Virus record (IMG/VR): IMGVR_UViG_3300044678_000478
Span: 1-28,285 of that record
Length of the DNA stretch: 28,285 bases
Strand: one strand, 5' to 3'
Origin: a virus
Part shown: positions 1 through 28,285 of the stretch, in pieces
Layout of the letters: every line of letters starts with the position of its first letter
Position numbering within the stretch: the first letter of the stretch is position 1
The notes under the pieces: generated by a model
Seen by the model: the letters and a program-made list of their open reading frames with translations, nothing else
What the model was told of the DNA's origin: nothing
Databases searched by the model: none
Position numbers and translations under genes: made by a program

Positions 1-789
1 TATGTAAAGCAAGGTAGTAACGCAACATTTGCCGGTGGCTTCGTTCTTGAAAACAGTTCAGATGCCACTCGTTTGCTAAATTACTTTGATAGTGGTGCTG
101 ATGCGTGGGTGTTTTCTGCGACTTACAGTTCAACAGGCGCATACAAGCCAATCACCTTCAAAACTTCAGACACCGAACGCGCCAGAATAACAAGTGACGG
201 AAACTTTGGCGTCGGTTTGACACCAACATATAGATTTCAAGTCTCTCGCAGCGGCGACGGTATTACGGCGGGTATTGCAGGCGGTACTTACGGCATCCGC
301 TTTGATAACGGCGGCACGTTCAGCAGCGGTATGTCCACAATCCACGGCGTGAATGAAACGCTCACGGGTTCGTACCAACCAATTATGTTAAATGGTTCGG
401 ATGTCCGATTTGGAACATCTGCAACCGAACGCGCACGCATAAATAGCGGCGGATACATAATTGCCACCAACGCAGATCATTTGGGGGCGTATATAAGATC
501 TGGATCTGCGGCTTCTGTTGCATCTGGAAGTACGGTAACTATCACTTCAACAGAGGCTGGTGGGGCTTTGGTAATAGTGTACGACCCGTCCTCCGGCAGA
601 GGCGGCGTGTTCTGGGCAAACTACACAACCGAAGTTACGAAAATCGCTGGCGACGGGGAAGCCACAGACACGGGTAGTACATTTGCGGTTTATAAAAGCG
701 CGAACAGCCACACCACTACATTTAAAAACCGTCTTGCCGGATCAGCCAACTATTACTTCGCGGTCTATTCTGCGAATGCAAGATTTTAA
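1..789 (+). CDS. Phage tail fibre/appendage protein, 5'-truncated
   Basis: The reading frame is open from base 1, so the N-terminus lies outside the window; a TTG at 73 is internal and not a convincing start. Two copies of a fibre-type motif are visible, 'TSDTERARITSDGNFGVG' and 'TSATERARINSGGYI'. This 'ERARI.S.G..G' pattern is common in trimeric phage fibre proteins just before distal domains. The last ~100 residues are rich in Ser, Thr, Gly and Ala with alternating beta-type sequence and end in 'YFAVYSANARF'. Unlike the two fibre genes downstream, no S74 chaperone domain is present. It heads a block of same-strand adsorption genes. Tail fibre or baseplate decoration is the inferred role; receptor specificity cannot be read. 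Confidence 0.7.
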   Translation, partial: YVKQGSNATFAGGFVLENSSDATRLLNYFDSGADAWVFSATYSSTGAYKPITFKTSDTERARITSDGNFGVGLTPTYRFQVSRSGDGITAGIAGGTYGIRFDNGGTFSSGMSTIHGVNETLTGSYQPIMLNGSDVRFGTSATERARINSGGYIIATNADHLGAYIRSGSAASVASGSTVTITSTEAGGALVIVYDPSSGRGGVFWANYTTEVTKIAGDGEATDTGSTFAVYKSANSHTTTFKNRLAGSANYYFAVYSANARF

Positions 790-801
790 AGGAGCGAACT
801 T

Positions 802-1053
802 ATGAAAGTTGTAGTAAAGAACTTTGAGAACGAGGGCGAGAACAAGTTCGTCGGTCTCCGTATAGAAGACGAAAACGGACGGCTATTTCTTATCGATAAG
901 CGAGTGCCGATACAGGAAGGCAAGTTGGCCGAAGAGTATGTTTCTGAGGCCCTTGCTGCTTGCGAGGACGAGATTGATGAGTGGCAGAACTCGCTAGTTT
1001 ATATTGGTAAAGAGTTTGATTTTAAAACAGAAAAATTTATTAAGGGTGCATAA
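802..1053 (+). CDS. Small conserved-type phage protein, unknown function (83 aa)
   Basis: The start is supported by an AAAGGAG Shine-Dalgarno at 788-794, eight bases before the ATG. The product is short and acidic, with no signal peptide or membrane segment. It appears to be beta-strands followed by an acidic helix ('AEEYVSEALAACEDEIDEW'). It sits between a fibre gene and a DUF7936-like gene, 2 nt before the latter, so it is co-transcribed with virion genes. I do not recognise a named family. A small accessory virion or fibre-assembly protein is possible but unproven. Confidence 0.6.
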   Translation: MKVVVKNFENEGENKFVGLRIEDENGRLFLIDKRVPIQEGKLAEEYVSEALAACEDEIDEWQNSLVYIGKEFDFKTEKFIKGA

Positions 1054-1055
1054 CA

Positions 1056-1400
1056 ATGACCGAAATCACTTGGAACATTTCGCAGTTAGACTGCATCCCT
1101 GATGTCGATGGGAAGCAGGACTATGTCGTCACCGCCCATTGGCAGTGCAATGGCTCTGAAGAGTCTGGTGGAAAGACCTACACCGCTCAGATTTACGGGA
1201 CCAGCAGTTTCCAAGTGGACCCCGGTCCGAACTACGTCCCCTATGCAGACCTGACCCAAGACATCGTTCTGGGATGGGTGTGGAACAGCGGGATCAGTAA
1301 GGACGGTACGGAAGCCTCTGTGCAGAAAATGATCGACAATCAGATCGATCCTCCTATCATTTCACCCCCGCTGCCTTGGGTAGCGCCGACTGTTATCTAA
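1056..1400 (+). CDS. DUF7936-like small phage protein
   Basis: The 114-residue product starts 'MTEITWNISQLDCIPDVDG' and carries a central 'YVPYADLTQDIVLGWVW' block and a proline-rich 'PPLPWVAP' end. This architecture (short beta N-terminus, 'Y..LT.D.VL.W', an acidic helix, then 'LPW') is what I associate with DUF7936-type proteins encoded among phage tail and fibre genes; the name is from memory. A second protein with the same layout is encoded at 5377-5748. The gene starts 2 nt after the preceding stop. Function is unknown; a tail-associated or fibre-assembly role is inferred from context. Confidence 0.6.
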   Translation: MTEITWNISQLDCIPDVDGKQDYVVTAHWQCNGSEESGGKTYTAQIYGTSSFQVDPGPNYVPYADLTQDIVLGWVWNSGISKDGTEASVQKMIDNQIDPPIISPPLPWVAPTVI

Positions 1401-1437
1401 TCATCAACAACTGGGTTAAACACCCTGCAAGGTACTT

Positions 1438-1599
1438 ATGAACATCAAAATCGATTTGAGTCTTGAAGAGGTCAACGCTGTACTGGAAGTGCTTGGGAAC
1501 TTGCCGTCCAAAACGGGCGCATGGCCCCTGCTCCAGAAGATCAAGATGCAGGCGGAGGCGCAATTGAAACCTGCGGAGGACTTGCCCCCAGCGGCATAG
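1438..1599 (+). CDS. Small phage protein, 53 aa, unknown function
   Basis: An ATG at 1438, preceded by an AAGG-containing purine stretch at 1429-1432, opens a 53-residue frame ending at TAG 1597-1599. The product starts 'MNIKIDLSLEEVNAVLEVLG' and continues with 'NLPSKTGAWPLLQKI', an amphipathic helical protein with an acidic, Pro-rich tail. It fills almost exactly the gap between the DUF7936-like gene and the repeat protein and has their codon use. Similar tiny proteins with an 'EVNAVL..LG.LP...GAWPL...I' pattern are, to my recollection, common in environmental phages. Function is unknown; the pattern suggests a small helical oligomeriser. It is short enough to be missed by automatic calling. 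Confidence 0.7.
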   Translation: MNIKIDLSLEEVNAVLEVLGNLPSKTGAWPLLQKIKMQAEAQLKPAEDLPPAA

Positions 1600-1605
1600 G
1601 AATAA

Positions 1606-2634
1606 ATGTTTGGCGCTAGCCCGATATCATCCGCCCCGATTTGCGGAACAGCAGAAAGTTCTGTATTCGTTTTTGTTAACGAAACCGCAACGGCGCAGGA
1701 TACTGTCCGGGCTATCGCCACATTCGTCAGCAAGGTCGATGAGTCTGTCACGGCTCAAGACCTTGTTGCTTCCGTTATCGCATTTGGCTCGTCGGTTGCT
1801 GAGTCAGCCACGGGCAATGACACGGTCTCCGCGCTACAAGACTTCGCGGTTGCCGTAAACGAATCAGCCTCCGGGCTGGACGCTGTATCAGCACAACAAG
1901 ACTTCGCGTCTTCAGTGTCTGAGTCTGCGGTCGCTAATGACACGACTGCGGCCAGCGTCTTCTTTACTTCGTTCATTAACGAAACGGCCACGGCCCAAGA
2001 CACGGTCACATCGACCTTTAACGTCAATAATGCGGTGTCCGAATCGGCCACGATCCAAGATACCGTCATCTCTAATCCGGACTTCGGGGTATCGGTCTCT
2101 GAAAATGCCACGGTCAACGACGACACCGTCACGGCCCTGATTGACTTTGCCGTCAAGGTAGACGAGGCGGCGGTAGGTTCCGACACCACAAGTGCCAGCC
2201 AAGACTTTGACTCCCGTATCAACGAGACGGCGACCGGGCAGGACACCACCCGATCCCTCATTGGCTTTATTAAATACGTGGCTGAAACGGCGACCGCCAG
2301 CGATCAGGTCGATGCCCTTGCCATATTCCAGTCCAAGGTTGCGGAGATGGTGGCTGCGGCGGAACAGGCTGCGGCCCTCGTGGACTTTGTCAGCAGCGTC
2401 GATGAGTCGGCTACCGCCATTGCGTCGGACTTCGCGGCAGGGCAGGACTTTGACGTTGACATCACCGAAACGGCCACGGTCAGCGACCAGATGGCCGGGT
2501 CCTACCTCTGGAACCCGGTTGATGATAATCAGACCGCTAACTGGCAGAATGTGGACGATAGCCAGAGTGGGCCTTGGACACCCGTAAACGACAACCAAAC
2601 AACGACTTGGACCGACATCCCAACGGTTTTTTAG
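1606..2634 (+). CDS. Tandem 20-residue repeat protein, probable tail fibre/spike
   Basis: The 342-residue protein is built almost wholly of about fourteen consecutive repeats of roughly 20 residues, with consensus 'ESATAQDTVSALQDFAVAVN'. The repeats begin near residue 26, and the copies differ in sequence. They are followed by three 11-residue units ('VDDNQTANWQN', 'VDDSQSGPWTP', 'VNDNQTTTWTD') and 'IPTVF'. Regular short repeats of this kind form extended beta-solenoid or fibrous shafts in phage appendages. The start follows an AGGA at 1598-1601. The next gene is an S74 fibre, and its Shine-Dalgarno overlaps this stop codon. I infer a fibre shaft or decoration protein; no enzymatic motif is visible. 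Confidence 0.7.
   Translation: MFGASPISSAPICGTAESSVFVFVNETATAQDTVRAIATFVSKVDESVTAQDLVASVIAFGSSVAESATGNDTVSALQDFAVAVNESASGLDAVSAQQDFASSVSESAVANDTTAASVFFTSFINETATAQDTVTSTFNVNNAVSESATIQDTVISNPDFGVSVSENATVNDDTVTALIDFAVKVDEAAVGSDTTSASQDFDSRINETATGQDTTRSLIGFIKYVAETATASDQVDALAIFQSKVAEMVAAAEQAAALVDFVSSVDESATAIASDFAAGQDFDVDITETATVSDQMAGSYLWNPVDDNQTANWQNVDDSQSGPWTPVNDNQTTTWTDIPTVF
1681..2517 (+). repeat. In-frame 60-nt tandem repeat array (about 14 units)
   Basis: The Glu codon opening each unit recurs at 1681, 1741, 1801, 1861, 1921, 1981, 2041 and 2101. After one extra codon it continues at 2164, 2224, 2284, 2344 and 2404, and after another at 2467. The period is therefore exactly 60 nt with two single-codon insertions. 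Protein spacing is conserved, but nucleotide sequences have diverged between units. Confidence 0.9.
2518..2616 (+). repeat. Three 33-nt tandem units coding for Trp-containing 11-residue repeats
   Basis: Units at 2518-2550, 2551-2583 and 2584-2616 encode V-[DN]-D-[NS]-Q-[ST]-x-x-W-x-x. They form the C-terminal cap after the 20-residue repeats. Evenly spaced Trp, Asp and Gln suggest a small beta structure or binding surface; the role is unknown. Confidence 0.8.
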
Positions 2635-2643
2635 GAGCCTAAA

Positions 2644-3804
2644 ATGGCAAGTACATATTCAACCAACCTTGCGCTTGAATTGATCGGTACCGGCGATCAG
2701 GCAGGCTCTTGGGGTAACACTACCAACACCAACCTTGGGACTTTGGTCGAACAGGCCATTTCCGGTTATGTGACTCAGGCGGTCTCCAACGACCCGGCAA
2801 GTCCTACCACCCTCACCATCCCAAATGGTGCCAGCGGCGTGGCACGGAACATGTATCTGGAGTTCACCGGAACCCTGAGCGCGGCCCGTGATGTCATCGT
2901 CCCTTCCAACCGGAAACTCTATTTCGTCTTCAACAACACCACAGGCGGCTTTGCCGTTACGGTCAAGGTGTCGGGTCAGACCGGCGTATCGGTCCCCAGC
3001 GGCCAGAAACTGATTGTCGTATCGAACGGTACGGACATCGTTGAGGCGACGAACTTCATCAGTACCACAGGTGGTAACTTGACCATCACGGGTACCCTGA
3101 CCCTTTCCGCCCTGACGGCTTCAACGGCACTTGCTTTAAACGCTTCAAAGGCGGTGGTAAGCGTTACCAACACTGGTTCTGGCAACAACGTCCTTGCGAC
3201 AGACCCCACCCTGACCCTCACCAATGCCACTAACCTACCCATTGTCGGCGGCACCACGGGAACCTTATCTGTAGCACGAGGCGGTACGGGAGCCACGGAC
3301 GCGGGTACGGCGCGGTCTAATCTGTCGGTGCCTAGCACTACTGGTTCCGGGGCCAGTGGCACATGGACGATTAACATCACCGGTAACGCCGCCACAGCGA
3401 CCAGCGCGACTTCTGCTTCCACGGCAACCACGGCCAGCAATTCCAATGCCTTGGGCGGTGTATCAGCGGCAGGCTACGCCCTGCTGTCAGGCGCGACTTT
3501 CAGCGGCAACATCAACGCCCCGGCCTTCTTCTACACCTCAGACATGCGGGTGAAGAACAACATCCAAGACATCACGGATGCCCTTGCCAAGGTGAATGCC
3601 ATGCGGGGTGTGTCCTTCGACTGGGCCAACGGCATGGGTAGCGCGGTGGGTTTGATCGCTCAGGAAGTCCAAGCGGTCGTTCCGCAGGCAGTATCTAGCC
3701 AGCCCGATGGTCTACTGAACGTGGCCTACGGGAACCTTGTGGGTGTCCTCATCGAAGCCATCAAGGAACTCTCTGCCAAGGTTGAAGCACTGGAGGCCAA
3801 GTAA
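2644..3804 (+). CDS. Tail fibre with C-terminal peptidase S74 chaperone domain
   Basis: This 386-residue fibre starts after an AGGAG at 2635-2639. The N-terminal ~130 residues ('STNLALELIGTGDQAGSWGN', then a beta-rich domain) match the head of many environmental phage fibres. A low-complexity Thr/Ala/Gly shaft follows, including 'GGTGATDAGTARSNL' and 'GNAATATSATSASTATTA'. The C-terminal ~100 residues form an S74 intramolecular chaperone: 'FFYTSDMRVKNNI' with the self-cleavage Ser at 299, then 'GVSFDWA', 'GLIAQEVQAVVPQAV', and a coiled-coil end. In this family the domain trimerises the fibre and then cleaves itself off just before the Ser. The stop overlaps the next start (TAATG). Host-receptor binding is the expected role. 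Confidence 0.88.
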   Translation: MASTYSTNLALELIGTGDQAGSWGNTTNTNLGTLVEQAISGYVTQAVSNDPASPTTLTIPNGASGVARNMYLEFTGTLSAARDVIVPSNRKLYFVFNNTTGGFAVTVKVSGQTGVSVPSGQKLIVVSNGTDIVEATNFISTTGGNLTITGTLTLSALTASTALALNASKAVVSVTNTGSGNNVLATDPTLTLTNATNLPIVGGTTGTLSVARGGTGATDAGTARSNLSVPSTTGSGASGTWTINITGNAATATSATSASTATTASNSNALGGVSAAGYALLSGATFSGNINAPAFFYTSDMRVKNNIQDITDALAKVNAMRGVSFDWANGMGSAVGLIAQEVQAVVPQAVSSQPDGLLNVAYGNLVGVLIEAIKELSAKVEALEAK

Positions 3805-4349
3805 TGGAACAGCCCAAAGACGTACAGAAGGTTCCGCCAGAGACGGTCAAGTATGCGGCAGAGGAGTCGCTGAAGGATCGTGTTGCACGGATTGAAGACA
3901 TGCTTGTGCGCGGCGGCAGCACCGATAACGGCATCCTGCCCTACAACGGCCACAGCCGGTCGCCCGGAACCTTCTACGGCGGAACTGAGAACCCGGCCAT
4001 TAACGCTGCTCAGTACCGTTTAAACTACGATGGAAAGTTGTACGCCACCCAGATGCATGCCAAGGCGTTCTTCTACACCTCCGATATTGCGGACAAGGAA
4101 GAAGTGAAGCCTTTGACCAATGCACTGGAGAAGGTGTCACAGATTCAGGGTGTCAGTTTCCGTTGGAAAGACGGCGGATCTGATGCCGGTGTAATCGCTC
4201 AGCAAGTACAGGAACTGATCCCTGAAGCCGTCATGATGGAGTACGACAGCGGCAAGTTGTCGGTCAACGCGGCGGCATTGATCGGTTATCTGGTTGCAGC
4301 GGTTCGGGAACTGAAGGCTGAAGTTGAGGCCCTGAAGGGTGGAAAGTAA
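3804..4349 (+). CDS. Short second S74-domain fibre/adaptor protein
   Basis: The ATG at 3804 overlaps the previous TAA by one base. The product is 181 residues. Its N-terminal half is polar ('MEQPKDVQKVPPETVKYA', a short helix, then a Gly/Asn-rich stretch), and its C-terminal half is an S74-type domain: 'FFYTSDIADKEEV' with Ser 93, 'QGVSFRWKDGG', 'GVIAQQVQELIPEAV', and a terminal coiled coil 'VRELKAEVEALKGGK'. It matches the preceding fibre domain almost block for block, but the usual SDxRxK becomes 'SDIADKEE'. There is hardly any shaft or receptor region. It may be a diverged duplicate, a chaperone acting in trans, or a short tip. Whether it cleaves itself is unknown. Confidence 0.8.
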   Translation: MEQPKDVQKVPPETVKYAAEESLKDRVARIEDMLVRGGSTDNGILPYNGHSRSPGTFYGGTENPAINAAQYRLNYDGKLYATQMHAKAFFYTSDIADKEEVKPLTNALEKVSQIQGVSFRWKDGGSDAGVIAQQVQELIPEAVMMEYDSGKLSVNAAALIGYLVAAVRELKAEVEALKGGK

Positions 4350-4494
4350 GTCAGAGCGCAACAGGAAACTGAACCTGTGCAAGGCGTGTGCGAATTACAG
4401 CGCATCCACGACCCAGTGCAAGGAATGCGGTTGCCTGATGTCTCTGAAGACTTGGATGAAAGGAAACACTTGTCCACTAGGTAAACACTCATGA
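4339..4494 (+). CDS. Zinc-ribbon-like mini-protein (51 aa, GTG start)
   Basis: A GTG at 4339, nine bases after a GAGG at 4326-4329, opens a frame that overlaps the preceding S74 gene by 11 nt. It ends at TGA 4492-4494, overlapping the next ATG (4491) as ATGA. The 51-residue product has Cys at 14, 17, 27, 30, 32 and 45 in the pattern CKAC, CKECGC and CPLGKH. Its 'CxxC...CxxCxC..(M/L)..KT....CPLGK' layout matches small zinc-ribbon proteins common in phages of several types. It occupies the whole interval between its neighbours. It probably binds zinc structurally; target unknown. The GTG start is the main uncertainty. Confidence 0.75.
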   Translation: MESKSERNRKLNLCKACANYSASTTQCKECGCLMSLKTWMKGNTCPLGKHS

Positions 4495-5063
4495 GTTTCT
4501 ACACTTTTCCAACCGGACAGACGATGTCGGGCAAGTACCTCGACAACTGGACCTTTGGCTTTAACCGCCAGAAATACCGCTGGAAACGCTGGACTAACTC
4601 AACCGGCAAGTCGCTTTTCATCCCTGAAAACAGCAGCGCAGAACGCGCTTCTGTCGGTAACAACTTGCAGAGCGTATCGGGTGTATCCCGCACGGTAGGT
4701 TGGTTTGGTAGCCCGAACGGTGTTAGCACAGTGTTCTATGTACAAAGTACTTGGAATGGCTGCTATGTGGATGTGCCGGGGCCAAGCGAAAACCCATCAG
4801 ACCCATCTGGTTGCTCAGGTGGAGACACTGATTATTCTGGTGTAATTGCAGGGTCTGCTATTGGCACAGTTGGTACAACTGCCGGAACCAGCAATCCTTG
4901 GAACAGTTATGAATTAGGGTTTGGATATTCGTTGTCTTCTGGTGGTAGCGAAAGCGGCCCAGACTTAAACGCGACAACTTGCGGTGGATTTTATTTTCGC
5001 TACAAGGTTCGGTACTGCGGCCAAGATTCCAATCGTGGCGCATGTTTTTCGGACTGCACCTAA
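4491..5063 (+). CDS. Cys-rich C-terminal protein of unknown function
   Basis: The 190-residue product starts at an ATG overlapping the zinc-ribbon stop and ends overlapping the next start (TAATG). The N-terminal 60 residues ('MSFYTFPTGQTMSGKYLD', then basic and aromatic) look like a folded domain. The C-terminal half is rich in Gly, Ser, Asn and Pro and holds all six cysteines, four of them clustered in the last 30 residues ('TTCGG', 'VRYCGQ', 'GACFSDCT'). No signal peptide or enzymatic motif is seen. The middle (about 4740-4970) is visibly richer in A/T than its surroundings, suggesting recent acquisition or fast evolution. A virion decoration or host-contact protein is possible; I do not recognise the family. 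Confidence 0.6.
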   Translation: MSFYTFPTGQTMSGKYLDNWTFGFNRQKYRWKRWTNSTGKSLFIPENSSAERASVGNNLQSVSGVSRTVGWFGSPNGVSTVFYVQSTWNGCYVDVPGPSENPSDPSGCSGGDTDYSGVIAGSAIGTVGTTAGTSNPWNSYELGFGYSLSSGGSESGPDLNATTCGGFYFRYKVRYCGQDSNRGACFSDCT

Positions 5064-5377
5064 TGCAACAGATTACGCCCAAAGAGATTCTGGACTATCG
5101 CAGCAAGCCTGATTCGTACTTGCTGGTGTACGTCAATCTCAAGGGTTGCCAAGGCTGTGAGATGTTTAAGCCAATCGTAGAAAGCGTTGAGAAGGTCTTT
5201 CCAGAGATTGAGTTCCGCAGCATGACGGTGAACAGCATGGAAGAGATGCCGGTGTTTGCGTCGGCCTCCTTGCCATCGACTGCGCTTTTCTACGAGGGCA
5301 TGAGAATACGGGAGTTTCTGGGTGGGACGAACAGCCGGGAACAGTTCAAAGATGTCATTAAGTCGTGGGTGTTGTGA
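5063..5377 (+). CDS. Thioredoxin-like protein
   Basis: The start is the ATG at 5063, overlapping the previous TAA; an in-frame start at 4979 would run inside the upstream gene. The 104-residue product has the thioredoxin layout: strand 'YLLVYVNL', active site 'CQGC' (Cys 29 and 32) and helix 'EMFKPIVESVEKVFPE'. A cis-Pro loop 'ASLPSTALFYEG' follows (Pro 71), then 'REFLGG' and a C-terminal helix. The family does thiol-disulfide exchange in the cytoplasm. The active site is not the classic CGPC, so redox behaviour may differ. It is coupled to a six-cysteine protein and sits close to a zinc-ribbon gene, so a role in folding or keeping those cysteines reduced is a reasonable inference. Confidence 0.78.
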   Translation: MQQITPKEILDYRSKPDSYLLVYVNLKGCQGCEMFKPIVESVEKVFPEIEFRSMTVNSMEEMPVFASASLPSTALFYEGMRIREFLGGTNSREQFKDVIKSWVL

Positions 5378-5748
5378 TGGACATTGTGTACAAGTGGCGC
5401 GTTGCCAGAATGAAGGTCATCCCCAACAAAGGGCGATTGGCCGAAGTCGTGAAGTCTGTGTCCTATGAAGTTGCAGGACTCCATGAGAAGTCCGGCGAAG
5501 TGTCCGTGGTAGCGGGAGAAGTCCTGCTGCCGCCGCCCACCCAGAACTTTGTGGCGTACCAGAACCTGACCGAAGAGATGGTCTTGGACTGGACGAAGAA
5601 AGCCATTGGAACGGCAACCATCTATGACCACGAACAGGAGATCCTGAGAAGTCTTGTTGACTTGGCGGAACCTGACACCGTGGAAGTCATGTTGCCTTGG
5701 TCTAACGAGGGTGACGAGCGCGTCATCCTTTTCAAAGGAAAGAAGTAA
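5377..5748 (+). CDS. Second DUF7936-like small phage protein
   Basis: The ATG at 5377 overlaps the preceding TGA (TGATG) and is preferred over an in-frame GTG at 5365 inside the thioredoxin gene. The 123-residue product has a beta-type N-terminus ('MDIVYKWRVARMKVIP'), a central 'VAYQNLTEEMVLDWTKKAIG', an acidic helix, and 'VEVMLPWSNEGD' near the end. This repeats the 'Y.(D/N)LT...VL.W ... LPW' plan of the gene at 1056, so the two look like distant paralogues. It precedes the lysis genes directly. Function is unknown; a tail-associated role is inferred. Confidence 0.62.
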   Translation: MDIVYKWRVARMKVIPNKGRLAEVVKSVSYEVAGLHEKSGEVSVVAGEVLLPPPTQNFVAYQNLTEEMVLDWTKKAIGTATIYDHEQEILRSLVDLAEPDTVEVMLPWSNEGDERVILFKGKK

Positions 5749-5972
5749 TGGAAGGTCAGATTCTTTTCAACGTTATCGTTGGAGTGGCTGGAATGTTTGG
5801 GGGATGGATTCTCAACAACATCAGCCGCTCAATTGAAAAACTGGATACCGATGTCCGCCAGATGCCGTTGACCTATGTTACCCGTGCGGATTACCGCGCT
5901 GATATCGAAGAGATCAAAGGGATGCTAGGGAAGATCTTCGACAAATTGGATGAGAAAGAGGACAAGAAATGA
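5748..5972 (+). CDS. Small membrane-anchored coiled-coil protein, lysis-cassette member
   Basis: Start ATG 5748 overlaps the previous TAA. The 74-residue product has one hydrophobic N-terminal segment (about residues 6-23, 'LFNVIVGVAGMFGGWILN'). A charged amphipathic helix follows ('SIEKLDTDVRQM', 'YRADIEEIKGMLGKIFDKL') with a Lys/Asp/Glu tail. This resembles XhlA-like or other small phage membrane proteins encoded next to holins. It may be an inner-membrane lysis accessory, a holin regulator or an i-spanin-like anchor; the sequence does not decide. It overlaps the next start as ATGA. Confidence 0.62.
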   Translation: MEGQILFNVIVGVAGMFGGWILNNISRSIEKLDTDVRQMPLTYVTRADYRADIEEIKGMLGKIFDKLDEKEDKK

Positions 5973-6385
5973 GCAACGAAATTACCGACATTGACCTCTT
6001 CAAGGAGCAGGTTAAGGCGGAGTTGAATCGCCTTGAGGCTCAATCCTCTGCCAAGGAAGTTGCGGGTAAGGCTATCGGTAAGGATGGCCTCAAGTACATC
6101 ACTGTGATTGTGGTCATTGGTGTCGTCTCTAGCCTTGCTTTGGAAGGCGAGAAGATCGCCGCCGTCATGGGTCTTCTAGGTGCATCGCTCACGGCCCTCA
6201 TCTCCATGCTGAACAACATCGCTGGAGCCAATGAGAAGGAAGACAAGCCTGAGTTTGGCGTGATCAAGGAACTGATCAACAAGTTGGACAAACTGGACCG
6301 CAAAGAGATGCCGATGCGGGTCGATGTCGAAGGCGACCATGTAACTGTCACCAAGGGTGATGACGTAGTGAGGGCTTCCAAATGA
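5969..6385 (+). CDS. Membrane protein with two adjacent TM segments, possible holin partner
   Basis: The 138-residue product starts in an ATGA overlap with the upstream gene. An acidic N-terminal helix ('IDLFKEQVKAELNRLEAQ') precedes two hydrophobic stretches (about residues 42-58 'YITVIVVIGVVSSLALEG' and 63-82 'IAAVMGLLGASLTALISML'). The C-terminus is soluble and charged, with 'FGVIKELINKLDKLDRKE' and a short beta end. Position between a coiled-coil membrane protein and a 3TM holin argues for a lysis role such as holin, antiholin or pinholin. I do not recognise a defined family. Confidence 0.6.
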   Translation: MSNEITDIDLFKEQVKAELNRLEAQSSAKEVAGKAIGKDGLKYITVIVVIGVVSSLALEGEKIAAVMGLLGASLTALISMLNNIAGANEKEDKPEFGVIKELINKLDKLDRKEMPMRVDVEGDHVTVTKGDDVVRASK

Positions 6386-6870
6386 TGACCTTAGTTAGCA
6401 CTTTCCTGTCCTTCCTTGCGGGTGGACTGCCTAAGATCCTTCAGATCTTTCAGGACCGTCAGGACAAGAAACACGAACTTGCCCTTGTTGCCGCTCAGAA
6501 AGAGCGTGAGTTGGCATTGGTCGAACGCGGCCATATCGCTCAGGCGCGGGTAGAGGAAATCAAACTTGAGCAGATTCAGGTCCAGACGGCAGGAGAGGAG
6601 CGTCAAGCACTCTATGCCCATGACATGAAGATCGGTGAAGGCGCAAGCCAGTGGGTCATTAACCTTCGCGCCAGTGTGCGCCCGGTGGTGACCTATATCT
6701 TCGTGCTGGAACTGGTGGCGCTCAACATCGCAGGACTTTTCTATGCATGGCAGCAGGGCGCTCCCTTTGCCATTGCGATGGAGAATGTGTTCTCCGATGA
6801 CGAGATGCTGATCCTGTCATCGATCATTGCTTTCTGGTTTGGTACGCAGGCGTTTAGCGGTAAGAAGTAA
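6382..6870 (+). CDS. 3TM holin (GTA_holin_3TM-like)
   Basis: The 162-residue product has a weak hydrophobic N-terminus ('LVSTFLSFLAGGLPKIL') and a long charged helix rich in Glu, Gln and Ala (about residues 25-80). Two clear transmembrane segments follow (about 100-124 and 140-158). The block 'NLRASVRPVVTYIFVLEL' and the end 'IIAFWFGTQAF' match the conserved 'RP....' and 'FWFG.(R/Q)' features of the 3TM holin family first described for gene-transfer-agent release. Such holins form inner-membrane lesions that let the endolysin through, and the lysozyme gene follows with a 1-nt overlap. There are two possible starts, ATG 6382 or ATG 6385. Confidence 0.8.
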   Translation: MMTLVSTFLSFLAGGLPKILQIFQDRQDKKHELALVAAQKERELALVERGHIAQARVEEIKLEQIQVQTAGEERQALYAHDMKIGEGASQWVINLRASVRPVVTYIFVLELVALNIAGLFYAWQQGAPFAIAMENVFSDDEMLILSSIIAFWFGTQAFSGKK

Positions 6871-7358
6871 TGAATGTCAGCCCTGCCGCTCTGAAGATGA
6901 TCAAGCACCATGAGGGTGTACGGGTTAAGCCGTACCGGTGTCCTGCTCTTCTTTGGACGGTAGGGGTTGGACATGTCATTGACCCCAACCACATCAAGGT
7001 GCCATTCGATGAGAGGCGCAATCTACCGATACCCGATGGCTGGGACCGCGTCCTTAGCATGGGAGAGGTTGACGCTATTCTTGCTCAGGACCTTAGCCGG
7101 TTTGAGCGCGGCGTGGCCCGACTTTGCCCTGCTGCTGTTAATAGCCAAGGCATCTTCGACGCTTTGGTTTCCTTCAGTTTCAACGTGGGCCTTGGAAATC
7201 TGCAACGCAGTGGGTTGCGGATGAAGACCAATCGCGGTGAATTCGAAACGGCAGCGGACGAATTCCTGAAATGGACCAAGGCTGGTGGTAGGGTATTACC
7301 GGGTCTGGTTAAACGCCGTAATGATGAACGAGCGTTGTATTTGTCGGGGGTGGCGTAA
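6870..7358 (+). CDS. Endolysin, GH24 phage lysozyme
   Basis: The 162-residue protein is of normal length for GH24 muramidases, which cut the MurNAc-GlcNAc beta-1,4 bond of peptidoglycan. The N-terminus 'MIKHHEGVRVKPYRCPA' plus 'WTVGVGHV' gives the catalytic triad spacing E15-x8-C24-x5-T30. Cys here replaces the Asp of T4 lysozyme, as in many phage endolysins of this family. Later blocks 'FDALVSFSFNVGLGNLQRS', 'FLKWTKAGGRVLPGLVKRR' and 'ERALYL' complete the fold. No signal peptide or signal-anchor is present, so it needs the upstream holin to reach the wall. The start overlaps the holin stop, and the stop overlaps the next gene. Confidence 0.92.
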   Translation: MNVSPAALKMIKHHEGVRVKPYRCPALLWTVGVGHVIDPNHIKVPFDERRNLPIPDGWDRVLSMGEVDAILAQDLSRFERGVARLCPAAVNSQGIFDALVSFSFNVGLGNLQRSGLRMKTNRGEFETAADEFLKWTKAGGRVLPGLVKRRNDERALYLSGVA

Positions 7359-9658
7359 TGCCTTTGAAGAAACTTGTACTTCGCCCCGGTATCAGTCGGG
7401 AAACCACAGACTACGCTAACGAAGGCGGGTTCTTCTTTTCGGACAAAATCAGGTTCCGGGGAGGATTGCCGCAGAAGATTGGCGGCTGGCAGAACATTGT
7501 GACCTCTGTCAGTAGTTCTGCGAACACCTATAAGGGAGTCGCAAGATACCTCTTTAACTACGTCACCACCCTTTCCCAAAACCTTTTGGCGGTGCTTACC
7601 AACCAAAAGACTTACATGAATTTGGGTAATGATTACTACGACATCACCCCCATTCGAAAGACTCAGACCCTTGGCGCAAGCCCCATTGCCACCACCAACG
7701 GTAGCCGTTTAATCACGATTACCGCTACCGACCACGGAACCTCCATTGGCACCTTTGTCAATATCACCGGAGCAACTGCGGTAGGCGGTGTCACAATCAC
7801 GGGCGACTACGAAGTCATTGGTGTTCCAACCGTCAACACCTTCACGATCATCTCCGCGACCGCAGCAACGTCTACGGCGACGGGCGGTGGCTCAGCCGTT
7901 GTTGTCATTTACGACATCAGCGCGGGTCCTGCGACCTACACCACTGGCGTAGGCTGGGGTGGACCACCATGGGGATTCGGCGGATGGGGATCTAACGTTC
8001 CTGTTGGTTTGCCAATTCGTCTCTGGTCTGGCGTGAACTACGGCGATGACTTCATCTTTGGACAGCGCGAAGGTGATGTGTATTACTGGACTAAAGACAC
8101 CACCACTTGGGCGAGAGCGGTCACCCTTGAGACTAAGGCTGATTCCACACCCAAGGTAGCGACAACCGCAACCTTTGCCTCTGGCAGCACGACCATCGTG
8201 GTTGCCAATGCGACGGGTATCAACACCGGGTCTGTTATCTCAGGAAGCGGTATCCCGTCTGGCGCATACGTCACTACGGCATGGAATGGCGGCACCTCTG
8301 TCACCTTGTCTACTGCGACCACAGGTTCCGGCACAGTCGCCATTACGGCTTCTTATGCGGGTAGACATGCCCCTGACAAAACTCTTGTTGTCATCGACTC
8401 GCCGGTCAATGACTTCATCATCTGCTTAGGTTCTAAGCCTTACAGCCCAGTCAACTTCGATACCGTCTTTGATCCTCTGCTTGTGAGATGGTCAGATCAG
8501 GAAAGCCCAACTGAGTGGGTGCCTGAAACGACTAACCAGTCTGGTGAGCAGCGCCTATCCAACGGTTCTTTCATTGTGGCTGGTGCATCGACTCGTCAGG
8601 AGATCGTGTTATTTACGGATACGGCTGTGTACTCAATGCAGTACTTGGGACCGCCGTTTGTGTGGGGGTTTAATCTCCTTGACCAAGACATTTCTATCGC
8701 ATCACCCAATGCGGTGATATCGGTCAACAACTCCGTATATTGGATGGGTACGGATAAGTTCTTCGTCTATGATGGTCGCGTCCAAACACTGCCTTGCAGC
8801 GTAAGACAGTATGTATTCGGGACCTTGGATAGAAGTCAGATCTCTCAGGTGATGTGCGGCCACAATGAACCGTTCAGTGAGATCTGGTGGTACTACCCCG
8901 GAACCGGTAGTTATATCAACAACCTGTATGTGTCTTACAACTACCTAGAAGGTGTTTGGACATACGGGTCCTTAGAGCGTAGTGCCTATGCTCAGCAGAC
9001 TACCCGCGATTATCCATTGCTGGCGTTTGGAATACAGAGTTCCTTCTTAGATACGTCTATCAATAGTTCAATAACGACTATCTCTTTGCTTAACGGTACG
9101 TCATACCCTTCATCAGGGGTGGTGACTATCGATAGCGAAAAGATTGCCTATGGTTCTATTTCTGGAAACACCCTGCTGGAATGTGTGCGCGGATACGAGA
9201 ACACGACCGCTGCTTCGCATGATCAGTACACAATAGTTAACTTAGAGATCCCCAATCAGGTCATGTTCCATGAGATTGGTAACGATGATCTGTCGTTGCC
9301 TGTCGCAAAGCCTATTTCCTGCTTTGTGGAAACCTCTGACTTTGATATCGGAGATGGCGAACAGTTTAGTTTCGTCTGGAGAATCATTCCAGACATGAAG
9401 TTCGCAGGATCTACGGCATCTTCGCCGTCAGTCACCTTGACACTGAAGCCGCATAACTTTCCGGGCGCGGCTTATGGAACAGGTAACACCAAGACTGTTA
9501 CAGCCAGCGTGATACTGCCGGTTGAACAATATACGGAGCAAGTGTTCACCCGCATCAGGGGTAGGCAGTTAGCCTTCCGTGTGGCCTCATCAGACTTGGG
9601 AGTCGCTTGGCAGATGGGCGCGATGCGTTTAGACATTAGACCGGACGGTCGGAGATAG
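7358..9658 (+). CDS. Large virion structural protein (766 aa)
   Basis: Start ATG 7358 overlaps the lysozyme stop (TAATG). The N-terminal block 'LKKLVLRPGISRETTDYANE', 'DKIRFRGGLPQKIGGW' and 'YDITPIR' is a signature I associate with a conserved structural protein of environmental podovirus-like phages. A Gly/Trp-rich loop lies near residues 197-213 ('VGWGGPPWGFGGWG'). The centre is beta-rich ('DFIICLGSKPYSPVNFD', 'ETTNQSGEQRLSNGS', 'IVLFTDTAVYSMQYLG'). Near residues 585-615 there is a small tail-type module 'YPSSGVVTIDSEKIAYGS', then 'LLECVRGYENTTAASHD'. No catalytic motif is seen. A tail tube, nozzle or head-tail stabilising role is inferred. Confidence 0.72.
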   Translation: MPLKKLVLRPGISRETTDYANEGGFFFSDKIRFRGGLPQKIGGWQNIVTSVSSSANTYKGVARYLFNYVTTLSQNLLAVLTNQKTYMNLGNDYYDITPIRKTQTLGASPIATTNGSRLITITATDHGTSIGTFVNITGATAVGGVTITGDYEVIGVPTVNTFTIISATAATSTATGGGSAVVVIYDISAGPATYTTGVGWGGPPWGFGGWGSNVPVGLPIRLWSGVNYGDDFIFGQREGDVYYWTKDTTTWARAVTLETKADSTPKVATTATFASGSTTIVVANATGINTGSVISGSGIPSGAYVTTAWNGGTSVTLSTATTGSGTVAITASYAGRHAPDKTLVVIDSPVNDFIICLGSKPYSPVNFDTVFDPLLVRWSDQESPTEWVPETTNQSGEQRLSNGSFIVAGASTRQEIVLFTDTAVYSMQYLGPPFVWGFNLLDQDISIASPNAVISVNNSVYWMGTDKFFVYDGRVQTLPCSVRQYVFGTLDRSQISQVMCGHNEPFSEIWWYYPGTGSYINNLYVSYNYLEGVWTYGSLERSAYAQQTTRDYPLLAFGIQSSFLDTSINSSITTISLLNGTSYPSSGVVTIDSEKIAYGSISGNTLLECVRGYENTTAASHDQYTIVNLEIPNQVMFHEIGNDDLSLPVAKPISCFVETSDFDIGDGEQFSFVWRIIPDMKFAGSTASSPSVTLTLKPHNFPGAAYGTGNTKTVTASVILPVEQYTEQVFTRIRGRQLAFRVASSDLGVAWQMGAMRLDIRPDGRR

Positions 9659-9662
9659 GTCA

Positions 9663-10259
9663 ATGGGCGTTACTCGCGGCATTGTCTCTCCTAACCTGCC
9701 AGTTGCTCCGAATCAGTATGAGCGCAGGTACCAAGACCAGTTCGGTAACGTCCTACGTCTTTTCTTCACACAAGTTTCTAACAGGATTAACTCACCAATC
9801 CCACACGCTTCGTACTTTGATACCACCACCCAACCTAACCCGGTGGCTAATGCCGTTAATCTGTTTACATATAACTCACTGATTTCAGATTTTGGCGTAA
9901 CCCGTGGTGTACCGACATCCAGAATCTTCGTAGCCGAAACGGGTATTTATAACTTCCAGTTTTCAGCGCAGTTGGACAAGTCCGGCGGTGGCGCTTCTGA
10001 TGTCTACATCTGGCCCAGAATCAACGGAGCCAACGTTGCAGACTCAGCAACCAAGATGGTGATAGACGGCCCCAACAACGAAATAGTGGCTGCGTGGAAC
10101 TTCATACTTGTAATGAAAGCCAACGACTATTTTGAATTGGCTTGGCAGTCACCGGATACCAACGTGATCATGCCGTATGTGGCGGCTTCCGGAAATATCC
10201 CTGCCATCCCCTCCATCATCATGACCGTCACATGGGTCTCTAACACTGAGATCGTGTGA
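9663..10259 (+). CDS. Jelly-roll-type virion protein (C1q/TNF-like)
   Basis: The 198-residue product starts after an AGG-containing site at the previous stop. A conserved N-terminal adaptor ('LPVAPNQYERRYQDQF', 'NVLRLFFTQVSNRI') is followed by a beta-sandwich: 'VTRGVPTSRIFVAETG', 'IYNFQFSAQLDKSGGGASD', 'VYIWPRINGANVADS', 'NDYFELAWQSPDTNV', 'IPAIPSIIMTVTWVS'. The 'G.Y.F.FS.Q...' and 'D...L.W...' pattern is typical of C1q-like jelly rolls used as phage decoration or fibre domains. It is the last gene before the short gap at 10260-10345. The structural role is well supported; its location in the particle is inference. Confidence 0.7.
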   Translation: MGVTRGIVSPNLPVAPNQYERRYQDQFGNVLRLFFTQVSNRINSPIPHASYFDTTTQPNPVANAVNLFTYNSLISDFGVTRGVPTSRIFVAETGIYNFQFSAQLDKSGGGASDVYIWPRINGANVADSATKMVIDGPNNEIVAAWNFILVMKANDYFELAWQSPDTNVIMPYVAASGNIPAIPSIIMTVTWVSNTEIV

Positions 10260-10287
10260 TCAAATAACCTGTATGCTAGTTACCTCA

Positions 10288-10316
10288 TTGAAATTTAAAC
10301 GCTGTTATCCCAGAAT
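10288..10316 (+). promoter_or_regulatory. Candidate sigma70-type promoter
   Basis: TTGAAA at 10288-10293 (5 of 6 match to TTGACA) and CAGAAT at 10311-10316 (4 of 6 match to TATAAT) are separated by exactly 17 nt. The site lies in the largest intergenic gap between the lysis/fibre part and the internal-protein run. The predicted transcript start (about 10323) is just upstream of the Shine-Dalgarno at 10337-10340. The -10 is weak, and a phage-specific promoter may be used instead. Confidence 0.3.
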
Positions 10317-10320
10317 CCAT

Positions 10321-10334
10321 GGAGCCGTGGCTCC
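10321..10334 (+). promoter_or_regulatory. Small hairpin just upstream of the start codon
   Basis: GGAGCC (10321-10326) and GGCTCC (10329-10334) are exact inverted copies around GT; as RNA this gives a 5-bp stem with a CGTG tetraloop. It ends three bases before the GGAG ribosome site of the gene starting at 10346. It has no T-run, so it is not a terminator. It could stabilise the 5' end or affect initiation. Confidence 0.35.
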
Positions 10335-10345
10335 CCGGAGTGACC

Positions 10346-12319
10346 ATGTATAACGCCCCATACCAAGGAGTCGCAAACCAACTTGCTGGATACGGCAGGT
10401 ACGGCGATTCACAACTTGTACACATGAACCCGATTGAGGTTCAGATGCTGTCCCGTCTGTCCCCGACCGGACAGTTGACAGTCAACCCCATGACCGGTCA
10501 GAAGGAAGCATTCCTGCCCTTCCTAGCCCCATTACTGGGGTCTTTCCTTGGTAACGCTGCGCTAGGCTCTACCCTTACTGCGGCCTTAGGTTCAAAGGCG
10601 TTGGGCGCTGCGGCGGCAGGCGCGATAGGCTCAGGTCTTGCCACTACAGCCGCGACGGGTGACCTTGAACAAGGCATCATGTCAGGCATCACCGGATTTG
10701 GTATCGGGTCTGCCTTGGGTGGACTAGGCGAACTTGCAAAGACCGGCACAGATATTGCCAAAGCCGCACCGACTGTAGCAGATACAGCCTCTACCGTGGC
10801 AACCGCTGCTCCAGATCTTTCAACTGTTGCCCCAGCCGTTGGAGAAGGATTCGGTGCTTCTGTTGGCCCAATTGCAGATACTGCTGTTGCAGCCGCGCCA
10901 ACTGCTGCGGAAGTACTCCCAGAAATTGGAGAAGGATTTACCGCCGGGGCCGGGTCTACCGGAACTGTTGCAGGGAGAGTACTCCCTGAACCACCTACTT
11001 TTGGTGAAAGGCTTATTGATCCGCTTAGACGACCGGGCGATTTATTTAAACAACTGGCAGAACCTTCTTCTTTCTTGCCTATTTACGTTGGCGAAACAGG
11101 CCGTGTAGCAAGAGAGCAAGAACTCATGGGTCGAGGAAGCGCAAAAGCATTTGAAGAAGAGCAAGCCGCTGAGCGCCGCAGAACACTAGCCCAAATGGGT
11201 AATGTGTTTAACCAAGTTCGCCAAGCCTATCCCGGTGTGGGCTATGCCCAAGGCGGACAGATTGATCGCTATGCCATAGGCGGTGGTGTTGAGAACGCCA
11301 TCCGTCAGGCTGCTGAAAGAGCCGGATACGACGGTGAATACGGAAACTTCTCTGGTTCACTTCCCTATGACATCCCAGATGCCAAGAATGTCCAGTTGTC
11401 ACTGCGTGGTGCGGAGTATGTTCCGCCCCCGGCTGCATCTTATGCAGCCCTTGATCTGGGTGGAGAAGGATATCTCCCCGGTGTAGCCGGTGAGTTCCAG
11501 TATTTCCGTGAACCTCCAGCACCCCCTGTTGCGGTAGATCCGGGTTCATTACCCGGCGGCGGCAACATTGCTGGCGGAACCGGTGGTTACTTTGGCGGAG
11601 ACTTCAACATAGAAGATCTCATCAACCTTCGTAACGCTGGCAGAGATTTCAACGTTCAGCCGATGGCAGATGACAGAGTTACCCTGCCACAGACCATCGA
11701 CTTCTCTTCGCTCTATGGCGGTATCGGCGCTATCCGTATGCCGGAGAATATGCAGCCTCCGCGCATGGAAGTTCTCCCAGATGATCAGCAGATCTACGCT
11801 TCACGCGAACTTTTGGTTCCCGTTGCTGATCAGGAAAACTACCTAAACGAGTTCATGATGGATGAACGCGCTGGCGGTGGAATGCTGCGCTATCAGGAAG
11901 GCGGTATGACCGATCCTGCTATGCAGCAGAATGACCAGAGCATTGTCGCCATGACGGTCGCTGCGATCCGTGGCGAGGTTGAGAACGCCGACGAGGTGAT
12001 CAGCCAGTTCCTAGACCTGTACGGCCCAGAAGCCTTCATGGAACTGCGTAATGCGGTCCTTCAAGACATCGTTCCGGGCGCACAGACCGAAGGTATGGTG
12101 AGCGGTCAAGGCGGTGGTCAGGACGATATGGTCGAAGGAATGATCGGAACCCAGCGTCCGGTTGCCGTATCACCCGGTGAGTACATCATCCCTGCGGATG
12201 CGGTAGCCCTTGCAGGCGGCGGATACTCAGGCGATGGAGCCAAGTTCTTTGACGGGCTTGTCGATGACATCCGTCAGAAGACCATGGGAACTACACAGCA
12301 GGTAAAGCCGTACCGGTAA
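10346..12319 (+). CDS. Internal/minor virion protein with glycine-zipper region
   Basis: An in-frame ATG at 10319 exists, but the ATG at 10346 has GGAG five bases upstream and is preferred (657 aa). Residues ~50-125 form a hydrophobic Ala/Gly stretch with GxxxG spacing ('FLPFLAPLLGSFLGNAALGS', 'AAAAGAIGSGLATT', 'GFGIGSALGGLGELA'), likely membrane-active. An Ala/Pro/Thr-rich linker follows, then a helical 'FEEEQAAERRRTLAQMGN', hairpin-like 'YAQGGQIDRYAIGGG' and 'LRYQEGGM', and an acidic helix 'VENADEVISQFLDLYGPEAF'. The C-terminus 'VAVSPGEYIIPADAVALAGGG' then 'GAKFFDGLVDDIRQ' is a recurrent end of structural proteins in environmental phages. A role in genome ejection is inferred. Confidence 0.68.
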   Translation: MYNAPYQGVANQLAGYGRYGDSQLVHMNPIEVQMLSRLSPTGQLTVNPMTGQKEAFLPFLAPLLGSFLGNAALGSTLTAALGSKALGAAAAGAIGSGLATTAATGDLEQGIMSGITGFGIGSALGGLGELAKTGTDIAKAAPTVADTASTVATAAPDLSTVAPAVGEGFGASVGPIADTAVAAAPTAAEVLPEIGEGFTAGAGSTGTVAGRVLPEPPTFGERLIDPLRRPGDLFKQLAEPSSFLPIYVGETGRVAREQELMGRGSAKAFEEEQAAERRRTLAQMGNVFNQVRQAYPGVGYAQGGQIDRYAIGGGVENAIRQAAERAGYDGEYGNFSGSLPYDIPDAKNVQLSLRGAEYVPPPAASYAALDLGGEGYLPGVAGEFQYFREPPAPPVAVDPGSLPGGGNIAGGTGGYFGGDFNIEDLINLRNAGRDFNVQPMADDRVTLPQTIDFSSLYGGIGAIRMPENMQPPRMEVLPDDQQIYASRELLVPVADQENYLNEFMMDERAGGGMLRYQEGGMTDPAMQQNDQSIVAMTVAAIRGEVENADEVISQFLDLYGPEAFMELRNAVLQDIVPGAQTEGMVSGQGGGQDDMVEGMIGTQRPVAVSPGEYIIPADAVALAGGGYSGDGAKFFDGLVDDIRQKTMGTTQQVKPYR

Positions 12320-12323
12320 TACT

Positions 12324-12833
12324 ATGAGCAGTTTAAACAAGCCCAACCTGATCGATGTCAAGAAGGCCGGTGAGTTTGATTCACTGGCTTGGCGAAAGGT
12401 TCGCGATGCCAAGATGCGCGAGTGGATTCCAGATGAGTGGGCGCTGAAGTTCGTACTGGATTACTCCGATGCGGTAGAACTTTGGGACGATCTGATTGAT
12501 GGTGACAAAGAGGTGGATCAACAGCAGGTGATGCGTGTCTTCACGAATCTCCTGACCACGATGCCACTTAATCCGTTCTTCAATCAGCACAAGACGGTGT
12601 TTATCCCGTTGATCCAAGCATCGATCAACGCATGGTTTGATTCCCTGAACCTTGAGAAGGGTTCCGACAACGACAAGGCGATGGCTTACATGCTTCGTTG
12701 GTACAGCCACGAGGCATTCATCTACACGATTTTCCTCACTCGCGGCTATGAGTACATGAGATCAGTGAGCCTTGAGGTTCGCAGATTCTTCACCGGCCAT
12801 GAGTCGCTGGATGAATATAGGAGAAAGTTATGA
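12324..12833 (+). CDS. Conserved-type helical phage protein, unknown function
   Basis: The 169-residue product is predominantly alpha-helical with conserved-looking acidic and aromatic blocks: 'LAWRKVRDAKMREWIP', 'ALKFVLDYSDAVELWDDLID', 'NLLTTMPLNPFF', 'MLRWYSHEAFIYTIFL'. Proteins with 'WDD..DGDKE......F' and 'NPFF' occur, from memory, among structural genes of environmental phages. No Shine-Dalgarno of note is seen. The third and fourth codons form GTTTAAAC with the second. Its stop overlaps the next start (ATGA). It is probably a minor structural or assembly protein; the biochemical role is unknown. Confidence 0.6.
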   Translation: MSSLNKPNLIDVKKAGEFDSLAWRKVRDAKMREWIPDEWALKFVLDYSDAVELWDDLIDGDKEVDQQQVMRVFTNLLTTMPLNPFFNQHKTVFIPLIQASINAWFDSLNLEKGSDNDKAMAYMLRWYSHEAFIYTIFLTRGYEYMRSVSLEVRRFFTGHESLDEYRRKL

Positions 12834-13276
12834 GTGGTGGTGGCGGCGGAATGGCTCCTCCTTCTGGAGGACAAACAGGTAACTCCCCGACAACTTCTCC
12901 TATCGCACCGATCAATGCGATGACGGACTTCAGCATGGGGTTCGGTCGAATCCCTCAGCAGCCGTCCTTCTACAATCCGTTTATGGGTTACTACGGCCAG
13001 CCCTTTGGTGGGTTTGGTGGTGGCTATGGCGGATTCGGTGGATACGGTGGATATAACGGTGGCTACGGCGGCGGTATTGGTAGCCTCTATGGTGGTTACG
13101 GAATGCCGTATGGCGGTGGATTCGGCGGTGGTTTCCAAGGCGGCAATGTTTACGCCAGACCCAGATCGATGCCGATGCCGATGCCAATGCTGCCTGAACC
13201 TATGGATGTGCCGATGTATGCAGGCGGCTCTCCGGGGTTTTATTCAAGACCTGAAAATCAATCGGTATTTATCTAA
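12830..13276 (+). CDS. Gly/Tyr-rich low-complexity protein
   Basis: Start ATG 12830 follows AGGAGA at 12820-12825. The 148-residue product opens 'MSGGGGGMAPPSGG'. A core (about residues 55-105) consists of repeated GG[FY]GG units ('GGFGGGYGGFGGYGGYNGG', 'YGGGFGGGFQGG'), followed by a Met-Pro repeat 'MPMPMPMLPEPMDVPMY' and a polar end. The N-terminal 'MSGGGGG' and the ribosome-site region are nearly copied at the next gene (13314). Such sequences resemble flexible or phase-separating, adhesive-type proteins. No family is recognised. It could be an internal virion protein, a scaffold or a surface protein. Confidence 0.6.
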   Translation: MSGGGGGMAPPSGGQTGNSPTTSPIAPINAMTDFSMGFGRIPQQPSFYNPFMGYYGQPFGGFGGGYGGFGGYGGYNGGYGGGIGSLYGGYGMPYGGGFGGGFQGGNVYARPRSMPMPMPMLPEPMDVPMYAGGSPGFYSRPENQSVFI

Positions 13277-13313
13277 TGGCTGGTTTAAACATCAGCCTAG
13301 GTAGGAGAGCGTT

Positions 13314-14792
13314 ATGAGCGGTGGTGGCGGTGGTGGTGGCGGTGGCCCACAACAAGTTACCTCAACGGTAACCCAGAGCAGTCTTCCTCCCTACGTTCAA
13401 CCGTACTTTGAGCAGGTACTGCAACGCGGTCTCTTTGAGAGTGCGCGTCCGTATCAGCCGTACAGCGGTCAGCGTATGGCGCAGTTTGCGCCTGAAGAAA
13501 CCTATGTCCAGCGCAACATCATGGGATTGCAGCGTCCCGAACAGTTGGGCATGGCGAGTGATATCGCGGCCCGTGTCGGTTACGCAGGTATGCCCTCCGG
13601 CATGGGGATCACTGGACAGTTCCAGCCCGGTGCCATTACCCCGACCTATCAAGCAACTCCTTTCAGCACGGGTTACACGGCAGGATCGTTTGCTCCGGGC
13701 TTTGAAGCGCGAGAGTTCCAGAATCAATACCGCGCCGGAACCTTCGCCCCCGGCTATCAGGCAGGGACCGTAGGACCCGGCTTTGAGGCAGGCTCCATTG
13801 CGGCCCCCGGAACTGTCTCAACCTACATGTCTCCCTACACCCAGAATGTGGTGGAGAGACAGAAACAAGCCGCTGTCGAAGACTACCGCCGTAGTCTCCC
13901 CGGTATCGGTGCGTCCGCTGTTCAGGCTGGTGCCAAAGGCGGTACCCGCGAAGCATTGATTCAGGCAGAGGCTGCTCGTGGTTTACAGGACAGACTCGCC
14001 GGTATCGAAGCCACAGGCGCTGAGAAGGCGTTTGAGTCTGCACAGAGAGCCTTTGAGGCTGATCGTGCTGCGCGTCTTCAGCAGGCTCAGTTTGGCCTAG
14101 GCGCGTTCCAAGCACAGGAAGCCGCTCGTCAGGAAGCCGCCCGTATGGGTCTTTCTGCACAGCAGCAGCAGGAAGCAGCCCGTCAGGCCGAAGCAGAGAT
14201 GGGCCTTCGTGCGTTCCAAGCGACCGGAGAGGAGCGTCGGTTCGCGACAAGCACCGGCCTTCAGGCGCAGCAGGCTGGAGAGGCAGCGCGTCAGGAAGCG
14301 GCTCGTCTTGGACTTTCCGCTCAGGAACAAAGCGATGCAGCCCGTCGCGCCGAAGAGCAGTTCCGGATGCAGTCTCAGCAGTTCAATATCGAACAGCAGA
14401 GACAACGTGCATTGCTGGGACTGGAAGGACTCGCGGCAGATCGTGCAGGGATGCAGCAAAGACTCAGTGCCGCAGAAATGCTGGCGGGTCTTGGCGGCAG
14501 ACAGCAGGAGTTGGATCTTCAGAGACTGGGTGCCATGGGCGGTGTTGGCGCAGAGCGTCGTGCGCTTATGCAGCGTGGTCTGGATATCGGCTACGAAGAC
14601 TTCCTGCGTCAACAGGCTTACGGTCGTGAGCAGTTGGGTTACCTCAGCAATCTCTTGCAGGGTATCCCGATTCAACCGGGCAGCACGGTCTCTACCTTTG
14701 GTAGAGTTCCGTCAACCGGCGAACAACTTTTGGGCGCAGGCTTAGGATCGCTGGGCTTGTACCAAGCCTTGGGTGGCAGAGGGCGAGGTTAA
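13314..14792 (+). CDS. Internal virion protein, repeat N-half and Ala/Gln coiled-coil C-half
   Basis: Start ATG 13314 follows AGGAGAG at 13302-13308. The 492-residue product begins with poly-Gly, then 'SLPPYVQPYFEQVLQRGL' and 'PYSGQRMAQFAPEE'. A tandem ~10-residue repeat region (residues ~112-165) follows ('YTAGSFAPGFEA', 'YRAGTFAPGYQAGTVGPGF'). Next is a conserved block 'TVSTYMSPYTQNVVERQKQ', 'GIGASAVQAGAKGGTREALI', then a long Ala/Gln/Arg/Glu coiled coil ('QEAARMGLSAQQQQEAARQ'), and a Gly/Leu-rich end. The 'YMSPY...V...QK......GA.A.......GG.R.AL...E..R' core is familiar from environmental phage structural proteins. It likely lies inside the capsid or along the ejection path. Confidence 0.7.
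   Translation: MSGGGGGGGGGPQQVTSTVTQSSLPPYVQPYFEQVLQRGLFESARPYQPYSGQRMAQFAPEETYVQRNIMGLQRPEQLGMASDIAARVGYAGMPSGMGITGQFQPGAITPTYQATPFSTGYTAGSFAPGFEAREFQNQYRAGTFAPGYQAGTVGPGFEAGSIAAPGTVSTYMSPYTQNVVERQKQAAVEDYRRSLPGIGASAVQAGAKGGTREALIQAEAARGLQDRLAGIEATGAEKAFESAQRAFEADRAARLQQAQFGLGAFQAQEAARQEAARMGLSAQQQQEAARQAEAEMGLRAFQATGEERRFATSTGLQAQQAGEAARQEAARLGLSAQEQSDAARRAEEQFRMQSQQFNIEQQRQRALLGLEGLAADRAGMQQRLSAAEMLAGLGGRQQELDLQRLGAMGGVGAERRALMQRGLDIGYEDFLRQQAYGREQLGYLSNLLQGIPIQPGSTVSTFGRVPSTGEQLLGAGLGSLGLYQALGGRGRG
13640..13803 (+). repeat. Degenerate tandem repeat coding for AGxFxPGYxA units
   Basis: The stretch encodes consecutive 8-12 residue units of the form [YF]-x-A-[GR]-x-[FV]-x-P-G, for example 'YTAGSFAPG', 'YRAGTFAPG', 'YQAGTVGPG' and 'FEAGSIAAPG'. 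Nucleotide copies are diverged. Unit borders are approximate. Confidence 0.6.
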
Positions 14793-14795
14793 ACC

Positions 14796-17066
14796 ATGAA
14801 CATTCTTGAAGCAGAGGACATGGTCAAGGGACTTCCTGACCAAGTCCTTTTCCAGTACGCACAGAACCCTCCTCCGCAGATCCCGCAGTTTTTGGCGATC
14901 TCTGAAGTTCAGCGCCGTCAGGACATGCGTCAGCGTTTTCAATCGCAGTCCCAAGGACAAGAGCCTACTGTTAAAGACCAGATCCTTCAGGGTGGTATTG
15001 GTGCTACGGGCATGGCCCCTGAGATTAGCAGTGCGCCTCCGATGGCACCGATGGGCGCAGCACCTCCGGGCGCTCCGATGCAGCAGCCGATGACCGGTGC
15101 GCCGATGGGTATGGCTGAGGGAGGACGAGTTCCGGGGACCGCTGATCCACAAGTATTTAGAGACTTTATACGCCGGAACTTTTCGACTCCGCAGGGTCTT
15201 GGTGCGAACATTGGCCTTGTCGGAGGTGCATTGCTAGGTGGTCCTATCGGCGCAGGAATAGGCGCAAACTTAGGAACCTATGTCGGGCAGAAATTAACTC
15301 CATCTCCTCAACCATTAACTCCTTTTGAAATGATGAAAGGTGGACTGAGAGCGCCTGAAGGCAATGCCGTAAGCGGCGGCGGTGGTGGCCTGCCGTATGG
15401 AGGTCCAACCTCGTATGCCGGTGGCTATGACAGAAACCAACTCATCGATTTGGTGAATCAGTTTGGTGATCGCAAGAAACCCACTGTGACCGTAGAAGAG
15501 ATTCCACAAGGCGGCGGCATGTCTCAGGGTGGGCTGACACCCGGTGGCATAGTGCGTATGCAGCAGGGTAGAACAGTTCCGGGAAACGAATTCCAGTATC
15601 TTAATAATTTAAGATCTCAGGCAATTCGTTCTGGGGACTACGCAGCCGTAGAAAGAATTGAGAAAAGTATTCAGGCCGCACTAGATCAAAATAGAAGTGT
15701 TGCAAGAGAAAGAATCATTGGAAATCTTTTGCCTGACTTCAGTGGTATTTTGCCAGATCAAAGCCTGACTGAAAGATTTAAACTTAATGCGCCATCAAGA
15801 CCCGCCTCATCCGCTGCCCCTCAACAGCCAGATGTTCAACGAATTCTTGCTAAACCTCCGTATTCTAGAACAGCGCAAGAAAATGATTTGCTTCGCGCTT
15901 CTGGTGTGCAATTAGAAAGATCAGTCATTCCAAGAGAAGGGATTACTGTTCCTTATGCTGATGTCGTTAAACGAGTTATTGACCCATCAGGATTAACTTC
16001 ATTTACCGGACAGATTCTTCCGGAATCTGATAGAGCAAGAATAGAACGCCCCCCAGCGGAAGCGGCTGTTGCGTCTGCTCCTACTGCGGCTAATCTTCCT
16101 GCGAATTTTGATTTCACGGCTGCAAGTCGCGCCGTAACTGGACAGGCTCCGCCTGCTGCGCCTGTTGCCATTGAGCGTCCGCCTGTTTCTCCGGGTGGCA
16201 TTGGAGATATTAACGCTGGAACGGCTGGTCAGAGAACAGATTTACCTCCTCCTGCTGGACGATCAACAGGAGATATGAGCGTAATGGGCTTGATCAATGA
16301 GATGAGACAGCCAACCGCAGTCTCAGAACAGCAGCAGAAATTAATCAACCTTATTGAGCAACAGCGCACTCAAGGGCTTCCTGCTCAAATAGATTTATCG
16401 CAATACGTCCAAGCAGCACAGCAGCGTCAGCAAGAAGCCAAAGACGAAGCCCGTCGCATGGCAATTGCCAGTACGTTAATGAACCTTGGTTCTGGAGTAA
16501 TGAGTGGAGATCCTGCCGCAGGATTAAGGCAAGCCACTCAAGCAGCCGTGTCTACTCTGGCAGAGGGACGCAAAGAAGCCGCTGCTGAAGGTCGCGCTGC
16601 GGAGCAGTTGCAATTGCAGGCCGCTCAGCAAGAGCGAAATGCACAGATTCAGAAAATGCAGTTTGATCGCGAGACTGTTGGTCAAATTGCTAACATTTAT
16701 GGTGATATCGCAAAGTCTGATCGTGATCGTTTAGATCGTGCTGCAACTTTGTTTATCACTTACGATACTTCTGTCAGAAATAATCTTTCGAATGCAGCAC
16801 AACAGCAGTCTTTAGACAATCGTGCGTTCTTGAATGCGGTAGAGTCTGCTGAAGACAGAATAGAAAAATCGTTAGAAAGTCAACTTGGGCTTAGCCAAGA
16901 ACAAAAAGATCAGATGCGTGAAATGCTTGTTGAAAGGGCAATTCGACAGTATGGCGCTATGATTCCTTCGGTAGATGTTTCAAGGGTATTGGAGTTGCGT
17001 AGAAAGGGGACTAAAGAATCCCCATCTCAAGGGAACAGACCGCCGCTTACAACTTTTAATCGTTGA
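14796..17066 (+). CDS. Minor/internal virion protein (756 aa)
   Basis: The N-terminus 'MNILEAEDMVKGLPDQVLF', 'PPPQIPQFLAISEVQRRQDM' is a hallmark I know from a conserved protein of environmental podovirus-like phages. A Met/Pro/Ala-rich linker ('APPMAPMGAAPPGAPM'), 'GMAEGGRVPG', and a Gly-zipper stretch (residues ~137-162, 'LGANIGLVGGALLGGPIGAG') suggest membrane interaction. The Pro-rich centre is probably disordered. From about residue 500, 'QKLINLIEQQRTQGL' and 'AKDEARRMAIASTLMNLGSG' lead into a long helical region. The DNA from about 15540 onward is richer in A/T than the first 750 bases, so the gene looks mosaic. It is probably an ejected or internal protein like its neighbours. Confidence 0.68.
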   Translation: MNILEAEDMVKGLPDQVLFQYAQNPPPQIPQFLAISEVQRRQDMRQRFQSQSQGQEPTVKDQILQGGIGATGMAPEISSAPPMAPMGAAPPGAPMQQPMTGAPMGMAEGGRVPGTADPQVFRDFIRRNFSTPQGLGANIGLVGGALLGGPIGAGIGANLGTYVGQKLTPSPQPLTPFEMMKGGLRAPEGNAVSGGGGGLPYGGPTSYAGGYDRNQLIDLVNQFGDRKKPTVTVEEIPQGGGMSQGGLTPGGIVRMQQGRTVPGNEFQYLNNLRSQAIRSGDYAAVERIEKSIQAALDQNRSVARERIIGNLLPDFSGILPDQSLTERFKLNAPSRPASSAAPQQPDVQRILAKPPYSRTAQENDLLRASGVQLERSVIPREGITVPYADVVKRVIDPSGLTSFTGQILPESDRARIERPPAEAAVASAPTAANLPANFDFTAASRAVTGQAPPAAPVAIERPPVSPGGIGDINAGTAGQRTDLPPPAGRSTGDMSVMGLINEMRQPTAVSEQQQKLINLIEQQRTQGLPAQIDLSQYVQAAQQRQQEAKDEARRMAIASTLMNLGSGVMSGDPAAGLRQATQAAVSTLAEGRKEAAAEGRAAEQLQLQAAQQERNAQIQKMQFDRETVGQIANIYGDIAKSDRDRLDRAATLFITYDTSVRNNLSNAAQQQSLDNRAFLNAVESAEDRIEKSLESQLGLSQEQKDQMREMLVERAIRQYGAMIPSVDVSRVLELRRKGTKESPSQGNRPPLTTFNR

Positions 17067-17075
17067 GATTTAAAC

Positions 17076-20000
17076 ATGGCATTCGATATTGCTGGTGCCA
17101 GACAGGCGGGATACTCTGATGAGGAAATTGCTCGACATATTTCTGAGCAACAAAACTTTGATTATTCCGGCGCAGTAAACGCTGGATATTCTGCTTCAGA
17201 AATACTGAGTCATCTTTCTGGTCCAACGCCTGAGGATCAGTCTGCCTTTCGTCAGGTTGCCGATGTCCCGCTGCAATTCGCGACGGGCGTATCGCAAGGC
17301 GTTCGTTTCATTTCGGATGCATTCGGCGCTGATAATGCGGTATCGCAGAATCTTCGCGGCGTAGAGGATTACCTCAGTAGTTTGCTCAGCGCACAGGCTA
17401 AGCAAGACAAGGAAGAAGTCGCACGGATCTTCCAAGACGCTCAGGACAAAGGACTGGGCGAACAACTTCTCGCAGGTCTTCGGGCGGTTTCTGTCTCTCC
17501 CGTTGACTTCCTTGCACAGGGATTAGGCACTGCCGTTCCCACCATCGCAGGTGGCTTGGCTGGTGCAGCCCTTAAAGGCGGTACGTTAGCGGCTCGTGCG
17601 GCGACGGCGGCTGCTGTCGGAACCGGTGTCGGTACGGTGGGTGGTGCGGGTATTGTCAAAAGCACCATCTATGACGAGGTTAAACGCGAACTTGAAGCAC
17701 AGGGTGTTCCGCCAGACGTTGCTGAGGAACGCGCTCAACTGGCTCAGGAATACGGCGGAGAAAACCTTGACCAGATCCTGCAAGGCGCTGGGCTTGGCGC
17801 ACTTGCTGCCGGAACTGGTTTGGAAAAAGTTCTCGCCAGTCGCATCCTCAAGAATGTCGCGGCTAAGAATGCAGTCGAAAGTGGTGCGCTGAAGTCTGCC
17901 TTGTTTGCAGGCGCGAAAGAATCTGCACCAGAATTCATTCAGGCTGCACAGGAACAGATCGCCGGTAACGTTGCCCTTCAGCGTGAAGGCTTTGAAGATA
18001 TTCCAACCTTGCGTGGTGTGGCCTCTGCCGCAGCCTTGGAAGGTGCCATTGGGTTTGGACTTGGCGCAGGTATAGATGTCGTTTTACCTGCCCAGCAACA
18101 GGCTGAATACGATGCCGCTCGTGCCAGCATCACGAACGAAGTAGATCGCGAAAGAGAGGCAGCACTCCGCGCTGAGGAGCAGAAAAGGGCGCAGGAGTTT
18201 GTCGCTGCACTTAACGCAGAAAATCGCCGTAGATTGGAAGGCCAGTCTAGGCAGGTTGATCTAGACGCTGAAGCGGCTAATGCCCGTGCTGCTGCCGGAA
18301 CCATTGCCCCTCCGACACAGGAGGAAGTGGATCAATTGGCTGCGCCGATGCGTGGACCAGATGTTTCGGAATTCTTTTCTTTAGAGGGAAGTCCAAGAAA
18401 GTTCAGAAACGATATTCAGTTTGGCATTGCCTATGGACAGAAGATCGCCCGTACCTTGGGTGATTACTTCCCGAACTTTGGTCAGTTCTCTGTCCGTCAG
18501 GGCGAGACGGTTCGTGATGAAGCCGGTAACGCCCAGCCTACGTTTGCCATCATCGATACCGAAGGCAAGCAATACGGTCAGCCGCTTCAAACCTTTGAAC
18601 AGGCTAACGCCACTGCTTTTAGTTTAAACAAAGAGGTCATCAACCAGAACGTTCGGGGAGCGATCCTCAATTCTCTGGAGACTTCTGATCAGGCATACGA
18701 TCCTGATACGACCCAGCGTCTGTTCAGTTACGGATACCGTACGCTGAACCCCGATGCCAATACGTTCTCCACTGTTGCTATCAACGAAGCGGCAAAGACC
18801 GTAGGCCCTGAGTACGCTGAAGCACTGAGTTGGAGACAGGTTGAGGCTTTGCCTGAGGCCAAGGACAAAAGAGGCCGGGTCATTGGCTACCAGTTTTCTC
18901 CTGAGGGTCAGCAACCACGCATCATCAAGGGTCTCACCAAGTCTCAGGAAATAAACAAAGCCCGTTCTCAGGAAGGAAAGCCTGAGAGCAATGTGTTCTC
19001 TTTGCAGGAAACGAAGTCTGCACTGGGTAAAAGTTTCCCGGCCATCACCAAGGATGTGCCGATTGATCCTGCCATTGGTAAGCAGGGTGCGATCAATCAG
19101 ATTCGGGATCTGATTCGTTCCAAGAACATCACCTCTGACATTGCCTCACCTGAGGTCAATGCTCTTGCCAAAAGCCTGACCGGAAAAGATTCCGTGCAGG
19201 ACATGGACTACGGTGACATCCGTCTTTTCTACAAGAAACTGGCACCGCTTCCTAGGTTTGAAAGAAAAACTAAACTGCCGGTCTTTGAGTTCAAGCCGTA
19301 CAACCGGGAGAACTTCGTCCGCGCTTCTAAGTTTATTCAGGAAGCCAATGCACAAGGCAGAAAGCCTGACCGTAACGAGATCATCGAAGCGGTGGGTCTT
19401 GCCAAGGACGACCCGAAGATCGATGAGAAGATCTCTGCGCTAGAAGCAGACCTTGCCAAGCAAGGCGTTAAGAACGCGCCTAAGCCGACACTGGCGCTGC
19501 CTGCCCCTCCGGGTGGGAACATTGACCTAGAGTCGCTCAGGAAGTCACTGCGTTCAAATCTGAAAGGCTTCGGGCTACAGGACATTGGAGTTTCCCTTGA
19601 GCGCAACCTGATCGGACCGACCGGTGAGATTGCCCCGGAAGGGACAGAAGCCATGTACATCCCTGCACTGCGTCAGGTGTTCTTGGCCGTGGATCGTATC
19701 GACCCAGATGGATCACTAACTCCTGAGCAACGTTTAAATGCATTGAACGAGGTGATGGGTCACGAGATCATCCATGCCACCCGTTTGATGGACCTGTGGA
19801 AACAGGACGAATGGTCAAGCCTTGAGAGGGCAGTCGCTAAAACCAAGAAGCCGGGGACCAACCAGACCTATCTGGAGATTGCTCAGCGATCCTATGCCGA
19901 CCAGAACCCTGTGGTTCGCATGGAGGAGGCCGTGGCGGACATGTTCCGCGACTACTCAGCCAAGCGCCTCAAGGTCGCAGGAAAGCCCCAGAACCTTTTA

Positions 20001-23000
20001 GAGCGCCTTGCTCAGTTCTTCCAAAGACTCCGATCCTCTCTGGCCGGAACCGGTTTCCAGACCTACGGCGATGTTCTTAATCGTCTCCAAGCCGGTGAGA
20101 TTGGTGCGCGTGAGCGGGGACAGATCCGTACCCTCCGTGCCATCGAAGAGCAGGTCGCTGGACAGGGCCGTCTCCCAGAGAGATTACTTGGAACAGTTCC
20201 GCCCACCCCAAGGGTCGTTGCACCTCAGGCCCCTGTTGCTCCTGTCACTCAGGCACCTCAAACCGCAGCCCCTGCTGCTAGACCGGGGGACTTCCCTCCT
20301 GAACTACTTGAAGGCGCAGCGATTCGTGAGGCGCGTAAACCGCCGGTACTTGAGAAGGCCGGACGTTTCCCGTACCTCCAGAACAATGACGGGTCTGTCG
20401 TGGTTCAGGGAGACGCTGAGCAGATTCGTGAGTCCATCCCTCAAGCCATCCGTGGCAGACAGACTCAAGATGGATTGCTCTTTGGCGCACTAGATGCACC
20501 TCGTGTTCTTGCCGCACTGCGCGGTGAGAAGTTGACCTACGGTAGAGCCGGTCAGGTGTTGGACAAGTTGCCGATCAAAGACGGCAAGTATGTCGGCGCA
20601 CCTGAGAAGTACAACACGCCATCTAAGATCCCGACCCTTCGCAGAAAACTTCGTAACCTTGCTGTTGAAGGCGAGTACGGAAGATTTTGGTACGAGGATA
20701 GCGGCAGAGCCATCATCGACTATGTCGGTGGTGATTTAAACGAAGCCAGAAAACTGCTGGCGTTGATGTCGATTTACTCGCCTCAGGCGAAGGTCGATGC
20801 CAACTCCACGTTCGCGATCCGTGCGTGGGCGCAATACAAAGCCGGTCAGCCGATCAACGTTAAGACTCGCCATCAAGACGCTAAGGCCAATCAGGCCATG
20901 CAGGATATCGATGCGTTCTGGTCTGGCGAGAAGACCGGTAACTTCGTCAATAACCTTTTGCGTGTGGTAGATCCGACCCTTCCGCAGGGCGCGACTATCG
21001 ACATGTGGATGATGAGAGCGGCTGAGTACGCGAGTGATGCTCCGACCAAAACGCAGTATGCGTTTATGGAGAATGAGATCAACCGTATCGCCCGTGACCT
21101 TGGATGGGAACCGCAGCAGGTTCAGGCTGCGATCTGGGTTGCAATGAAGGCCCGGATGGAAAATGCCGATGTCAAAAAGAAGACAGAGGACTCATCCGAA
21201 AAGAAAGGTTGGATTCGCTTTGAGCGTGACGAGAAAGGCACTAAGCGCCGGATCATCGTGGATGAGCAGAAGCATCGTGATAACTGGCTCAAGTACACGA
21301 TGGAACATGTCCCTAACAAGGACGATAAGTTCGCGGCAGGGTTCCACTTTGGTGACGGACTCAATCGCCATGTCGGTCAGGTTTCTTTTGAAGCGCGTCC
21401 GGGCAGAAGCACTGGCGTATTGCCGGGTATTCACTCTGCACCTTACGAACAGCAACTAGAGTTCCAGCAGGCCATTGATCGTGCCTTTTACGATCCGACC
21501 ACTGGCGCTGATTTGATTGCCAGTTACCTTGGCCTGTTGACCGATAGCGATATCGTCGCGCCGGGTGTGTGGCAGGGTGAAGTCTCGCCTAGTTCCCAGC
21601 GCAACATGGTCATGGCTCCTGCTAAGGGAACCGCTGGCCGTGTCGATCCTGATCAAGCAAAACTTTTAAACGTTTATGCATCGCTCAAGGGATTGCTGGC
21701 CCGTCAGGAAGGGGTGGGCTGGCACAAGCCTTACTTCGCTTCCACGATGCGCGATGCGAACGGATTAGATTTAAACGTTGGAAGACCGTTGTCTTCTGAA
21801 GAGACGCTCAATCTCAGTAATGCGATTGGCGACTGGATGGTTGCAAACAATAAAGGCGAAGACTGGAATAATTCTTTTGCTTTAATCAGCAGCCCCAACG
21901 GAATCCGACTTGTAAACTTTGGTGTAATTGACAACGCCACATTACAACGTGATATCATTCCTGTCGCAGAAAATGTTCTGCCAGATTTTGAATATAAACT
22001 TTTCGCATCTGACGGCGACATGCCGTCGAACGACTGGACGGAGAACACAAATGGGGAAGGCTACATACAAAGGATTCGTGGCGAAGGACGATCCGATGTT
22101 TTGGACTGGGCCGCAAATGTTCTCGCGCCCAGAATACAGCAGATCTTCGAAGACTTCAGCAGCCGATACGGATGGGGCGAACCCGGATCAATCCGCATCC
22201 CGACCGGCGTTGCAGGCACAGCCGCAAGACCAGAACTCCGCGAATCTTTCCGCCCTCAAGCGCAGTTAGATCAAGCCGTAGCCAAGGCGGAGGCTGATGT
22301 TGCAGCCACGCCTTCTATGGCGGTTCCGCTTTACAACCCCGGCGCATCCGCCGAAGCGTTGTTCGTTGCACAGAATCCTGATCAGGGTCTGAAGTTAACG
22401 GCTGAGGATAAGATCCGTTACTCGCGTAAGAACGAACCGCAGTATACGGCTGGCTTTGACAAGGTCCTTGATAAGTTAACTCAGGACCCACCTCAGCAGA
22501 CCCCGGCACAGACCATCATCAATACGATGAAGATGCCTAAGTTCCGGGACACGATTGACAAGATCCGTCAACAAACGATTAACAATTACTCGCGACTTGA
22601 ATTCTATAACAAGGCTCATCCGTCACTGATGCACAACACGGCGGCTGTCAGTTCTCTGGCAGCGGCAGAGTTTGCAGATCGTTCCAAGGCGATCTTTGCT
22701 TCAGCGGTGACTCGTGGTGTGCCGGTGTATCGGGACGGTGGATTCACCGTTGATCCGTTTGTTCACAACGGTCGCGAGTACAAGAACGGATTGATCGATG
22801 TACTGGCCCCTCTCTACAACAACGAATACGGAAGTTTGGAGAGACTTGCCCAAGCCTACGCAATTGCCAGACGCGGACAGCGTTTAACCCAAGAAGGCAA
22901 GGTGGTTCCGGGTGACCCTGCGGACCTGCCGCGCATCGAAGCGGAAGTCGCAAGGTTCGTGAATCCGAACACGGGCGATCCAATCATCAAGGAATGGTAC

Positions 23001-25067
23001 GAAGTATGGCAGGCGTATAACGCCAACACGATCAAGTTCCTGCGCGATACTGGAATGATCGATGATGCAGGCGCACAGTTGTGGCTGAATCAGGCGGACT
23101 ACTTCCCGTTCTATCGCACTGACAGAACCGGTAAAGACATCTCTCATCCGAAGGTATTCGGCGGGTTGACTTCTGCCACGGCGCTCAAGGCGCTGAAGGG
23201 TGGCGAGGAAGCGATCAACGTCCCGCTCATGGAAGCCATCCTGACCAATCTGGATGCCGCCATTGCGATGGGCATGAAGAACGTAGCGCAGCAGAGGATC
23301 GTGCGCGACATGATCACTATCGGTTTGGGCCGCATGGCTCAGCCGGGTGAGAACATCGAAGGCCGACCCGCCGCCACGTTCAAGATTGCCGGTAAGAAAT
23401 ACACCGCTTTCATCGATGACCCGTTGATCTTTGAATCCATGCAGGCTGTCCCTGAAGTCAACATGGATGGGTTGCTTGGCAATCTATTCCGTACTCCTGC
23501 CGTGGTACTGCGCGAACTGATCACTCGTGAACCGGGATACATGATCGCGAACATGCTCCGCGATACGGCATCTGCCGCACTGACTACTGGTGCAAACATC
23601 ATCCCGGTGGTCGATACCGTGCGGAACTTCTCTGACGGTCTTGAGAACCTTGCGCGGTTTGGTGTGGTGGGTGGATACGACTTCGCTCGTGACCCGTCAG
23701 ATGTGGTCAAGTTCGTGGCCGAAGAAGCCCGTCAGCGTGGTCATGAGTTCCCAACACGAGAGACCACTAAGTGGGATCAGGTTGCAAACTCCAAGATCTT
23801 GAAGCCGCTGACCCGCGCATGGGACATGCTTGGCAAGATCTCTGACAAGGCGGAAGCCTCTACCCGTAACGCAGTATACGAAGATACCCTTGCGCGTACC
23901 GGTGACTGGGTGCAAGCGGCATACGATGCGCTGTCGGTCATCAACTACGGACGGCGTGGCCGGAACCCTCAGTTGCGTTTACTCACCGCCACTGTGCCGT
24001 TTTTGAATGCCCGTATTCAGGGTCTGGATAAACTCTACCAAGCAGCCACTGGTCGCACAGGTGTATTCCCTGATCGCAAGAAGAACGTCCTGAGATTCGT
24101 GACTCGCGCAGGTCTCATGGTCGGATTGACTGGCCTCTACTACGCCATGATTTCTGACGATGAAATCTACGACAACGAGAACGCAGAGGTTAAGGACAAC
24201 TACTACCTGATCCCGATCAAGAAGGCAGACCTTGCCAATCGGGAGCCGGGTTTTGCGTTCAAGATTCCTATTCCCTTTGAAGTGGGCGTGTTGTTCAAGA
24301 CCATTCCTGAGCGAATCCTTGATGCAACCTACGGAAAAACAACCTCTAAAGATGTGAGGGATTCTTTAGTACGCGCAACGACTAGCACGTTCGCTATTAA
24401 TCCGATTCCTCAGACCTTGCTGCCAATAGCAGAAGTTGCCTTCAACCGCGACACTTTTACTGGTAGGCCAATTGTTCCGCAGTACATGATGGACCGGGAT
24501 GCGATTGCTCAGTCAAGATTCGGCACCAACGAACTTGCCCGTATCGTAGGCGAGGCGACCGGCATATCGCCGCTCAAGTTAGACCACTTGATGAATGGCT
24601 ATCTGGGTAGCCTTGGAACCTACACGCTCGACACTATCGACAACGTCATGCGTGACAACGACCGCGCTTATCCAGAGCGTAAGTGGTTTGAGTATCCGTT
24701 CGTTCGCCGCTTCTTTACGACCGCCATGAAGCCCGGATTGCAGGACCAGTTCTATGAACTGGATGCCCGTGTAAACGGTGTTGTGCAGAGCATGAACGCA
24801 CTTCGCAAGGAAGGCCGCGTCGATGAGTTGCAGGCGTACATCATGGAGAACCAGAACATCCTCGCGCTCAAGAGCGGGGTCAACGTTCTGGATAAGGCCG
24901 TGACCAACTACCGAAACCAGAAGAACGCGATCCTCCGCATGGACATTGACCCTGAGGAGAAGCGTAGGATCATCGACGAATTGGATCGTGGCATGGCTCT
25001 GCAACTCAGGGTTATCCCGGAACTCAGAAGGATGGCGTTTAGTGAGTCGCAGCAAACACGAGAGTGA
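17076..25067 (+). CDS. Giant polyvalent virion protein with metallopeptidase and LPD38-like domains (2663 aa)
   Basis: Two N-terminal repeats (residues 3-22 and 28-47, 'FDxxGAxxAGYSxxEIxxHL') precede hydrophobic Ala/Gly stretches (~150-195, ~314-337) and a charged helix. Around 840-960 lies a zincin-like domain: 'GHEIIHATR' (HEIIH, 896-900) with 'EEAVADMF' about 50 residues on as likely third ligand. A Pro/Ala linker follows (~1041-1070). Residues ~1110-1750 hold a conserved-looking domain with 'GRFWYEDSGRAIIDYVGG' (~1202). The last ~650 residues, with 'TVPFLNARIQGLDKLY' (2307 on) and a hydrophobic segment (~2340-2360), resemble LPD38 of phage polyvalent proteins. Length and position suggest a protein packed in the capsid and ejected into the host. 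It has a weak Shine-Dalgarno, with TTTAAAC directly before ATG. Virion location is inferred. Confidence 0.75.
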   Translation: MAFDIAGARQAGYSDEEIARHISEQQNFDYSGAVNAGYSASEILSHLSGPTPEDQSAFRQVADVPLQFATGVSQGVRFISDAFGADNAVSQNLRGVEDYLSSLLSAQAKQDKEEVARIFQDAQDKGLGEQLLAGLRAVSVSPVDFLAQGLGTAVPTIAGGLAGAALKGGTLAARAATAAAVGTGVGTVGGAGIVKSTIYDEVKRELEAQGVPPDVAEERAQLAQEYGGENLDQILQGAGLGALAAGTGLEKVLASRILKNVAAKNAVESGALKSALFAGAKESAPEFIQAAQEQIAGNVALQREGFEDIPTLRGVASAAALEGAIGFGLGAGIDVVLPAQQQAEYDAARASITNEVDREREAALRAEEQKRAQEFVAALNAENRRRLEGQSRQVDLDAEAANARAAAGTIAPPTQEEVDQLAAPMRGPDVSEFFSLEGSPRKFRNDIQFGIAYGQKIARTLGDYFPNFGQFSVRQGETVRDEAGNAQPTFAIIDTEGKQYGQPLQTFEQANATAFSLNKEVINQNVRGAILNSLETSDQAYDPDTTQRLFSYGYRTLNPDANTFSTVAINEAAKTVGPEYAEALSWRQVEALPEAKDKRGRVIGYQFSPEGQQPRIIKGLTKSQEINKARSQEGKPESNVFSLQETKSALGKSFPAITKDVPIDPAIGKQGAINQIRDLIRSKNITSDIASPEVNALAKSLTGKDSVQDMDYGDIRLFYKKLAPLPRFERKTKLPVFEFKPYNRENFVRASKFIQEANAQGRKPDRNEIIEAVGLAKDDPKIDEKISALEADLAKQGVKNAPKPTLALPAPPGGNIDLESLRKSLRSNLKGFGLQDIGVSLERNLIGPTGEIAPEGTEAMYIPALRQVFLAVDRIDPDGSLTPEQRLNALNEVMGHEIIHATRLMDLWKQDEWSSLERAVAKTKKPGTNQTYLEIAQRSYADQNPVVRMEEAVADMFRDYSAKRLKVAGKPQNLLERLAQFFQRLRSSLAGTGFQTYGDVLNRLQAGEIGARERGQIRTLRAIEEQVAGQGRLPERLLGTVPPTPRVVAPQAPVAPVTQAPQTAAPAARPGDFPPELLEGAAIREARKPPVLEKAGRFPYLQNNDGSVVVQGDAEQIRESIPQAIRGRQTQDGLLFGALDAPRVLAALRGEKLTYGRAGQVLDKLPIKDGKYVGAPEKYNTPSKIPTLRRKLRNLAVEGEYGRFWYEDSGRAIIDYVGGDLNEARKLLALMSIYSPQAKVDANSTFAIRAWAQYKAGQPINVKTRHQDAKANQAMQDIDAFWSGEKTGNFVNNLLRVVDPTLPQGATIDMWMMRAAEYASDAPTKTQYAFMENEINRIARDLGWEPQQVQAAIWVAMKARMENADVKKKTEDSSEKKGWIRFERDEKGTKRRIIVDEQKHRDNWLKYTMEHVPNKDDKFAAGFHFGDGLNRHVGQVSFEARPGRSTGVLPGIHSAPYEQQLEFQQAIDRAFYDPTTGADLIASYLGLLTDSDIVAPGVWQGEVSPSSQRNMVMAPAKGTAGRVDPDQAKLLNVYASLKGLLARQEGVGWHKPYFASTMRDANGLDLNVGRPLSSEETLNLSNAIGDWMVANNKGEDWNNSFALISSPNGIRLVNFGVIDNATLQRDIIPVAENVLPDFEYKLFASDGDMPSNDWTENTNGEGYIQRIRGEGRSDVLDWAANVLAPRIQQIFEDFSSRYGWGEPGSIRIPTGVAGTAARPELRESFRPQAQLDQAVAKAEADVAATPSMAVPLYNPGASAEALFVAQNPDQGLKLTAEDKIRYSRKNEPQYTAGFDKVLDKLTQDPPQQTPAQTIINTMKMPKFRDTIDKIRQQTINNYSRLEFYNKAHPSLMHNTAAVSSLAAAEFADRSKAIFASAVTRGVPVYRDGGFTVDPFVHNGREYKNGLIDVLAPLYNNEYGSLERLAQAYAIARRGQRLTQEGKVVPGDPADLPRIEAEVARFVNPNTGDPIIKEWYEVWQAYNANTIKFLRDTGMIDDAGAQLWLNQADYFPFYRTDRTGKDISHPKVFGGLTSATALKALKGGEEAINVPLMEAILTNLDAAIAMGMKNVAQQRIVRDMITIGLGRMAQPGENIEGRPAATFKIAGKKYTAFIDDPLIFESMQAVPEVNMDGLLGNLFRTPAVVLRELITREPGYMIANMLRDTASAALTTGANIIPVVDTVRNFSDGLENLARFGVVGGYDFARDPSDVVKFVAEEARQRGHEFPTRETTKWDQVANSKILKPLTRAWDMLGKISDKAEASTRNAVYEDTLARTGDWVQAAYDALSVINYGRRGRNPQLRLLTATVPFLNARIQGLDKLYQAATGRTGVFPDRKKNVLRFVTRAGLMVGLTGLYYAMISDDEIYDNENAEVKDNYYLIPIKKADLANREPGFAFKIPIPFEVGVLFKTIPERILDATYGKTTSKDVRDSLVRATTSTFAINPIPQTLLPIAEVAFNRDTFTGRPIVPQYMMDRDAIAQSRFGTNELARIVGEATGISPLKLDHLMNGYLGSLGTYTLDTIDNVMRDNDRAYPERKWFEYPFVRRFFTTAMKPGLQDQFYELDARVNGVVQSMNALRKEGRVDELQAYIMENQNILALKSGVNVLDKAVTNYRNQKNAILRMDIDPEEKRRIIDELDRGMALQLRVIPELRRMAFSESQQTRE

Positions 25068-25491
25068 TTACCTAGGACGGGTCAAGTCACTTGACTGCGT
25101 CCTCTGTAGCCTCCTAGGACAGGCTCAGGAGGGCGTAACAGAGGCTCACCATATCCGCACAGGGCATGGGCTAGGGGATCGCGCCAGTGACTTCCTGACC
25201 GTCGCGCTGTGTGTGGAATGTCACCGGGGTACCCATGGGTTCCACGGGACCAAGGCGCTGATGAGGATCGCCAAGTTATCTGAACTGGATCTACTGGCTG
25301 AGACTATCCGCCAGATGGACGAAAAAGGAGGGGAGTCAAAACTGACTCCCCTCAAGGGTATTACACCAACTGACAGCAGACAGGAGAACGCTGTCGCGCC
25401 GGAAGGTATCAGACCAGATCAGTCCATTCAACCTGATGTTCCGCGCCGAAGGAGTAGACGAGTTCAATCAAGTCGGACATCTCCTGCTTAG
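25042..25491 (+). CDS. HNH/Ref-like nuclease
   Basis: A GTG at 25042 with AGAAGGA nine bases upstream gives a 149-residue protein overlapping the giant gene by 26 nt; in-frame starts further upstream (24946) lie deep in that gene and are less likely. Motifs are CxxC (19, 22), 'EAHHIRTG' (His 36-37), 'SDFLTVALCVECHRGTH' (Cys 57, 60; His 61, 65). This is the Zn-binding HNH layout of Ref (RecA-dependent nuclease)/DUF968 and NinG-like phage recombination proteins. It would cut DNA at recombination or packaging intermediates. The C-terminal ~50 residues are low-complexity and overlap ninB on the other strand. They also contain the leftward terminator hairpin. Confidence 0.75.
   Translation: MSRSKHESDYLGRVKSLDCVLCSLLGQAQEGVTEAHHIRTGHGLGDRASDFLTVALCVECHRGTHGFHGTKALMRIAKLSELDLLAETIRQMDEKGGESKLTPLKGITPTDSRQENAVAPEGIRPDQSIQPDVPRRRSRRVQSSRTSPA
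25321..25353 (-). terminator. Rho-independent terminator for the leftward operon
   Basis: On the - strand an 11-bp perfect stem GAGGGGAGTCA / TGACTCCCCTC (25353-25343 and 25338-25328) with loop GTTT is followed by CTTTTTC. It starts 56 nt after the ninB stop. On the + strand no T-run follows, so it should act leftward only. It lies within the 3' part of the opposite-strand HNH gene. Confidence 0.82.
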
Positions 25492-25732
25492 ACATCCCTG
25501 AGGTGGGTTCTCCTAGGTAGACCATCCCACCATCGACACCCGGAACCATCCTCTGTCTGCGTATGGCAGCAGTGAAGATCCACTTCCAATCCTTCTTGGT
25601 CAGTTTCTGACCGTGCCATTCCACCTGACGAGAGATGTCAGAGAGCAATGCCCACATCAAGGCATTCTGTCCGATGCTCCTGCGGTTCTTCTTGATGACC
25701 TGCCCAATGGCAACTTCAAGTTCCGCGTCCAT
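25409..25732 (-). CDS. ninB: NinB recombination protein
   Basis: The 107-residue product is collinear with the NinB family (lambda Orf), a recombination mediator that binds SSB and single-stranded DNA and helps strand exchange. Diagnostic blocks are 'RSIGQNALMWALLSDIS', 'QVEWHGQKLTKKDWKWIFTA', 'MVPGVDGGMVYLGEPTS' and 'MSDLIELVYSFGAEH..EW'. Lambda NinB is ~146 residues; here about 20 N-terminal and a few C-terminal residues are absent, though the core is complete. The ATG lies 2 nt after the upstream stop. It is the last gene of the leftward operon, overlapping the HNH gene tail to tail by 83 nt. Confidence 0.9.
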   Translation of the reverse strand: MDAELEVAIGQVIKKNRRSIGQNALMWALLSDISRQVEWHGQKLTKKDWKWIFTAAIRRQRMVPGVDGGMVYLGEPTSGMSKQEMSDLIELVYSFGAEHQVEWTDLV

Positions 25733-25734
25733 GG

Positions 25735-25926
25735 TTACACCGGGTTGAAGGTCTCAATGATCTCCACTTCCAACACGATGTCTGTCGGCACCACATAGAT
25801 CTTCTGACCGTGCTTGTTCCGAACACGCACCAGTGAGTAAGACATCTTGTCGTTCTCAACGAGGAACTGAATCTCCTCCAGTGCAAGGTCAACATCATCG
25901 AACGCAGTTCTGTTTTCAAAGTTCAT
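25735..25926 (-). CDS. Small acidic protein, unknown function (63 aa)
   Basis: The start at 25926 ('MNFENRTAFDDVD') is preferred over one 18 nt upstream, because CAGGAG lies about six bases before it and it forms an ATGA overlap with the preceding stop. The product has an acidic helix ('DVDLALEEIQFLVENDKM') and beta segments ('YSLVRVRNKHGQKIYVVP', 'VLEVEIIETF'). It sits immediately before ninB, so a role in replication or recombination is possible. No family is recognised. Confidence 0.55.
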   Translation of the reverse strand: MNFENRTAFDDVDLALEEIQFLVENDKMSYSLVRVRNKHGQKIYVVPTDIVLEVEIIETFNPV

Positions 25927-26117
25927 TTGTTTCTCCTGTCCCAAATAATTTTTCCACCGAAACGTCTGGCCTCTTCTTGAAGCCTACGTCTCATCTCTTT
26001 ACGGCTAGGCTTGCCAGTCCATAGCCACCACCACCATCTACTTATTCTTTTTTCGATGTATCTTAATCGATTTAAGATAAGCAACTTCTTCCCTGAGAGA
26101 TCGTATTTCATCTGCAC
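25923..26117 (-). CDS. Small basic protein with Trp cluster, unknown function
   Basis: The frame ends at TGA 25923-25925 in ATGA overlap with the next gene. The N-terminus is uncertain. An ATG at 26117 would overlap the upstream gene by 80 nt, and a TTG about 33 nt further in has a purine-rich AGGGAAGAAG before it. The core shows 'SRWWWWLWTGKPSRKEMRRR' and 'LQEEARRFGGKIIWDRRNK': four consecutive Trp followed by a strongly basic helix. It could bind nucleic acid or membrane. I do not recognise it. Confidence 0.45.
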   Translation of the reverse strand: MQMKYDLSGKKLLILNRLRYIEKRISRWWWWLWTGKPSRKEMRRRLQEEARRFGGKIIWDRRNK

Positions 26118-26238
26118 ATCTCTTTAGTAGTTCGCTAATGACGATGTATTCAAGTTCAGTGGTAATGGCATTGATGTCATCACCCGCATCCTCTACCCAC
26201 GACAGGACTTCAAGGATGTCCTCCCGTTGCCAGTTCAT
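26038..26238 (-). CDS. Small coiled-coil protein, unknown function (66 aa)
   Basis: The ATG at 26238 overlaps the upstream gene's stop as ATGA. The product is acidic at first ('MNWQREDILEVLSWVEDAGD') and then helical with heptad-like leucines ('LEYIVISELLKRCADEI', 'SLREEVAYLKSI'). It has a basic tail 'IHRKKNK'. It is one of four very small, tightly overlapping genes typical of phage early operons. Function unknown. Confidence 0.5.
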   Translation of the reverse strand: MNWQREDILEVLSWVEDAGDDINAITTELEYIVISELLKRCADEIRSLREEVAYLKSIKIHRKKNK

Positions 26239-26468
26239 TCTGGGTGCTTCCGCTCTTCAATCATCTTGCGCCAGTACTTGTCGTTTAAAGCAAGTTCGTC
26301 GCGCATGGAATCAATCTGTCGATTGAGTTCCTGTATCTCTCTGAGATAAGACCTGATCCTATCTCTGAGTTCATTGATCTCTTTCTTGTACTCGTCTGAA
26401 GTATGGGATCTTGCATCCCATTCTTTCTGCCATGATCCGGGAGGGCTTTCGTTATCAATCTGTACCAC
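26235..26468 (-). CDS. Small coiled-coil protein, unknown function (77 aa)
   Basis: Two in-frame GTG codons are possible, at 26474 and 26468; the second has AAGGAG at about seven bases and is chosen. The product is a charged helix ('EYKKEINELRDRIRSYLREI', 'ELNRQIDSMRDELAL'), almost certainly a coiled coil, ending 'WRKMIEERKHPE'. It overlaps both neighbours by a few bases. Function unknown. Confidence 0.5.
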   Translation of the reverse strand: MVQIDNESPPGSWQKEWDARSHTSDEYKKEINELRDRIRSYLREIQELNRQIDSMRDELALNDKYWRKMIEERKHPE

Positions 26469-26691
26469 GGCCACACTCCTTCAATGTTTCTTGCCTGACA
26501 AGGAACATCAACTTAGCGATCAGCATTTGCTCAGTGCGGTTCTCTGGTGGAGTGGAATCAAACTTGTCGGCCATGCCTTTGACAATGTCCCAGTCCACGA
26601 ACTCCAGAGCGCCACTCTCATCGATCTTGCACCAGATCTTCTCTTCAGTCTTAGGGACCTCAAGAAATGAAACATCATCATCGTTACTCAT
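26455..26691 (-). CDS. Small acidic protein, unknown function (78 aa)
   Basis: The start 'MSNDDDVSFLEVPKTEEKIW' at 26691 overlaps the glycosyltransferase stop by 8 nt. The protein has an acidic N-terminus, 'CKIDESGALEFVDWDIVKGM', then a basic helix 'RTEQMLIAKLMFLVRQETL' and a short tail. No motif or family is recognised. Its codon use matches the neighbouring leftward genes. Confidence 0.5.
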   Translation of the reverse strand: MSNDDDVSFLEVPKTEEKIWCKIDESGALEFVDWDIVKGMADKFDSTPPENRTEQMLIAKLMFLVRQETLKECGRGTD

Positions 26692-27364
26692 GGGATATGT
26701 GCCTCGCCTCTTTCATCCATTCGTCTCCGTACTCCACATGCATGTAGTCCCTGAACCAAGGACCGCCACGGGTGAAGTGAACACCGATTGGGTTGGGACA
26801 ATCTTCTTTGGTGTGCCAACCTTCCAAGTAGTTATAGGCAATCGGCAGTTCACCGATCACATCATTTGTTAGCCACTGGAACCTGTGCAGATAGAGACCG
26901 GTCGCGGTATTGACGGTGTCCAAGGTCAGATTCTTTTTGACCTGTTCATGGCCGCAGTTGATCAGCATGAAACTGGACCAGTTCTTGCGCGGGTACTGGG
27001 TCTGCTGAGCGCCATCCATCTTGATTCGCTCAGGTGGATTGTAGTTGTGCTTGACCACATAGACTGCCTTCGCTCCGTCCATGTAGTCCTGTATCCCTGC
27101 AATGTCACCACGGAACAGGAAGTCGCAGTCACAGAACAATGCCCAGCCCTTGTAGTCCATGAGATACGGCACGAGGAAGCGTGTAAACGTGAACTCAGTG
27201 GATGAGAGCGGGTCATGCTCCCTCCAGTACAAATTCCGTTCACGCATGTCGATCTGCTTGATAGGCCAGATATCTAACGGGATGGAGGTGTGCTTGAAGA
27301 GCGACCGCTCACAAACCCTGAACGCGATATCTTCCCGACTGTCATACCCTACAAAGACTTTCAT
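26684..27364 (-). CDS. Glycosyltransferase (GT-A type, DxD)
   Basis: The 226-residue product opens 'MKVFVGYDSREDIAFRVCER', a nucleotide-sugar-binding beta-alpha start. It carries 'DPLSSTEFTFTRFLVPYLMD', the metal-binding 'FCDCDFLFRGD' (DxD at 79-81), 'VVKHNYNPPERIKMDG', 'YPRKNWSSFMLINCGH' and 'NPIGVHFTRGGPWF'. These blocks fit a GT8-like family seen in environmental phages and bacteria that transfers a sugar from a nucleotide donor. The acceptor is unknown. Its start overlaps the methyltransferase stop as ATGA, so sugar transfer and methylation are co-expressed and may act on one glycan. Confidence 0.78.
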   Translation of the reverse strand: MKVFVGYDSREDIAFRVCERSLFKHTSIPLDIWPIKQIDMRERNLYWREHDPLSSTEFTFTRFLVPYLMDYKGWALFCDCDFLFRGDIAGIQDYMDGAKAVYVVKHNYNPPERIKMDGAQQTQYPRKNWSSFMLINCGHEQVKKNLTLDTVNTATGLYLHRFQWLTNDVIGELPIAYNYLEGWHTKEDCPNPIGVHFTRGGPWFRDYMHVEYGDEWMKEARHISHE

Positions 27365-27990
27365 AGTTTCCTCAAGATCCAGTCATCCACTACACGACCG
27401 ATCACCCGGTACTGCAACTCGCGCATGAGAAATCTCACGGCTGCATGCTTGCCTTCCTCAGGGATCACATACCGATCCTTCTGCTCAACAATCACCACCG
27501 GATCATTGTTCTTGAAGGTATCGAATCCACCTTTGATGACATCCAGTTCGTAGCCTTCGACATCGATCTTGATGAAGTCCACATCCTGCAACTGGAAATG
27601 ATCCAACGGGAACATGGGCGTGTTGCCTGTAGCGCCACGGTCTACATGGGTCGCGCCAGTATTGTCCGGTGCGATGTCCATCTTCACGAACCCTTCCTTC
27701 TGCCCTAGCGCACAGCGATGGATGACCTGAACCTTGGGTGCATTGCGGGGAAGGATTTCTGCGAACTCAGGACACGGCTCAAAGCAGATGACGTTCTCAA
27801 ACTTCTCAGTCAAACCACGCGCCCAGAGTCCGACATGCGCTCCGATATCCACGGCTGTCCGGAACCTTTGGCAATGTTTAATCGCAGTCTGCTGGTGAAC
27901 AGGCTGGTAGTTCGGCTGTTTGACCGCATCGAAGTACTCACCAATGTGGCTTTCATTCTCAGGTAGCCACCACCCCTGCACTTCCTTCAT
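27361..27990 (-). CDS. FkbM-family methyltransferase
   Basis: The 209-residue product has SAM motif I 'AVDIGAHVGLWARG' (residues 46-59), an acidic strand end 'VICFEPCPE' (Glu 71), and the FkbM signature 'FIKIDVEGYELDVIKGG' (139-155). These define small class I O-methyltransferases of the FkbM family, which usually methylate sugar hydroxyls. The N-terminus 'GWWLPENESHIGEYFDA' is typical of phage copies, as far as I recall. Both gene ends overlap neighbours as ATGA. Placement between two glycosyltransferase-type genes points to methylated glycan synthesis. Confidence 0.85.
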   Translation of the reverse strand: MKEVQGWWLPENESHIGEYFDAVKQPNYQPVHQQTAIKHCQRFRTAVDIGAHVGLWARGLTEKFENVICFEPCPEFAEILPRNAPKVQVIHRCALGQKEGFVKMDIAPDNTGATHVDRGATGNTPMFPLDHFQLQDVDFIKIDVEGYELDVIKGGFDTFKNNDPVVIVEQKDRYVIPEEGKHAAVRFLMRELQYRVIGRVVDDWILRKL

Positions 27991-28285
27991 CGCATTTGTT
28001 CCTTACGTTCGCCCTTGTAATGGATGATCTTGGGTTCCCGGCCAGAGAGGTACTCCGGCAGACAGGCGTATTCAGATTCACTCAGGGTCCCGCAGTCGTT
28101 CATCTTCGACCAGATCTTCATGGCCTCCTGATCGCCATACCAAGTGCGGTACTTGGGGTCGATATGGTCAAGGATTTCTAGTAGTTCACCCCAGACCTTG
28201 TGATCCTGAGTGACGGTCGCGCAGGCCAAGAACGGGAACGCCTGATAGAGGGTCTTGCCCTGATGCTCCTCAAAGGTCAGGCCCT
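27987..28285 (-). CDS. Probable glycosyltransferase, C-terminal fragment
   Basis: The frame is open to the right edge, so the N-terminus is missing; a TTG at 28229 is internal. About 99 residues are visible, from 'GLTFEEHQGKTLYQAFPF' to 'HYKGERKEQMR'. 'WYGDQEAMKIW', 'LSESEYACLPEYL' and 'PKIIHYKGERK' resemble the end of GT-A sugar transferases, where a 'GDQ', a 'Y.CLP' and a metal-binding His before 'KG.RK' recur. The context (FkbM and a second glycosyltransferase) supports this, but the diagnostic DxD would lie outside the window. Confidence 0.6.
   Translation of the reverse strand, partial: GLTFEEHQGKTLYQAFPFLACATVTQDHKVWGELLEILDHIDPKYRTWYGDQEAMKIWSKMNDCGTLSESEYACLPEYLSGREPKIIHYKGERKEQMR

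Follow-up and report, generated by a model that had tools for sequence, protein, structure and literature searches.

What does a phage do with a single polypeptide of 2663 residues in which unlike activities, predicted from a metallopeptidase-like site, a DNA-glycosylase-like domain and the LPD38 domain, are joined? The question is raised by a gene in a virus record of 28,285 bases, a fragment, which was analysed over its whole length (the window). A close cultured phage was not found for the window at the DNA level.

The giant gene encodes a phage polyvalent protein

The gene occupies positions 17076-25067 of the plus strand. An earlier note, made from the letters alone, had described a giant uninterrupted frame of 2663 residues, and the frame indeed begins with ATG and runs through 2663 codons with zero internal stops. 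Since relatives encode full-length homologues over aa 1-1112 and 1704-2661, that is, except for a swapped slot, it is a genuine gene. Pfam assigned aa 2362-2543 (24159-24704, plus strand) to LPD38 (PF18857, E 1.3e-34); the full profile (1-189) was covered, with a score of 120.4 bits against a gathering cut-off of 27. The LPD38-like domain proposed in the earlier note was thereby confirmed, as was its description of a polyvalent phage protein. Apart from LPD38 and DUF7178 (aa 1201-1359, E 3.3e-11), Pfam found nothing in the 2663-aa protein. The protein is a phage polyvalent protein.

The giant gene is encoded among virion and late genes, as polyvalent proteins are. It is preceded, in the same orientation, by tail-fibre genes, a virion structural gene and a DNA-ejection-type gene, the last of which (13314-14792, plus strand) matched phrog_4287 'DNA ejection protein' with E 1.4e-10.

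Further features were observed in the window. Two consecutive tail-fibre-type genes (2644-4349, plus strand) each end in a chaperone-like (S74-type) segment and have a similar 'SD.R.K' start, and a protein of imperfect repeats of ~30 residues ('ESATxxDTV') is encoded at 1606-2634 (plus strand). Directly after the giant gene, an HNH-like ORF (24946-25491, plus strand), the true start of which is probably beyond 25067, shows the pattern C..C, AHHIR, C..CHRGTHG. Two genes on the minus strand (26684-27990) resemble those for a glycosyltransferase and an FkbM-type methyltransferase, and DNA homology to the sister phages runs through both.

Terminal modules and probable delivery

The N-terminal module (aa 1-500; 17076-18575, plus strand) contains a doubled 'GYS..EI..H' motif followed by a Gly/Ala-rich hydrophobic stretch. 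Residues 145-419 are similar to an N-terminal portion of the N4 virion RNA polymerase (vRNAP; phrog_2206, profile positions 228-506). The window member matched with E 1.7e-5 and 7 of 16 family members matched (best E 5.6e-6), within profile positions 228-546 of 3406; the match falls in a Gly/Ala-rich stretch, where composition can inflate scores. A single-subunit RNA polymerase domain was absent, as the match is limited to these profile positions and no Pfam polymerase family was found. The C-terminal module (aa 1870-2640; 22683-24995, plus strand) was recovered by tblastn from phages of diverse hosts; this module alone is common to 51 phage records, at 23-28% identity.

Mass spectrometry of phage JC1 virions detected the LPD38 protein gp69 through 51 unique peptides (PMC9144972). 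The N4 vRNAP is ejected, and its N-terminal domain is thought to insert in the membrane (PMC12633501). From the presence of gp69, a distant LPD38 protein, in virions and from the vRNAP-like N-terminus we infer delivery of the window protein, which is probably injected into bacteria together with the viral DNA. Homology thus supports the entry along with the DNA that the earlier note had put forward.

The resemblance of the N-terminus to an ejectosome component and the ejection-type neighbour gene, together with the mosaic nature of ejection proteins (PMC8954989), would also suit a mainly internal structural or DNA-conduit protein, in which the enzymatic domains are inactive passengers. We regard this as very unlikely, since the active-site residues of both domains described below are invariant while their surroundings diverge to about 20-30%.

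The central slot is exchanged as a unit

A scan of viral contigs yielded 52 loci, and three further scans added more. The giant proteins of the relatives form two groups. In the first (L051/L096, L097, L100, L102, L105 and others), aa 1-1112 and 1704-2663 are shared at 63-82% and the middle is unshared. In the second (about 30 loci), only aa 1093-1708 are common, at 40-79%, in otherwise different proteins; between this cassette and about 20 others, protein identity is 58-79%.

The slot segment is exchanged as a unit. Sister phages are colinear with the window from about 9.2 to 27.4 kb, except at 20180-22251 (plus strand), the swapped slot: in blastn against L051, L097, L100 and L102, homology ends at 20142-20180 and restarts at 22251. 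The otherwise unrelated giants L004, L005 and L017 match the window DNA only at 20358-22199 (plus strand), the cassette that they have in common with it at about 75-77%.

One to three ART-PolyVal hits were found in the sister slots, with a GP88 domain as well in L051 and an ASCH domain in L107. In addition, local HMM searches detected a divergent DUF7178-like stretch in most sisters; the K...D motif is kept in L001, L003, L033, L097, L100, L107 and L109, and its conservation is less clear in L101. As most sister slots hold a divergent glycosylase-like domain, what changes in the exchange is most plausibly the allele of this domain and its partner, and a reading in which the window alone has this domain and the sisters ADP-ribosyltransferases (ARTs) only was dropped.

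Two details of single slots were recorded besides. L097 contains a very divergent glycosylase-like motif (FGKKVGAYTLN...TIDVW) at about aa 1380-2060, and the GP88 domain in the L051 slot lies at about aa 1640-1885.

The cassette contains a DNA-glycosylase-like domain and a companion domain

The earlier note had treated the region ~1110-1750 as a single domain, marked by 'GRFWYEDSG', with no function that could be assigned. The region contains at least two domains instead, aa 1185-1424 and aa 1425-1710, and structure and profile evidence characterise its first half as HhH-GPD DNA-glycosylase-like. The segment GRFWYEDSGRAIIDY is located at aa 1202-1216 of the 2663-aa protein.

The first domain (aa 1185-1424; 20628-21347, plus strand) was detected by VIA, by a PDB profile search, by hhalign and, as DUF7178, by Pfam. 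In HhH-GPD glycosylases the catalytic Lys lies in the hairpin and the Asp follows 18-23 residues further on. The motifs SPQAKVDAN, GEKTGNF and ATIDMW had been read as HhH-GPD type prior to the structure search. The predicted catalytic lysine, Lys1286 in GEKTGN (20931-20933, plus strand), aligned with the HhH lysine of PRK01229-like glycosylases, and the predicted catalytic aspartate, Asp1309 in ATIDMW (21000-21002, plus strand), aligned with ILDIHILR of glycosylases. Both residues are invariant in 31 cassette members as well as in 18 very diverse members.

An AlphaFold model of the cassette, built with 31 sequences, had a mean pLDDT of 88.5 and a pTM of 0.83. The top four VIA matches of the model were 8-oxoguanine glycosylases (3knt, Z 9.6; 3n0u, 9.4; 1xqp and 1xqo, 8.3); these values are moderate and the margin narrow, as unrelated rows reach 7.9 and, by the tool's own warning, a Z below 8 may reflect generic similarity. 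The glycosylase matches comprised 165-179 residues in model residues 92-332, corresponding to about aa 1184-1424. Foldseek with the whole 624-aa cassette gave no match in the PDB under E 0.001. Searching 177,635 PDB sequences with a profile of 18 diverse DUF7178 members revealed an 8-oxoguanine glycosylase/AP lyase as the best match (E 0.02), with the Lys placed one residue off by HMMER. In hhalign, DUF7178 matched PRK01229-like glycosylases from bacterial genomes with E 2.8e-5 to 3.5e-5, Lys and Asp being aligned, against E 0.04-0.57 in six controls (a reversed profile and five other profiles). Comparison with Nth/MutY/AlkA-type glycosylases was not significant; the OGG type alone was matched. 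Taken from the model and the profiles, aa 1185-1424 very probably have the HhH-GPD glycosylase fold, and the predicted Lys/Asp site is probably active.

The second half of the cassette, the companion domain (aa 1425-1710; 21348-22205, plus strand), was modelled as two ferredoxin-like lobes with a pLDDT of about 90, and VIA returned ferredoxin-like matches. Pfam and PHROG searches with these residues gave no family, and conserved Q, E, W, H, N and R residues were noted. Matches to RND-transporter porter domains and SAM lyase (Z under 8) were set aside as generic ferredoxin-like similarity. Assignment as a 2H phosphoesterase was rejected as well: the two HxT/S motifs were not found, the first HxT position being Asn, and the match to PH0099 was weak (E 0.06-0.13).

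The similarity to glycosylases does not go below the superfamily level, Lys and Asp are 23 residues apart in the window domain but 18-20 in the stand-alone forms and in known enzymes, and the companion domain has no known family. These points would agree with a DNA-binding scaffold, or with a relative of the fold that modifies or flips DNA bases, a role put forward for thymine-hypermodification enzymes. Such a function appears unlikely, given that neither catalytic residue varies even among very diverged members and that Pfam hypermodification families were unmatched among 31 members.

DUF7178 is a phage-type family, since among 299 bacterial genomes it was found only in the one already known. 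A PADLOC search gave zero hits, and NCBIfam returned only weak unrelated matches for DUF7178 members. In a BFVD search, this fold turned up within many phage polyvalent proteins as well as in ~200-aa stand-alone proteins. One stand-alone member matches 149 phage records, and this version was named 'glycosylase' by the depositors of some mycobacteriophage and gordoniaphage genomes; relatives also occur in marine cyanophages and roseophages. Several stand-alone genes lie at genome ends: the gene is the 2nd in P12053L, the 5th, behind the terminal repeat, in ICBM1, precedes the RNA polymerase gene in S-CBP2, and lies near the right end in MK4. Genes at such positions in these phage types are likely expressed first. 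The place of the stand-alone relatives among likely early genes suggests that the domain acts at the start of infection, and carriage in the virion would benefit a domain that is required immediately on entry.

A putative zincin-like peptidase region accompanies the cargo slot

MPTase (metallopeptidase) domains were described in polyvalent proteins by Iyer et al. (2017; PMC5512222). In the window protein, a zincin-like MPTase region (aa 815-1015; 19518-20120, plus strand) belongs to a conserved family of 13. Both motifs named in the earlier note are present, HEIIH at aa 896-900 (19761-19775, plus strand) and EEAVAD at aa 950-955 (19923-19940, plus strand). H896 and H900 are putative zinc ligands, E897 the putative general base and E951 the putative third ligand; these four residues are invariant in the 13 relatives, down to about 31% identity. 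E950, which the earlier note had also considered as a ligand, is not invariant and was discarded. The 13 include a 3912-aa protein of Ruegeria phage 45A6, which bears LPD38 plus acetyltransferase, methylase and helicase domains, and the distant L094, from another lineage, in which the peptidase-like region lies ahead of DUF7178. An HExxH motif arose in 1.05% of shuffles of the 2663-aa protein; from this frequency and the invariance of the four residues, the HEIIH motif is not due to chance.

In searches for a zincin family, Pfam gave no match at E 1, a PDB profile search with the region gave zero matches, and hhalign against MPTase-PolyVal (PF18818, ArdC type) was not significant (P 0.036-0.052), HExxH and EExxA being aligned within that non-significant alignment. 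An AlphaFold model of aa 660-1100 with 11 relatives was poor (pLDDT 58.4, pTM 0.31). Judged from residue conservation, a putative zincin-like site at H896/E897/H900/E951 is likely.

Right behind the peptidase, a segment GTGFQ...G....R (aa 991-1012; invariant as GxGFQ...G...R) equals the active site in conservation, Ruegeria phage 45A6 and L094 included; it may be read either as part of the domain or as a processing signal.

HExxH was found in 33 of 37 cassette carriers and N-terminal to the cassette in 27 of these 33, a descriptive count because the sequences are related. Within 320 aa of the cassette it occurred in 13 carriers versus 0.16 expected, the sequences not being independent. The LPD38 giants of Vibrio phage 1.232.O (L232) and PTXU04 (L234) lack HExxH; the LPD38 frame therefore does not need the peptidase. 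As a separate observation, HExxH in L004, L005, L028 and L036 lies 18-38 residues after the cassette, not before it, possibly a different peptidase arrangement.

The peptidase, N-terminal to the cargo in most carriers, would probably cut the chain to free the cargo, by analogy with the proposal of Iyer et al. (2017). The earlier note had suggested that a packaged protease could mature virion proteins, open the cell envelope or cut host defence proteins. An effector or virion-maturation protease of this kind, cutting other proteins and not its own chain, is an alternative that Iyer et al. also list for polyvalent MPTases (PMC5512222) and that fits the conservation of the peptidase region whatever cargo is present. 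We consider it rather unlikely: the position between frame and cargo, N-terminal in most carriers, suits self-processing, and the two giants lacking HExxH show that the peptidase is not needed for assembly in general. Cleavage of the window protein need not occur, since the N4 vRNAP has an HExxH domain and is nevertheless packaged in uncut form (PMC5512222).

Proposed role of the cargo

Taken together, these observations may be read as an ejected polyvalent protein with a zincin-like peptidase and a swappable, DNA-acting, glycosylase-like cargo, a combination that we hold to be evenly balanced between right and wrong. Judging by homology, the vRNAP-like N-terminal and the C-terminal LPD38 modules would serve as the conserved framework by which the protein is packaged and ejected, enclosing the putative peptidase with its conserved residues and the swappable cargo slot. 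In this phage the slot holds an HhH-GPD glycosylase/AP-lyase-like domain with its Lys/Asp pair, plus the companion domain. On entry the cargo would act on DNA, excising bases and nicking the abasic sites left behind; its most probable target would be host or defence-related DNA, attacked just as infection begins.

The more specific form of this proposal is that the ejected, ready-made HhH-GPD glycosylase/AP lyase damages DNA of the host or of defence elements, or strips modified bases, in the first moments of infection, that the slot passes as one unit between unrelated phages by recombination, its content being swapped for cargo that bears ADP-ribosyltransferases, and that the adjacent zincin frees the enzyme; in its entirety it is put forward tentatively, as a possibility against which the balance leans. 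Repair of the incoming phage genome is a serious rival, in which the domain would remove, upon entry, oxidised or damaged bases acquired in the free virion. The nearest fold matches are 8-oxoguanine glycosylases, stand-alone relatives occur in light-exposed marine cyanophages and roseophages, and phage repair glycosylases such as T4 endonuclease V are known (PMC7824862). However, ADP-ribosyltransferase and GP88 domains, which are more effector-like, share the slot or replace its content, and an AP lyase nicking incoming linear DNA ahead of the completion of host repair would be risky. We consider repair rather unlikely; the pairing of the cargo slot with ADP-ribosyltransferases makes the host or its defences the likelier target.

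Comparison with known systems

Polyvalent proteins, LPD38 as well as their MPTases and ARTs were already known (PMC5512222). The window protein resembles the LPD38 group in its giant size, multidomain structure, MPTase-like site, LPD38 near the C-terminus and late or virion neighbourhood, and its sisters carry ART-PolyVal as members of that group do. Unlike the polyvalent proteins described there, it has an HhH-GPD glycosylase-like domain. The word 'glycosylase' is absent from the main text of PMC5512222 and Pfam still lists the family as DUF7178, so the glycosylase-like cargo appears to be a new element; in literature on polyvalent proteins and glycosylases, PMC7824862 mentions only T4 endonuclease V. 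The cargo suggests a new kind of phage-delivered weapon or repair tool and would extend the set of enzymes that phages may bring into cells ready-made by one of the base-excision type. Moreover, with a sharply bounded cargo slot beside a conserved peptidase, sister phages offer a direct test of the long-standing proposal that polyvalent proteins are self-processed carriers.

The N4 virion RNA polymerase gp50 (PMC12633501) is likewise a giant ejected protein with a membrane-type N-terminal domain, an enzymatic core and an HExxH-bearing domain, ejection being assigned to the window protein by homology. In contrast to gp50, the window protein has no RNA polymerase match, carries glycosylase-like cargo and has its HExxH domain before the core, not after it. 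The JC1 gp69/DarB-like proteins of Bcep22-like phages (PMC9144972) also have LPD38 near the C-terminus, and gp69 is present in virions, but gp69 (4515 aa) instead bears methylase-helicase, LPD3 and lytic-transglycosylase domains. The defence glycosylases Brig1 and Brig3 (PMC11078745, PMC13160076) are DNA glycosylases in phage-host conflict as well; they are bacterial defence enzymes described as uracil-DNA-glycosylase-related, with a different fold, and the likeness is one of context, with no homology claimed.

The 8-oxoguanine glycosylase/AP lyases of the OGG2/AGOG type (3knt, 3n0u, 1xqp, 9o00; PRK01229) share with the window domain the fold, the Lys/Asp pair and a C-terminal W motif, at 10-14% identity in structural alignment, whereas the window domain is embedded in a giant phage protein. 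The stand-alone DUF7178 (phrog_3842; Caelum gp80, MK4 gp76 'glycosylase', S-CBP42) is the same domain (hhalign E 4.7e-31). With the glycosylase-type assignment, a widespread phage family gains a testable identity with named catalytic residues. The stand-alone form is a single-domain protein of about 200 aa made after entry, whereas the copy in the window lies within a giant late protein.
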